The position numbers and the translations under genes were made by a program. Below are positions 1 through 64,000 of a stretch of 64,000 nucleotides of DNA, one piece after another; the stretch's first letter is position 1; every line of letters begins with the position of its first letter. The notes beneath the pieces were generated by a model. That model was given only the letters and a program-made list of their open reading frames with translations. It was not told the origin of the DNA and made no database searches. The stretch comes from Pseudomonadota bacterium (GTDB taxonomy: Bacteria > Pseudomonadota > Alphaproteobacteria > Acetobacterales > Acetobacteraceae): contig JAJZGI010000003.1 in the NCBI GenBank assembly GCA_021798575.1, positions 23,067 to 87,066 of the forward strand, written 5' to 3'.

Positions 1-1
1 G

Positions 2-2191
2 AACGCGAACTCGATCACGCTGCAGAACAAGGTCGCGGCGGCGTTGGCCAAGTTCATGAAGACACAGCCAAAGTCGGTGCATCTGGTGAAATGGTACGAC
101 CAGACCCAGTTGGTGCGGGATTCCGCAACCGCGGTCGAGGAGGCGATTCTCATCGGCCTGCTCCTGGCGGCGGGCGTGCTGTTGTTCTTCCTGCGCAACT
201 GGCAGGCGACGCTGGTCGCCATGCTGGTAGTGCCGATGTCCATGCTGATCACCGTGCTGCTGCTCTTTGTCCTTGGCATGTCCTTCAACATCATGACCCT
301 TGGTGGGTTGGCGGCCGCAGTCGGGCTGTTGATCGACGATGTGATCGTGATGATCGAGCAGATCGCACGGCGTGCGGGTGCGGGCGATCTCGCCAACCCG
401 CAGGCCACCGTGCTGCTCTCGGCGAAGGAATTTTTGAAACCGCTGACAGGCTCCAGCCTGGCTACCATCATCATCTTCATACCGCTCGCGTTCCTGGATG
501 GTGTCACGGGGGCTTTTTTCCGCTTCCTGTCATTAACCGTGGCCACGGCCTTGATCATCTCGTTCCTTCTCACGGCCTTCACGGTGCCGCTGCTGGCCCG
601 GTCCCTGATCAATTTCAATAAATGGCACGACCCTGACCACGGCAAGGAGACGTGGCTGAAGCGCACGCACGGAAACATCCTGAAAAGACTGTTCGCGCGT
701 CCCATTTTCATCGCGGTTGGCGTGCTCTTCATGGTCTTGATCGGGTATGTCGGCTACGCGCATGTCGGCTCGGGCTTCCTGCCGAGGATGGACGAAGGCG
801 GCTTCGTTTTTAACTATCAGACCAACCCGGGAACGTCCCTGGCGGAGAGCAACCGTGAACTGCACCAGGTCGAGCAGATTCTGAAACACGACCCGGATGT
901 CGCGGCCTTCTCGCGCCGCACCGGCGCGGGCCTGGGTGGCGACCTCAATGAGCCGAACCAAGGGGATATTTATGTTCGCCTGATTCCAGCCAGCAAACGG
1001 GTTGGAATCTGGAAGGTGATGGACCGTATCACCAATGAGGTTAATGCGCAGGTTCCGGGAGTCGATTTCAGTATCGACCAGCTCCTGGGTGACACGATCG
1101 GCGACATGGTGGGCAGACCGTCGCCCGTCGTCATCAACCTCAGCGCGGTAGACCCGGCGGTCTTGGGAGACGTCGCCAATGATGTCGCGAACGCCATCAG
1201 CAATGTGCGCGGTGTCGATCCATCCTCCGTGAATAATGGCGTGGTACCGGCGGGCGACGCGCTGGAGATCCACGTGGACCCGGCAGCGGCGGCGCTGGAG
1301 GGCATGACGCCGGCGGATATCGAGACGCAGGCCAACGCCTATTTTTATGGGAGTGTTCCCACACAGTATCTCGGCACGGTCCAGGATGTCGGTGTGCGCG
1401 TCATGATCAAAACACCGCATGGCATATTGCGCCGACGGGATATTCTGAATGTTCCCATCAGCGCGCCCAACGGCCACATCTTCCCCTTGGGCCAGGTCGC
1501 GAAGGTGCGGTTCGTGGCGGGTCAGCCTGAGTTGACGCGGGATAATCTCGCGCAGATTGTCTCGGTCACCGCGTCGATTTCAGGGCGGGACCTGGGCAGC
1601 ACCATCGGGGCGATCAAACAGGTGTTGAACAAGCCGGGCCTGCTGCCCAAGGGCGTCAGCTACACGCTGGGCGGGCTCTATAAACAGCAGCAGATCGCCT
1701 TCGAGGGGATGATCAAGGTGTTCGCCGCGGCGATGATGGCGGAAATTATTCTGCTGCTGTTTTTATATGAGCGATATATCCTGCCGGTCATCATCCTGGC
1801 CACGTCGGTCCTCTCAACCGGGGCGGTGTTCGTCGGGCTGTGGCTCACCGGAGTCGAGCTCAACATCACCGCCATGATGGGGATGGTGATGATTTTGGGC
1901 ATCGCAACCGAGATGGCTATTTTCTACGTCTCGGAATATCAGGAGCTGGAAAAAACGGTCCCTCCCCGTCAGGCGCTCTATGATGCCGCGCTCAACCGGC
2001 TCCGTCCCATCGCCATGAGCACGCTGGCGATGATCCTGGCGCTCCTGCCGCTGGCGATGGCGATTGGTGGTGCGGGCGACCAGATGCAGCAGCCGTTGGC
2101 GATCGCGATCATCGCCGGGATCATCGTGCAGCTGCCGATGGTGCTGCTGGCAATGCCGGTTCTCATCAGCTTCACGCTCAAACGGGAGTAG
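2..2191 (+). CDS. Efflux RND transporter permease subunit (5' end outside window)
   Basis: Frame open from the window edge; RND-type TM segments ([40 protein letters not shown]). ORF-track start at 44 is internal. Confidence 0.9.
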   Translation, partial: NANSITLQNKVAAALAKFMKTQPKSVHLVKWYDQTQLVRDSATAVEEAILIGLLLAAGVLLFFLRNWQATLVAMLVVPMSMLITVLLLFVLGMSFNIMTLGGLAAAVGLLIDDVIVMIEQIARRAGAGDLANPQATVLLSAKEFLKPLTGSSLATIIIFIPLAFLDGVTGAFFRFLSLTVATALIISFLLTAFTVPLLARSLINFNKWHDPDHGKETWLKRTHGNILKRLFARPIFIAVGVLFMVLIGYVGYAHVGSGFLPRMDEGGFVFNYQTNPGTSLAESNRELHQVEQILKHDPDVAAFSRRTGAGLGGDLNEPNQGDIYVRLIPASKRVGIWKVMDRITNEVNAQVPGVDFSIDQLLGDTIGDMVGRPSPVVINLSAVDPAVLGDVANDVANAISNVRGVDPSSVNNGVVPAGDALEIHVDPAAAALEGMTPADIETQANAYFYGSVPTQYLGTVQDVGVRVMIKTPHGILRRRDILNVPISAPNGHIFPLGQVAKVRFVAGQPELTRDNLAQIVSVTASISGRDLGSTIGAIKQVLNKPGLLPKGVSYTLGGLYKQQQIAFEGMIKVFAAAMMAEIILLLFLYERYILPVIILATSVLSTGAVFVGLWLTGVELNITAMMGMVMILGIATEMAIFYVSEYQELEKTVPPRQALYDAALNRLRPIAMSTLAMILALLPLAMAIGGAGDQMQQPLAIAIIAGIIVQLPMVLLAMPVLISFTLKRE

Positions 2192-2291
2192 TATCCCGGC
2201 CGGAAAATCTTGCCATCGCTCGAACCCTGAAGCATGAAGTTTCGGGACCTCACGCGATCGGGCGCTGGGACGAAAATAAGATGGGGTCGGC

Positions 2292-2978
2292 TTGAGGCAG
2301 GGGCTGATGTTGGCGGGGTTGATACTGGGGTTGGCGGCGCAGGCCGCGCGGGGCGATGTTCCGGTACCCATGGCCTGCGAGGCCGCCGGGCGCGCCGCCG
2401 AGCGGGCCGCCAATCTACCGACCAATCTGCTGCTTTCCATCGGCATGGTGGAGAGCGGGCGCGAGGACCCGCTGAGCGGCCAGATCACCCCCTGGCCCTG
2501 GACCGTGAATGCGGATGGCGCCGCGCATTATTTTGACAATGCAGCCGACGCCGAGGCCTTCGTGCGGCTGGCGGAGGCCTCGGGTGCTGCGGATATCGAT
2601 GTTGGTTGCTTCCAGATCAGCCTGGAGCACCACCCGGACGCCTTCGCCACGCTGGAGCAGGCCTTCAGCCCGGTGCGCAATGCCGATTATGCGGCGGCAT
2701 TCCTAGCCCGGCTGAAGGCTCGAACCGGCGCGTGGGACACGGCCATCGCCGATTATCACTCCGCCCTGCCCGAACTGGGATTACCCTACCAGCGCCGCGT
2801 CCTGGCGGCTTGGCACGGGCTGGGGGATGCGCCGCCGGGCGTGGATATTTCCTTCAGCGTGCCAGACCCGGTGGTGATCATGCAGTCTCCTGAGGCTCGG
2901 CTGGTGCATGTCTATACGCTGGACGACCCCGCATCCGCCGGGTTGGCCCCTGGCCTGCCGAGGGTCATCTCCCCCTGA
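2292..2978 (+). CDS. Lytic transglycosylase-like (SLT-fold) secreted protein
   Basis: Signal peptide; LLLSIGMVESG and DVGCFQIS motifs typical of transglycosylase SLT domains. Confidence 0.7.
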   Translation: MRQGLMLAGLILGLAAQAARGDVPVPMACEAAGRAAERAANLPTNLLLSIGMVESGREDPLSGQITPWPWTVNADGAAHYFDNAADAEAFVRLAEASGAADIDVGCFQISLEHHPDAFATLEQAFSPVRNADYAAAFLARLKARTGAWDTAIADYHSALPELGLPYQRRVLAAWHGLGDAPPGVDISFSVPDPVVIMQSPEARLVHVYTLDDPASAGLAPGLPRVISP

Positions 2979-3078
2979 CCGTCCCGGCGCCAAGTTGACG
3001 AAAGTTTAATAAAGACCCAAGCATAGACGCCGTGGGGAAGAAATTTCTTAAGAATCAACTTTGAGTAGGGAGGTTACT

Positions 3079-4497
3079 ATGAGTGCACCTGCGCGTTCGG
3101 GAGAGCGTTTGAAGAAGGATAGTCTGGGGCTGCCGCAGATCGTGGCCTCCACCCTGGCCAATATCGCACCGGCCATGAGCTTTTTCTTTGGTTTTGGCGT
3201 CATCGTCTCCGGCGCTGGAGTCGGCGCGCCGCTCACCATCCTGCTCGCCATGGTGGTGGTGCTGTTTCTCACCAATACGCTGGGGGAATTCTCCAAATAC
3301 CGTCCCAGCACGGGCTCATTCGTCACCTTCATCGGCATGGGCTTCGGCCCCGTCGCGGGTGCCTCAGCCTCGATCTTCGTGGTGATCGGCTACTGCATCG
3401 CCGCTTCCTCGGTCGTGGTCATCGCGGGTGGCTGGGCGCACACCACGCTGCATCTGTTCCTGGGCGTGAATATTCCCTGGCCCGTGCTCAGCATCATCGT
3501 CACCGGCATCGTCGGCCTGCTCGTCTCGCGCGGCATCAGCCTCTCCACCACGTGGGCGGCGATCTTCTTTTATTTCGAACTCGTGCTGCTCCTCGTGGGC
3601 GCGGTGATCATGCTGGTCGCCAACCATGGGGCGATCAGCTGGGCGCCCTTGATGCCGGCCAACATCTCCGGTGGTCTAGCCGGTGTGGGGGCGGGCTTTC
3701 CGCTCGCGATCTATCTGTTCATCGGCTGGGAGAACTCCGCCATGCTGGCCGAGGAGACGACGAACCCGCGCCGCAACCTGCCACGCGCACTCATCATCGG
3801 CACCGTGTCCATCGGCATCCTCTATATGTTCCTGGCCTATGCCACGGAGATCGCGTTCCATAATAACGCGACCGCCATCGGCAACTCCGCCATTCCGTTC
3901 GTGGATGCGTTCAAGGCCTCCGCCGCCGGGCTGATCCTGGTCGCCTATATTGCCGGCGTCACGAGCATTTTCTCGAGCCTGATCGGCCTGACCAACGCGC
4001 AGGCGCGGATGCTGTTCAGCTCCAGCCGTGAGGGCCTGGTGCCGGCGTTTTTTGGCAAGATCCACCCGCAGCACAGAACACCCTCCACGGCGATGTGGAC
4101 CTATATCATCGTCGCGCTGCTGATCGTGCTGGTCTTCGGCTTGTACTACAAGATCGACCCGGTGACGCTGTTTGGCGATACCGGTACTCTGGGCACCATT
4201 CCAGTGATCGTGACCTATCTCATCACGAACCTGGCGCTGCCGGTCTATATGCTGCGCCACCATCGGGCGGAGTTCAACCCGCTGCGTCACCTCGGCGTCC
4301 CGGTGCTGGGCACGGTACTGATGCTGTTCCCGCTCTACGGCCTGGTCGAGCCCGGCCAGCCCTATCCGTTCAACATCTATCCCTACATGGCGCTTGGTCT
4401 GCTGGTGATCTCGGTGATCTACGGCGCGATTCTCGCCAACCGCAACCCGGAACTGGTGCAGAGCATCGGCTCCTACGTGGCCGATGAAGAGTATTAG
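3079..4497 (+). CDS. APC family amino acid permease
   Basis: Multi-TM protein, APC motifs (ANIAPAMSFFFGFGVIVSGAG; FIGWENSAMLAEET); GGGAGG RBS just upstream of ATG 3079. Confidence 0.88.
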   Translation: MSAPARSGERLKKDSLGLPQIVASTLANIAPAMSFFFGFGVIVSGAGVGAPLTILLAMVVVLFLTNTLGEFSKYRPSTGSFVTFIGMGFGPVAGASASIFVVIGYCIAASSVVVIAGGWAHTTLHLFLGVNIPWPVLSIIVTGIVGLLVSRGISLSTTWAAIFFYFELVLLLVGAVIMLVANHGAISWAPLMPANISGGLAGVGAGFPLAIYLFIGWENSAMLAEETTNPRRNLPRALIIGTVSIGILYMFLAYATEIAFHNNATAIGNSAIPFVDAFKASAAGLILVAYIAGVTSIFSSLIGLTNAQARMLFSSSREGLVPAFFGKIHPQHRTPSTAMWTYIIVALLIVLVFGLYYKIDPVTLFGDTGTLGTIPVIVTYLITNLALPVYMLRHHRAEFNPLRHLGVPVLGTVLMLFPLYGLVEPGQPYPFNIYPYMALGLLVISVIYGAILANRNPELVQSIGSYVADEEY

Positions 4498-4513
4498 GGT
4501 CTGATCGACCCTA
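4494..4513 (+). terminator. Hairpin TTAGGGTC-tgatc-GACCCTA overlapping the APC permease stop codon
   Basis: Perfect 7-bp arms (4495-4501 / 4507-4513); its TAG (4495-4497) is the stop codon. Confidence 0.6.
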
Positions 4514-4583
4514 TCGGTCGCCCGCCTGTTGCCCGCCCTGGTCCCTTTGGCTAGGGTTGGGTGACACGCGCTGGAGTTGCCCG

Positions 4584-5828
4584 ATGCCTGAGACGCTTTC
4601 CGCCGCACCGCTCGATCTGTCCGTGTTTGATAATCTGGAGCCGCCACCGGCGCCCGCCCAGGCGCTGACGGCCCAGCCTGCGTCCGCAATAACGATGAGC
4701 GACGAACGGCTTGCGGAGCAGCCCAGGCCGGAGCGGCTGGTGGAGGTCTCGAACCTGCCGCCCGCCGATCTGGCCTCGGCCCAGGCGTCGGCCGAAAAAA
4801 TCAACTTCTCGGATACCGCCTCGATGCTGGCGCATGGCGAGGGTGTTTTGGCGGCGATCGCGGGTGCGTCCCGCCAGTTGCTCACCGGTGTGCGGCTGGG
4901 TGACGCAGGTGAGGCCGGGCAGATCGCCGCCTCGGTGATCGATGGTATCAAAATCCTGCGGATAAAAGACCTTCAGACCGAGGCCAACGGCGGCCAGCCC
5001 GCCGTGCGCAAGGGTATCATCGGCCGGATGCTGGGCGTCGCGGCGGACGCGCGCACCGCCTTCAAGGGCTTTGCCGAGAATCGCGAGCAGTTCCTGACCC
5101 TGATGGACAAGGAACAGGCCAAGGCGCGCAAGATCAAAGCCGATCTGGCGGTCACCATCGGGCTTTTGGACCAGCAGGCGCTGGCCATCCGCCAGAGCCT
5201 GCACGAGCTGAAGATCGCCATCGCCGCCGGGCAGATCGCGCTGGACCGCGCGCAGGACGAGTTGGAGACCAAACGCCAGCACGCGATCGCAACCGGCGAC
5301 GCGGGGGACGCCGCCGACGTATTGGATTTCCGGGGTGCCATCGCCAATTTCAGGGCTAAAATCGCGGATATGCGGGAGGCCATGGTCGGCTCAGCCATGT
5401 TGATCCCCATCATCGGCCAGAATCGTTCAGCCGCCGAGACCCGGATGATGAAAATCTCCAACGGCATGCTGGTCGTGATCCCGCGCCTGATGGCGGTGGC
5501 GAGCCAGGCGGTCGTCCAGGTGGAGATCAAAAACGCGGCCGAGGCCTCGGCCAAGCTCGATGAGGCCAACCGGCAGATCACGCTGCTGGCGGCCAAAGGT
5601 GCGCATGAGGCGGCGACCTCGGCGGCGCGCTCGCTGGGCGGGGATACACGCAATATCGACGTGCTGGCGCAGGCCGCGGACGAGGCGATCGCGACCATGA
5701 ACGAGGTGATCGACATCGAGCGCGAGGTGGCGGCGGGTGACGCCGCGCGGGAGGCCAAGCTGGCCGAGGTGCGCAGCAAACTCGTGCGCGGGATGCAAGG
5801 TGTGAATGCCAGAGCAATCGAGAAATAG
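4584..5828 (+). CDS. TelA/KlaA-family toxic anion resistance protein
   Basis: Long alpha-helical protein with TelA-like pattern (LDQQALAIRQSLHELKIAI, VQVEIKNAAEAS); ORF-track start 4557 extended, ATG at 4584 preferred. Confidence 0.7.
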   Translation: MPETLSAAPLDLSVFDNLEPPPAPAQALTAQPASAITMSDERLAEQPRPERLVEVSNLPPADLASAQASAEKINFSDTASMLAHGEGVLAAIAGASRQLLTGVRLGDAGEAGQIAASVIDGIKILRIKDLQTEANGGQPAVRKGIIGRMLGVAADARTAFKGFAENREQFLTLMDKEQAKARKIKADLAVTIGLLDQQALAIRQSLHELKIAIAAGQIALDRAQDELETKRQHAIATGDAGDAADVLDFRGAIANFRAKIADMREAMVGSAMLIPIIGQNRSAAETRMMKISNGMLVVIPRLMAVASQAVVQVEIKNAAEASAKLDEANRQITLLAAKGAHEAATSAARSLGGDTRNIDVLAQAADEAIATMNEVIDIEREVAAGDAAREAKLAEVRSKLVRGMQGVNARAIEK

Positions 5829-5854
5829 AGAATTTTCGGGCGGGAGCCGGTTTG

Positions 5855-6226
5855 ATGGATTTTGATATGCAGGCGGCGTGGCTGCGGCGATTCTCTGGTG
5901 ATGCGCAGAGCAATCTCGGCGCCTTTGCGTTGCGGTTGAAGGAGGCGCTGCCCGAACTCGTGCGGGTGCAGGAGCAAAAAAGCCTGTTCGTGAAATCCGG
6001 TAAAATCACCGGCGTTACCGTGGAGCTCGGCCAGAATTTTTACCGGCTGGAGATGATAAATGGACGGCTGTCCGCCAGCATCGGCATGGTCGTGCGCGGC
6101 ATTACGCTGAACACGAAGACGCTCGACCCCGCCGAGTGGTTCGCGCGCCTGGCGCAGGAGACGCAGGAGGCCTCCGCCCACGCGCAGGGCCTCAGCCAGT
6201 CCCTCCAGCAGTTCATGGCAAGCTGA
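5855..6226 (+). CDS. Hypothetical protein in TelA/YbjQ operon
   Basis: 124-aa ORF, 26-nt gap after telA-like gene, stop overlaps next ATG (TGATG). Confidence 0.7.
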   Translation: MDFDMQAAWLRRFSGDAQSNLGAFALRLKEALPELVRVQEQKSLFVKSGKITGVTVELGQNFYRLEMINGRLSASIGMVVRGITLNTKTLDPAEWFARLAQETQEASAHAQGLSQSLQQFMAS

Positions 6227-7158
6227 TGGGTTTGTTCGACCTCTTCAAAAAACCGACCGCCGAGAGCCAGGCCGCCCAGGCGGAATCCGCGCGTCGGCAG
6301 GCTGATATCCAGATGAGCCTGCGCGGCGGGCGCGTGCCGAGCGGCACGCTGGCGCGCCTCCAAGGTGCCGCCGCTGGCGCCGGCCCGTGGATGGCGACCC
6401 TCTCCCCGGCGGAGCTGATGATCGTGCGCTCGCATGGCCTCAAACCCATCGCCGCCATTTCATCCACCTGCTGGCTGCATTATGGCTGGTCCTGGACGCA
6501 AGGCCACGCGCAGGGCTGGGAGACAGCCCTGCAGCGCCTCAGCCAGGAGGCCAGGGCCTGCGGCGCCAATGCGGTGCTGGACGTGAAGATGCGCACCATC
6601 CCCGTGGGCGAGGGTGAGAGCATGGATTTCTCGCTCGTCGGTACGGCGGTGCGGGTGGAAGGTCTGGCGGCATCGCCAGACCCGATCATCGCCACCGTGC
6701 CGGCGCTGGAATTCGTGAAACTGCTGGAGGCGGATGTGGTGCCGACCGGCATCGCCATCGGCGCGCATTATGAATGGCTGACTGACTGGCGGGGCAGCGC
6801 GGATGCGCCCTGGATGGGCAACACGGAATCCTGGCAGCTCTCGAATTTATGGGAGAGCGTGCGCAGCCGCGCCCATGCGCAACTGCGCGAGAGCGCGCGC
6901 AACCATGGCAACGGCGTGCTGGCGCATCTGAACTTCTCCCAGATGTTCGAGCGCGAGCGCGATATCAACGAGCAGAAGGTGAAAGAATATCTGGCCCGCC
7001 ATATCGTCATCGCCACCACGGTGGATGCCAAACGCGGCACGCCGCTGCCGCAGGAGTTCAAAATGATGGTGGATATGCACGCGGGCAAAACACCGCTCAC
7101 CGGCACCTCCCGCCACCACCAATCCTACGCCACCAACGAACAGGACGGAGCGATATGA
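6226..7158 (+). CDS. Heavy-metal-binding-domain (YbjQ/UPF0145-like) protein
   Basis: Repeated 'A...GANAVLDVKM...GTAVRVEG' YbjQ-like pattern; overlaps previous stop. Confidence 0.6.
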   Translation: MGLFDLFKKPTAESQAAQAESARRQADIQMSLRGGRVPSGTLARLQGAAAGAGPWMATLSPAELMIVRSHGLKPIAAISSTCWLHYGWSWTQGHAQGWETALQRLSQEARACGANAVLDVKMRTIPVGEGESMDFSLVGTAVRVEGLAASPDPIIATVPALEFVKLLEADVVPTGIAIGAHYEWLTDWRGSADAPWMGNTESWQLSNLWESVRSRAHAQLRESARNHGNGVLAHLNFSQMFERERDINEQKVKEYLARHIVIATTVDAKRGTPLPQEFKMMVDMHAGKTPLTGTSRHHQSYATNEQDGAI

Positions 7159-7159
7159 C

Positions 7160-7975
7160 ATGACGCTAGATTTGCCAACGCACGCGCAGGAACGCCTGAA
7201 GGGGTTGCGCTCCTCGGCGCATTCCTCCGGCGTGTTCACCTCGGATTTTTCCGTCAATGAGTTCTTGCTGGTGCGCAAGGCCGGGTTCGAGCCGATCGGC
7301 CTGTGTGTCGGCACCTGCGTCTATCATGTGGGGATCCAATACGGCTCCTGGTCGAAAAACCAGGAGATGGATGTGCTCTCCAAGGCGATGTATCATGCGC
7401 GCGAGCTGGCGATGTCGCGGATGCGGGCCGAGGCCACCGCCATGGGCGCGGACGGCATCGTGGGGGTGAAGCTCACTATCAAGCGCCTGGAATGGGATGA
7501 GCATTTGCTGGAATTCATCGCCATCGGCACCGGTGTGGTCCACGGGGAGGGTCATAAGGGCTTCCGCGCGCATGACGGCGGGCCATTCACCTCGGATCTG
7601 TCCGGGCAGGATTTCTGGTCCCTGCTGCACGCGGGCTACCGGCCGGTAGAGATGGTGATGGGCAGCTGCGTCTATCACGTCGCGCATCGCGGGATGCTCT
7701 CGGGCCTGGGCACGACAGGGCGAAACGTCGAGATGGAGAATTTCACCGCCGCGATGTATGAGGCACGTGAGATCGCCGTCGAGCGCATGCAGGTCGAGGC
7801 CGCGGCGGCGAAGGCCGAGGGCGTGGTAGGCGTGGATATCCACGAGGGCAGCCACGGCTGGCAGACCCATGTGATCGAGTTCTTCGCCATCGGCACGGCG
7901 GTGCTGCCGCTCGAGCAGGAGATCGCACCGGAGAAGATTGCCGACCCGATCATGGTACTCTCCGTCAATGATTAA
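7160..7975 (+). CDS. Tandem YbjQ/UPF0145-like domain protein
   Basis: Two internal copies: FTSDFSVNEFLLVRKAGFEPIGLCVGTCVYHV... and FTSDLSGQDFWSLLHAGYRPVEMVMGSCVYHV..., each followed by EA.A.GADGIVGV / EAAAAKAEGVVGV. Confidence 0.7.
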   Translation: MTLDLPTHAQERLKGLRSSAHSSGVFTSDFSVNEFLLVRKAGFEPIGLCVGTCVYHVGIQYGSWSKNQEMDVLSKAMYHARELAMSRMRAEATAMGADGIVGVKLTIKRLEWDEHLLEFIAIGTGVVHGEGHKGFRAHDGGPFTSDLSGQDFWSLLHAGYRPVEMVMGSCVYHVAHRGMLSGLGTTGRNVEMENFTAAMYEAREIAVERMQVEAAAAKAEGVVGVDIHEGSHGWQTHVIEFFAIGTAVLPLEQEIAPEKIADPIMVLSVND

Positions 7976-8033
7976 CCAGATGAAATGCGGCGGTATGGAG
8001 CACGCAGCCGCGCGGTAAAAAGTCTCTTGCTAT

Positions 8034-8086
8034 GTTATACTCAAAGTGAGTATAACAGGGGTAAATTATACTCACTTTGAGTATAA
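8034..8086. promoter_or_regulatory. Two palindromic operators upstream of nadABC (NadQ/NrtR-type candidate)
   Basis: GTTATACTC-AAAGT-GAGTATAAC (8034-8056) and TTATACTC-ACTTT-GAGTATAA (8066-8086), perfect dyads, centres 31 bp apart. Confidence 0.75.
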
Positions 8087-8097
8087 AGGAGACTGCG

Positions 8098-9060
8098 ATG
8101 CCGTTCGACCCCGTCTATGACCGTGTCCGCGCCATTATTCCGCCGATCGAATGGGCCGACATGGAAGAGGATGTCCTGGCCATCCGCGCGCTTAAGGCGG
8201 AGCGCCGCGCCGTCATCCTTGCGCATAACTACCAGACCCCGGAGATCTTCCACACGGTTGCGGATATCGTGGGGGACAGCCTGTTGCTGGCGCGTGAGGC
8301 GGAGCACACGGATGCGGAAGTGATCCTGCTGGCGGGCGTGCATTTCATGGCCGAGACCGCGAAGCTGCTGAACCCCAATAAAACCGTGCTGATCCCCGAT
8401 ATGCGCGCCGGCTGCTCGCTCGCGGAGTCGATCACGCCGGAGGATATCGCGCTGCTGCGCGCCGCCCACCCGGGTGTCCCGGTGGTGGCCTATGTCAACA
8501 CGTCGGCGGCGGTGAAGGCGGCCTCAGACATCTGCTGCACCTCGGGCAACGCCAAAAAAATCGTGGAATCGCTCGGTGTGGAAAAAGTGATCATGCTGCC
8601 GGATGAATATCTGGCGCAGAACATCGCGCGCGAGACCGATGTGAAGATCATCGCTTGGGCCGGCCATTGCGAAGTGCATGAGCGCTTCACGGCGGCTGAG
8701 ATTCAGGAGCTGCGTCTGCGCCACCCGGGCGTGGTGATTCTGGCGCATCCGGAATGTCCGCCGGAGGTGGTCGCGGTATCGGATTTCTCGGGCTCGACGG
8801 CGGTGATGGCCGATTATGTGAGCCATAACAAACCGCCGCGCGTGGCGCTGATCACGGAATGTTCGATGAGCGATAACATCGCGTTAATTAATCAGGATGT
8901 CGAGTTTATCCGCCCCTGCAATCTGTGCCCGCACATGAAGCGCATCACGCTGAAGAACATCCGCACGGCGCTGGAGATGATGCAGACCGAGGTGTTCATC
9001 GATCCCGCTCATTTCGCCCCCGCGCGCGCGGCGGTGGAGCGTATGCTGGCCGTCAAATGA
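8098..9060 (+). CDS. nadA: Quinolinate synthase
   Basis: NadA motifs ([49 protein letters not shown]); RBS AAGGAG. Confidence 0.96.
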
Positions 9061-10460
9061 TCATCATCGGCGGCGGCATCGCCGGGCTCATGGCCGCGCT
9101 GGCTGCGGCACCCGCGCCGGTGGTGCTGCTCAACCCCGTCGCCCCGGGGGAGGGTGCCGCCAGCGTCTGGTCGCAGGGCGGTCTGGCGGCGGCCGTCGGC
9201 GCGGATGACAGCCCGGCGCTACATATACGCGATACGCTCAAGGCAGGGGCCGGCCTGTGCGCCCCGCAGATGGTGGCGGAGATCATCGCCGCCGGGCCGG
9301 GGCTGGTCGATACAATGCTCGGCTACGGCGTGCGTTTTGACACCGATGGTTCGGGCAGGCTGGCGCTGGGGCTGGAGGCCGCGCACAGCCGCCCGCGTAT
9401 CCTGCACGCAAATGGCGACCAAACTGGCGCCGAGATCATGCGCGCGCTCATCGCGGCCGTGCGGCGCACACCGTCCATCCGTTTTCTGCCCGCCCAGGCC
9501 CGGCATATCTGCGTTTCGGGCGGCGCGGTCGCGGGCGTGCTCGCAACCCAGGGGGATGAGGTTCTGCGCCTGCCCGCGCGCCAGGTGCTGCTGGCCACCG
9601 GCGGCATCGGCGCGCTGTTCCGCGACAGCACCAACCCGCCCGGCGCCGTCGGCTTTGGTCTCATGCTCGCCGCCGCCGCTGGCGCGCGCCTCAAGGATCT
9701 CGAGTTCATCCAGTTTCACCCGACCGCGCTGGCCGCCAACACACCCTCCCTGCCGCTGATCTCCGAGGCGGTACGCGGTGAGGGCGCGGTGCTGATCGAC
9801 GAGCATGGGGACGCATTTCTCAATGGCGGAGACCTCGCCCCGCGTGACACCGTGGCGCGCGCCGTGTTCGCCCACCAGACCGCCGGGCACCAGGTGTTCC
9901 TGGATGCGCGGCGGATCGGCGCCCGTTTCGCCACGCGCTTTCCGGCAATCTCTGAAATCTGCGCCAAAGCGGGGATCAACCCGCAGAACCAGCCGATCCC
10001 CGTGCGGCCCGCCGCGCACTATCACATGGGCGGCGTCGCGGTGGATGCCAGCGGGCAGAGCAGCGTCCCCGGCCTGTTCGCCGCCGGGGAGGTCGCCTGC
10101 ACCGGCCTGCACGGTGCCAACCGCCTGGCCAGCAACTCCCTGCTGGAGGCCGCGGTGTGCGGCGCCGTCGCCGGTCGTGCGATGGCGGCGCTTCCGGTGG
10201 GCAACGCCTCAACCCTGCCCGAGATGGCACTGCCGCCAGAACCCAATGCCGCCGCCATCCGCGGCATCATGTCCGAGCATCTGGGCGTGCTGCGCACCCC
10301 GGCGGGCCTGCAACGCGCCGTCGCCCAGTTGCAGGCGCTCGCTCCAGGTAATCCCGCCGCTGAGCTTGGCCTGCGCATCGCCCAGGCGGCGCTGGCGCGC
10401 AAAACCTCGGTCGGCGCGCACGCCGTCCAGGGCACCGCCGCGCTCCATCAGGCTGCCTGA
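9057..10460 (+). CDS. nadB: L-aspartate oxidase
   Basis: FAD motif [15 protein letters not shown] at 9057 (ATGA overlap with nadA), [48 protein letters not shown]-track start 8925 is an artefact. Confidence 0.95.
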
Positions 10461-10468
10461 AAATTACC

Positions 10469-11317
10469 ATGCAACTGCCACCCCTGCCCGCCGTGATGAT
10501 CGAGCCCGCTATCCGCGCCGCGCTGCTGGAGGACCTCGGCCGGGCCGGGGATATCACGTCGGATTCGGTCATCGATGTGCACACTCAGGCGGAGGTGGCG
10601 CTGATCGCGCGCGAGCCCGGCACCCTCGCGGGGTTGGATTTCGCGCGCAGCGCCTTTGCGCTCATCGAGCCGCGCATCCGCTTCGTCGCCCATTGCGAGG
10701 ATGCCGGCCGCCTCACCCCCGGCCAGCGCATCGCCAGCGTCTCAGGCCCGGCCCGCGCCATCCTCACGGCTGAGCGTGTGGCGCTGAATTTTCTAGGGCA
10801 TCTGAGCGGCATCGCCACGGCGACCGCCGGCATCGCCGATTCCATCGTCCACACCAGGGCAAAAATCTGCTGCACACGCAAAACCACGCCCGGGCTGCGC
10901 TTTGCCGAAAAATACGCGGTGCGCGCGGGCGGCGGCGCCAATCATCGCTTCGGGCTGGATGACGCGGTGCTGATCAAGGACAACCACATCGCCATCGCGG
11001 GCTCCATCACTACCGCCATCACCCGTGCCCGCGCTGCCATCGGCCATCTCGTGAAAATCGAGGTGGAGGTGGATACGCTGGCCCAGCTCGAGGAAGCGCT
11101 CAGCCTGCACCCGGACGCGATTCTGCTGGATAACATGGCCCCGCCCATGCTGCGGGAGGCTGTGGCGCGCATCGGCGGCCGCGCCATCAGCGAGGCATCG
11201 GGGCGGATCACAGCGCAGACCGCGCCGGAGATCGCAGAAACCGGGGTGGACCTGCTCTCCGCCGGCTGGCTCACCCATAGCGCCCGCGTGCTGGATATCG
11301 GGCTGGATTTTACCTGA
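10469..11317 (+). CDS. nadC: Nicotinate-nucleotide pyrophosphorylase (carboxylating)
   Basis: CTRKTTPGLRFAEKYAVRAGGGANHRFGLDDAVLIKDNH motif. Confidence 0.95.
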   Translation: MQLPPLPAVMIEPAIRAALLEDLGRAGDITSDSVIDVHTQAEVALIAREPGTLAGLDFARSAFALIEPRIRFVAHCEDAGRLTPGQRIASVSGPARAILTAERVALNFLGHLSGIATATAGIADSIVHTRAKICCTRKTTPGLRFAEKYAVRAGGGANHRFGLDDAVLIKDNHIAIAGSITTAITRARAAIGHLVKIEVEVDTLAQLEEALSLHPDAILLDNMAPPMLREAVARIGGRAISEASGRITAQTAPEIAETGVDLLSAGWLTHSARVLDIGLDFT

Positions 11318-11399
11318 CAGCCTCTCGCGGCTATGAAATCGCCGTCATTTTCACAACCCATGTCTTGGCCGCCCTGATCCCCTGCACCCATATAATGGA

Positions 11400-11414
11400 C
11401 GGAAAATTTTTCCG
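11400..11414. promoter_or_regulatory. Palindrome CGGAAAA-T-TTTTCCG downstream of a TATAAT box
   Basis: Perfect 7-bp dyad 9 nt before the ATG at 11423; TATAAT at 11391-11396. Confidence 0.4.
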
Positions 11415-11422
11415 GACTTCGC

Positions 11423-12142
11423 ATGGTCTGCAACTTGCCTATCCGCTGTGTTTTCACCTTCGCCCTGCTGGCGCTTGCAACCGCACCTGCCCAGGCCGAC
11501 ACCAGCGTCATCTCGCGCACTCAGGCGTTGCGCCGGGATGCGCGATATGTCGCCATTCAGGAGCCCACCCCCGGTAACCCGCGCCTCATTCTGGTGGATA
11601 TCGCCCGGCAGAAGCTGTATCTGCTCGTGCATGGGCAGGTGCGGGTGAGTTGGCCGGTTTCCACCGCCTGGCGGGGCGTCGGCAACCTTCTGGGCAGCGA
11701 CCGTACGCCCACCGGGCTGTTCGAGATTGCCGTCAAAATGGGTGCCGGGTTGCCGGAATTCGCCATCCTCAACAGCCAGGGGCCAAGCGGCGGCGTCGCC
11801 ACGCCGGTCTTCGCCTCCCATGATTTAGCAGCAAGCCGCTTTATCACCACCCGGCTGCTGGTGCTGGAGGGGCTGCAACCAGGGTGGAATGAGGGCGGGG
11901 ATGTCGATACGCTGGCGCGGCAGATCTATATTCATGGCACCGCCAACCTCGGGATGCTGGGCCAGCCGGCATCCCTTGGCTGTGTGCAGATGGCGCCGGG
12001 GGCTATTATCGCGCTCTCCCGCGCCGTGCCCATCGGCACGCTGGTGCTGATCACGCCGAGCCTTGGGAATCCAGAGATTATTCCAGGCCAGCCGCCCGCG
12101 CCCGGCACGATTATCGCCAGTAATAGCGATACTCGGGATTGA
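11423..12142 (+). CDS. L,D-transpeptidase family protein
   Basis: Signal peptide; YkuD-like LILVDIARQKLYLLVHGQVRVSWPVSTA ... IYIHGTANLGMLGQPASLGCVQM. Confidence 0.85.
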   Translation: MVCNLPIRCVFTFALLALATAPAQADTSVISRTQALRRDARYVAIQEPTPGNPRLILVDIARQKLYLLVHGQVRVSWPVSTAWRGVGNLLGSDRTPTGLFEIAVKMGAGLPEFAILNSQGPSGGVATPVFASHDLAASRFITTRLLVLEGLQPGWNEGGDVDTLARQIYIHGTANLGMLGQPASLGCVQMAPGAIIALSRAVPIGTLVLITPSLGNPEIIPGQPPAPGTIIASNSDTRD

Positions 12143-12143
12143 T

Positions 12144-12800
12144 CTACCGCAGGTACTGCGCCAGGAACGCGAGGCTGCGCAGCTCAGCCAATTCCGTATC
12201 CTGCGCCTTGTAAGCGGGCCGTTCCGTGCAGCCAAAACCATGTTCGGCACCGGCATAGGTGAATATCTCCACCTGCGGCTGGGCGCGACCGATCGCTGCC
12301 ACGTCGGACATGGGGATGCTCTTGTCCGCCTCAGCAAAATGCAGTTGCACCGGGCAGTTGGGGGCCAATGCGTTGGCCGCGGCGATGCCGCCGCCATACC
12401 AACCCACCGCCGCCTTGAATTGGTGGGTCTTCGCCGCGCCGAGCCAGGCCAGCGTGCCGCCCCAGCAATAGCCGATGATCCCCACCGGTCGCTCGCCAAA
12501 ACTCGCCGCCACGGCTGTAATATCCTCAATTGATGCCACGTCGGGAATCGCCGCGCGCAGCCTCAGCCCTTTCTGGACATCCTCCGGCGTATAGTTGAGT
12601 GCCACGCCGCGTTCCGCCCGGTCGAAGAGCGCCGGGCAGATCACCCGGTAGCCAAATCCGGCCAGCCGCTCCGAGACCCGGCGCATATGCGCGTTCACGC
12701 CAAAAATCTCCTGCAACACCACGAGCCCACGCGGCGCGTTCAGATTCCCGGCCTCGAAACCGGCGAATTCATGTCCATCGGCGGCGGTCAGTTTCATCAT
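12144..12800 (-). CDS. Dienelactone hydrolase family protein
   Basis: VLQEIFGVNAHMR..., GIIGYCWGGTLAWLGA catalytic Cys motif. Confidence 0.9.
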   Translation of the reverse strand: MMKLTAADGHEFAGFEAGNLNAPRGLVVLQEIFGVNAHMRRVSERLAGFGYRVICPALFDRAERGVALNYTPEDVQKGLRLRAAIPDVASIEDITAVAASFGERPVGIIGYCWGGTLAWLGAAKTHQFKAAVGWYGGGIAAANALAPNCPVQLHFAEADKSIPMSDVAAIGRAQPQVEIFTYAGAEHGFGCTERPAYKAQDTELAELRSLAFLAQYLR

Positions 12801-12840
12801 TTGCTTTCTCCTGCGTTGCTGGCCTTGCGCCTGGGCCGAA

Positions 12841-13332
12841 TTACCCGCTTTTGAATTGCGCCACCAGATGCGCGAACTCGCGCGCCAGCCCTTCGTAGAT
12901 CTGCCGCTTGAACGCTATCGCCAGGCCCGGCAGTGCGTTCAGCTCCACCCATTTCCAGGCATCGAACTCCGGGTGTGGGTCGCGCTCCAGTACGATCTCG
13001 GAATCCTCGCCCAAAAACCGCAGGGCGAACCATTTCTGGCGCTGCCCGCGATATTTCCCGCGCCAGGATTTGCCGATCAGCCCGGGCGGAAAATCATACT
13101 CCACCCATCCCGGCTGCTCGCCGATGATATCCGCGCGCCGCGTGCCAATCTCTTCCTCCAGTTCGCGCAGCACCGCCGCCCTTGGGTCCTCTCCGGCGTC
13201 GATCCCGCCTTGCGGCAGCTGCCAGGCCTCCAGCCCCACTCGCTTGGCGACCAGCACGCGCCCATCTGGGCCAAAGAGCAATGCACCCACATTCAGCCGG
13301 TAGGGCAGCGTCGATATGGCCGCTTCGTTCAA
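12841..13332 (-). CDS. rppH: RNA pyrophosphohydrolase (Nudix)
   Basis: WQLPQGGIDAGEDPRAAVLRELEEEIG Nudix box, RppH C-terminal pattern. Confidence 0.88.
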   Translation of the reverse strand: MNEAAISTLPYRLNVGALLFGPDGRVLVAKRVGLEAWQLPQGGIDAGEDPRAAVLRELEEEIGTRRADIIGEQPGWVEYDFPPGLIGKSWRGKYRGQRQKWFALRFLGEDSEIVLERDPHPEFDAWKWVELNALPGLAIAFKRQIYEGLAREFAHLVAQFKSG

Positions 13333-14720
13333 TTCGCCGCCACGGTGGTGTGCGGTCCCATCGCCGCCACCAGCTTGAGCGCCATCTGGAGCTGGAAGTC
13401 GGTCGCCGGATTGCTCGCATCAAAGGCCGGCCAATGCGCGGGCGGCTTGCTGGGGATGCTCCGGGCCACGGCGGGCAGCGGCAGGGCGGGCGGCAGCGGC
13501 TGGGTGGTCAGCCCGGTCGGGTTGGTGAAGGAGTTCAGCAGGTTCGTCTCGCGCATCTGCGCAAAGGCATCCGGCGGCAGGTCGGTCTCATGCACCTTCA
13601 CATTCGGTGTTACGCCATAGCCCTGGATGGACTTGCCCGAGGGCGTGAAATACAGCGCCGTGGTCAGGCGCAGCGCGCCCTCATTGTCGATCGGCATGAT
13701 CGTCTGGACCGAGCCCTTGCCGAAGGTGCGGGTGCCCAGCACCAGCGCCCGGCGGTTTTGCTGGAGCGCGGCGGTCACGATCTCAGCGGCGGAGGCGGTG
13801 CCGCTGTTGGTCAGCACCACCATCGGTGCGCCATGGGTGATATCATCACCCTGCGCATACCACACCGCGTCATCTTCTGAATGTCTTCCATGGGTCGAGA
13901 CAATCTCGCCGTTGGTCAGAAAATCATCGCCGACCGCCACCGCCTGGTCCAGCAGCCCGCCCGGATTATCCCGCAGATCCAATATATAGCCGTGGATATA
14001 GCCATGCGCCTGCGCCTTCAGCCGGGCGACGGCACGGGCCACATGCGCCCCGGCTTTTTCGTCGAAACTATCCAGCCTTATATAGCCCACATCGCCCGCA
14101 GGCGTGGTGTAGAGCTTCTCCTTCACATCCTGGATTTTGATGATCTCGCGCGTCAGCACCACGACGACCGGCGTGGTGATGCCCGCGCGCTTCACCGTGA
14201 GGGTGATTTTGGTCCCCGGCTTGCCGCGCATCTCCGTCACCGCATCGTCCAGGTCTAGCCCTTGGGTGGATTTGCCGTTGATCTCGACGATGATGTCACC
14301 CGGCTTCATGCCCGCGCGCGCGGCGGGCGTGCCGTCGATTGGGGAGATCACCTTGAGCAGCCCGCTGGTCTGCGTCACCTCCAGCCCCAGCCCGCCGAAC
14401 TGGCCAGAGGTCTGCACCTGCATATCGGCATATTGCTGCGCGTTCATATAGCCCGAGTGCGGGTCGAGCCCGGCCAGCATTCCGTTCACGGCGTTATAGA
14501 TCAATTTGTCCGTCGGCGGGTCAAAGACGTAATTTTCCTTGATCTGCGTCAGAATATCGCCGAACAGCGAGAGCTGCTGATAGGTGCTGTCCTGCGGCGT
14601 GTTCTGGCCCATCGCCCGATGCAGCGGCCCGGCTACCGTGCCGACCGCCAATCCGGCCATAAAAATACCGCCTAAAAGTAGCCCGTTGCGCAAACGCATC
14701 CAAAAATCCTCATGACTCAA
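13329..14720 (-). CDS. ctpA: S41 family C-terminal processing peptidase
   Basis: PDZ and S41 motifs (GYIRLDSF, LVVLTNSGTASAAEIV, GTRTFGKGSVQ). Start may be 14699. Confidence 0.9.
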   Translation of the reverse strand: MSHEDFWMRLRNGLLLGGIFMAGLAVGTVAGPLHRAMGQNTPQDSTYQQLSLFGDILTQIKENYVFDPPTDKLIYNAVNGMLAGLDPHSGYMNAQQYADMQVQTSGQFGGLGLEVTQTSGLLKVISPIDGTPAARAGMKPGDIIVEINGKSTQGLDLDDAVTEMRGKPGTKITLTVKRAGITTPVVVVLTREIIKIQDVKEKLYTTPAGDVGYIRLDSFDEKAGAHVARAVARLKAQAHGYIHGYILDLRDNPGGLLDQAVAVGDDFLTNGEIVSTHGRHSEDDAVWYAQGDDITHGAPMVVLTNSGTASAAEIVTAALQQNRRALVLGTRTFGKGSVQTIMPIDNEGALRLTTALYFTPSGKSIQGYGVTPNVKVHETDLPPDAFAQMRETNLLNSFTNPTGLTTQPLPPALPLPAVARSIPSKPPAHWPAFDASNPATDFQLQMALKLVAAMGPHTTVAAN

Positions 14721-14753
14721 ATCCTCGGGCCATTAGATAGCATCCGCGCCCGA

Positions 14754-15854
14754 TTATCCAGTGCCAGCACCCGCGAGCCAGGGCTGCGGGTCTACGGGCG
14801 CGCCGTTCTGCCTTAATTCGACGTAAAGTACCGGCTGGCGGGTGGGCTGCGCCGGATTATAGCCCAGCATGGACCCGACAGGCTGGCCATGCGCCAGCCG
14901 CTCGCCGGTGGCGACATCCAGATGATGCATCCCCGCCAGCACCACGCTGGTGCCATCCCCGCAATCAGTGATCACCATCAGCCCATAGGCGGGGAATGCG
15001 CCGGCGAACATCACCGTGCCCGCACAGGGGGAAATAACACGCGCCCCTGGTGCCGCGCCGTAGCTAACTCCCTCGGCGGGCCCGGCCAGCGTGGCGGCGC
15101 CGAACCCCTGGATGATCCGCCCGGCCACCGGCGCTCCGCCGCTGCCCGCAGGCAGGTTCACCGGCGTGGTGCTTTGTGGGACCAGCCCGGCCACGGCGGC
15201 GTTGATGCTCTGCAATTTGTGCTCTGCTGCCAGGCTGGCTTCCGCCTCACGCGCCTGGATGCTCGCATCGGCCATTTCAGCCGCCTGCGCGACATCTATC
15301 TCCTGGTTCAACGCCGCCTCGGCCGTCTGCTGCGTCGCCACCGCCGCGGCGAGGCGCGTCTGGGTCGCCTGCGCCTGCGCCTGCAAGGCCAGCACGTGGG
15401 CGGACTGGGTCTGCACCTGCAACGCCCGCGCCGCGATGGCGCGCGCCACGCCTTGCAGAATCGCGATGCCCTGCACCGCCTCGCGCGGGGGCAGCGGCGT
15501 CGCCAGCAGTGTCTCGGCCGGCTGCGCGGCGAGCCGTTGCATCGCGGGCAGAAGCTGCTCCAGCGCGGCCTCCGCCGTCGCCAGATGCTGGCTCGCCGTG
15601 GCGCACGCCGCGCTCAGGGCGGAGAGCTGCTCTGCATCGGTGGCCGTCTGCGCCTCCAGCCCGCGCAGGTTGGCGGCGGCCTGCACCTGCCGCTCGGCCA
15701 GCAGCGCGGCCCGTGCGGCTTGCGCGCGTCGGTCCTCCCGCGCCAGCAGCTCGGCGTGGCGGTGCCGGTTGAGCGCCGTGCGCGCCGCATCCGCCAGCCG
15801 CTGCGCGCTCGGCGGCACCGCCTGTCCTATCCCGGGCAGCAGCGCCAGCAGCAC
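14754..15854 (-). CDS. M23/EnvC-like murein hydrolase activator
   Basis: N-terminal coiled coil, C-terminal LytM-like domain; position between ctpA and gpmI. Confidence 0.75.
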   Translation of the reverse strand: MLLALLPGIGQAVPPSAQRLADAARTALNRHRHAELLAREDRRAQAARAALLAERQVQAAANLRGLEAQTATDAEQLSALSAACATASQHLATAEAALEQLLPAMQRLAAQPAETLLATPLPPREAVQGIAILQGVARAIAARALQVQTQSAHVLALQAQAQATQTRLAAAVATQQTAEAALNQEIDVAQAAEMADASIQAREAEASLAAEHKLQSINAAVAGLVPQSTTPVNLPAGSGGAPVAGRIIQGFGAATLAGPAEGVSYGAAPGARVISPCAGTVMFAGAFPAYGLMVITDCGDGTSVVLAGMHHLDVATGERLAHGQPVGSMLGYNPAQPTRQPVLYVELRQNGAPVDPQPWLAGAGTG

Positions 15855-15874
15855 GCAAAGCCCATAAAACCAAT

Positions 15875-17389
15875 TTAACAGAGCAAGGATTTCCCGGTCA
15901 TCGCGCCGGGCTGCGCCACGCCCATCAGCGCCAGCAGTGTGGGCGCCAGGTCCGCCAGAATCCCATCCGCCAGCCCGCGCCCTTCAGGCCCGCCCGCCAG
16001 CAGCACCGGCACCGGGTTGGTGGTATGCGCGGTGTGCGGCCCACCGGTCTCGGGGTCGCGCATCGTCTCGCAGTTTCCATGGTCGGCGGTCACCAGTAGC
16101 GCACCACCCTGTCCCGCCACCGCCTGGGCGATCGCGCCCAGCCCGGCATCCACCGTCTCAACGGCTTTGATCGCCGCCCGCAACACGCCGGTGTGGCCCA
16201 CCATGTCCGGATTGGCGAAATTGAGAATGATCAGATCATATACCCCGCTCTGTATCGCCGCGACGGCCTTCTGTGTCAGCTCGCGCGCCGACATTTCGGG
16301 TTGCAGATCATAGGTCGCGACCTTGGGCGAGGGCACCATGATCCGCGCCTCACCGGGATAGGGTTCCTCACGCCCGCCGTTCAAAAAATACGTCACATGC
16401 GCATATTTCTCGGTCTCGGCCATGCGCAGCTGGGTCTTGCCAGCCGTCGCCACCACCTCGCCCAGAATATCGTTGAGATACTGCGGCGCGAACAGCCAGC
16501 GCATGTGCGGCGCCAGCGCGTCGGAATAGGCGGTCATGCCCAGCGCCGCAGCGAACCGAACCGGCGTGCGCTCAAAACCCTCAACAGCCGGGTCGAGCAG
16601 GGCGGTCAGAATCTCGCGCACCCTATCGGCGCGGAAGTTTACGCACAGCAGCCCGTCTCCATCACGCGCCCGCGCGTCATCCCCGATTTTCGCGGCGGTC
16701 AAAAATTCATCGGTCACCCCGGCGGCATAGCCCGCCATGATCGCCGCTCCGGCGCTGGCAAATGCCGTTCCCTTGCCCTGGATGATGAGATCATAGGCCA
16801 CCTGCACCCGCTCCCAGCGCAGGTCGCGGTCCATCGCATAATAGCGGCCGATCACCGTGGCTACCCTGGCGCTCCCCGCCAGCGCCTGCTCGAAATTCGC
16901 CATATAGTCGGCACCGGACAGCGGCGGCGTATCCCTGCCATCCATCCAGGCGTGCACCACCACCTCCAACCCGGCCTGATGCAGAATCCGCGCCAGCGCC
17001 ACAGCCTGGTCCTGGTGCGCATGCACCCCGCCCTTTGAGATCAAACCCAGCAGATGCGCCCGGCCACCGGTCTTTTTCAGCGCCGCGATAAAATCGATCA
17101 GCGCCGGATTGGCCTTTAGCGTGCCGTCCTCGATGGCGGTATCGATCCGCGGCAATTCCTGCATCACCACCCGCCCGGCGCCGATATTGAGATGCCCGAC
17201 CTCCGAATTGCCCATCTGCCCGTGCGGCAACCCCACCACCTGCCCGGAGGTGGTTAAAAACGCATGCGGGCCATCCGCCCATAAACGGTCAAAATTCGGC
17301 GTCTCGGCGAGTGCGACGGCATTATGGGCCTGCTGCTCGCGCCAGCCGAAACCATCCAGAATCACGAGCATAACAGGTTTTTTAGGCAT
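15875..17389 (-). CDS. gpmI: 2,3-bisphosphoglycerate-independent phosphoglycerate mutase
   Basis: VILDGFGWREQ, QMGNSEVGHLNIGAGRVV, VTADHGNCETM. Confidence 0.96.
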   Translation of the reverse strand: MPKKPVMLVILDGFGWREQQAHNAVALAETPNFDRLWADGPHAFLTTSGQVVGLPHGQMGNSEVGHLNIGAGRVVMQELPRIDTAIEDGTLKANPALIDFIAALKKTGGRAHLLGLISKGGVHAHQDQAVALARILHQAGLEVVVHAWMDGRDTPPLSGADYMANFEQALAGSARVATVIGRYYAMDRDLRWERVQVAYDLIIQGKGTAFASAGAAIMAGYAAGVTDEFLTAAKIGDDARARDGDGLLCVNFRADRVREILTALLDPAVEGFERTPVRFAAALGMTAYSDALAPHMRWLFAPQYLNDILGEVVATAGKTQLRMAETEKYAHVTYFLNGGREEPYPGEARIMVPSPKVATYDLQPEMSARELTQKAVAAIQSGVYDLIILNFANPDMVGHTGVLRAAIKAVETVDAGLGAIAQAVAGQGGALLVTADHGNCETMRDPETGGPHTAHTTNPVPVLLAGGPEGRGLADGILADLAPTLLALMGVAQPGAMTGKSLLC

Positions 17390-17469
17390 TTTGGTCCTTA
17401 CGAAGCCATCGTTTGTGGCATATTAGGCTATTCCCTGCACTCCACCCAAGGGGCGCGTCCCGGAGGAAT

Positions 17470-17931
17470 TCAATCTGGCCGCCCGGCCCGGTGGTAGGGA
17501 TGCCCGGCCAGGATCATCTGCGCGCGGTAGATCTGCTCGGCCAGCAGCACGCGCGCCAGCAGATGCGGCCAGGTGAGCGGCCCGAGTGAGAGCGCCACAC
17601 CGGCCCGCGCCAGCACCCCGGCGCTCAAGCCCTCCGCACCGCCGATCACAAACGCCAGTTTTTTATGCTCCACAGTCCAGCGGCCCAAATGCGCAGCCAG
17701 CGCCACGCTGTCGGGCGCCATTCCACCGCCATCCAGCGCGATGAGAAACTCACCCGCCGCCAGCGCCGCCAGAATCGCCTCGCCCTCGCGGCGTTTGATC
17801 TCGGCGGCGCTGCCGACACCGTCGGCCAGTTCCAGCAGCCCAAATGCCGGGCGGATACGCGCGGCGTAGCGTTGGAACAATATGGCCTCAGGCGCGGCGC
17901 GCCCGGCCCGGCCCACGGCGATCACCCGCAC
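17470..17931 (-). CDS. rlmH: 23S rRNA (pseudouridine1915-N3)-methyltransferase
   Basis: LDGGGMAPDS, FVIGGAEGLS, LTWPHLLARVLLAEQIYRA motifs; GTG start at 17931 (VRVIAVGRAG). Confidence 0.88.
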   Translation of the reverse strand: MRVIAVGRAGRAAPEAILFQRYAARIRPAFGLLELADGVGSAAEIKRREGEAILAALAAGEFLIALDGGGMAPDSVALAAHLGRWTVEHKKLAFVIGGAEGLSAGVLARAGVALSLGPLTWPHLLARVLLAEQIYRAQMILAGHPYHRAGRPD

Positions 17932-17939
17932 GCACGCAC

Positions 17940-18377
17940 CTACGCCTCGGCTTCGCCGGGTTCCGCATCCAGCTCGGCGCTCCACATCTTCTCCAGCGCG
18001 TAGAGCGTGCGCGCCTCGGGCTTAAACAGATGGATGATGATATCGCCCGCGTCGATCAGCACCCAGTCGGTGCCGTTCGCGCCCTCCATGCGGGTTTTTT
18101 TGAACCCCGCCTCCACCAGTTTCTCGTTCAGATGGGTCGCCATCGCGGCGATCTGTCGGTCGGCCAGCCCGGTGGCGATCACCATGCGGTCGGCGAAGCT
18201 CGCCCGCCCGGCGAGATCGATGGCGATGATCTCCTCCGCCTTGTCATCCTCCAGGCTCGCCAGAATCACCTGCTGCATCCGCTCCAGCTCCGGCGGGCTG
18301 ACCTTAACGCCAGCCTGTTTGCGGCGCGGCCCGGCGATGCTGGCTTTTTTGCGCGGTGAGCCCGGCATGGCAGGCAA
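17940..18377 (-). CDS. rsfS: Ribosome silencing factor
   Basis: FADRMVIATGLADRQIAAMATHLNEKL..., WVLIDAGDIIIHLF. Confidence 0.92.
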   Translation of the reverse strand: MPAMPGSPRKKASIAGPRRKQAGVKVSPPELERMQQVILASLEDDKAEEIIAIDLAGRASFADRMVIATGLADRQIAAMATHLNEKLVEAGFKKTRMEGANGTDWVLIDAGDIIIHLFKPEARTLYALEKMWSAELDAEPGEAEA

Positions 18378-18460
18378 GGCCTCGGCCTGGGTTTTGGGCG
18401 CGCGTGGGCGGGGCGCGGCAGCGCCGCGCGCGGCTTGCGGCTTGCGGATCGGGGGGCGGG

Positions 18461-19042
18461 TTATGGCTTCACTCCTTCAGGCTTCTGGTGGGCACGCTGG
18501 CGCAGGGCGGTGGCGGAGGCCGGATTCTCGCGCACCGGCAGCAGAATCCATGCGGGCGCGACCATCCCGGGCAAGCATAACCCAGCGCGCGCGGGAAGGC
18601 GATGCCGCGCAAACCGCGCCGCCGCCAGCCCGGCCAGCGCGCCGCGCGTCGCCCCCGGCCTGGGCAGCACCAGCATCGGCATCATGTGCATAATCTCCAG
18701 CCAGCGCCCCCAGCGCGGCAGCTGGCGCAGATTATCCGCCCCCATCAGCCACACAAAGCCCACCCGGCTGAACCTTCGTTGCAGTTCACGCAGCGTGTCG
18801 GCGGTGTAGCGCGTGCCCAGGCGCTGCTCGATATCCGTGGCGATGATCCGCCTGCCATCGGCGAGGTGCCGGGCAGCGGCCAGGCGTGCCGGGAAGGCCG
18901 CCATCCCCAGCGCCGGCTTCAACGGGTTCCCGGGTGAGACCATGAGCCAGAGCTGGTCCAGGCCCAGATGCGCCATCGCCAGGCGCGCCACATGCAGATG
19001 CCCCGCGTGAGCCGGGTTGAAGGAGCCGCCCAACAGCCCCAC
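18461..19042 (-). CDS. nadD: Nicotinate-nucleotide adenylyltransferase
   Basis: VGLLGGSFNPAHAGHLHVARLA..., start uncertain (GTG 19042 proposed); upstream part of the 450-aa ORF is antisense-free read-through inside proA. Confidence 0.85.
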   Translation of the reverse strand: MGLLGGSFNPAHAGHLHVARLAMAHLGLDQLWLMVSPGNPLKPALGMAAFPARLAAARHLADGRRIIATDIEQRLGTRYTADTLRELQRRFSRVGFVWLMGADNLRQLPRWGRWLEIMHMMPMLVLPRPGATRGALAGLAAARFARHRLPARAGLCLPGMVAPAWILLPVRENPASATALRQRAHQKPEGVKP

Positions 19043-19083
19043 GCGCAGGCGGTAGGGATGCCCGTAGGTGGGGATAACCCCGC

Positions 19084-20352
19084 TCAGGGCCGGACCTGCC
19101 CGTTGCCACGCACCACATAGCGGAAGGTCGTCAGCTGCTCCGGCCCCACCGGCCCGCGCGCCTGCACCCGCCCGGTCGCGATCCCGATCTCGGCGCCGAA
19201 GCCGAACTCCCCGCCGTCGCAAAATTGAGTTGAGGCATTCCACAGGCTCACCGCGCTGCCCACCTGGGCCAGAAAAACCTCCGCCACCGCCACATCTTGC
19301 GTGATGATCGCATCGGTATGTTCGCTGCCATGCGTCGCGATATGCGCGAGCGCTCCCGCTACATCCTGCACGATCGCCACATTCAGCACCGCATCCAGCC
19401 ACTCGGTGTCGAAATCCTCCGGCTTCGCCGCCGTTAGCTCGGGCAGAATTTTTTGCGCCGCAGGGTCGAGCAACAGGGTGCAGCCCAACGCGTGCAAATC
19501 CGCCGCCAACAGCGGCAACAAGTCCGCGGCAATGGCGGCATCGAGCAGCAGCGTCTCGGTCGCTCCGCACACCCCGGTGCGGCGCATTTTGGCGTTGGCC
19601 AGCACCGCGCGCGCCATCGAAAAATCCGCCGCCGCATGAACATACGTGTGGTTCAGCCCCTGCGCATGGGCGAGCACCGGCATTCGTGCCTCGCGCTGCA
19701 CCCGCTCCACCAGCGCCTTGCCACCGCGTGGGATCATGAGATCCAACCCGCCCGCCGCCGCCAGCATCGCGCCGACAAAGCCGCGCTCGGCGCTGGGTGC
19801 CACCTGGACGCACGCCTCCGGCAATGCGGCGGCGCGCAATCCCCGCACCATGGCGGTGTGGATCGCTTGCCCTGAGAAAAAACTCTCCGAGCCACCGCGC
19901 AGCAAAATTGCATTGCCGGATTTGAGCGCGATGGCGGCAGCATCGGCGCCGACATTCGGGCGGCTCTCATAGATCATGCCCAGCACGCCGATCGGCTGCG
20001 CAATCCGGCAGATCTCGAGCCCGTTCGGGCGGCTCCAGCGGGCCAGCGTGCGCGCCAGCGGGTCGGGCAGCGCCGCCACCTCCTCCAGCCCCGTCGCCAT
20101 CGCCGCCACCCGCGCCTGGTTCAGCATCAGCCGGTCGGCAAAGGCCGGGCTGCCCGAAAAACCGGCCAGGTCACGCGCATTCGCCGCCAGAATTTCGGGC
20201 TCCGCCGCGCGCAAGGCCTCAGCGGCGGCGTGCAGCGCGTGGTTGCGCACCTGCGCCGTCGTGCGCGCCAGAATTTTCGCCGCGGTGCGCGCGCGCGCGC
20301 TCACCTCGGCCATCTGCGCGGTAAAATTATCGGTGGTATTCATGCTTGCCAT
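19084..20352 (-). CDS. proA: Glutamate-5-semialdehyde dehydrogenase (gamma-glutamyl phosphate reductase)
   Basis: IGMIYESRPNVGADAAAIALKSGNAILLRGGSE-type motif (GVLGMIYESRPNV...). Confidence 0.95.
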   Translation of the reverse strand: MASMNTTDNFTAQMAEVSARARTAAKILARTTAQVRNHALHAAAEALRAAEPEILAANARDLAGFSGSPAFADRLMLNQARVAAMATGLEEVAALPDPLARTLARWSRPNGLEICRIAQPIGVLGMIYESRPNVGADAAAIALKSGNAILLRGGSESFFSGQAIHTAMVRGLRAAALPEACVQVAPSAERGFVGAMLAAAGGLDLMIPRGGKALVERVQREARMPVLAHAQGLNHTYVHAAADFSMARAVLANAKMRRTGVCGATETLLLDAAIAADLLPLLAADLHALGCTLLLDPAAQKILPELTAAKPEDFDTEWLDAVLNVAIVQDVAGALAHIATHGSEHTDAIITQDVAVAEVFLAQVGSAVSLWNASTQFCDGGEFGFGAEIGIATGRVQARGPVGPEQLTTFRYVVRGNGQVRP

Positions 20353-20403
20353 GGTTGCCCACTCCTGGCGGGAAGATCAACAGCGCGCTAATCTGCGCGA
20401 GCC

Positions 20404-21396
20404 ATGCCAGACCTCTTCGATTCGCCCGTGCTTAATCCGCCGGAGACCTCGCCGGTGCTCCACACCTCCCGGCTGCGCCTGCGGCCGCTTTTGCCTGGGG
20501 ACGCCGGCAGCTTCCACCGGCTGATCAACGACTGGGAGATCTGCCGCCGCCTGCCCGATGCGCCCTTCCCCTATTCCGCCGCCCTGGCGCGTGAGTGGAT
20601 CGCGGCGGCGGCGGCGGACCGGACCAGCGGACGCGCCGAGCAGTTCGCGCTGGTGGACGCTTCGAGCGGCGAATTGCTGGGCGCCGCCGGGCTGCGGTTC
20701 AGCCGTGATGGAAAATCCGCCGAGCTCGGCTACTGGCTGGGCCGCGCGCACTGGCGGCAGGGTTTCGCGCTGGAGGCCGCGCGCCGCCTCACCGAGTGGG
20801 CCTTCGCGGCGTTGCCGCTCATCCGCATCACCGCCAGCACGGCTGCGGATAACGACGTCTCCGCCGCCGTGCTGCGCCGGCTGGGCTTCGCCCCATCCGG
20901 CAAGGGTACGCAGGTATTTCTCTGCCGCCCGGGGCAAAAACTCCCCGTCCATCATTTCCAGCTTCCGCGCGAGCCCCCGGCCAATCTCGCCACCCCCGCC
21001 GCCACGCTCCTCGTCGTCGCCGCGGCGCTCATCGACGCCCGGGGCCATATTCTGCTGGCGCGCCGCCCGGAGGGCAAAAAGATGGCCGGCATGTGGGAGT
21101 TTCCCGGCGGCAAGATCGACCCCGGAGAGATCCCCGAGGCCGCCTTGGTGCGTGAGCTACGCGAGGAGCTGGGAATCGAGGTGTCAGCGTGCGACCTTGC
21201 ACCCTTCATCTTCGCCTCCCACCCGTATGAAAATTTTCACCTCCTGATGCCGGTGTTCCTGTGCCGCCGCTGGCGCGGCATCCCTACCGCGCGGGAGGGC
21301 CAGGCGCTGGCCTGGGTCGCACCGGATCGGCTGGTGGAATATCCGATGCCACCGGCTGACCGCCCGCTCATCCCGATGCTGAGAGATTTTTTATGA
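20404..21396 (+). CDS. GNAT acetyltransferase - Nudix (MutT-like) fusion
   Basis: N-terminal RimJ-like GNAT (LGYWLGRAHWRQGFALEAARRL) and C-terminal Nudix box GGKIDPGEIPEAALVRELREELGIE. Confidence 0.85.
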   Translation: MPDLFDSPVLNPPETSPVLHTSRLRLRPLLPGDAGSFHRLINDWEICRRLPDAPFPYSAALAREWIAAAAADRTSGRAEQFALVDASSGELLGAAGLRFSRDGKSAELGYWLGRAHWRQGFALEAARRLTEWAFAALPLIRITASTAADNDVSAAVLRRLGFAPSGKGTQVFLCRPGQKLPVHHFQLPREPPANLATPAATLLVVAAALIDARGHILLARRPEGKKMAGMWEFPGGKIDPGEIPEAALVRELREELGIEVSACDLAPFIFASHPYENFHLLMPVFLCRRWRGIPTAREGQALAWVAPDRLVEYPMPPADRPLIPMLRDFL

Positions 21397-22157
21397 GCGA
21401 GAATTCCAGCGCTGCCATCCTGATCATCGGCAATGAGATCCTCTCCGGGCGGACGCAGGATGTGAACGTCCAGTTCATCGCCCGGCGGCTGGCGGACCTG
21501 GGTATAAAATTGCAGGAGGTACGGGTCATCCCGGACGTGCCCGAGCGCATTATCGGCGCGGTCAATGAGCTGCGCGCGGCCTATGACGAGCTCTTCACCA
21601 CCGGGGGTATCGGCCCCACACATGATGATATCACCAGCGAGTGCATCGCCGCCGCCTTCGGCGTGCCGTGGGAGCATCATGCGGAGACCTTCACGATGAT
21701 GCAGGCGCGGCTCGGCGAGAATTTCAATCCCGCCCGCCAGCGCATGGCGACGATGCCGCGCGGCGCGCGGCCGATCCACAACAGCGCCTCGCTGGCACCC
21801 GGTTTTTCAATCGGCAATGTGCATGTCATGGCGGGTGTGCCGCGCATCATGCAAGCCATGTTCCTGGCGCTGGAGCCGGAGCTGCCGCGCGGCGCGCCCA
21901 TCCTCATGCGCACGGTCTATGGTATCGGCGTGCAGGAGGGTGCCATCGCCGCCGGGCTGGAGACGATCCAACGGTACTATCCGGCGCTCGATCTCGGCAG
22001 CTACCCGTTCCGCCACGGGGAAGGCTGGGGCGTCGCCATCGTCGCCAAGGGCACCGACACAGCGGCTATCCTGGCTGCCATCGAGCAGGCCAGCGAATTG
22101 ATCGCAGCCCAGGGTGTGGCGCCAATTCAGGGTGAGCCGGAGACGGCGGTCAAATAA
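21393..22157 (+). CDS. Competence/damage-inducible CinA-like MoaB/Mog-domain protein
   Basis: IIGNEILSGRTQDVN, FTTGGIGPTHDDIT. Confidence 0.88.
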   Translation: MSENSSAAILIIGNEILSGRTQDVNVQFIARRLADLGIKLQEVRVIPDVPERIIGAVNELRAAYDELFTTGGIGPTHDDITSECIAAAFGVPWEHHAETFTMMQARLGENFNPARQRMATMPRGARPIHNSASLAPGFSIGNVHVMAGVPRIMQAMFLALEPELPRGAPILMRTVYGIGVQEGAIAAGLETIQRYYPALDLGSYPFRHGEGWGVAIVAKGTDTAAILAAIEQASELIAAQGVAPIQGEPETAVK

Positions 22158-22160
22158 TCA

Positions 22161-23129
22161 TCAGCCCGTCCGGCTCGGTATCTTCATTCCAAAAGCGCGT
22201 AACGCGTCCACCGCACCTGGATGAAACGGGATGCTAGCCGCCAGAATCGCCCCGATATCGGGCCTCTGCGCCGCCGCGGGCACCACGCGCGCCAGCGCTG
22301 CGTGGCCCTCCAGCGCCGCTTTGGTGATCTCACCGGCGAGCGCGCCCGGCAGGCTGGCTGTGGCGATGGCGAAATTTTCGGTCCCGACGCTGGCCACCGC
22401 GACACCCTGACCAGGGAACAGCCCTGCGGGCAGCGTCATCGCGCGTAAGCCGGGCAGGCGCGCCTGCACCCGTGCCTGCTGCTCGGCTGAGAAGCCGATC
22501 AGCGCGAATTTTTCTCGCCCAGCCATGCGGGTGATGGCGGGCAACGGCGGCGCGCCGATAAAAGCGCAGGCGGCCAGTCTGCCATCATGCAGCGCCTGCA
22601 TCTGCGGCAGGAAATCCCCGGCGATGACCCGCCCCGGCCTGATGCCGAGCGCTTTGAGCACCGCCGGCACGGCGCTGGCGCCCGTGCCGCCCATGGGCCC
22701 GCTGCCGATGGTCTTGCCCGCCAGTTGCGCCAGGGTGGTGATGTCCGTGCCCACCGGCGAGATGATCTGTAAAACCGAGGGGAACATCGGGAACAAAGCA
22801 CGGAAATCCTGCAACTTCACGCCACCCGTCCAGGCCGCGGAGCCCGCGCGCGCCGCCTGCGCCACCGGCAGGCTGGTCATGCCAAGCTGGGCGGTACCCT
22901 GCTCGATCAACAGGATATTCGCAGCGGCCCCACCCGAGGCAATGAACGCGATATCCACGCCGGTGGCGGCCTGCGCCAGACCACCCCAGGCCGGGCCATA
23001 GAGAGAATAATTGCCGCCCACCCGCCCGGTGCCCATCAGCAGCGCGCGGCTCCAGGGAACACCGCCAAATGCCCGGCTGGCGGGCAGCGCGAGGGCGATG
23101 CTGAGCAAATTCCGCCGGCACGGACTCAT
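22161..23129 (-). CDS. TAXI family TRAP transporter solute-binding protein
   Basis: GTGRVGGNYSLYGPAWGGLAQ..., signal peptide; TAXI pattern. Confidence 0.8.
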   Translation of the reverse strand: MSPCRRNLLSIALALPASRAFGGVPWSRALLMGTGRVGGNYSLYGPAWGGLAQAATGVDIAFIASGGAAANILLIEQGTAQLGMTSLPVAQAARAGSAAWTGGVKLQDFRALFPMFPSVLQIISPVGTDITTLAQLAGKTIGSGPMGGTGASAVPAVLKALGIRPGRVIAGDFLPQMQALHDGRLAACAFIGAPPLPAITRMAGREKFALIGFSAEQQARVQARLPGLRAMTLPAGLFPGQGVAVASVGTENFAIATASLPGALAGEITKAALEGHAALARVVPAAAQRPDIGAILAASIPFHPGAVDALRAFGMKIPSRTG

Positions 23130-23165
23130 GGCATTTCTCCCAACCCCAAAAATCCGCATATCGTT

Positions 23166-24116
23166 CTATGCCAAGTTCTTGCAGCGCTCCAGCGCCGCGA
23201 TGAGCGCGGTGCGTACGCCGGGCTCCAGGGCCGAATGCCCGGCATCCGCCACCAGAGTGAGCCGCGCGCCTGGCCATGCCGCCGCCAGCTCAAAGGCGGA
23301 TTGCGCCGGGCAGATCATGTCATACCGGCCCTGGATGATCTCGCCCGGGATACCGCGCAGCGGCGCCATATGGCTGAGCAGGCCGCCCTCCGGCAGAAAC
23401 AGCCCATGCGCGAAATAATGCGCCTCGATCCGGGCGAGGCCCAGCGCGGCGCGGTCCTGCGCAAAAGCCGATACGGCCTCGAAACTCGGCAGCAGGGTGG
23501 AACAAGATCCCTCATAGACGCTCCAGGCGCGCGCCGCCGGGCCGTGTACCTGCGGGTTCGGGTCGGTCAGCCGCCGCAAATAGCCGCCGAGCAGGTCGCC
23601 GCGCTCCGCCTCGGGCAGAAATTGCGCAAAGGCGGCGTGGGCGTCGGGGAACACCCTGGCCATACCATAAAGAAACCACTCCACCTCAGCCGACCGGCCC
23701 AGAAAGATGCCACGCAGCACCGCGCCGCTCACCGCCTGCGGGTGCGCCTGCGCATAGGCCAGCGCCAGCGTGGAGCCCCACGAGCCGCCGAACAGCAACC
23801 AGCGTTCCAACCCGAGAAACGCCCGCAGCGTCTCGATATCCGCCACCAGATGCGCGACGGTGTTGTCCCGCAGGCTGCCCAGCGGCCTGGAGCGCCCGGC
23901 GCCGCGCTGGTCGAACAGCACGACGCGCCACACCGCGGGGTCGAAGAACCGGCGATGCACCGCGCCCGCGCCCGCGCCCGGCCCGCCGTGCAGAAACAGC
24001 ACCGGCCTGCCGCGCGGGTTGCCCACCTGCTCCCAGTACATCACGTGCTCATCGGTGAGCGGCAGGTAGCCGGTCTCATACGGGCCGATCTCGGGGAACA
24101 GATCGCCGCGAGGCAT
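23166..24116 (-). CDS. pip: Proline iminopeptidase
   Basis: VLFLHGGPGAGAG, FDQRGAGRSRPLG, FGGSWGSTLALAYAQAHP. Confidence 0.95.
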   Translation of the reverse strand: MPRGDLFPEIGPYETGYLPLTDEHVMYWEQVGNPRGRPVLFLHGGPGAGAGAVHRRFFDPAVWRVVLFDQRGAGRSRPLGSLRDNTVAHLVADIETLRAFLGLERWLLFGGSWGSTLALAYAQAHPQAVSGAVLRGIFLGRSAEVEWFLYGMARVFPDAHAAFAQFLPEAERGDLLGGYLRRLTDPNPQVHGPAARAWSVYEGSCSTLLPSFEAVSAFAQDRAALGLARIEAHYFAHGLFLPEGGLLSHMAPLRGIPGEIIQGRYDMICPAQSAFELAAAWPGARLTLVADAGHSALEPGVRTALIAALERCKNLA

Positions 24117-24121
24117 CGCGC

Positions 24122-25270
24122 TCAGCCGCTCAGTGCGGCGCGCAGCACGGCGGCCACGCGGCCCGCCTGCGCGTCGGTCAGGTCGGGGTGGATCGGCAGC
24201 GCCAAAATCCGCTCACCCAGTCCCTCCGCCACCGGCAGCGCCACGCCGTCATGGCAGGCTGCATAGGCAGGCTGCTGGTGCAGCGCGCGCGGATAATACA
24301 CGGCACTCGCGATCCCGGCGGCCTTCAATGCCCCCTGCGCCGTCGCGCGCTGCGCCGCGTCCGCCAGCAACACGGAATATACCGCCCAGGCGCTGGCCGC
24401 TCCGCGCACGCGTGCGGGTGTGGCCAGCACATCGCCCAGCGCCGCGTCATAAATCCTCGCGATCGCCTCGCGCCGCGCGATCTCAGCCTCGAACACCTCG
24501 AGCTTGGCCAGCAGCACCGCCGCCTGCATCGTATCCAGCCGCCCATTCATGCCGATGCGCAGGACCTCATAGCGCGTCGTCCCCTCGCCATGCGTGCGCA
24601 GGGAGCGGTAGAGCGCCGCGCGCTCAGGTGACTGCGTGAACAGCGCGCCGCCGTCGCCGTAAGCGCCGAGCGGCTTGGAGGGGAAAAAACTGGTGGCCGT
24701 GGCATCCGCCGCCCGGCCCAGCCGCACGCCATCCTGCGCCGCGCCGAAGCTCTGCGCGCAGTCATCCAGCGTGAACAGCCCGGTCTGCGCGGCGATAGCG
24801 CGGATCGCCGCCCAATCCGCCGGCTGGCCGAACAGATCGACGCCGATGACCGCGCGCGGGCGCAATTTTTCCGCCCGCTGCACCTGGGTGATACGCGCAC
24901 TCAGGCTGCCGGGGTCGATCTGAAAGCTGCGCGGGTCCACATCGACGAACACCGGCGTCGCCCCCAGCAGCAACGGCACTTCGGCGGTCGCGGTATAGGT
25001 GAAGGCGGGCAGAAACACCCCATCGCCGGGGCCGATACCCTCGGCCATCAGGGCGATCTGCAACGCATCGGTGCCCGAACTCACCCCCACGCAGTGCGCC
25101 GCGCCACAGAATGCCGCTAGCCCGGCCTCCAGCTCCGCCACCTCGGGTCCCAGAATATACTGCCCATGCGCCAGCACGGCATCCAGCCGGGTTTTCAGCC
25201 CGGGGCCGATCCGCGCCTGCTGCGCGGCGAGGTCCAAAAACGCGATCGGCGGCGAAGTTTCAATGTCCAT
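24122..25270 (-). CDS. DegT/DnrJ/EryC1/StrS family aminotransferase
   Basis: GVSSGTDALQIALMAEGIGPGDGVFLPAFTY..., DDCAQSFGA; start ATG 25270 rather than 25378. Confidence 0.92.
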   Translation of the reverse strand: MDIETSPPIAFLDLAAQQARIGPGLKTRLDAVLAHGQYILGPEVAELEAGLAAFCGAAHCVGVSSGTDALQIALMAEGIGPGDGVFLPAFTYTATAEVPLLLGATPVFVDVDPRSFQIDPGSLSARITQVQRAEKLRPRAVIGVDLFGQPADWAAIRAIAAQTGLFTLDDCAQSFGAAQDGVRLGRAADATATSFFPSKPLGAYGDGGALFTQSPERAALYRSLRTHGEGTTRYEVLRIGMNGRLDTMQAAVLLAKLEVFEAEIARREAIARIYDAALGDVLATPARVRGAASAWAVYSVLLADAAQRATAQGALKAAGIASAVYYPRALHQQPAYAACHDGVALPVAEGLGERILALPIHPDLTDAQAGRVAAVLRAALSG

Positions 25271-25284
25271 GAGGCACGTTCCTA

Positions 25285-25341
25285 GATCAATATTGGTTTG
25301 TATTGAATCGCCAGATTCAATACAAACCAATGAAATTGATC
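25285..25341. repeat. Long hairpin repeat, copy A
   Basis: 18-bp perfect arms 25292-25309 / 25314-25331, loop GCCA, plus outer GATCAAT/ATTGATC; related to 33597-33653. Confidence 0.85.
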
Positions 25342-25355
25342 GCCAAACAAAGGGC

Positions 25356-25387
25356 AGAGCATGATTGATGCAAAGCAATCATGCTCT
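25356..25387 (-). terminator. Hairpin AGAGCATGATTG-N8-CAATCATGCTCT overlapping the stop of the downstream-coordinate gene
   Basis: Perfect 12-bp arms (25356-25367 / 25376-25387); TAG of minus-strand stop 25386-25388 is part of the element. Confidence 0.6.
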
Positions 25388-27278
25388 AAACCTGAACCGG
25401 GGAAACCGCGAGGGTGACGGGTTTTGAGAACTCCGGCACCATGCGGGCGAGGATCGCCATCGCCCCGGCGGTGTCACCCTGCCGCGCGGCGCTGTCCAGC
25501 GCGGCCAGCGCGGCGGCCACCTCGGTCGCGTCACTCAGCCGTGGCGTGGCCATAAGCAGGCCGGGGTGTCCGGTCGGGGTCGGCTCCTCGCCGCCGTGGA
25601 AGAGCTCCTCGAACAATTTTTCACCCGGCCGCAACCCGGTGAACCTGATCTGCACGTCGATCTCCGGCCGCAGCCCGGCTAGGCGGATCATCTGCCGCGC
25701 CAGGTCCACGATCTTCACCGGCGCGCCCATATCCAGCACAAAAATACCGCCATCGGGGATCGCCGCCTCGCCGCTGCCCACGACCGACGCCTGCAACACG
25801 AGCCCCACCGCTTCGCGCACGGTCATGAAGTAGCGCTGCATGTCCGGATGCGTGACCGTGAGCGGCCCGCCCTGGGCGAGCTGGCGGCGGAACAGCGGCA
25901 CCACCGAGCCGGTCGAGCCCAGCACATTACCAAAACGCACCGTCACGCAGCGCATGCGCCCGCCATCGCCGCGCCGCGCCTGCACATCCAGCCCCTGGCA
26001 ATAAATCTCCGCGAGGCGCTTGCTCGCCCCCATCGCCGAGCTCGGGTTCACCGCCTTGTCGGTCGAGATCAGCACCATCAGCGCGGCGCCACTGGCCGCG
26101 GCGGCATCGGCCACCGCGCGGGTGCCCAGCACGTTGGTCTGCAACCCTTCCAGCGGGTTGTCCTCCACGATCGGCACATGCTTCAGAGCCGCGGCATGGA
26201 ACACGAGGTCAGGCCGGAACGTGTCAAACACCGAGGCTATGCGCGCGCCCGCGCGGACATCGGCGATAATGGTGCGGCAGGGAAGGGCCGGGTGCAATTC
26301 GCGGATCTCGAGGTCGATCTGCCAGAGCGCGAATTCGCCATTATCCAGCAGCAGAATCTCAGACGGCGCGAACCCCGCGAGCTGGCGCGCTAGTTCCGCC
26401 CCGATGCTCCCGCCAGCACCAGTGACCGCGACGCGCCGCCCGGTGATGAGCCGCGCCATGCCGCTTCGGTCGAGGCTGATCTGCCGACGGTTCAACAGAT
26501 CCTCGATGGCGATGGGCTGCAACTCGAGCTGCTGCTCAGCCGGTGCCAGCCGGGTGAGGCTGGGCGCGCGCTTTACCGCTACGCCAGCCTGCTCCGCCGC
26601 CGCCAGCAGCCCGGCCAGCGCATCGCCCGCGAGCGCCGTGGAGGTGATGATCAGCATTTCCGGCTTCTGCGCCAACCGGGCGAGCGCTGCGGGCGCATCC
26701 GCCACCGCGCCCAGCACATCCAGCCCGTGCAGCCTGCGACCGACATGTCGCGCCGAGAGCGCCAGCAACCCGGCCACGCGGTAGGGTGCCGCGCGAGCGC
26801 CGCGCTGTGCGGCGAGAAACAATTCGGCGCTGGCACCATCGCCCACCAGCACCGCGGTCTGCGTCGCCTGCTCAGCCCCGGCGCTGCGCTGGCGCGCCAG
26901 CCGGTACAGCAGTTTCGGCACGGTGAGGGCGAGTGCGAGTGCGAGCGCCAGAATCGCCGGAAACGCCGGGCTGGGCAGCGCCATCCCCGCTCCTACCAGC
27001 AGCAGGCAAAGCATGAGCGCCGCCACCAGCGCGGCGCCACCCAGCATCGCGAGGTCGGGCAAGGAGATATACCGCCAGTGCAGCCGCGCCAGGCCAAAGG
27101 GGATGCCGATGAGCCAGATGGCGATGGCCCCGCCGAGCGGTAGCAGATGCGGCTGCGGCACCGGCTGCGCCGGGTTGGCCAGCCAGAAGCTCACACCCAC
27201 GGCGAGTGCCGCCAGCAGCCCATCCAGCACGATGTTCAGCAGCAGGCGAAGGAAAAATACGCGGCGTTGCGGGCTCAT
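25386..27278 (-). CDS. Polysaccharide biosynthesis nucleotide-sugar epimerase/dehydratase (CapD/WbpM-like)
   Basis: N-terminal TMs, VTGAGGSIGAELARQLAGFAPSEILLLDNGEFALW, STDKAVNPSSAMGASKRLAE. Confidence 0.92.
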   Translation of the reverse strand: MSPQRRVFFLRLLLNIVLDGLLAALAVGVSFWLANPAQPVPQPHLLPLGGAIAIWLIGIPFGLARLHWRYISLPDLAMLGGAALVAALMLCLLLVGAGMALPSPAFPAILALALALALTVPKLLYRLARQRSAGAEQATQTAVLVGDGASAELFLAAQRGARAAPYRVAGLLALSARHVGRRLHGLDVLGAVADAPAALARLAQKPEMLIITSTALAGDALAGLLAAAEQAGVAVKRAPSLTRLAPAEQQLELQPIAIEDLLNRRQISLDRSGMARLITGRRVAVTGAGGSIGAELARQLAGFAPSEILLLDNGEFALWQIDLEIRELHPALPCRTIIADVRAGARIASVFDTFRPDLVFHAAALKHVPIVEDNPLEGLQTNVLGTRAVADAAAASGAALMVLISTDKAVNPSSAMGASKRLAEIYCQGLDVQARRGDGGRMRCVTVRFGNVLGSTGSVVPLFRRQLAQGGPLTVTHPDMQRYFMTVREAVGLVLQASVVGSGEAAIPDGGIFVLDMGAPVKIVDLARQMIRLAGLRPEIDVQIRFTGLRPGEKLFEELFHGGEEPTPTGHPGLLMATPRLSDATEVAAALAALDSAARQGDTAGAMAILARMVPEFSKPVTLAVSPVQV

Positions 27279-27325
27279 GCGGCTTTATACGCAGGGAATC
27301 CCGGCTGATCTACCATGGCCGGGCT

Positions 27326-27787
27326 TCAACCCAGCCAGAACAGCCCTTCGACCTCGACCGCCGCATCCAAGGGCAGGGAGGCAACCCCGATGGTCGAGCG
27401 CGCGTGCCGCCCGATCTCGCCAAACGCCGCCACGGCGAGGTCCGACGCGCCATTCATCACCACGGCGTGCTGCGTGAACTCCGGCGCGGCGGCGATAAAA
27501 CCACCCAGACGGATGATTTTTTTAACGCTGTTCAGCCCGCCGGGTAGCGCCACGTTCAGCTGCGCCAGCACATTGATCAAACATAGCCGCGCGGCGTGCT
27601 GGCCCTCCTCGAGCGAGACATTCAAACCGAGCTTCCCCGTCACCGCCACCTTGCCGTCGATGGCCGGGAGCTGCCCGCTCACGGTCACCAGCCCGCCCGC
27701 GACGCTGACCGGCACATAGGTCGCCACCGGTGGCATGGGTGCGGGCAGAATGATGCCGAGGTCGGCTAGGCGCTCCAGCACCTTCAT
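27326..27787 (-). CDS. RidA family protein
   Basis: [19 protein letters not shown]...[10 protein letters not shown]..., EVEGLFWLG. Confidence 0.85.
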
Positions 27788-29307
27788 GCGTTGCTCACGA
27801 GTTTCAGGCCGCGGCGGCGCTCACGGGGTGCGGGCATCGGCAGGTCGAGCGGCAGCAGCGGCGCGCGGTCAGCCGCGCCATCGCCCACGCTGTCGGCGGG
27901 CTCTGGCGTGGCCGGGGCGAGGTTGGTCTGGCCGAGATAGTTCACGGCGAGGTTCCGGAACACATAATCGATCATCGAGGTGGCGGCGGCCACCGCCGGG
28001 TCACCCTCCACGCTGCCAGCCGGGCCAAACCGGGTGAAGGTAAACGCCTCGACATACTCCTCCAGCCCGACGCCATGTTGCAGCCCGAGGCTGACGGCGA
28101 TGGCGAAGGCATCCATGAGCCCTCGGAACGCCGATCCCTCCTTATGCAGCGCGATGAAAATCTCGCCCAGTCGGCCGTTCGCATACTCGCCGGTGGAGAG
28201 GAATAATTTATGCCCGCCGACGCTGGCCTTCTGCGTGTAGCCGGTGCGTCGCGCGGGCAGCAGCTCGCGGTTGGCGGCGCGCCTGGCCGGCATGGGTGCC
28301 GCGGGCCGTGCGGGCATCTGCGCCACCATTGGCGCCAGCGCGTCATGCATGGCGGCGTGCGCGGCGGGCTTGGGTGCCGGGAATATCATAGCCCCGGCCA
28401 GCGTCTGCGCCAATGCGGCCTCAGCGCTCAGCCCCAGCGCCGCCAGCCGGTGGCTGGCCCACAGGCTGAGCCCGCCAGACTCATCCATGGGCGAGAAAGC
28501 AGGCGCGAAGTCTCGGGTCCCGGCACCCAGCAGCGCCTCCACGGCGGGGCAGTCGGGGAATCCCAGCAGGGTCTCGTGCCGCCTTGTCTGCATCGCCAGC
28601 GCGCCGGCCTGCGCCGCTCGGGTGGCGGCGTGCAGCCCCGGAATAATCCGATCCACGACCGAACCATCGGGCAGTTCCGCCGCCGTAATGGCGTATCCGG
28701 GTGCCGCACCACGCGCCAGCAGGCTGGCGGACGCGAGATCCGCGTGCACGCCGATAAAACCCGTCAGCAGCACGGCGACATCCCGCGCGGCGGCGGAATC
28801 ATACTCCAGCCCGAGCCGTGCCAGCATCAGATTGAGATCGGTGAAACCCAGGCTGAGCCGGTGCGCCCCGGGCCGGCCCAGCGTCAGCGCGATCACCGCG
28901 AGCTGTACCGCCTCGCCCAAAGCATTCGCATCAAAATCGCCCACCTGGGTGAAAAACCCATCCAGGTTAAAGATGAACTCCGGCACTCCCGTCTGCTGGT
29001 TGCGCCAGATCGCCGGGCCGGGCGCGCCGCGCCTGGCCGCCAGCAGCGCGTGCAGCTCGGCCCCCAACGCCGGGCGGATGGCCGCGGTGGCGCCCCGCGT
29101 GGCGATTGGGCCGATCCACGCCTGCGCCGCCAAAGCGATATCTAGCCTCTCCACACCGGGCAGAATCGCCGCCAGCGCATTCGCCGCACCCTGGCCCCAG
29201 GCGGCGGGAATTTTTACCGCCACCATCGGGGCGTCCGGCTCCGCGCTCGCCGAAAACACGCTCTGCTTGATGCCATGCCAGGATTTGTCGGTTGAATCTG
29301 TGCCCAT
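27784..29307 (-). CDS. Class II ribonucleotide reductase-like protein, TSCPD-domain containing, catalytic region degenerate
   Basis: C-terminal [82 protein letters not shown] matches NrdJ TSCPD; only one cysteine in the whole protein. Confidence 0.8.
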
Positions 29308-29339
29308 GCCCGTAACCTAAGACAGCAAAGCCCAATGAT

Positions 29340-29386
29340 AAAGTGTATTTAGTAGTATTTTTTGCTCTCACCACAAAATACTGTGG
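29340..29386. promoter_or_regulatory. Pair of NrdR-box-like sequences
   Basis: CCACAAAATACTGTGG (29371-29386, 12/16 to ACACWATATATWGTGT) and AAAGTGTATTTAGTAG (29340-29355, 10/16); centres 31 bp apart. Confidence 0.45.
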
Positions 29387-29445
29387 ATAGCGTGCCAGGA
29401 ACATCATTGATGGACCTGCGCCGCGCCATCTCCTATATCCGGGGC

Positions 29446-29868
29446 ATGAGCACAAACACCGATGCGAAGGTCTCGATGCGTCAGTTGGGTGGGCTGCGCG
29501 GCCTCCTGCGTAACCCCGGCCTCTTCCTCTACACGCTGCGCCGGGGCAACCATGTCGGGCGGGACGCGTCCGGCAACGAGTATTACGAGCACCCCGGGCG
29601 CGGCATCGTGGCGCACACCCGCCGCTGGGTCGTCTATGCCGGCGCGCCGGATGCCTCGAGCATCGGGCCGGAGTGGCACGCCTGGCTGCACCACACCACG
29701 GAGGAGCCGCTGCCCGACACGGGCGCCAAACCCTGGCAGCGCCCGCATCAGCCGAACCTCACCGGCACGCCAGCCAGCTATCGCCCCGCCGGGCACGACT
29801 ATAAAGGTGGCCAGCGCGCCCGCGCCTCGGCGGACTATGAATCCTGGACCCCGGAACCACGCGAATGA
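29446..29868 (+). CDS. NADH:ubiquinone oxidoreductase subunit NDUFA12 homologue
   Basis: GNHVGRDASGNEYYEHP..., RRWVVYAG...EWHAWLHHTTEEPL; start 29446 or 29410. Confidence 0.93.
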   Translation: MSTNTDAKVSMRQLGGLRGLLRNPGLFLYTLRRGNHVGRDASGNEYYEHPGRGIVAHTRRWVVYAGAPDASSIGPEWHAWLHHTTEEPLPDTGAKPWQRPHQPNLTGTPASYRPAGHDYKGGQRARASADYESWTPEPRE

Positions 29869-30392
29869 CCCGTAAACTGCCCGAGATTTTCACCGGCTTC
29901 GCCGTCATCATCATAGCGGTGGCGTTTCTGGCCTTCGCGCTCAGCCGCGCCGGGGAGGTCAGCAGTGGTGGCTACCCGCTGGTCGCGCAATTCTCCAGCA
30001 TCGGCGGCCTCACGGTCGGCGCGGACGTCAAAATCGGCGGCGTCGTGGTCGGCCATGTCGCCTCCGAGCATCTGGACACCACGACCTACGCCGCCATCGT
30101 TGGTTTGATGATGAATGATGACATCAAGGTCCCGCAGGACAGCAGCGCCGCGATCACCTCGGACGGCCTGCTGAGCGGCGACTACGTCGCGGTCTCGCCC
30201 GGCGGGTCGAACAATATGCTCGCAGCGGGCCAGTCTTTCCCGGTGACCCAATCGGCGATCAATATCGAGGATCTGCTGGGTAAATTCATCTTCAGCATGG
30301 GCAGTGGGGGTAAAAGCGCCGCGCCTGGTAAATCCCCGGCCAAACCAGTCGCGCCGGGCGCCGCCACACCTAGCCCCACCGCGTCGAACTGA
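29865..30392 (+). CDS. MlaD family outer-membrane lipid asymmetry protein (MCE domain)
   Basis: Single N-terminal TM, VAQFSSIGGLTVGADVKIGGVVVGHV; ATG overlaps upstream stop. Confidence 0.92.
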   Translation: MTRKLPEIFTGFAVIIIAVAFLAFALSRAGEVSSGGYPLVAQFSSIGGLTVGADVKIGGVVVGHVASEHLDTTTYAAIVGLMMNDDIKVPQDSSAAITSDGLLSGDYVAVSPGGSNNMLAAGQSFPVTQSAINIEDLLGKFIFSMGSGGKSAAPGKSPAKPVAPGAATPSPTASN

Positions 30393-30967
30393 TGCGCTGG
30401 CTGGCTCTGGCCTCGCTGACGCTCCTGGCGGGCCCGCCCGCCTGGGCTCAGAATAACGAGCCCACCGTGGTGGTACCGTCCGCCCCGGCGATCGTCTCGG
30501 CACCCCTAGCACCCGCCGCGGCGCAGCCGAGCTACGCATCGCCCCCGCCCGGGCTGGTGCAAACCCCCTCGCCCGGTACGCCCGCCAACAGCGACAGCGC
30601 CAATACCAATCCCGGCGCGCCCGTGGGCGCGCAGACCGTGCCGCCCGACGTCGCGCCGACATTCGCCAACATTTGGCTTCCCGGCAGCAGCGCCACGCTC
30701 GGCGTGCTGGACAAAGTGGGGGGCGGCGTCTCCAAACTGGTCATTCCCGTCGGCGGCCAGGCGAAGGTGGGGGACTTGCAGGTCTCCGTGCAGTCCTGCG
30801 TGAGTCGCCCGCCGGGGCAAATCCCGGATACCGCGGTGTTTTTGTCCATCCAGGGCAAAGCCGCCAGCAGCCCGCCGGTGTTCCACGGCTGGATGGTCCG
30901 CTCCGCGCCCGGTGCCGCGGTGGTGGGGGACGCCAGCGAGAGTTTCCGCGTCATCTCCTGCAAATAA
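30392..30967 (+). CDS. DUF2155 domain-containing protein
   Basis: LDKVGGGVSKLVIPVGGQAKVGDLQVSVQSC... FHGWMVRSAPGAAVV pattern. Confidence 0.85.
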   Translation: MRWLALASLTLLAGPPAWAQNNEPTVVVPSAPAIVSAPLAPAAAQPSYASPPPGLVQTPSPGTPANSDSANTNPGAPVGAQTVPPDVAPTFANIWLPGSSATLGVLDKVGGGVSKLVIPVGGQAKVGDLQVSVQSCVSRPPGQIPDTAVFLSIQGKAASSPPVFHGWMVRSAPGAAVVGDASESFRVISCK

Positions 30968-31101
30968 CTGATCCATACGTTTCGGTGTGTTAAATATACA
31001 ACAGCCGCAGAATGTTCATCCGCAGGCTGTATTCGCCCTGTTGAATCTACCGATGAACCTCTAAATAGGCGTCATTATTAACCACAAGTTGGAGTTCAGA
31101 C

Positions 31102-32175
31102 ATGAAGTTGCGCCAAGCCCTAGCCGCCGCCACCTGCATCGCCCTGCCCATGGTCGCCCATGCGCAGGTGATCACCGGCCCCTATGTCAGCCTGGAAGGT
31201 GGCACCAGCATCCTGAACCCGGTCAACTACAGCGAGTCGCTGAAAGGCACGACCGGCAAGCTCCAGTATCGGCCGTCCTACGCCGGCGTGGCCGCCATCG
31301 GCTACGGCTTTGGCAACGGTTTCCGGGTCGAGATCAGCGGTGACGACCTGCACAACACGCTGCACCGCACGGATTCGAGCCTCGGCTCCTACGCCTCCAG
31401 CGGCACCCATACCTCCTTCGGCCCGATGGCGGACCTGCTCTATGATATCCCGGTCGGCCTGCCGATCACGCCCTATGTCGGCGCCGGTGCGGGCTACCAA
31501 TGGGTCCAGGCGAGCACGTTCGGCCCGCTGAACTACTCGGACACCAAGGGCGGTTTCGCCTACAACGTCATCGCCGGCGTCTCCTACCCCCTCGCCGCAG
31601 TCCCAGGCCTTTCACTCACCGCCGAATATCGGTTTCAGGATATTGTCAGCGACCTGAAGTTCCGGGACAGCGTGACCGGCGGCTTACCGGCGGGTTCGCC
31701 CAAACCTGGCACCTTCAAAATGGGTCACCAGGCCAGCAACAGCTTCTTCGTGGGGCTGCGCTACGCGATGTTCCAGCCCGCCCCAATGGCTCCGGCACCC
31801 GCTCCGGCGCCCGCACCCGTAGCCGCCGCACCGGCACCCGCACCGGCCCGCACGTACCTCGTCTTCTTCGACTGGAATAAAGCCAGCCTGACCCCGCGCG
31901 CCACCCAGATCATCGCGCAGGCGGCGTCAGACAGCCACAGGGCGCAGACGACAACGCTCGATGTCTCGGGTTACACGGACACCTCCGGCACGCCGACCTA
32001 CAACATGGGCCTGTCCGAGCGTCGGGCCCAGGCGGTCGCGGGCCAGCTGGTGGCGGATGGCGTTCCGCAGTCCGAGATCGCGATCCACGCCTATGGTGAG
32101 ACCCATCTTCTGGTCCCAACCGGTCCCGGCGTGCGCGAGCCGCAAAACCGCCGCGTCGAGATCGTCCTCCAGTAA
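31102..32175 (+). CDS. OmpA family outer-membrane protein, paralogue 1
   Basis: Signal peptide, beta-barrel, PA-rich linker, OmpA C-terminal domain (LDVSGYTDTSGTPTYNMGLSERRAQAV). Confidence 0.92.
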   Translation: MKLRQALAAATCIALPMVAHAQVITGPYVSLEGGTSILNPVNYSESLKGTTGKLQYRPSYAGVAAIGYGFGNGFRVEISGDDLHNTLHRTDSSLGSYASSGTHTSFGPMADLLYDIPVGLPITPYVGAGAGYQWVQASTFGPLNYSDTKGGFAYNVIAGVSYPLAAVPGLSLTAEYRFQDIVSDLKFRDSVTGGLPAGSPKPGTFKMGHQASNSFFVGLRYAMFQPAPMAPAPAPAPAPVAAAPAPAPARTYLVFFDWNKASLTPRATQIIAQAASDSHRAQTTTLDVSGYTDTSGTPTYNMGLSERRAQAVAGQLVADGVPQSEIAIHAYGETHLLVPTGPGVREPQNRRVEIVLQ

Positions 32176-32186
32176 CCTGAAACCTC

Positions 32187-32256
32187 AGGGCCTGATCGTT
32201 TGAGGTTGGCGCGTTTTGCGCGGCACCCGAAGGCGTCAATCAGTCTCTAAAAATAG
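32187..32256 (+). repeat. Dispersed repeat, copy D'
   Basis: 60/70 nt identity by hand to the reverse complement of 48841-48910. Confidence 0.8.
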
Positions 32257-32280
32257 TTGAGAGTGCGATCGCACTCTCAA
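32257..32280. repeat. 24-bp perfect palindrome TTGAGAGTGCGATCGCACTCTCAA
   Basis: Self-complementary over its entire length. Confidence 0.85.
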
Positions 32281-32313
32281 AAACCCCTGGCGGGCGACCG
32301 TCAGGGGTTTTTT
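32281..32313 (+). terminator. Rho-independent terminator after ompA paralogue 1
   Basis: AAACCCCTG-N12-CAGGGGTTT followed by T-run. Confidence 0.9.
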
Positions 32314-32376
32314 ATACACGTACAAGCGCTATATGGGCGATATCGTGCGTGATGTCGGCATGAAGGAGTCACCGTT

Positions 32377-33462
32377 ATGAAGTTTCGCGTCGCATTGCTC
32401 ACCGCCACGGTGCTCGCCGCACCGTTCGCATTCTCCCACGCCGCATCGGCCCAGCCGGTCACGGGCATGTATGTCGCGGGGGGTGCCGGCTACAATATCG
32501 CCGACGGCCAGAAGGGTAAGGACGTCTTCATCAACCGCGCGGCCGTGCCCTATGAAGGCCGGCTGATCTTCCATAATGGCTACGCCGGCATGGCCAGCTT
32601 CGGCTATGGCTTCGGCAATGGCTTCCGGGTCGAGATCGAGGGCGACTACATCCACGATAATCTGGCAAAAACCTCGATCGCGGGGACTGCCTTCAAAAAC
32701 GGCGGCAACGCCGCGCGCTATGGCGCCTTCGTGAACGCCGATTACGACTTCGATATCGACTCGCCCTACCTATACCCCTATGTGGGCGCTGGCGTCGGCT
32801 GGCAGGAGAACCGGCTGGACTACCGATCTCCCTACGCCAATTTCAACAAAACCAAGGGTGCGCTGGCCTATCAGGGCATCGTCGGCCTCGCCTTTCCGGT
32901 CGCCTATGTGCCGGGCCTCTCGGCCACGCTGGAGTACCGCTTCGTCGCGGTCGCCGGTTCCACCAAATATCATTTCGGCGTCAGCGGCGCCCCGGCGAGC
33001 GTGAAACTGGGTCACCAGTATAATAACCAGATCATGCTGGGCCTGCGCTATGAGCTCTACACACCGCAGCCTGCGGCACCGGCACCCACGCCCACCGCCG
33101 CACCCATGGCGGCGGCCCCGGCGCCCGCACCCGCGCGCACCTACCTCGTGTTCTTCGACTGGAACCAGGCCAGCCTGACCCCGCGCGCCACCCAGATCAT
33201 CGCGCAGGCGGCGTCAGACAGCCACACGGCCCAGACCACCACGCTGGATGTGTCCGGCTATACGGACACCTCCGGCACGCCCGCCTACAACATGGGCCTC
33301 TCCCAGCGCCGGGCCCAGGCCGTCGCCGCGCAACTGGTAACGGACGGCGTGCCGCAGTCCGAGATCGCGATCCACGCCTACGGTGAGACGCATCTGCTGG
33401 TCCCCACCGGCCCGGGTGTGCGCGAGCCGCAGAACCGCCGCGTCGAGATCGTTCTGCAATAG
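32377..33462 (+). CDS. OmpA family outer-membrane protein, paralogue 2
   Basis: As paralogue 1; C-terminal domain nearly identical at the DNA level. Confidence 0.92.
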   Translation: MKFRVALLTATVLAAPFAFSHAASAQPVTGMYVAGGAGYNIADGQKGKDVFINRAAVPYEGRLIFHNGYAGMASFGYGFGNGFRVEIEGDYIHDNLAKTSIAGTAFKNGGNAARYGAFVNADYDFDIDSPYLYPYVGAGVGWQENRLDYRSPYANFNKTKGALAYQGIVGLAFPVAYVPGLSATLEYRFVAVAGSTKYHFGVSGAPASVKLGHQYNNQIMLGLRYELYTPQPAAPAPTPTAAPMAAAPAPAPARTYLVFFDWNQASLTPRATQIIAQAASDSHTAQTTTLDVSGYTDTSGTPAYNMGLSQRRAQAVAAQLVTDGVPQSEIAIHAYGETHLLVPTGPGVREPQNRRVEIVLQ

Positions 33463-33518
33463 GACTATAACTGCGCGCGTCTCGCGTCGCGCTATCGCCC
33501 AGGGCTGATGCCGTGCCC

Positions 33519-33541
33519 ATCCCGAGTCAGTGGCTCGGGAT
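33519..33541 (+). terminator. Hairpin ATCCCGAG-N7-CTCGGGAT
   Basis: Perfect 8-bp arms 57 nt after ompA2 stop; no strong T-run. Confidence 0.45.
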
Positions 33542-33596
33542 ATAGCTTTGCATTGAAATATTGCTGTTACATTCAGAGCAGTATCATAGCGCACAC

Positions 33597-33653
33597 GATC
33601 AATATTGGTTTGGACTGAATCGCCAGACTCCTTCCGAACCAATAAGATTGATC
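33597..33653. repeat. Long hairpin repeat, copy B (degenerate right arm)
   Basis: GATCAATATTGGTTTG...TGAATCGCCAGA...ATTGATCGCCAA shared with 25285-25346. Confidence 0.8.
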
Positions 33654-33764
33654 GCCAATCACGCTCTGGCCAATGGCCAGTGCGGAAGTGTGAATGGTGG
33701 CGTTTTGGTGCTGACGCGTAATGGATTATTCGGACTGACGCGGCGGTGCTGAAAGCAGCGGCAT

Positions 33765-35012
33765 ATGCCTAAGCAAACCACACCACAGCCACCCAGTGAG
33801 GGCAGCTTGATTCTGGCGCAACTGTTCGACCGGATGCGCGAGAGGCTGATCCCCCGTCACACGCGGCGTGAGCGGATGCTACGACTGCTTTATGTGCCGG
33901 TATTAAAACGAATAATGAGGACGCAACGGCCGTGCGCCGTGTCACCTGCGGGGCTTGATGGCAATGTCGAATCTCCCGCGCCTGATTTCAGCCTGTTCCC
34001 GGACCGCGCCGTCCCGGGCGAGATGCCGGTTGCCCCGCCCTTTGCCGCGAGCAGACCACCGGGAAATAGCCAGAATAACTGGTTCGGCCCCGAGCTCGCC
34101 ACCCGCCTGGTGGAACTTCCAGCCCCAATCGTGGTCTTCAACAAATCCCACTCGGGGAGCCGCCTGTTGGCGGCGCTGCTGCGCCAACAGGGCATCTTCA
34201 TGGGTGCCGATCTGAATGAGGCGTTCGATGCCATGCCATTTCTGCCGGTCGTCGAATATGTCGTGAAAAACTACCACCCGGATTTCACCAGCCTCTGGCG
34301 AATGCCGCACGCGCCGGCGGAATTGCAATCATTGCTGGCCCAGGCCCTGGATACGCATCTACAGGGTCATCGCCCGGGCTCCCGTTGGGGTTGGAAATTA
34401 TGTGAGACCACCTTTATTCTGCCACTTCTGAATATGATGTTCCCTCACGCCCGTTATGTGCATCTGCTGCGTGATGGCCGGGACGTTGCCTTTTCGGATC
34501 ATGTCGCGCCGGAGCTGCCTTTCTGGCGGAAAATCTACTTCGGGACAGATCGGGTCCAGAGCTGGCACGGCATGGCGCTGGACGATGCAGCCTATCGTCG
34601 GTGCAGCCATCTCTATAATGCCTGGCACTGGCGGGAGATGGTCGGCCTCGGTCGCGCCTACGGCGCCATGCTGGGCAACCGCTATGTCGAGCTGCACTAC
34701 GAGGCGCTGAGCGCCGATCTCATCGCAACAGGCCGGGCGCTGCTGCAATGGCTGGGCGTGCCGGTCGATGCTCAGGCCCTGGCAACCTTACAAACCAAAA
34801 CCCATCGCCGATCCATCGGCAAATACCGGGGCCAACCCATGGCGGCCCAGCGCGCGGTGCAGCGGATCATCGAGCCGACCCTGCTCGCCTGTGGCTATAC
34901 CTGCACACCGCTGCCGCCACATGTGCCTCTGCTGCGGCGTCTCGCACGCAAAACCCGGCTGGGCAGCGCCTGGCGCCCGGATAAAAACCAGGGTGCGATC
35001 GTTTTAAGATAA
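33765..35012 (+). CDS. Sulfotransferase family protein
   Basis: VFNKSHSGSRLLAALLRQQGIF (PAPS-loop-like), RYVHLLRDGRDVAFS. Confidence 0.8.
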   Translation: MPKQTTPQPPSEGSLILAQLFDRMRERLIPRHTRRERMLRLLYVPVLKRIMRTQRPCAVSPAGLDGNVESPAPDFSLFPDRAVPGEMPVAPPFAASRPPGNSQNNWFGPELATRLVELPAPIVVFNKSHSGSRLLAALLRQQGIFMGADLNEAFDAMPFLPVVEYVVKNYHPDFTSLWRMPHAPAELQSLLAQALDTHLQGHRPGSRWGWKLCETTFILPLLNMMFPHARYVHLLRDGRDVAFSDHVAPELPFWRKIYFGTDRVQSWHGMALDDAAYRRCSHLYNAWHWREMVGLGRAYGAMLGNRYVELHYEALSADLIATGRALLQWLGVPVDAQALATLQTKTHRRSIGKYRGQPMAAQRAVQRIIEPTLLACGYTCTPLPPHVPLLRRLARKTRLGSAWRPDKNQGAIVLR

Positions 35013-35046
35013 CGCAATCTTGCGTCAACTTAAAACGATCGCACCC
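34991..35046. terminator. 18-bp-arm hairpin between convergent sulfotransferase and mfd genes
   Basis: GGGTGCGATCGTTTTAAG (34991-35008) / CTTAAAACGATCGCACCC (35029-35046), nested inner stem ACGCAA-TC-TTGCGT. Confidence 0.75.
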
Positions 35047-38000
35047 TAAGCCGCTGCCTGAAAATTCGCCAGGCGGCATAAATTTCCGAGTACATCGCGC
35101 GCAATCCCCGCGCGCGCGTTCACCTCCATGTCCCGTGCCACCACCAGCTTCTGGTCCGGCCGCACCTTCAGCGTGCCGCCGCGTGAGGCGATCCACGCGA
35201 TCAACCCGCCCGGGTTGTTGAACTCATTCCGGCGGAACGAGATCACCATGCCCTTCGGCCCGGCGTCCAGTTTTTCCACCCCGGCGGCGCGGCAGGCGCG
35301 CTTCAGCGCCACCGTCTCCAGCAGGTTTTCAACCTCTTTTGGCAGCGCGCCGAACCGGTCGACCAGTTCCGCCGCCAGCGCCTCGCTCTCTGCATCGCTG
35401 GCAAGCCCGCTCATCCGGCGGTACAGGCCAAGCCGCACCGGCAGGTCGCTCACATAATCCTCAGGGATCAGTACCGGCAGGCCGAGGTTGATGTTCGGCG
35501 TCCAGTCCCGCTCTACCGGCTTGGCATTTCGTTCACCGGCGCGGATGGCGTTCACCGCATCCTCCAGCATCTGCTGATACAATTCGATCCCCACCTCGCG
35601 GATATGGCCGGATTGTTCATCACCCAGCAGGTTGCCGGCCCCGCGCAGGTCGAGATCATGCGAGGCGAGCGTGAAGCCCGCCCCCAGCGTATCCAGCGTC
35701 TGCATCACCTCCAGGCGCTTCTGCGCCGCAGCGCTCAACCGATGATGCACCGGCCAGGTGAGGTACGCATAGCCGCGCTGCTTGCCGCGTCCCACCCGCC
35801 CGCGCAGCTGGTACAATCCGGCCAGGCCAAACATATCCGCGCGGTGGATGATCAGCGTGTTCACAGCGGGCATATCGAGCCCGCTCTCCACGATATTGGT
35901 GGCGAGCAGAATATCATATTTCCCCTCGCCGAATTCGGTCATCACCCGCTCCAGCTCGGTCGGCGCCAGCCGCCCGTGCGCCATGATGGTCTTGATCTCA
36001 GGCGAGATCTCGCGCAGCCTTGCTGCCATCGGCTCCAGATCGTCGATACGCGGCACGACGCAAAAAATCTGCCCGCCACGGAATTTCTCCCGGGCGATCG
36101 CCTCGCGGATCACGAGGCTGTCGAACGGCATGATAAACGTGCGCACGGCCAGCCGGTCCACCGGCGGCGTGGTGATGAGCGAGAGGTCGCGCACACCGGT
36201 CAGCGCCAGTTGCAGCGTACGCGGGATCGGCGTCGCGGTCAGCGTGAGCACATGCACATCGGCCTTCAGCTGCTTCAGCCGCTCCTTGTGCGCCACGCCG
36301 AAATGCTGCTCCTCATCCACCACCACGAGGCCGAGGTCGGAGAACTCGACCGATTTTGCCATCAGCGCGTGCGTGCCGATCACAATCGAAATACTCCCGT
36401 CCTTCAGCCCGGCGCGCACGGCGTTGGCGTCTTTGGCCGTCACCAGCCGTGAGAGCTGGGCCACTTTCACGGGCAGTCCCTCGAAGCGTGTGGTAAAGGC
36501 GCGGAAATGCTGCCGCGCCAGCAGCGTGGTCGGCACCACCACGGCGACCTGGCTGCCCGCCATCGCGGCAACAAACGCGGCGCGCAGCGCGATCTCGGTC
36601 TTGCCGAACCCGACATCGCCGCAGATCAACCGGTCCATCGGCCGCCCGGCGGCAAAATCCTCCAGCACATCGGCGATCGCCTTTTCCTGGTCCTCGGTCT
36701 CGGTATAGGGGAACCGCTCGCAGAATTCGGCGAACGCGCCGTCATCGGCGGCGAGCAGCGGCGCCTCGCGCATCAGTCGCTCGGCGGCGATACGGATCAA
36801 CCCCGCCGCCATGTCCTGGATACGGTTTTTCGCCCGGGCCTTGCGCGCCTGCCACGCCGCACCGCCCAATTTGTCGAGCGATACGCCATCGGTCTCCTGG
36901 CCAAAGCGCGAGAGCGCGTCGATATTCTCCACCGGCAGGAATAATTTATCGCCGCCATCATAGAGCAGCCGCAGGCAGTCGTGCGCGGCGTTGTTCACAT
37001 TCACCGTCTCCAGCCCGTCATAGCGGCCGATCCCATGGTCCTGATGCACGACCAGGTCCCCCGCGGCGATCTCCGTCGCATCGGCGATAAACTGGTCGGC
37101 GCTGCGGCGGCGCTTGGGCGGCCGCGCGATCCGTACCCCCAGCAGATCCTGCTCGGCCACCAGCGCCATCCGGTCGGTGATGAACCCGCGCTCGATGCCT
37201 AACACCGCCAGGGCAACCGTCCCAGCGGGCAGCGCGCGCGCCTCATCGGCGCTGGCCACCGGGCGAACCCCTTGTATCCCATGGTCGCGCAGCATCAGTG
37301 TGAGCCGCTCGCGCGCGCCAAGGCTCCAGGCCGCCAGCACGACCGTGCGGCCCCCATCGGCCCATTTGCGCCGCAGTTCGGCGAACCCATCAAACGCCGC
37401 CATCGGCTGGCCCGCCAGAATCGGCGCGGGGCGGCCGCCGATATCCACCCCCACAGCGCCTTCGGGCCTGGTGAACGGCGAGAACACGAATCCGGGTCCG
37501 CGCGCCAGCTCCGCCGCCCAACCTTCGCGGTCCAGATACAACATGGCGGGCGGCAGCGCCCGGTATGGCTGCTCACCGGTGCGCGCCGGGCCGCGCCGCT
37601 CGGCATAATGGTCGGCGATCAGCTCCAGCCGCGCCTCCACGGCGGCTTGCGCCTGCGCGTCGAACGAGACCGACGCACCGGGCAGATAATCGAAGATCGT
37701 CTCCATGCCGGGGCTGAACAGCGGCGCATAATGCTCAACACCCGGGTGCCGGTGGCCCTCGCTGACGGATTGATAGAGCGGGTCTTCGACCGATTTCGGG
37801 CCGAACAGCTCGCGCCAGCCGGTGCGGAACCTGGCGGTGGACGCGGCATCAAACCCGATCTCGGATGCTGGGTGGAAGTCCAGCTGCTGGACGGCCTCGC
37901 CACTGCGTTGCGTCTCGGGGTCGAACCGGCGGATACTCTCGATCGTATCGCCGAACAAATCGAGCCGCACCGGCGCCGTCTCACCCGCCGGAAAAATGTC

Positions 38001-38471
38001 GATAATCCCGCCGCGCAGGCAGAATTCCCCCGGCTCCATCACCGTGCCGGTGCGGTTGTAGCCGTTGGCGTCCAAAAACGCGGCGAGGTCCGCGGGGGCG
38101 ATGGAATCGCCCACCGCCAGCCGCATTCCCGCCCCCGCCAGCGCCGCGCGCGGCGTGATCCGCTGCAGCGCCGCGTTCACGGTGCTCAGCACGATACGTT
38201 TTCTGCCCGGCTCGGCCTGTAGGCGGCTCAGCGCCGCGATCCGCTCGGCGATAATCGCCCCATTGGGCGAAACCCGGTCATAGGGCAGGCAATCCCACGC
38301 GGGAAAACTGATAACCTCCACCTCCGGGCCAAAAAACCCGATCGCCTCGGCCAGCCCGGCCAACCGGCCGTCATCCCGCGCGATATGCAGCACCGGCCCG
38401 GCCTGCTCGCCTAACCGGCGCACCAGCATCAGCGCATCCAGCCCCTCCGGCACGCCATAAACGGTGATCAT
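35046..38471 (-). CDS. mfd: Transcription-repair coupling factor
   Basis: 1141 aa, helicase motifs (RLICGDVGFGKTEIALRAAF, VVDEEQHFGVAHKERLK, TATPIPRTLQLALTG), Mfd C-terminal domain. Confidence 0.97.
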   Translation of the reverse strand: MITVYGVPEGLDALMLVRRLGEQAGPVLHIARDDGRLAGLAEAIGFFGPEVEVISFPAWDCLPYDRVSPNGAIIAERIAALSRLQAEPGRKRIVLSTVNAALQRITPRAALAGAGMRLAVGDSIAPADLAAFLDANGYNRTGTVMEPGEFCLRGGIIDIFPAGETAPVRLDLFGDTIESIRRFDPETQRSGEAVQQLDFHPASEIGFDAASTARFRTGWRELFGPKSVEDPLYQSVSEGHRHPGVEHYAPLFSPGMETIFDYLPGASVSFDAQAQAAVEARLELIADHYAERRGPARTGEQPYRALPPAMLYLDREGWAAELARGPGFVFSPFTRPEGAVGVDIGGRPAPILAGQPMAAFDGFAELRRKWADGGRTVVLAAWSLGARERLTLMLRDHGIQGVRPVASADEARALPAGTVALAVLGIERGFITDRMALVAEQDLLGVRIARPPKRRRSADQFIADATEIAAGDLVVHQDHGIGRYDGLETVNVNNAAHDCLRLLYDGGDKLFLPVENIDALSRFGQETDGVSLDKLGGAAWQARKARAKNRIQDMAAGLIRIAAERLMREAPLLAADDGAFAEFCERFPYTETEDQEKAIADVLEDFAAGRPMDRLICGDVGFGKTEIALRAAFVAAMAGSQVAVVVPTTLLARQHFRAFTTRFEGLPVKVAQLSRLVTAKDANAVRAGLKDGSISIVIGTHALMAKSVEFSDLGLVVVDEEQHFGVAHKERLKQLKADVHVLTLTATPIPRTLQLALTGVRDLSLITTPPVDRLAVRTFIMPFDSLVIREAIAREKFRGGQIFCVVPRIDDLEPMAARLREISPEIKTIMAHGRLAPTELERVMTEFGEGKYDILLATNIVESGLDMPAVNTLIIHRADMFGLAGLYQLRGRVGRGKQRGYAYLTWPVHHRLSAAAQKRLEVMQTLDTLGAGFTLASHDLDLRGAGNLLGDEQSGHIREVGIELYQQMLEDAVNAIRAGERNAKPVERDWTPNINLGLPVLIPEDYVSDLPVRLGLYRRMSGLASDAESEALAAELVDRFGALPKEVENLLETVALKRACRAAGVEKLDAGPKGMVISFRRNEFNNPGGLIAWIASRGGTLKVRPDQKLVVARDMEVNARAGIARDVLGNLCRLANFQAAA

Positions 38472-38755
38472 GCGCGCGCCAGCGCCGCCGCGCGGATGCG
38501 CCGCAGCATCGGGCTGTCGGCATGTTCGGGGATAGTCTGTCGCCCGGTCAGCCAGTCGGCCAGTTCGGCATCGGGGAACTCCATCACCGCCTCCAGCGCA
38601 TCCAGCTCGCCCGGCGTCATGGCGGCAATATTCGCCCGCACGAAGTCGCCGATCAGCAGGTCATTCTCATAGGTGCCGCGATGCTGCGCGCGGAAGATCA
38701 ACCGGCGGCGGCGGTTGTCCTGCAATATGTGGCTCTCGGGCGGCGATTCAGTCAT
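38468..38755 (-). CDS. sdhE: Succinate dehydrogenase assembly factor 2
   Basis: RRRRLIFRAQHRGTYENDLLIGDFV..., DAELADWLTGR. Confidence 0.92.
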   Translation of the reverse strand: MTESPPESHILQDNRRRRLIFRAQHRGTYENDLLIGDFVRANIAAMTPGELDALEAVMEFPDAELADWLTGRQTIPEHADSPMLRRIRAAALARA

Positions 38756-38797
38756 GTCGGGTTGCGGTATAGGCAGGCTTTGGCCAAGAGTCAGCCC

Positions 38798-40852
38798 GTG
38801 ACCATACAGATTCTCGCACCCCTGCGCGCGCCCATCACCACCCTGCCCGGGCTGGGGCCGAAACTCTCAACCCTGCTGGCCCGGCTGGTCGGTGGGCCCA
38901 GCATCCGGGACGTGCTGTTTCACCTGCCCGTGGATTTTCTGGACCGTCGCGCCAGCCCCAAAATCCGCGACGCCGAGCCCGGCACGCTCGCCACCCTGCG
39001 GGTCGAGGTGATCCGCGTCGAGCCGCCGCCCAAAAAAAACCAGCCGCACCGCGTCATCATCGGCGATGGCACAGGCTTCGCCGAGATCGTGCTGTTCCAT
39101 GCCGCCCGGCTGACGCAGTTCCCCATCGGCGCGCGGCTCATCGTCTCGGGCAAACTCGAGCGTTTCGCCGACCGGCTCGTGCTCCCGCACCCGGACTATG
39201 TGGCCTCCCAGTTGCAGGAGCAGGAGTTTCCGTGGGTCGAGCCGGTCTGGCCGCTTGCAGCGGGCGTCGTCTCGCGCATCATGCGCCGCGCCGCGCTCGG
39301 CGCCCTGGCGCGCCTGCCGGAGCTGCCCGAGTGGCACGCACCCACCCTCCTGCAACGTCGTGGCTGGCCGGGCTTCGGCGCGGCGCTGCGGGCAATGCAC
39401 GCCCCGCAGGAGATCCCGGACGACAAACCCGCCCAGCGCCTGGCCTACGATGAGTTGCTGGCGCGCCAGATCACCTTCGCCGTGGTCCGCGCCAGGCGCC
39501 GCAAGCGGCCAGGGCGCGCACTCACGGGCGATAATCGGCTCCGCCAGGCCGCCTTGCAGCGCTTCGGCTTCCCGCCCACCGCCGGGCAGGCGCTGGCGCT
39601 GGCCGAGATCGACTCAGACCTTGCCGCGCCGCACCGGATGCTACGCCTGCTGCAAGGCGATGTCGGCTCCGGCAAAACCCTGGTCGCGATGCTGGCGATG
39701 CTGCGCGCGGTGGAGGCGGGCGCGCAAGGAGCCCTGCTCGCCCCCACCGAGATCCTGGCCAGGCAGCACTACGCCACCTTCCGTAAATTCTGCGGCGTGC
39801 CGGTGGCGCTGCTCACGGGCAATGTCAAAGGCCGCGAGCGCAGCGCCATCCTGGCGCAACTCGCGGCGGGAACCCTGCCGATCGTGATCGGCACGCACGC
39901 GATCTTCCAGAAACATGTGGAATTCCGGGACCTCGCCCTGGCCGTCATCGACGAGCAGCATCGTTTCGGTGTCGATCAGCGCCTCGCCCTCGGCGCCAAG
40001 GGCGCGGTGACAGACCTGCTGGTCATGACCGCAACGCCGATTCCGCGCACCCTGCTGCTCACCCATTGGGCCGAGATGGACACGAGCCGGATCATGGAAA
40101 AACCCGCCGGGCGGCAGCCGATCACCACCACGCTGCACAAGTTGGCCGAGCTGGAGAAACTACAGGACGCAATCGCGCGTATGCTGGAGGCGGGCGGCCA
40201 GGTCTATTGGGTATGCCCGCTGGTCCATGAGTCCGAGGCGCTGGACATCACCGCCGCGCAGATGCGCTATGCCGCGCTGCAAGCCCGCTTCGGCGCGCAG
40301 GTGGCGCTGGCGCACGGCCAGCAGGAGCCCACCGTGCGGGACACCGCATTGGCCAACTTCGCCGCGGGCATCTGCAAAATCCTGGTCGCGACCACGGTCA
40401 TCGAGGTCGGCATGGACGTGCCCCGGGCGAATGTCATGGTGATCGAGCACGCCGAGCGCTTCGGCCTGGCGCAACTCCACCAGTTGCGCGGGCGTGTGGG
40501 CCGGGGCGCCGCGAAAAGCTATTGCCTGCTGCTGCATGACAATAAATTGGTGGCCAACGCGCGCCAGCGGCTGGCATTATTGCGTGACACCGAGGACGGT
40601 TTCGCCATCGCCGATGCGGATTATCAGTTGCGCGGCGCGGGGGATTATCTTGGCACCAGACAGTCCGGCCTGCCCGGTTATCTGCTGGCGGACGCCAAGC
40701 GGGATGCCGAACTCTTGCCGATGGCGAACCAGGACGCCACCATGCTTCTGCAAGCCGACCCCAGGCTCGAATCCTCACGCGGCCAGGCGGTGCGGGTGCT
40801 GCTCAACCTGTTCGATCAGCGCGAGGCAATGGCGACGGTGCGAGCGGGCTGA
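38798..40852 (+). CDS. recG: ATP-dependent DNA helicase RecG
   Basis: LLQGDVGSGKTLVA, IDEQHRFGVDQR, TATPIPRTLLLT; GTG start 38798. Confidence 0.96.
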   Translation: MTIQILAPLRAPITTLPGLGPKLSTLLARLVGGPSIRDVLFHLPVDFLDRRASPKIRDAEPGTLATLRVEVIRVEPPPKKNQPHRVIIGDGTGFAEIVLFHAARLTQFPIGARLIVSGKLERFADRLVLPHPDYVASQLQEQEFPWVEPVWPLAAGVVSRIMRRAALGALARLPELPEWHAPTLLQRRGWPGFGAALRAMHAPQEIPDDKPAQRLAYDELLARQITFAVVRARRRKRPGRALTGDNRLRQAALQRFGFPPTAGQALALAEIDSDLAAPHRMLRLLQGDVGSGKTLVAMLAMLRAVEAGAQGALLAPTEILARQHYATFRKFCGVPVALLTGNVKGRERSAILAQLAAGTLPIVIGTHAIFQKHVEFRDLALAVIDEQHRFGVDQRLALGAKGAVTDLLVMTATPIPRTLLLTHWAEMDTSRIMEKPAGRQPITTTLHKLAELEKLQDAIARMLEAGGQVYWVCPLVHESEALDITAAQMRYAALQARFGAQVALAHGQQEPTVRDTALANFAAGICKILVATTVIEVGMDVPRANVMVIEHAERFGLAQLHQLRGRVGRGAAKSYCLLLHDNKLVANARQRLALLRDTEDGFAIADADYQLRGAGDYLGTRQSGLPGYLLADAKRDAELLPMANQDATMLLQADPRLESSRGQAVRVLLNLFDQREAMATVRAG

Positions 40853-41219
40853 ACCCACGCGCCCGGCGGGACAATCCCTCGACCCGCGCCAGCAATTCGG
40901 CGAACGAAAACGGCTTGGCCATATAATCATCCCCACCAGCCCTGAAGCCGGAGAGCTTGTTGGCCACCTCGCCCATCCCGGAGAGGATCAATACCGGCGT
41001 GTCGTTGCGCGCGGCCCGCAGGGCGACGAGCAGTTCCAGGCTGTCGTTCGCATCGGGCAGCATCCGGTCCAGGATGATCACGTCATAATGCTCGCTGGTG
41101 GCACGCTGCCGCGCGACCTCCGCGCAGTCCGCGTGGATGACGTTATGCCCAGCCTCGCGCAGGCCCTTTACCACAAAACTCGTGACGTGCCGGTCATCCT
41201 CGATGAGCAAGATACGCAT
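40803..41219 (-). CDS. Response regulator receiver domain, OmpR-type, lacking output domain
   Basis: MRILLIEDDRHVTSFVVKGL, DVIILDRMLPD, GGDDYMAKPFSFAELLARVEGLSRR; stops after the receiver and overlaps recG 3' end. Confidence 0.85.
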   Translation of the reverse strand: MRILLIEDDRHVTSFVVKGLREAGHNVIHADCAEVARQRATSEHYDVIILDRMLPDANDSLELLVALRAARNDTPVLILSGMGEVANKLSGFRAGGDDYMAKPFSFAELLARVEGLSRRARGFSPLAPSPLPRADRTG

Positions 41220-41387
41220 GCATTCACCCTCCCGTGGTGGTGAGATATGTCCACGACCCTACCGGAGTGTTACGTTGTTCGCCGCAGGGCAAATTCAATG
41301 GCCCCGCCTGGAGCCGGATGACATTTAATGGAATCATTCCGCCGCATTTCTTGCTGAAAACAATTTTTTCTACAGGATAAAATTTGT

Positions 41388-41412
41388 TAGGCACGCCCTC
41401 CGGGCGCCTTTT
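41388..41412 (+). terminator. Intrinsic terminator-like hairpin in the leader of an APC permease
   Basis: AGG-ca-CGCCC-tcc-GGGCG-CCT followed by TTTTT, 123 nt upstream of ATG 41535. Confidence 0.55.
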
Positions 41413-41534
41413 TACCAAACATTAAATTGTTGCGGTTTCTTGACGTTTCGTTCTAGCCTTGCCATGCGTAAGCCTATGGCCTGCCATGCACGGCGGCGCG
41501 AAGGCAAGCAAACAGTAACGGCAACAGGGGACTA

Positions 41535-43142
41535 ATGATGTCAAATGAGGGCGTAAAACTCCGGCGGGATGCCGGAATCATCGGCTTGCTGTTCGCGAGC
41601 CTGGGCGGAATCATCGGCTCTGGCTGGCTGCTGGGGCCAATGACAGCGGCGCAGATGGCCGGGCCCTCGGCGATTATAGCGTGGCTGATCGGCGGCGTCG
41701 CCGTGCTGCTGCTCTCGTTCGTCTATGCCGAGCTGGCCACCGCCTTCCCGCGCGCCGGCGCCGTCATCGCCTTTCCCAAACTCTCACACGGCAACCTGAT
41801 GGCGACGATCCAGAGCTTCATCGTGTTCCTGGGCTATGCCTCGGTCCCACCGGCCGAAACCTCCGCCATGGTGACCTACGCCAACAACTACATCCCCGGG
41901 CTGGTCGGCAGCACCGGCATTCTAACAACCGAGGGCTTTATCACCTCGGCAGCACTGCTGCTGCTGTTCGCCTTCATCAACATGCTGGCCGTGAAAATGG
42001 TGCTGCGCCTCAACAGCGGCCTCACCTGGTGGAAGCTCGCAATCCCGATCCTCACAATCGTCATCTTCCTCATTGTGGGATTCCATGCCTCGAACTTCAC
42101 CTCGCACGGCTTCGCCCCGATGGGCACGTCCGGCGTCTTCACCGCGGTGGCCACCTCGGGCATCGTGTTCTCCTACCTTGGTTTCCGCCAGGCGGTGGAG
42201 CTCGCGGGTGAGTCGAAAAACCCCAAACGCAACCTGCCGATCGCGATCATCGGCTCGGTCGGCATCGGGCTGGTCATCTATGTCGGCCTGCAGGTCGCCT
42301 TCATCGGCGCGCTGCGCCCGTCGGATATCGCCAACGGCTGGGCCAAGGTAAGCTTCGCCGGGTCCTTCGGCCCGTTCGCGGGCCTGGCTTCGATCATCGG
42401 CATGGGCTGGCTGGCCGTGCTGCTCTATATCGATGCGTTCATCTCGCCCTCTGGCACCGGCATCATCTACTTCACGACAACCGCGCGGGTGCTGTATGCC
42501 ACCGGCAATGAAGGGCTGGTCGGCGGTAGCTTTTTCTCGAAACTCACGCGCTTTGGCGTGCCCTATATCGGCGTGGTGGTGACGTTTTTCGTCGGCCTGC
42601 TGTTTCTGTTGCCTTTTCCGTCCTGGCAGGGGATCGTGACCTTCATCTCCTCGGCCACAGTGCTATCCTACGGCACCGGCCCGGTCGTGATGATGACCCT
42701 GCGCAAAACCATGCCGCCCGCGCAATACAAACGCCCCTACCTGCTGGCTGGCGGGCCGATCATCCCCTCGATCGCCTTCATCATCTCGAACTTCATCATC
42801 TTCTGGTCCGGTACCAGCACGGACAACTTCCTGTTCAAGCTGATCCTGGCCTTCGCCGTGCTCTATGTGGCGTACGAGAGCATCGCGGGCGTAGGGTTCA
42901 AAAACCTGCACTGGCGTGGCGCGTGGTGGCTGGCGCCGTATTTCTTCGGCATGTGGCTCATCACCTATCTCGGGCCGAATGCCCTCACCGGCGGCACCGG
43001 CTTCTTCACCCTGGTGAGCGGCTCAATCGTGCTGATCATTTTCAGCCTCGCGATCCTGGCCCTGGCGATCTATTCGGGAACACCCAACCCCGAGGAAGCC
43101 AAGACGACGATCATGAACGAGGTGTGGCTAGGCACCGAATAG
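41535..43142 (+). CDS. APC family permease
   Basis: GIIGSGWLLGPMTAAQMAGPSAIIAWLIGG, FSYLGFRQAVELAGESKNPKRNLP. Confidence 0.9.
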   Translation: MMSNEGVKLRRDAGIIGLLFASLGGIIGSGWLLGPMTAAQMAGPSAIIAWLIGGVAVLLLSFVYAELATAFPRAGAVIAFPKLSHGNLMATIQSFIVFLGYASVPPAETSAMVTYANNYIPGLVGSTGILTTEGFITSAALLLLFAFINMLAVKMVLRLNSGLTWWKLAIPILTIVIFLIVGFHASNFTSHGFAPMGTSGVFTAVATSGIVFSYLGFRQAVELAGESKNPKRNLPIAIIGSVGIGLVIYVGLQVAFIGALRPSDIANGWAKVSFAGSFGPFAGLASIIGMGWLAVLLYIDAFISPSGTGIIYFTTTARVLYATGNEGLVGGSFFSKLTRFGVPYIGVVVTFFVGLLFLLPFPSWQGIVTFISSATVLSYGTGPVVMMTLRKTMPPAQYKRPYLLAGGPIIPSIAFIISNFIIFWSGTSTDNFLFKLILAFAVLYVAYESIAGVGFKNLHWRGAWWLAPYFFGMWLITYLGPNALTGGTGFFTLVSGSIVLIIFSLAILALAIYSGTPNPEEAKTTIMNEVWLGTE

Positions 43143-43153
43143 CCATCCGCCGC

Positions 43154-44245
43154 TCAGCCATCCGCCAAAATAGCCGCAGCGGCGGCGGCGGATGGCGCGC
43201 CGGACTCCACACGCAGCCCGGCCAGCGCGCCTGCAAACCCCGCGCGCTGCGCCGCCGCGGTCCCCGGGCGCAACAACTCGGCCAGCGCCGTGGCCAGCTC
43301 GCCCGGCGTGCACTGCCTCTGCAACAGCTCCGGCACCAGCGCCCGGCCCGCCAGCAGGTTGATCATCGCAACATGCGGGACCCGGATCATCCGCCGGGCC
43401 AGCGCAGCACTTAGCGGGTTAACCCGGTAGGTCACGGCCATGGGCACGCCCGCCATCGCGAGCTCCAGCGTCGAGGTCCCGGACTTGGTGAGCGCGGCTG
43501 CGGCGGCGGCGAAGGCGTCATAGCGCTCGGCGGTGCCGCGCACGATGATCGGCGGCACGGCCCAGTCCGCGGTATGCGCGGCCACCACATCGGCGATCCC
43601 GGGTGCGGCGGCCACCACCGGGCGCAGCCCCGGCGTGCTGTGGGCCAGCAGCGCGATGCTCTCGCGGAATATCGGCAGCAGCCGCGAGGTCTCGGTCGCG
43701 CGCGAGCCCGGCATCAGCACCACCGGCACGCAGTCCGGCGCTAGTCCGTGGCTGGCAAAAAACCGCCGCGCGTCGCCCGCGTCGGCGCCGGATTCCAGCA
43801 CCGGATGGCCGACAAAAACCGGGTTCAGCCCATGCGGCGCAAAAAACGCGGGCTCAAACGGCAGCAGGCACAGCAGCCTGTCCCACAGGCCGGGGAAATG
43901 TTTAACGCGCCCCGGTCGCCACGCCCACACCTGCGGGGCGACATAATGCACGCGCCGGATCCCGCTGTCCGCAACTGCCCTCAATATCCGCAGGCAGAAG
44001 CCGGGGCTGTCGATCGTGATGAGAATATCCGGCTTTGCGGCCCGAATTGTGGCGATGGTCTGTGTAATCCGCCGTCGCAGCGGCAGCAGGCGCGGCAAAA
44101 TCTCAGCCAGCCCCATGACGGCCAGCTCCTGCATCGGGAACAGCGAGACCAGCCCGGCCTCCGCCATGCGCGTCCCGCCGATCCCCTCGAACACGACGCC
44201 CGGGCGCCGCGCGCGCAGCGCCAACATGAGGCGGGCGCCCAGCAC
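43154..44245 (-). CDS. lpxB: Lipid-A-disaccharide synthase
   Basis: LITIDSPGFCLRI, HYVAPQVWAWRPGRVKHF, TKSGTSTLELAMAGVPMAVTYR. Confidence 0.94.
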   Translation of the reverse strand: MLGARLMLALRARRPGVVFEGIGGTRMAEAGLVSLFPMQELAVMGLAEILPRLLPLRRRITQTIATIRAAKPDILITIDSPGFCLRILRAVADSGIRRVHYVAPQVWAWRPGRVKHFPGLWDRLLCLLPFEPAFFAPHGLNPVFVGHPVLESGADAGDARRFFASHGLAPDCVPVVLMPGSRATETSRLLPIFRESIALLAHSTPGLRPVVAAAPGIADVVAAHTADWAVPPIIVRGTAERYDAFAAAAAALTKSGTSTLELAMAGVPMAVTYRVNPLSAALARRMIRVPHVAMINLLAGRALVPELLQRQCTPGELATALAELLRPGTAAAQRAGFAGALAGLRVESGAPSAAAAAAILADG

Positions 44246-44283
44246 ATCCCCGCTCGCCTCACCCGCGATGATGAAGACGCGGG

Positions 44284-45939
44284 TCAGCCCGCCGGGCCGG
44301 TGACGAGCGGCTGCACGCCGGTGATAAAGTCGCGCAGCGCCGCGCGCTTGGCGGATTGGCTCAGGTTGGCGTCATTGGCGACCACGGGGCAATAGGCGGC
44401 CACCAGCGTGTCGGTAAGGTCGGCGTCGCTGATGCCGCTGTTGGCGGCGCGGACACCGGCGATCAGCGCGCGGGTACGGTTGGGCAGCGTGCCGGGCGTG
44501 GCACCGTTATATATCTCGAGCAGATTGCTCCCCGGGTCCGCTACCGTGCCCGCCCCACCGGCGGCGGAGACACGCGGGCAGCCGAAACTATCCGATGCCG
44601 CATCCGCCATCTCCGGCAGCAGGCCCATGCTGCGCCGCGCCTTCACCTCATGCGGCGTCGCATCCGCCGTCGCGTCATTGCCCCAGTTGGTGCGGACATA
44701 GTTGGCCACCCCGGCGATCTGCGCATCGGTGAGGCTGGCGGCGAAGCTCGGCATCGCCGGGCCGGTCTTCCAGGGTGCGAGCCCGCCCAGCACCGCGCCG
44801 ATGACATTATACGGCTCCGCTGCCATCACCGAGTCATTGCCCGCGAGGTTGGGGATGATCGGGCTGCGCCCGGTCCCATCCTGCTGGTGGCAGCCCGCAC
44901 AATTGGCGGCGTACACCTTGGCGCCGATCGCCACCGAGGCCGCGGCATCGGCAACAGCGGGCGAGGGCGGCAGGCTCTGCGGCTTGGTCATGGTCTGCAA
45001 ATAATTGGCGATGTCCACATCGTCCGAGACCGGAATCTGGCTGGTCGAGTGGGTCACGACCTCGCCCATCGGCCCATAGGCCGAGCCCTTCACCATGTTG
45101 CCGTCGTCATGCAGATACGCGACGAGGTCGCTCTGCGCCCATCCACCCACGCCATATTTCGCGTCCGACGAGATATTGGGGGCAAAAAAAGCATCGATCG
45201 CCGCACCGCCATAGGCCTTGGAGAGGATCAACCCGCTCATGATGTTGCGCGGCGTGTGGCACTCCCCGCAATGGCCGAGCGCCTCGGTGAGGTACGCGCC
45301 CTTCTTCTGCGCCTCCGTCCAGTTCGCCTGCATGGGCAGCGGGCCGGCGCGGAAAAACAAAATCCGCCAGCCGAGCAGCACCGGGCGCTGGCTGAACGGA
45401 AATTCCAGCGTGTTCGGCGTTTTGGCGACATGCACGGGGGCCAGCGAGAACAGATACGCCTTGATCGCCATCACGTCGCTGTAGGAGAGCTTGGTGTAGG
45501 AGGTGAACGGCATCGCCGGGTACAGATAATTCGGGAACACGAGGTAAGAGCGCCCGGGGCTGATCCCATAATGCAGCGCGTCGTAGAACTGCTTGTCGGT
45601 CCATTTGCCGATCCCGGTGGTCTTGTCCGGCGTGATATTGGGCGAGGCGAGGCCGCCGAACGGCGTGTTCAGCACCAGCCCGCCGGAAAAAGGCTTGTTG
45701 TTGGGCCCGGTGTGGCAGGGCATGCAGTCCGCCGCGGTGGTCAGGTACTTGCCCCGGGCGATGAGCGCCGCCTGGCTCGTGGGCAATGTAAGGCTGGAGG
45801 TCGGGTAGTCCTGTGTCGCATCCGCCCGCGCGCCGGCCGTAAGGCTGTTGCCCACCACCACGGCGAGCAGCAGGGCCACGAGCCCACCCGCCACCAGGGC
45901 CGGGCGCGAGAAGCGGAATTTACGCGGCAAAAACGGCAT
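44284..45939 (-). CDS. Triheme cytochrome c (alcohol/gluconate dehydrogenase cytochrome subunit-like)
   Basis: Three CXXCH motifs: CMPCH, CGECH, CAGCH; N-terminal TM/signal. Confidence 0.88.
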   Translation of the reverse strand: MPFLPRKFRFSRPALVAGGLVALLLAVVVGNSLTAGARADATQDYPTSSLTLPTSQAALIARGKYLTTAADCMPCHTGPNNKPFSGGLVLNTPFGGLASPNITPDKTTGIGKWTDKQFYDALHYGISPGRSYLVFPNYLYPAMPFTSYTKLSYSDVMAIKAYLFSLAPVHVAKTPNTLEFPFSQRPVLLGWRILFFRAGPLPMQANWTEAQKKGAYLTEALGHCGECHTPRNIMSGLILSKAYGGAAIDAFFAPNISSDAKYGVGGWAQSDLVAYLHDDGNMVKGSAYGPMGEVVTHSTSQIPVSDDVDIANYLQTMTKPQSLPPSPAVADAAASVAIGAKVYAANCAGCHQQDGTGRSPIIPNLAGNDSVMAAEPYNVIGAVLGGLAPWKTGPAMPSFAASLTDAQIAGVANYVRTNWGNDATADATPHEVKARRSMGLLPEMADAASDSFGCPRVSAAGGAGTVADPGSNLLEIYNGATPGTLPNRTRALIAGVRAANSGISDADLTDTLVAAYCPVVANDANLSQSAKRAALRDFITGVQPLVTGPAG

Positions 45940-46004
45940 GACGGACCCCGATCAGATTTTCAGCCTTATGTCTGCATAACCGGCCAAGGATCAAGAGCGA
46001 AATT

Positions 46005-46051
46005 ATACCAACCGCCGTAGAGGATGAGTCATCATCGTAGGCGGTTGGTAT
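46005..46051. repeat. Hairpin ATACCAACCGCC-N23-GGCGGTTGGTAT
   Basis: Perfect 12-bp arms, inner GATGA-G-TCATC stem. Confidence 0.75.
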
Positions 46052-46093
46052 CGCGCGCGGGGTTGGCGGGGCGGGCGCGCGCCAAACATAAAC

Positions 46094-46132
46094 GTAATAC
46101 CAGCGGTCATTTTTTATGACCGTTGGTATTAC
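46094..46132 (-). terminator. Hairpin GTAATACCAGCGGTCAT-TTTTT-ATGACCGTTGGTATTAC at hisI 3' end
   Basis: 17-bp arms with one mismatch, overlapping the hisI stop. Confidence 0.65.
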
Positions 46133-46533
46133 GGCACGCCGGGCGGTGCCGCGGTGCCATAGAGCGTCTCGGGCGCCACCACCGGGGCGCTCAGCTCCAC
46201 CAGCGCGCCGCCGCGCCAGGCCGTGAAAAAGCAGCTCGTCCGCCCGGTATGGCAGGCGACCCCGGTCTGTTCCACTTGCAGCAATATCGTGTCGCCGTCG
46301 CAGTCCAGCCGCAGCTCGACCAGCCTCTGCACCTGGCCCGAGGACTCCCCCTTGCGCCAGAGTTTTCCGCGTGAGCGCGACCAATAGCACACAAGCCCGG
46401 TCTCCAGCGTTTCCCTGACCGACTCGGCGTTCATCCAGGCCAGCATCAACACCTCGCCCGTATCAAACCGCTGGGCGATGGTGGGGATCAGCCCCTGCGC
46501 ATCGAATCGCAACGCCTCCAGCAGCCCCTTCAC
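46129..46533 (-). CDS. hisI: Phosphoribosyl-AMP cyclohydrolase
   Basis: [69 protein letters not shown]. Confidence 0.96.
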
Positions 46534-47285
46534 GAGGCCAGCATCCCATCGGTCAGGCAGCCTTCGTCGAACCGCCGGACGACGCCCTGGTCCACCTCAT
46601 GCGGCGCGGCGTCTTCATAGTCCACGCGGGTGATCAGGTCGGCGATGACCGCGAGCCGCGCCACCTTCTTGTCATTCGCGCGCACCACCATCCAGGGTGC
46701 GGCCGCGCTGTCGCTCACCCGCAGCATCCGGTCCCGCGCCCTCGTGTAATCATCGAAATGTTTCAGCGCCTGCGTATCGATCGGGCTGATCTTCCATTTC
46801 TTCAGCGGGTCGCGGTGGCGGGCCTTCAGGCGCTTCTTCTGTTCGTCGCGGCCGATATCGAGGTAGTATTTGAGGATGGTGATGCCCGACTGCGCCAGCA
46901 TATCCTCAAACAGCGGCACATTGTGCAAAAATTCATGATACTCATGGTCCTGGCAGAAGCCCATCACATGCTCGACCCCGGCGCGGTTATACCAGGAGCG
47001 GTTGAACAGGACGATCTGCCCGGCGGCCGGCAGATGGGCGACATAGCGCTGAAAATACCATTGCGTCGCCTCAACCGCCGACGGCCTGGGCAGCGCGATG
47101 ATCCGGATATCGCGCGGCGAGAGATGCTCGGTCAGGCGCTTGATCGTGCCATCCTTGCCCGCACTGTCGCGCCCCTCGAATATCACCAAAATCTTCTGCC
47201 CGCGCGCGATGACATGCTTCTGCAATTTGACCAGCTCGATCTGGAGATGCAGCAGTTTTTTGTCGTATTTTTGATCTTTTGCCAT
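46530..47285 (-). CDS. ppk2: Polyphosphate kinase 2
   Basis: [50 protein letters not shown]. Confidence 0.95.
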
Positions 47286-47359
47286 GCGCCAATATAAGGG
47301 GTGCAGCGGCGGAGCGCAAAACATTCAAATCGCGCCAGAATCAGGCGCCGGGGGGAGAT

Positions 47360-48787
47360 ATGCTGTTTTCAGGGGTGGTCGTGTTGGTGTGTCTGGGGCT
47401 GGTGGCGCTCTATATCCACGACAAACGCCAGACCCAGCATACGATTCTGCGCAACTTCCCGGTGCTGGGCCATGTCCGCTATTTCGCCGAGACCTGGGGC
47501 GAATATATGCGCCAGTATCAATATCTGCCGGACTGGGCAGAGCGCCCGTTCAACCGGCTGGAGCGCTCCTGGGTCTACCGCTCGGCCAAGGGCGTCTCCA
47601 ACCTGGTCAGCTTCGGGTCGGAAAATGTGCCCACGTTCGTCTTCCGCAACGCCGCCTTCCCGGTGCTGGACGAGGAGAAAAAATCCTATCCCGGCAAACT
47701 CATCGGCATGGCGACAGGCCCCGGCGCATGCGAGAATCCCTATCCGGCCCGGCATTTTTTCAACATCTCCGGCATGAGCTACGGCGCGCTGAGCCACGCG
47801 GCGGTGAGCGCGCTCTCCAAAGGTGCCAAGCTCGCGGGCGTCTGGATGAGCACGGGGGAGGGTGGGCTGTCGCGGTTTCACCTGGAGGGCGGCGGCGATA
47901 TCATCATGCAGATCGGCACCGCGAAATATGGCGTGCGTGACGCGCAGGGCGAGCTCTCGGACTCCCGGCTGCGCGAGATCGCGGCCTACCCGCAGGTGCG
48001 GATGTTCGAGGTCAAGCTGGCGCAGGGCGCCAAGCCGGGCAAGGGCGGCGTGCTGCCCGGTGCCAAGGTCACCGCCGAGATCGCCGAAATCCGCGGCATC
48101 CCCCAAGGGCAGGACAGCATCTCACCCAACCGCCACCGGGACATCGGCAACATCGCCGAACTGGGCGCCTTCATCGCGCGGGTGCGTAGTGTCACCGGCA
48201 AGCCGGTGGGGGTGAAATTCGTCGTGGGAGACCCGCAGTTCGTGGATGAATGGTTCGCCCATTGCGCCGCCCACCCCGAGCACTGCCCGGATTACGTGCA
48301 GGTGGATGGCGGCGAGGGTGGCACCGGCGCCGCGCCCGCGCCGCTGGCGGACTATGTTGGCCTGCCGATCACCCAGGCGCTGCCTTATGTCGCCGCCTTG
48401 CGCCTGGAGCATGGTTTGCAGGAGCGCATCCGCATCATCGCCTCGGGCAAGCTGTTGACACCGGACAAAGTGGCCTGGGCGCTCTGCATGGGGGCGGATT
48501 TCGTCAGCTCGGCGCGCGGCTTCATGTTCAGCATGGGCTGTATCCAGGCGATGAAATGCGCCACCGGCCGCTGCCCGACGGGTGTGACAGCGGTGGAACC
48601 CAGGCTGATCGCGGGGCTGGACCCGGCGGACAAATCCGTGCGGGTGAGCCGCTATGCGCGGCGGATGATCGATGAGGTGGAGATGATCGCCCATTCCTGC
48701 GGGCTGACCGACGCCAGCCTGTTCGCGCCCCGCCATGTCACCGAGATCGAGCGCGGGGTCGGCGGCTTCCGGGCGCACGCCGTCTAG
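47360..48787 (+). CDS. FMN-binding glutamate synthase family protein
   Basis: FFNISGMSYGALSHAAVSALSKGAKLAGVWMSTGEGG, VQVDGGEGGTGAAPAPLAD, CPTGVTAVEP. Confidence 0.93.
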   Translation: MLFSGVVVLVCLGLVALYIHDKRQTQHTILRNFPVLGHVRYFAETWGEYMRQYQYLPDWAERPFNRLERSWVYRSAKGVSNLVSFGSENVPTFVFRNAAFPVLDEEKKSYPGKLIGMATGPGACENPYPARHFFNISGMSYGALSHAAVSALSKGAKLAGVWMSTGEGGLSRFHLEGGGDIIMQIGTAKYGVRDAQGELSDSRLREIAAYPQVRMFEVKLAQGAKPGKGGVLPGAKVTAEIAEIRGIPQGQDSISPNRHRDIGNIAELGAFIARVRSVTGKPVGVKFVVGDPQFVDEWFAHCAAHPEHCPDYVQVDGGEGGTGAAPAPLADYVGLPITQALPYVAALRLEHGLQERIRIIASGKLLTPDKVAWALCMGADFVSSARGFMFSMGCIQAMKCATGRCPTGVTAVEPRLIAGLDPADKSVRVSRYARRMIDEVEMIAHSCGLTDASLFAPRHVTEIERGVGGFRAHAV

Positions 48788-48837
48788 AGCGCGGTATGTT
48801 GAGATTGACGCAAACACACCAAGCTGGCCGCGCTCTA
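48785..48837 (+). terminator. Hairpin TAGAGCGCGG-N33-CCGCGCTCTA beginning in a stop codon
   Basis: Perfect 10-bp arms (48785-48794 / 48828-48837). Confidence 0.6.
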
Positions 48838-48840
48838 ACT

Positions 48841-48910
48841 CTATGTTTAGAGGCTGATTCACGCTTGTCGTTGCCGCGCAAAACGCGTCAACCTCAAACG
48901 ATCAGGCTCT
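48841..48910 (-). repeat. Dispersed repeat, copy D
   Basis: Reverse complement matches 32187-32256 at 60/70 positions; imperfect terminal inverted repeats TAGAG(G/C)CTGAT. Confidence 0.8.
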
Positions 48911-48911
48911 A

Positions 48912-50618
48912 ATGTTCTACGGCGCTCTGTTCCTGCTCAGCGCCGGGCTCAACATCGTGCTCGGGTTGCACGGCTGGCCCGCCGTGCTGGCGGGCAGCCT
49001 CACGGACCCTGACAGCTACATGCGGCTGCTGCGGCTGCAGGATGGCATCCGCGCCGGGCATCTGATGCTCACCGTGGCGCGCGATGGCCCAGGTGCGGGC
49101 GTGATGGTCGAATGGTCCCGCCTGCTGGACATGCTGCTATGGCTCATGGCGGCACCGCTGGCGCTGGTCCTGGGTTGGCACCGGGCGCTGTTCGTGGCGG
49201 GCGTGGCGCTGGGGCCGCTTGGCGTCGGCGCGCTGGGCGTCTCGCTGGCCTGGGTGGCGGAGCCGTTCGCCGCCCGCACGCATCTATGGAGCGCCGCGGT
49301 GGCGGCGGCCCTGCTGCCCGGCCTGCTCACCTTCGCAGCGCCCGGCGTGGTCCACTATCATATCCTGCTGCTGGCGCTCATCGCTGCCACGGTGGGGTTC
49401 GTCGCGCGCGCCTGGCAGGCGGAAACCGGCCACGGGTTCATGGCTGGCCTGTGCGGCGGTTTCGCGATCTGGCTGACACCCGAGACGATGCCCTTCGTGC
49501 TGATGGCCTTCGCCGCCCTGCTGCTGCGCTGGACGCAGGTCCGGCTGGGCTCCACTCTCACCGCCTGCGCCGCCGGGTTCTTCGACGTATTGGGTTTCGC
49601 TCTGGTGATCGACCCGCCGCAGGGTGGCTATGGCGTGGCCGAGATCGATCGCCTCTCCTACGTCTATGTGGCGCTGGGCCTGCTGCTGCTGGCGGGTGCG
49701 GGCGCGCTGTGGCGGCTGGAATCCCGTTCTGCCGGCTGGCGTGTACCAATCGGCGTTGGGCTGATGGCCGCACTCCTGCTGGGCTGGGTGGCGCTGTTTC
49801 CGCGCGTGGCGATGGGCCCCTACGGACTGATGTCGTCCACCGAGATGAAAAAATTCTTCGGCGTGATGCTGGAGCTCCAGCCGGTGCGCGGGGCGTCGCT
49901 GGTGCTGTATCTCGCGCCCGGCGCGCTGGCGCTCGGCTTCGCCCTTGCCAAGGCCTTGCAGCAACGCGGCCGCTGGCTGTGGCTCTACGTCGCGCTCTGC
50001 CTGCTCGTGGCGCTGATATTGGGGCAGAAATTCATCCTGTTTGTCGGCTTCTCCACCGCCGCCGCGGCTTCCATTCTGCCGATCATGCTGAGCGAGATGA
50101 GTTGGAGGCTGCAAACCAAGCCGCTCGCCGCCATGCTGGGCCGGATCGCCGTGCTGATCGCGATGTTGGGCGCCCCGGAGCTAGCGGCGCAAGCATTGGC
50201 CACAGCAAAACCGGCCCCAAACGGCGTCATTTTCCCGAGTTGCAGCCTGCGCCACATCGCACCGCTGCTGGCCCCGTTGGGGGGCACGACCGTCCTGGCC
50301 CAGGCCGAGGACACGCCGGAACTGCTCTACCGAACCCGCATCGAAGCCGTGGGCTCGCTCTATCAGCATGGCGTCGCGGGGTTCCTGCGGGACCGTGCCG
50401 CCTGGCGCGCGATTCCCGACAAAAAAGTGCCAAAAGCGGTTCTGGCCACCGGCGCGCGGGATATACTCTTCTGCCCGCAGGCCGCGCGCTATCCCGCCGT
50501 CGCGGATCTCAAGCATGACACGCTATGGGACGAACTAAATAGCAACCACCCGCCGCCCTGGCTGAAACTGCGCGGCCTGGGCGCGGCGGGCTGGCGCCTC
50601 TACCGGATTATTTTTTGA
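48912..50618 (+). CDS. Polytopic membrane protein, possibly GT-C-like glycosyltransferase
   Basis: About a dozen TMs, LTDPDSYMRLLRLQDGIRAG in the first loop; no firm family recognised. Confidence 0.65.
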   Translation: MFYGALFLLSAGLNIVLGLHGWPAVLAGSLTDPDSYMRLLRLQDGIRAGHLMLTVARDGPGAGVMVEWSRLLDMLLWLMAAPLALVLGWHRALFVAGVALGPLGVGALGVSLAWVAEPFAARTHLWSAAVAAALLPGLLTFAAPGVVHYHILLLALIAATVGFVARAWQAETGHGFMAGLCGGFAIWLTPETMPFVLMAFAALLLRWTQVRLGSTLTACAAGFFDVLGFALVIDPPQGGYGVAEIDRLSYVYVALGLLLLAGAGALWRLESRSAGWRVPIGVGLMAALLLGWVALFPRVAMGPYGLMSSTEMKKFFGVMLELQPVRGASLVLYLAPGALALGFALAKALQQRGRWLWLYVALCLLVALILGQKFILFVGFSTAAAASILPIMLSEMSWRLQTKPLAAMLGRIAVLIAMLGAPELAAQALATAKPAPNGVIFPSCSLRHIAPLLAPLGGTTVLAQAEDTPELLYRTRIEAVGSLYQHGVAGFLRDRAAWRAIPDKKVPKAVLATGARDILFCPQAARYPAVADLKHDTLWDELNSNHPPPWLKLRGLGAAGWRLYRIIF

Positions 50619-50778
50619 GGCTGTCTTTCAATCCACCGATGGCGTTCTGCACCTTGCCGGTGGCCTTGTCGGTTTTGCCCTCGGCCTGCATCTTGCTATC
50701 GCCGGTGGCCTTGCCAAGGCCCTCCTTCACGCTGCCTTTGGCCTGTTTGGCGCTGCCTTGAATACGGTCTTTATCCAT
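50608..50778 (-). CDS. CsbD family protein
   Basis: MDKDRIQGSAKQAKGSVKEGLGKATGDSKMQAEGKTDKATGKVQNAIG. Confidence 0.92.
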   Translation of the reverse strand: MDKDRIQGSAKQAKGSVKEGLGKATGDSKMQAEGKTDKATGKVQNAIGGLKDSLKK

Positions 50779-50800
50779 GTCGTTTTTCTCCTTGGGCTGT

Positions 50801-50968
50801 TTATGGGCTTGGGTTGCTGGGGGCGTTGGCGTTGGCGCTGTTGGTGAGCGCGTGCCCACCCTGGGACATATCCTGCCCGAAACCCGCCGTCGTGTGGCAG
50901 GCGCTGAGCAACGGCGCGGCGCCAACCAACGTCATTAGGGTCAAAGCAAGACGAAGACGCTTGTGCAT
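50801..50968 (-). CDS. Entericidin EcnA/B-like lipoprotein
   Basis: Lipobox LLSAC, TTAGFGQDMSQGGHALTNSA. Confidence 0.88.
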   Translation of the reverse strand: MHKRLRLALTLMTLVGAAPLLSACHTTAGFGQDMSQGGHALTNSANANAPSNPSP

Positions 50969-51100
50969 TGGGTAATCTCCTTTGGCCGACCGACCAGCGG
51001 TAATTGCATGGTCACGTTTGGGATCGTTCACCAAAACTTGAAACGTACCTTTGAAAATTCAATGAGAAATGCACCAGGTTACGGCTTTGCAAGCGAGGCG

Positions 51101-52111
51101 TTATGAACCCGCTCCGAGGCCAAATTTCTCCGCCAGCAGCGCGTAGGAGCGGCGCCGCGCCGCCGGGCTGGAGCATGTCGTGGTGATGGCGATCTCATCG
51201 ACGCCGGTCTCGATGGCGAGTGCTTGCAGCCGCGCCGCAACCTCGCTCGCGGTGCCTGAGAACGCCCGCGCCTTCGCCCGGTCGAGCTTTTCGCGCTCGG
51301 CGTCGGTATATTCAAACGCCGCGGCCTGCTCCGGCGTGGGCAGCGCGATGAAGCGCCCGCGCTCGCGCATGATGATACTCAGCCCGCGCGACTGAAAATA
51401 ATAATCCGCCTCGGACGGGCTGGGTGCGGCGAACGCCCATACCGTAATCGCGCTGTGCGGCTCGGCCAGCACCCCGGGCCGGAACTGCGCGCGATAGATC
51501 TCCAGCGCCTGTTGCGCGCCCGCCCCATCGGCGAAAAAATACGCGAAGCAATAGGGCAGCCCGAAATGCGCGGCGAGCTGCGCGCCGTAGTCGGAGCTGC
51601 CCAGGATCCATAACTGCGGCGCGAACGGCCCGGCGGGCTCGGCCCGCACGCCATGGAACCTATGCCCCACAGGCAGCCCGGCGCCGCTACTCCAGCCGTG
51701 CAGGTCGCGGACCTGCGCGGGGAAACTGTCGCTCGCCTGCGCCGCGTTCGGGTTCAGCGCAAAGGCGGTGCGCCCATCCGAGCCCGGTGCGCGGCCCACC
51801 CCAAGGTCGATCCGCCCGGGCGCGATCGCCTCCAGCACGCGGAACTGCTCGGCCACCTTCAGCGCCGAATAGTGCGGCAGCATGATCCCGGCACTGCCGA
51901 TGCGCATGGTTTTGGTGGTGGCCGCGATCGCCGCCATCAGAATCTCCGGCGCGGTGCCCGCCACCGCCTCGGAGCTATGGTGCTCGGAGAGCCAGTAGCG
52001 GTGGTAGCCGTAGGTCTCGCAGGCCTGGGCGAGCGCGATGCTCTCACGGATGCACGCATCGGGCGAGACGCCACTGCGGCTGGGGGACTGGTCGAGCACG
52101 GAGAGCTGCAT
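51101..52111 (-). CDS. LLM class flavin-dependent oxidoreductase
   Basis: [87 protein letters not shown]. Confidence 0.92.
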
Positions 52112-52191
52112 CGCCCCTATATAGGGCGCCCTGCACCATTGATGAGGGACAGAATCGCCTCTACACCCGATCTCTAACCTCAGGGACCTCC

Positions 52192-52509
52192 ATGTCACAG
52201 ATCATCGTCACCACGCGCACCAACCAGCAGATCACCCTCATCGCCAAAAGCGATTCATCGGTCATGGAGATCATCCGCGACGGCGGGGTCGACGAGCTGC
52301 TTGCGCTCTGCGGCGGGTGCTGCTCCTGCGCCACCTGCCACGTCTATGTGGACCCGCAATTCAAGGCAATCCTGCCGCCGCTGGGCGCGGATGAGGACGA
52401 TCTGCTCGATTCCTCCGCGCACCGGCGCGAGAATTCCAGGCTCTCCTGCCAGATTCCCTTCAGCGCGGCGCTGGACGGGCTGCGCGTCACCATCGCGCCC
52501 GAGGATTAG
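52192..52509 (+). CDS. 2Fe-2S ferredoxin
   Basis: [24 protein letters not shown]. Confidence 0.93.
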
Positions 52510-53117
52510 CCCAAGGCTCTGCGCATCGCCTCCGCCAGGGCCGGATTCTCCGCCTCGGCACCGGCCACCACCCCCGCCTGGTCGGCCTTGGATTTGTTCT
52601 GGCTGAGCTTGGCCTTGCCCTCCAGCTTCGAGATATGCAGAACCACCCCGACGATCCCCTTCAGCTGCGCCGCCAAATAATCCGCCGGCGCGTCGCTCAC
52701 CGCCCAGGGCTTCGCCCGCGGTGCCTCATACCGGTTGGTCAGATGCGTGACGATCTCCAGCACCGGCCCCGCATCCTCCAGAATCTCCAGCCGGCCGGTC
52801 GCGTGCACGGCCTGATAATTCCACGTCGGCACCACCTTCCCCGTCTCGGCCTTGGTCGCGTACCAGGAGGGGCTGACATAGCCATCCACGGCGCTGAAAA
52901 TCGCCAGGGACGGGATCGCCGGGTCAAACGCCCGCCAGTGCGGGTTGGCCCTGGCGACATGGCCGACCAGCCGGTCCGGTGCGACAAAATACAGCGGCAG
53001 ATGCGTCGCGATCAGCCCGTCGTCGCTGTGCGAGACCAAAACGGGCAGGGACGCCGCCCGCATGATCTCCTGCAATTCATCGGGCCGGGATTCCACGAAC
53101 GTGGGCGGGTTATACAT
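52506..53117 (-). CDS. FMN-binding negative transcriptional regulator (PaiB-like)
   Basis: [39 protein letters not shown]. Confidence 0.92.
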
Positions 53118-53907
53118 GGCGCAACCTCTCTGAATTATCCGCGGCCAGCTTCGCCGCGGCGAACTGCTCGGGCGGCAGATACGCCGCCAGAACCTCGTCT
53201 GGCGTACCATCGGCGCGGATCTCTCCGTCGTCCATCCAGATCACCCGGTTGCACCACTGCAAAATAATATCGGTGCTATGCGAGGAGAGCACCAGAATCT
53301 CCGCCCCGCGCACCATCGTCTCCAACCGGTGCCGCGCCCTGTCCAGAAACGCCGCGTCGCCCGCCAGAATCCATTCATCCATCAGCAGAATCTGCGGTCG
53401 GATCGCGGTGGCCAGCGCAAAGCCCAGCCGCACCACCATGCCCGAGCTATAGGTACGCACCGGCAGCTCCAAAAATTGCTCGAGCCCGGCGAACGCCGCC
53501 ACATCGATCTGGAGCTGCCTGATCTGCGCCGCGCCCAGCCCGCTGAACAGCCCGCGCAGGCGGATATTCTCCCGCCCCGTCAGGTCGAAATTCATCCCCT
53601 GGCTCTGGTCCAGCAGCGCCGTGATCGCGCCGTCGATCGTGATACTCCCGGCCATGGGCTCATAGATCCCGGCCATCGCGCGCAAAATCGTGGTCTTGCC
53701 CGCGCCATTCGCACCCACAAACCCCACCCGCTCGCCGCTATGCAGGCTGAAGGAGACATCGCGCACCGCCTCCACCACCAGCCGATGCTTTCGGTCCTCG
53801 CCCAGCCGGCCCGTCGCCGCCGCCAGAACCGTCTTCTTCAGGCTCCGGCTCTCGCCATGATACAGCGGGAAGGCGACGGAGACCCGGTCGATGCGCAAAT
53901 GGGCCAA
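53110..53907 (-). CDS. Polysaccharide ABC exporter ATP-binding protein (Wzt/KpsT-like)
   Basis: VGFVGANGAGKTTILRAMAGIYEP, YSSGMVVRLGFALATAIRPQILLMDEWILAGDAAF. Confidence 0.93.
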   Translation of the reverse strand: MAHLRIDRVSVAFPLYHGESRSLKKTVLAAATGRLGEDRKHRLVVEAVRDVSFSLHSGERVGFVGANGAGKTTILRAMAGIYEPMAGSITIDGAITALLDQSQGMNFDLTGRENIRLRGLFSGLGAAQIRQLQIDVAAFAGLEQFLELPVRTYSSGMVVRLGFALATAIRPQILLMDEWILAGDAAFLDRARHRLETMVRGAEILVLSSHSTDIILQWCNRVIWMDDGEIRADGTPDEVLAAYLPPEQFAAAKLAADNSERLRHV

Positions 53908-53910
53908 GCT

Positions 53911-54816
53911 CTAGATCCAGTAGGCGATGCGCGGCCGCGCATGGATGAACACGAGGCCAGCCAGCAAAACCAGCGCCGCCGAATAGCCCAGCGCCATCGC
54001 CCAGGCGGTCGGCTCCAGCGCATGGCCCAGCAGCGGCCCGCGCATGATCTCCAGCAGCGCGAAAAACGGGTTCCACTTCACCAAAATCGCGCTGATCCCC
54101 CGGTGCATCAACATCACGGGGCTCCACATCACCGGCGTCACATAAAAGGCGATCTGCACGATGCTGGCGACGATCGGCGGAATGTCGCGGAAGCGCGCGC
54201 CGAACACGCCCAGGATCAGACATACCGCCATCGCATCCACCACCCACAGCCCGCAGGCCGGCAGAATACTGAAGGACGCGGCACTCGGCACGATCCTGAA
54301 AATCGCGAACACGACGACGATCACGACGATATTATGCGCCAGCACCAGAATGTTGCGCATCACCACGCGCGCCGCGTGCAAAGAGAGCGGCATGCGCATC
54401 GCGCGGATCATACCCTCGGACTGTGTGAAGCAGATGCTCCCCTCGGCGGTGATCGCGCTGATGAAATTCCAGAACACCAGCGAGATCGATAAAAACGGCA
54501 GATAACTCGCAATATCCGAATGGAAGAGATGCGAATACACGAACCCGATCGCGGCGATCATGATCGCCGTGGAGAGTGTGAGCCAGAACGGCCCGAGCAG
54601 CGAGCCGCGATAGCGCAGCCGGATGTCGAGCAGGCTCAGCGTCCACACGAGCGGCCATAGCTGCCTGGTCTCGGCCAGATCATTCGCCGCCATCCGCGCC
54701 CGCTCGCGCCAGTTCGCACCGTGTGAGACGACAATGGGGGCCGACGCGCCATCAACAAGAGCGCCTTTCATACCCGGCTCGGTCGCCATGCTTTCCATGC
54801 CCTGCCGATAGTCCAA
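53911..54816 (-). CDS. Polysaccharide ABC exporter permease (Wzm/KpsM-like)
   Basis: LSLLDIRLRYRGSLLGPFWLTLSTAIMIAAIGFVYSHLF. Confidence 0.92.
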   Translation of the reverse strand: MDYRQGMESMATEPGMKGALVDGASAPIVVSHGANWRERARMAANDLAETRQLWPLVWTLSLLDIRLRYRGSLLGPFWLTLSTAIMIAAIGFVYSHLFHSDIASYLPFLSISLVFWNFISAITAEGSICFTQSEGMIRAMRMPLSLHAARVVMRNILVLAHNIVVIVVVFAIFRIVPSAASFSILPACGLWVVDAMAVCLILGVFGARFRDIPPIVASIVQIAFYVTPVMWSPVMLMHRGISAILVKWNPFFALLEIMRGPLLGHALEPTAWAMALGYSAALVLLAGLVFIHARPRIAYWI

Positions 54817-54858
54817 TGCCCGCCCCCTATCAACCGCATCCGCCCTCGCCGGAGCGGC

Positions 54859-55575
54859 TCAGTCCCCAGGAAACACGAGCACCGGCGTCGCGCGATAGGT
54901 TTTCGGAAATTCCCGCGCCAGATTCTGTACCTTCGGGATATCGTTGATCACGATATACGGATAGTCCGGGTGACGCACCAGAAAATCCTGGTGATAATCC
55001 TCCGCATGATAGAACGCCATGCGCGGCGCGACCTGCACGACGATCGGCGCGCCGAACACCCGTGCTTTGGTGAGCTGCGCGATATAATCCGCCGCGATCT
55101 TCGCCTGCACCGGCCCCGCCACCCATATCTCGGAGCGATATTGCGTACCGCTGTCCGGCCCCTGGTAGTCCAGCTCCGTCGGGTCGGCCGCAACGCTGAA
55201 ATAGATCTGCAAAATTTTCCCGTAGGAGATGATTTTCGGGTCAAAGCTGATCCGCACGCTCTCCGCGTGCCCGGTCGTGCCGGTGCTCACCAGCGGGTAG
55301 GTCGCGGTATCGGCCGCCCCGCCGGTATAACCGGCGTATACATGCGTCACCCCCCGCACATGCTCAAAAACACCCTGCATACCCCAGAAACACCCGCCCG
55401 AGAGCACCGCCGTCTCACTAGCCGCCGCATCGGGCGGATTATAGGCGGGTGCGGGCACCGCCCCGCCTGGTGCCGCCTGCGCCCGCCAATGCGCGCCCAT
55501 GCCAACCAGCCCGAGCGCCAGAATTACCGCTGCGAACAACCAGCCAGACCACCGCATCGCCAACTTCATCCTCAT
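54859..55575 (-). CDS. msrA: Peptide-methionine (S)-S-oxide reductase
   Basis: VLSGGCFWGMQGVFEHVRGVTHVYAGYTGG, YRSEIWVAGPVQ, FYHAEDYHQDF. Confidence 0.95.
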   Translation of the reverse strand: MRMKLAMRWSGWLFAAVILALGLVGMGAHWRAQAAPGGAVPAPAYNPPDAAASETAVLSGGCFWGMQGVFEHVRGVTHVYAGYTGGAADTATYPLVSTGTTGHAESVRISFDPKIISYGKILQIYFSVAADPTELDYQGPDSGTQYRSEIWVAGPVQAKIAADYIAQLTKARVFGAPIVVQVAPRMAFYHAEDYHQDFLVRHPDYPYIVINDIPKVQNLAREFPKTYRATPVLVFPGD

Positions 55576-55623
55576 GCCGCCCCATATAGGCCGATTCCGC
55601 GCTCACGCCACGGTAATATCCCC

Positions 55624-56727
55624 CTAAAACAAACTCATCTGCTGCACCTCTCGCGCGGCGTGCGGCACGCAGAAGCTCGAATGGTCCAGCGCCGCCTGCC
55701 CGCCATCCAGCCCCAGCTGTCGGGCCGCGCGCGTAAAGCGCTGGCTCATCAGCGCCGCATAGGGGCCGCTGCCGGTAAAGCGCGTATGAAAATCCGGGTC
55801 GTTCAGCCGCCCCGCCCGGCTCTGGCGGATCAGGCTCAGCACATGCGCCGCGCGCTCGGGCATATGCTGGTTCAGCCAGTCGGTGAACAGATCCCCCAGC
55901 TCATGGGGCAGGCGCAGCAGCAGGGAGTGCGCGCTGCGCGCCCCTGCCTTCGCCGCGGCGGCCAGAATCGCCTCCAGCTCCGCGTCGTTCAACCCGGGGA
56001 TCATGGGTGAGGCCAGCACACCCGCCGGAATCCCCGCCTCCGTCAGCGCGCTGATACACGCCAGGCGCCGCATGGGTGCCGCCGCGCGCGGCTCCATCGC
56101 CCGCGCCAGCGCCGGGTTGAGCGTGGTGATGGAGAGATACACCCGCGCCAAATTCCTGCCCGCCATCCGCGCCAGAATATCCGCATCCCGCAACACGCCG
56201 GCGGATTTGGTGACGATACTCACAGGGTGGTTGAACCGCTCCAGCACCTCCAGCACCGCGCGGGTGATCCCCAGCGTGCGCTCCACAGGCTGATAGGGGT
56301 CGGTGTTGGAGCCGAGCATGATGGTGCCGGGTCTGTAGCCAGGGCGGGAGAGTTCCTTCTCGAGCAGCCGCGCGGCCTCCGGCTTGAAGACGATCTTGGT
56401 CTCGAAATCCAATCCGGCGGAGAGGCCAAGATAAGCGTGGCTCGGCCGCGCGAAGCAATAGATACAGCCATGCTCGCAGCCACGATACGGGTTCACGCTG
56501 CGGTCAAAATTCAAATCCGGGCTGTCGTTGCGGGCGATGATGCTGCGGCTCGCATCGCGGATCAGAATCGTGCGGGGCGCGTCCTCTTCCGGGGGCTGGT
56601 CCCAGCCGTCGTCGAACGCCTCCGTCCGCGCCTGCTCAAACCGGTTGGCCGGTTGCAGCCCGGTGCCGCGGCCCTTGTGCGCGCCCGGCTGCTGGGTGGT
56701 GATGCGTAGCGCTGCGGCCTGTCCCAT
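55624..56727 (-). CDS. PA0069-like / spore-photoproduct-lyase-like radical SAM protein
   Basis: NPYRGCEHGCIYCFARPSHAYLGLSAGLDFETKIVFKPEAA; CXXXCXXC. Confidence 0.92.
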   Translation of the reverse strand: MGQAAALRITTQQPGAHKGRGTGLQPANRFEQARTEAFDDGWDQPPEEDAPRTILIRDASRSIIARNDSPDLNFDRSVNPYRGCEHGCIYCFARPSHAYLGLSAGLDFETKIVFKPEAARLLEKELSRPGYRPGTIMLGSNTDPYQPVERTLGITRAVLEVLERFNHPVSIVTKSAGVLRDADILARMAGRNLARVYLSITTLNPALARAMEPRAAAPMRRLACISALTEAGIPAGVLASPMIPGLNDAELEAILAAAAKAGARSAHSLLLRLPHELGDLFTDWLNQHMPERAAHVLSLIRQSRAGRLNDPDFHTRFTGSGPYAALMSQRFTRAARQLGLDGGQAALDHSSFCVPHAAREVQQMSLF

Positions 56728-56780
56728 ATGTTCATGCTCCGTTCAGGAGTCATCACATCATTTCGGTCACCATCTGTCAA

Positions 56781-56795
56781 GAACAAAGTAAGAAC
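56781..56795 (-). promoter_or_regulatory. Alphaproteobacterial LexA (SOS) box GTTCTTACTTTGTTC
   Basis: Exact GTTC-N7-GTTC on the minus strand; next six bases TTGACA form a -35 element upstream of the radical SAM gene. Confidence 0.65.
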
Positions 56796-56797
56796 AC

Positions 56798-57337
56798 TTA
56801 CTTCGGAAGATGCTCCTGCAACCTCGGCATCAGCTCCACCAGGTTGCAAGGCCGATGCCGGGAATCGAGCTGGTCGCGTAGAATCCCATCCCAGCCGTCC
56901 TTCACCGCGCCGGTGCTGCCGGGCAGCGCAAACAAATAGGTCCCAGCCGCTACCCCGCCCACCGCGCGGGACTGCATCGTCGAGGTGCCGATCTTCTGGT
57001 AGGAGAGCATGCGGAACAACTCGCCAAATCCCTCGATCACCTTGTCCAGCACGCGACCAAACGCCTCGGGCGTCACATCGCGCCCGGTCACGCCGGTGCC
57101 GCCACTCGTAATCACCACATCCACTTCGGGGTCCGCGATCCAAACCCTCAGCTGCGCGGTAATCTCCAACATATCGTCACGGATAATCCTCCGCGCGGCC
57201 ACATGATGCCCGGCCTGCACAATCCGCGCCGCCAGCGCGTCGCCCGAGGTGTCATTGCCCGCCACCCGCGTGTCGGAGATGGTCGCCACCGCGATATTCA
57301 GCGGCAAAAAACGCGCGGTCTCGTCGATGCCGATCAC
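56798..57337 (-). CDS. moaB: Molybdenum cofactor biosynthesis protein B
   Basis: TISDTRVAGNDTSGD, DVVITSGGTGVTGRDVTPEA. Confidence 0.93.
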   Translation of the reverse strand: MIGIDETARFLPLNIAVATISDTRVAGNDTSGDALAARIVQAGHHVAARRIIRDDMLEITAQLRVWIADPEVDVVITSGGTGVTGRDVTPEAFGRVLDKVIEGFGELFRMLSYQKIGTSTMQSRAVGGVAAGTYLFALPGSTGAVKDGWDGILRDQLDSRHRPCNLVELMPRLQEHLPK

Positions 57338-57340
57338 AGG

Positions 57341-58990
57341 CTAATTCGCCCAGGCGGTGGCGAAATCCACGTTCAGCTGCGGGAAATTGCCCTCCGCCAG
57401 CGCGTCCAGGCTTTCCGGCTTCAGGCCGATCTCCTCGGCGTATATCCAGCTATCCGCCAGCACCTGATGCACGAATCGCCGCGTCTGGTCGTTGGGGATG
57501 GTCTCGATGAACATCAGCGGGTCGCTGTTGGCGTGCAGCCGATCATACCAGGCGCTGGCCGCCCCCGGCCCGGCGTTATAGCTCGCGAGAATCGCCAGCA
57601 GATTGCCGTCGATCCCCGGCTGCTGGCTCAAATAACGAATATATCCTTGGCCCAGCGCCAGATTATCCGAGGCGTCATAGATCGAGCCGCTCAAACCTTC
57701 CCGCTCGCGCACATAATAGGCGGTCTGCGGCATCAGCTGCATCAGCCCGCGCGCGCCGACGGGCGAGACGGCATTCGGGTTGAAGCCTGACTCGGTGCGC
57801 GCCAGCGCATAGACGAGCGAGGGGCTGATCGTGAACCCGCCCATCGGGTGCAGCGCTGGCAGCGGCAGCCTGGCGCCGGCGATCTCATCCACCGGGCTAG
57901 GCAGCCGCCCGGCGATGGCGATGGTTACATTCACCAGCCCGGCCCGCGCCGCCACCGCCATCACGGCGCGCCCCAGCCCCGGGTCGGCCTGCATCTGCGG
58001 CCAGAGCGCCCGTAGCGCCAGGCTCGCCTGGCGGGTCTCCCCCACCTGCAACAGCTCCAGCGCCAGTTGACCGTCCGGCGTCGAGTCCACGGCCGTCACG
58101 TCGGCCTCGGTCAGCGTCGCGGCGATCCCGGTCGGCCCGAATCCCTGGCCGAGCAGCCGCCCCGCCAGCATTCCGTAAAAACTATCCTCGTTCCACGCCG
58201 CCTGGTGCAGGTCGCTCAAATACAGCTCTGGCTGCTGCAACCGCAGCGCGGCGCGCGCCGCCCAAAAATAGCCCGCGGCCCGGTCCTCGCCGGAGATTCC
58301 GGTCATCCGCGCCGCGCCGCTGAAGTCCGCGCCCGCACCGGCCAGGTCGCCCGCCTTCCACGCGCTGATCCCGCGCATGAAGCGCTCCCGCCATGCCGGC
58401 CCATCGGTCGCAAAAACCGGCGGGGCCGCGGCGCCCGACGTCATCGTCGTCTCGGGCAGCAGCGCCACGCGCGGCGGCGCTGGCAGCGCGCTGGCAGGCA
58501 TCTTCAACTGCATGAGGTGGTAGATCGCCGGCGCCTCAGGCTGGTCGCCATATTTCGCGTACCACGCCCGCAGCTCCGCCGGGCTGGTGATATAATTCGG
58601 CCCCAGATATTTCTCCGCCAGCACCGGCCCCACAAGCGAGGTATCCTCCAACCGCCCCATCAGCCGGTCGGCCTCGCTAAAATCGCCGCTGCGCTGCAAA
58701 GCCAGAATCCGCCCATAGATCGCCACGTCGCTGGGTGCCAGCGGCTGCGGCAGGATAATCTCGACATTGGGGGAGGGCGCATTGCGCGGCACGGCATAGG
58801 CTACGCTATAGCCACCATTCGCGCCCGGCGGCGCTGAGGGGGGCGGCATCGGTCCCGTAGCCCGTCCCGCAACCGGGGATTCCGCCCTGGCATTCGTGAG
58901 ATCCACGACACCGAGGGCAAAAACGCACGCCAGAAATAACACGATTCTGGCGGCATCCAGGCGGGAGAGCATGTTGAGGGCTCCTCGCAT
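57341..58990 (-). CDS. Lytic transglycosylase domain protein (Slt-like)
   Basis: SLVYALARTESGFNPNAVSPVGARGLMQLMPQTA..., ILASYNAGPGAASAW; start near 58990, not 59230. Confidence 0.93.
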   Translation of the reverse strand: MRGALNMLSRLDAARIVLFLACVFALGVVDLTNARAESPVAGRATGPMPPPSAPPGANGGYSVAYAVPRNAPSPNVEIILPQPLAPSDVAIYGRILALQRSGDFSEADRLMGRLEDTSLVGPVLAEKYLGPNYITSPAELRAWYAKYGDQPEAPAIYHLMQLKMPASALPAPPRVALLPETTMTSGAAAPPVFATDGPAWRERFMRGISAWKAGDLAGAGADFSGAARMTGISGEDRAAGYFWAARAALRLQQPELYLSDLHQAAWNEDSFYGMLAGRLLGQGFGPTGIAATLTEADVTAVDSTPDGQLALELLQVGETRQASLALRALWPQMQADPGLGRAVMAVAARAGLVNVTIAIAGRLPSPVDEIAGARLPLPALHPMGGFTISPSLVYALARTESGFNPNAVSPVGARGLMQLMPQTAYYVREREGLSGSIYDASDNLALGQGYIRYLSQQPGIDGNLLAILASYNAGPGAASAWYDRLHANSDPLMFIETIPNDQTRRFVHQVLADSWIYAEEIGLKPESLDALAEGNFPQLNVDFATAWAN

Positions 58991-59124
58991 TTCCAACCCG
59001 TATCGATTCGCCCCATGAGATGCAAGAGGTTCCCATGAGAATTGTCTCACAGAATGAGGCAGAAAAAAGGCAAAAAAGGCTTTTTGATGGCCTCCATCTC
59101 GCGTTTTCGTGAAAATCCAAGCCC

Positions 59125-59886
59125 TTAACCCGGCCCTCCACCCAATTCTAAAAATTCCCTTATTTTTAATAAATCCGCCCACGCATCGGCTTTGGCGGCG
59201 GGCACACGCTGCAGATAGGCCGGATGCCAACTCGCCAGGCAGGGAATCGGTGCTTCACCCGGCACCGCCAATTCCCGCCAATTCCCGCGCAACCGGCCGA
59301 TGCCCGGGGCCTCACCCGGCAGCGCCTTCGCCGCCACCGCGCCCAGCAGCAGCACACAGCTGGGCCGCACCAGCGCGATATGGCGCAGCAAAAACGGCAT
59401 ACAGAGCATGATCTCGCTCACAGTCGGGCTGCGGTCCCCGGGTGGCCGCCACGGCAGCACATTCGTCATCCGCACCTCGCCCCGCGCAAGGCCGATGCTG
59501 CCCAGCATCCGCTCCAGCAACTGCCCGGCCGGGCCGATGAACGGCCGCCCGGCACGGTCCTCCTCGGCGCCCGGCGCCTCGCCCACCAGCATCAGCCGCG
59601 CGCTCATGGGCCCATCGCCGAACACCAGCCGGGTCGCGGTCTCGCGCAGCGCGCAACCGGTGAATCCCGCCAGCGCCTGCTCCAACGCCGGCAAACTCTC
59701 GCACCCCTGGGCAATCCGCGCCGCCTCGGTCGGCCCGGCTGGCAACGGCGCCGCTTGCTGCGCCGCGCGCGCGCGCGTCGCCGGCGCCTCAGCTGCGGCA
59801 ATCCGCCGGTCCTGTGCCGCCTCCAGCAGCGCCTCATCCGCCCCCCAGGCCAGTTGCAGCGCCAGCGCCGCGCGGTCATCGCTCAT
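59125..59886 (-). CDS. Uracil-DNA glycosylase
   Basis: LMLVGEAPGAEEDRAGRPFIGPAGQLLERML, TNVLPWRPPGDRSPT, SWHPAYLQRVP. Confidence 0.92.
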   Translation of the reverse strand: MSDDRAALALQLAWGADEALLEAAQDRRIAAAEAPATRARAAQQAAPLPAGPTEAARIAQGCESLPALEQALAGFTGCALRETATRLVFGDGPMSARLMLVGEAPGAEEDRAGRPFIGPAGQLLERMLGSIGLARGEVRMTNVLPWRPPGDRSPTVSEIMLCMPFLLRHIALVRPSCVLLLGAVAAKALPGEAPGIGRLRGNWRELAVPGEAPIPCLASWHPAYLQRVPAAKADAWADLLKIREFLELGGGPG

Positions 59887-59972
59887 GCCCCAACCTTCAT
59901 CGCTGTCTCGCTTTACTGCCCCGCTATATTCCCTATACCACGCGCCGTGAACCAGTGATGAAGGAGCCACAG

Positions 59973-61610
59973 ATGTCCCAGCCGCAACAGGAGCCGCGTG
60001 AGGCCATGGAGTTCGACGTCCTGGTGGTCGGTGCCGGCCCGGCTGGCCTCACCTCCGCCATCCGCCTCAAGCAGCTCAACCCGGAGCTCGCCGTCTGCGT
60101 GGTGGAAAAAGGCAGCGAGGTCGGCGCCCATATCCTCTCCGGCGCGGTGCTCGAGCCGCGCGCGCTGCTGGAATTGTTCCCCGAGTGCGACCCCGGCCTC
60201 ATCCCGCTCGCCACCCCGGTCACGCAGGACCGCTTCTTCTTCCTCACCGAGCGTAAATCCTACCAACTCCCCACGCCCCCGCAGATGCACAACCACGGCA
60301 ACTACGTCGTCTCGCTCGGCAACGTCGTCCGCTGGCTCGGCCAGCAGGCGGAGGAGCTGGGCGTCGAGATCTACCCCGGCTTCGCGGCAGCCGAGCTGCT
60401 GGTCGAGGATGGCCGCGTCACCGGCGTCGCGACCGGCGATATGGGCGTCGGCAAAAACGGCGCCGCCACCGGCAACTTCCAGCGCGGCATGGAGCTGCGC
60501 GCTACCTACACCATCTTCGCCGAGGGCTGCCGCGGCTCCCTCGCCAAGCAACTCCTGCACCAGTTCAGCCTCACCGCCACGTCGGACCCGCAAACCTACG
60601 CCATCGGCATCAAGGAGCTGTGGGAGGTCCAGCCCGAGCAGTTCCACAAGGGCCTCACGCTGCATAGCGTCGGCTGGCCCCTCAAGCCGGATACCTACGG
60701 CGGTTCGGCCATGTATTTCCTGGGCGAGAACCTGCTGGCCTACAGCTTCGTCGTAGCACTCGACTATAAAAACCCATATCTCTCGCCCTTCCAGGAGATG
60801 CAGCGCTATAAAACCCACCCCGCCATCGCGCCGTATTTCGCGGGCGGCAAGCGCATCTCCTACGGCGCGCGCGCGCTCAACGAGGGCGGCTTCCAGTCCC
60901 TGCCCCGGCTCACCTTCCCGGGCGGCGTGCTCATCGGCTGCGCGGCGGGCACGCTCAACGTGCCGAAAATCAAAGGCACCCACACGGCGATGAAGTCCGG
61001 CATGGTGGCGGCCGAAGCCATTGCCGAGGCCCTGGGCGCGGACCGCCCGGCGGAGGTCACCGCCTACACCGCCCGTCTGCAAGCCAGCTGGGTCTGGCCC
61101 GAGCTCCACGCCGCCCGCAACATCCGCCCCGGTTTTGCCAAGTTCGGCTTCTACGGCGGCATGGTGAACGCCGCGGTGGACACCTACCTCTTCCGCGGCA
61201 AAGCGCCCTGGACCTTCCGGAACCACGCCGACCATGCGCAAACCCGCAAGGCGAAGGACTCAACCCCGATCGACTACCCCAAGCCGGACAACAAGCTGAC
61301 GTTCGACCGTCTCTCCTCGGTCTTCCTCTCGAACACCAACCATGAGGAGAACCAGCCGGCACATCTCGTCCTGCGCGATCCCTCACTCGCCATCACCGTG
61401 AACTACGATGAATACGCCAGCCCCGAGACGCGCTACTGCCCGGCCGGCGTGTACGAGATCATCGGTGCGGAGGCTGGCAACCCGCAGCTGCAAATCAACG
61501 CCCAGAACTGCGTCCACTGCAAAACCTGCGACATCAAGGACCCGACCCAGAACATCACCTGGGTGGTGCCGGAGGGCGGCGGCGGCCCGAACTACCCGGG
61601 CGGCATGTAG
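59973..61610 (+). CDS. Electron transfer flavoprotein-ubiquinone oxidoreductase
   Basis: VVGAGPAGLTSAIRLKQ, CPAGVYEI ... CVHCKTCDIKDPTQNITWV; RBS AAGGAG at 59961. Confidence 0.96.
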   Translation: MSQPQQEPREAMEFDVLVVGAGPAGLTSAIRLKQLNPELAVCVVEKGSEVGAHILSGAVLEPRALLELFPECDPGLIPLATPVTQDRFFFLTERKSYQLPTPPQMHNHGNYVVSLGNVVRWLGQQAEELGVEIYPGFAAAELLVEDGRVTGVATGDMGVGKNGAATGNFQRGMELRATYTIFAEGCRGSLAKQLLHQFSLTATSDPQTYAIGIKELWEVQPEQFHKGLTLHSVGWPLKPDTYGGSAMYFLGENLLAYSFVVALDYKNPYLSPFQEMQRYKTHPAIAPYFAGGKRISYGARALNEGGFQSLPRLTFPGGVLIGCAAGTLNVPKIKGTHTAMKSGMVAAEAIAEALGADRPAEVTAYTARLQASWVWPELHAARNIRPGFAKFGFYGGMVNAAVDTYLFRGKAPWTFRNHADHAQTRKAKDSTPIDYPKPDNKLTFDRLSSVFLSNTNHEENQPAHLVLRDPSLAITVNYDEYASPETRYCPAGVYEIIGAEAGNPQLQINAQNCVHCKTCDIKDPTQNITWVVPEGGGGPNYPGGM

Positions 61611-61669
61611 CGCCCAAAATTTCGTCACCCAAAAATCCATTAGTTTTTCTGAAACTTCTCCGGTCCATC

Positions 61670-63415
61670 ATGCCGCAATCATCGGCATCACCAACAGGGG
61701 GCATTGGCGTGGTTTATTCGGGGCTGGGCTGGTTCGCGGGTGGCGCCGCCACCGTCATGGGGGCGCTCAACGCCTCGCTCGCCATCATCGAATTCGAGCC
61801 GGACGGCACCATCCTCACCGCCAACGCCAATTTCTGCCGGGCCCTGGGTTACGAGCCGGAGGAGATCAAGGGCCGCCACCATCGCATGTTCGTCGACCCC
61901 GCCTATGCCGCCAGCACGGACTACGCGGACTTCTGGCGCCGCCTCCGGGCCGGCCGGTTCGACTCTTGCGAGTACGAGCGCATCGCCAAGGGCGGCCGCC
62001 GCGTCTGGATCCAGGCGACCTACAACCCGGTGCGGAACCATCGCCAGAAAATCTGCAAAATCGTCAAGGTCGCGACCGACATCACGGCGGCCAGGCTCCA
62101 GAGCGCCGAGTCCGAGAGCAAGCTCAAGGCCATCTCCCGCGTCCAGGCGGTCATCGAGTTCACCCCCGCGGGCGAGATCATCACCGCCAACGAGAATTTC
62201 CTGGCCACGCTCGGCTACACGCTGGAGGAAATCAAGGGTCGCCATCATCGCATGTTCGTCGACCCCTCGGAGCATAACTCCACCGAATATCGGGAATTCT
62301 GGGAGCGGCTCCGGCGCGGGGACTATGTCACGGCGGACTTCCGGCGCATCGGCAAGGGCGGGCGGGAGGTCTGGATCCAGGCCTCCTACAACCCCGTCTT
62401 CGATAGCCGGAACAACGTGATCAAAATCATCAAATACGCAACCGACGCCAGCCAGCGGGTCCGCGCCGTCAACGCGCTGGGCGATGGCCTCACCACGCTC
62501 GCGGCGGGCGACCTCAACCACCGGATCAACCATAGTCTCGGCAAGGACTACGAGAGTCTGCGGAGCAACTTCAACCTCTCGCTCGACAGGTTGAGCGGCA
62601 CGATGCGGTCGATCTCCACCGGCGCGCGGGCACTCCGCATCGGCTCGCACGAGATCGCCCAGGCGGCGGATGATCTCGCGCGGCGCAGCGAGCAACAGGC
62701 GGCGAGCCTGGAGCAGACCGCCGCCGCACTGGACCAGATCACCGCCACCGTGCGCAAAACCGCGCAGGGCGCGGGCCAGGCGCGGGGCATCGTCTCCGGC
62801 GCAACCCAGGCCGCCCGGCACTCAACCGGGATCGTCGCCCAGGCGGTCACCGCGATGCAACAGATCCGCCAATCCTCGCAGCAGATCAGCCAGATCATCG
62901 GCATGATCGACGAGATCGCCTTCCAGACCAATCTGCTCGCCCTCAACGCCGGGGTGGAGGCCGCGCGCGCGGGGGAAGCAGGGCGCGGCTTCGCCGTCAT
63001 CGCCTCCGAGGTCCGGGCCCTGGCCCAACGCTCGGCGGATGCGGCCCGGCAGATCAAGGGTCTCATCGTCACCTCCGGCACCCAGGTGGCAAGCGGCGTC
63101 AGCCTGGTCGAGGAGACCGGCAACGCGCTCCAGCGTATCTCCGGTCAGGTCAATGAGATCAACGCTCTGGTGGGCGATATCGCCGCCGCCGCGCAGGATC
63201 AGGCAACCGGCCTGGGGGAGATCAACGAAGCCGTCAACCAGATGGATCAGACAACCCAGCAGAACGCGGCGATGGTCGAGCAATCCACCGCGGCGAGCCG
63301 TTCGATGGCAGACGAGGCGGAGGGGCTGTCCCAGCTTATCTCGCAATTCCGGCTGGGTGAGGCAAGCGAGCCGGCCCAGGTCGGCCCATGCACACTGGCC
63401 CTCGCCGCCGAATAA
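61670..63415 (+). CDS. PAS-PAS methyl-accepting chemotaxis protein (soluble, BdlA-like architecture)
   Basis: Two PAS repeats each with EEIKGRHHRMFVDP, C-terminal MCP signalling domain (DEIAFQTNLLALNAGVEAARAGEAGRGFAVIASEVRALAQRS). Confidence 0.92.
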   Translation: MPQSSASPTGGIGVVYSGLGWFAGGAATVMGALNASLAIIEFEPDGTILTANANFCRALGYEPEEIKGRHHRMFVDPAYAASTDYADFWRRLRAGRFDSCEYERIAKGGRRVWIQATYNPVRNHRQKICKIVKVATDITAARLQSAESESKLKAISRVQAVIEFTPAGEIITANENFLATLGYTLEEIKGRHHRMFVDPSEHNSTEYREFWERLRRGDYVTADFRRIGKGGREVWIQASYNPVFDSRNNVIKIIKYATDASQRVRAVNALGDGLTTLAAGDLNHRINHSLGKDYESLRSNFNLSLDRLSGTMRSISTGARALRIGSHEIAQAADDLARRSEQQAASLEQTAAALDQITATVRKTAQGAGQARGIVSGATQAARHSTGIVAQAVTAMQQIRQSSQQISQIIGMIDEIAFQTNLLALNAGVEAARAGEAGRGFAVIASEVRALAQRSADAARQIKGLIVTSGTQVASGVSLVEETGNALQRISGQVNEINALVGDIAAAAQDQATGLGEINEAVNQMDQTTQQNAAMVEQSTAASRSMADEAEGLSQLISQFRLGEASEPAQVGPCTLALAAE

Positions 63416-63501
63416 AATCCAAAGCAATCCCCAATCTCCGCTGCGGGTGCGGCACATTAGCTCCATTCCGTTGCTGCAAGATGGCGCAGCATGCGCCCCA
63501 C

Positions 63502-63570
63502 CCCGTCATCGCGAGTCATGCGCAGCACGACAGTCCTTCTGCCGTCATGGCGAGCGCAGCGAAGCCATCC
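63502..63570. repeat. GTCATnGCGAG-type intergenic repeat (two partial units)
   Basis: CCCGTCATCGCGAGTCATGCGCAGCACGACAGTCC and GCCGTCATGGCGAGCGCAGCGAAGCCATCC. Confidence 0.65.
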
Positions 63571-63645
63571 ATCGTCTACAAACCACCCCAAAACGCCCCC
63601 AAATTCCCCTTGACTCCCCCGCCAAATGTCACTATAACTAACACC

Positions 63646-64000
63646 ATGTCCGGTGAGCCCATCAACACGCGCCTCTACCACATCGTCATGTACCTCGTGC
63701 AGTCGCTGGGCGACCATGCGCGTCGCGTCAACATGCCGCACTCGCTCTCCCAATTCCTCACCAACCGTCTGATCCGCCTGACCCACCGGCTGCGCATCCT
63801 CATCGAGCGCGGGCCGCTCCCACCCCGTCCAAAACGCACCACGCCGCGCGCAACGCCCGCAAACCCAAAACCTAGCACGATTGAATACTACCCGCCCACC
63901 AACTTCGCCTGGCTGCTGCACCTGTTCCCCAACTCCGGCGTCGCGGTCGCCCACTTCCAGCTCAAAACATTGCTGGACGAGCCCGAGACCCAATCCCTCA
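63646..64000 (+). CDS. Hypothetical protein (runs off window end)
   Basis: Not in the ORF track (no stop in window): MSGEPINTRLYHIVMYLVQSLGDHARRVNMPHSLSQFLTNRLIRLTHRLRILIERG...YYPPTNFAWLLHLFPNSGVAVAHFQLKTLLDEPETQSL. Confidence 0.65.
   Translation, partial: MSGEPINTRLYHIVMYLVQSLGDHARRVNMPHSLSQFLTNRLIRLTHRLRILIERGPLPPRPKRTTPRATPANPKPSTIEYYPPTNFAWLLHLFPNSGVAVAHFQLKTLLDEPETQSL

Follow-up and report, generated by a model that had tools for sequence, protein, structure and literature searches.

The question raised by this locus is whether a gene for a radical SAM protein in an Acetobacteraceae genome (Pseudomonadota bacterium) belongs to the DNA-damage regulon, and how its promoter is laid out. 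In the window (the whole stretch of DNA that was analysed, 64,000 nt), an earlier note had described the arrangement GTTCTTACTTTGTTC-TTGACA-N17-TGTGAT upstream of this gene, and direct reading of the sequence confirms it: on the minus strand the box, the two hexamers and the ATG at 56727 follow one another in this order (Table 1). The note had assigned to the span 56728-56797 one LexA box. That box (box 1) stands, but a second exact box (box 2), on the opposite strand within the same span, had been overlooked. In the direction of the gene, box 2 reads GAACGGAGCATGAAC; it is inverted with respect to box 1, lies at an offset of 51 bp from it, and sits between the -10 element and the ATG. The upstream gene is moaB, whose stop codon adjoins box 1, and which is outside the regulated unit.

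Table 1. Features of the radical SAM gene and its promoter region (positions in the window).
Feature	Position	Strand	Basis
LexA box 1, GTTCTTACTTTGTTC	56781-56795	-	Exact match; abuts the -35 element; conserved in the family and fused to TTGAC
-35 element, TTGACA	56775-56780	-	Sequence; in 68 of 75 anchored family loci, box 1 runs directly into TTGAC
-10-like element, TGTGAT, 17 bp from the -35	56752-56757	-	Sequence; preceded by a TGn extended -10 (TGA)
LexA box 2, GTTCATGCTCCGTTC	56730-56744	+	Exact match; offset of 48-52 conserved in the family
Possible Shine-Dalgarno GGAG, within box 2	56737-56740	-	Sequence; putative
PA0069-family radical SAM protein gene, 367 aa	55624-56727	-	NF033668, 494 bits (curated cut-off 360); PF04055
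moaB (molybdenum cofactor biosynthesis protein B)	56798-57337	-	TIGR02667, 247 bits

To judge by the genes that carry it, GTTC-N7-GTTC is the LexA motif of the source organism. The genome encodes one LexA (TIGR00498, 173 bits; LexA DNA-binding domain and S24 peptidase), and exact boxes are found upstream of lexA and recA, between the divergent uvrA and ssb genes, and just before uvrB. Exact boxes were also seen elsewhere in this genome. One (G000:C83:34637-34651, L027) separates a small ORF from a divergent, repressor-like S24-peptidase gene and may be the switch of a prophage or mobile element; two (G000:C11:9951-10459, L005 and L006) lie near and inside a gene whose product has an M78 peptidase domain of the IrrE/ImmA type, which may mark a damage-responsive mobile element; and an AT-rich one (G000:C94:25819-25833, L030) lies at the end of an ORF, just upstream of a 179-aa protein with no Pfam match. 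The double operator is not a general feature of SOS genes in the source genome: when its other boxes were scanned for a second box (at most one mismatch, within 120 bp), second boxes were sporadic and at other spacings.

On its own, a single exact box is not significant, since 0.79 matches are expected per shuffled window (of the same size and composition), and the 30 matches in the 2.37-Mb source genome compare with 17 for a reversed control pattern. It could be argued from this that the boxes are chance matches and that the gene has no LexA control, one exact box being what a window of this size and composition should contain anyway. The orthologues decide the matter. A GTTC-N7-GTTC box is present in 93 of 110 orthologue upstream regions, against a mean of 1.2 and a maximum of 5 in Markov-shuffled controls, so that the conservation which the earlier note proposed to look for is indeed there. 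The spacing between the two boxes is kept across diverged DNA, and orthologues from Pseudomonas carry a different LexA box that matches their own lineage. Two exact boxes within 66 bp, together with conservation in orthologues, are far beyond chance; conservation and spacing rule out a chance origin, to which we give practically no credence.

All six Pseudomonas orthologues (L102, L103, L107, L119, L126 and L136), and one labelled betaproteobacterial (L109), have a perfect CTGT-N8-ACAG at the start of the gene, this being the E. coli-type LexA box, and GTTC-N7-GTTC is absent there. On the evidence of these promoters, LexA control of the gene appears to persist when the recognition motif is a different one. 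In alphaproteobacteria outside the Acetobacteraceae, a single box is found upstream of the gene. In these loci (L079-L141) the orientation of the box relative to the gene is nearly constant, the exceptions being L115 and L129, and the box often contains TTG where a -35 element could lie. Many loci come from draft or metagenome-assembled genomes, and organism names may be wrong: L104, labelled Mycobacterium, groups with the alphaproteobacteria in the protein tree. The boxes of the orthologues, the lineage-matched boxes and the presence of the motif at lexA, recA, uvrB and uvrA/ssb all support, as a prediction, the original proposal that the radical SAM gene belongs to the DNA-damage regulon.

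The geometry of the promoter was analysed upstream of the gene in 77 Acetobacteraceae loci. Almost every locus represents a different genus, and some come from draft genomes or metagenome bins. In 75 of the 77, a box 1 with no more than one mismatch served as the anchor. Box 1 is exact in 71 of the 75, and TTGAC directly follows it in most (Table 1). At offsets of 48-52, an exact inverted box, GAAC-N7-GAAC, is found in 52 of the 75 loci, compared with a single occurrence over the 286 other offsets within 150 bp; when one mismatch is allowed, the numbers are 56 loci and 12 occurrences. A second box in the same orientation was found at these offsets in none of the 75 loci, which rules it out as the arrangement. 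In the 56 pairs, the intervening stretch of approximately 33-37 bp shows hardly any conservation. The exceptions are the TTGAC, which almost every pair has, and, at a distance of 17 bp from the -35, a weak -10 whose A and T stand where they should. The boxes therefore stand out as footprints. Across the family, the -10 has A (60%) and T (66%) at this spacing, and the TGTGAT of the source genome has G instead of A. Box 2 begins about 7 nt past the -10 and mostly ends 5-6 nt ahead of the first in-frame start codon, and for this reason it is predicted to overlap both the transcription start and the ribosome-binding site.

Outside the letters used in the search, both boxes, each read in its own orientation, never have a purine at position 11 and favour T at position 9. 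These common preferences favour one protein reading both boxes. The spacer of box 2 is more G/C-rich than that of box 1, and box 2 may be the weaker of the two. Roughly a quarter of the family loci do without it, and it is therefore not essential.

The pair pattern was found in 79 of 150 Acetobacteraceae genomes, usually once per genome, whereas the reversed control matched in 2 genomes; in alphaproteobacterial genomes outside the family it was found in none of 285. Thirty pair loci were fetched, and 26 of them adjoin the radical SAM gene. Two others (L164 and L166) are short, the contig breaking off before the gene could appear, and the remaining two (L160 and L165) have other spans and no adjoining radical SAM gene. 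The pair is thus restricted to one family and, within it, essentially to this gene. The gene itself was undetected in 20 of the 100 family genomes scanned for it, and small genomes (about 2-3.5 Mb) are frequent among these 20. In a tree of the 110 proteins, all pair-bearing rows fall within one clade of 47 rows (SH-aLRT 99), with 6 state changes, and the basal members of this clade, including Acidisoma, have one box. This fits one gain of the pair within the family followed by several losses, although these are parsimony counts on a quick tree, which do not prove direction. A clade-specific double operator is the best reading of this distribution.

Taken together, the promoter sequences make it likely that the radical SAM gene belongs to the LexA/SOS regulon and that, in most Acetobacteraceae carrying it, the promoter has a LexA operator on each side. 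Box 1 abuts the -35. Box 2, which is inverted, lies between the -10 and the start codon and would cover approximately +1 to +15. In the undamaged cell, LexA at box 1 would deny access to the -35, LexA at box 2 would prevent initiation or escape, and the outcome would be tight repression. On DNA damage, RecA filaments would trigger self-cleavage of LexA, both boxes would empty, and the enzyme would be made. Here the occupancy of both boxes by LexA, their joint repression and the transcription start are what we infer. A further possibility, which we hold to be rather doubtful, is that the pair is a cooperative unit. The offset of 51 bp is just under five helical turns, which would put two LexA dimers on much the same side of the DNA; they could then touch over the promoter, either directly or with the help of a bend, and keep it closed. 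Since box 1 and the -35 have a set position relative to each other, as do the -35 and the -10, a spacing set by contact between LexA dimers and one set by promoter geometry both fit. If the cooperative pair were true, the gene would respond to damage later or more sharply than single-box SOS genes, and the operator geometry would be one for LexA that was not found described in the literature searched.

Box 2 could also be explained without a second LexA site. The gene would then be a single-operator SOS gene, with box 1 as its LexA site, and box 2 would be read by another regulator, or would be a ribosome-binding or leader-RNA element with a chance double GAAC. Several observations point this way: box 2 is where the mRNA presumably begins, it includes an SD-like RGGA, and in most loci about 6 nt separate its end from the start codon; with the start codon usually 5-6 nt past the box, a ribosome-binding site can explain part of the purine-rich sense strand; and alphaproteobacteria outside the family do with one box. 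However, the two GAAC halves of box 2 are equally conserved, and the upstream one, at some 17-21 nt from the start codon, is too distant to belong to a ribosome-binding site. The half-site, the 7-nt spacing and the preferences at positions 9 and 11 match those of box 1, and in loci where the ATG is farther downstream, box 2 is still at about +51. We consider this explanation unlikely. Less probable again, and in our view very improbable, is that box 2 acts mainly as a roadblock against read-through from moaB; the pair would then insulate the gene and not tighten the promoter switch. The source genome would suit such a role, for moaB is the next gene upstream, has the same orientation and ends beside box 1, but moaB was found next to the gene in only a minority of pair loci, in some of them in the opposite orientation, and the pair persists.

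Downstream of the radical SAM gene, and 48 bp after it, the window contains msrA (54859-55575), whose product has a likely N-terminal membrane or signal segment; in the source genome the two could be co-transcribed. A conserved operon is ruled out: msrA was found beside the gene in none of the other loci, the genome-derived ones being covered to about 1.5 kb of flank. On the upstream side (56798-59970) are moaB, a lytic transglycosylase and a family-4 uracil-DNA glycosylase, and moaB and the lytic transglycosylase are also near the radical SAM gene in several other alphaproteobacteria.

The encoded enzyme is a member of the PA0069 family (NF033668, Table 1). It has a Cx3Cx2C cluster motif, C84-C88-C91, and across 33 orthologues these three cysteines are invariant, as is the tyrosine just before the third. 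The earlier note had called it photoproduct-lyase-like. As regards the fold this holds up: the six best PDB matches of an AlphaFold2 model (mean pLDDT 77) are all spore photoproduct lyase (SPL) structures, namely 4fhc and mutants, with E 2.5e-7 to 9.3e-7, about 15% identity and TM 0.46-0.58. On this model the enzyme resembles SPL in fold. By sequence, phmmer found no relatives in the PDB, profile matches there were weak and at chance level, and a profile comparison with an SPL fragment gave a weak match that stops short of the C141 region. SPL requires a hydrogen-donor cysteine, C141 in B. subtilis (PMC5368176), and here the likeness does not hold, as no conserved counterpart of it was found at the sequence level in the 33 orthologues, where only the three cluster cysteines are conserved. 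SPL activity of the enzyme is unproven, and a role in DNA repair is what we infer from the predicted SOS regulation.

SOS control of this gene is supported here but is not new. That splB-like genes of alpha- and betaproteobacteria are under SOS control was predicted in 2012 by a comparative genomics study (PMC3323433); it has an SplB/COG1533-like alphaproteobacterial gene with a GTTC-N7-GTTC box, read as an SOS photoreactivation enzyme, but covers multi-chromosome species and, in the part of its text available to us, mentions no second inverted operator. The same text states that splB regulation was not observed in gammaproteobacteria, whereas the six Pseudomonas CTGT-N8-ACAG boxes suggest that the trait is present there too. 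The available parts of two further reports place a COG1533 or radical SAM gene in a LexA regulon, by prediction for splB-like genes in Bacteroidetes (PMC8565304) and with ChIP-seq and RNA-seq support for vnz_31145 in Streptomyces venezuelae (PMC9380542), the latter being likened by class and not as an established orthologue; the LexA motifs differ and no paired inverted operators are noted in those parts.

More than one LexA operator per promoter is also known from E. coli. Its lexA promoter has several LexA boxes. Its recN promoter has up to three LexA sites, according to PMC3323433. In contrast to both, the boxes described here are asymmetric direct repeats in opposite orientation, flanking the core promoter at 48-52 bp. 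No description of the paired arrangement was found in the open-access literature searched, most subscription papers lying outside that scope. Single-box SOS control having already been predicted, the new element is the inverted second box at about 51 bases across the promoter. For PA0069 itself, a P. aeruginosa SOS study reportedly offers possible experimental support, to which no weight is given here.

These results give a radical SAM enzyme that is widespread but uncharacterised a firm place in the predicted DNA-damage response, because its alpha-, beta- and gammaproteobacterial orthologues carry the LexA motif of their own lineage. They also point to a natural experiment in SOS operator design, in which one promoter gained a second, inverted and position-locked operator in one family while its relatives keep one. 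Single-box relatives thus offer a direct comparison for what a second LexA operator does to repression and to timing.
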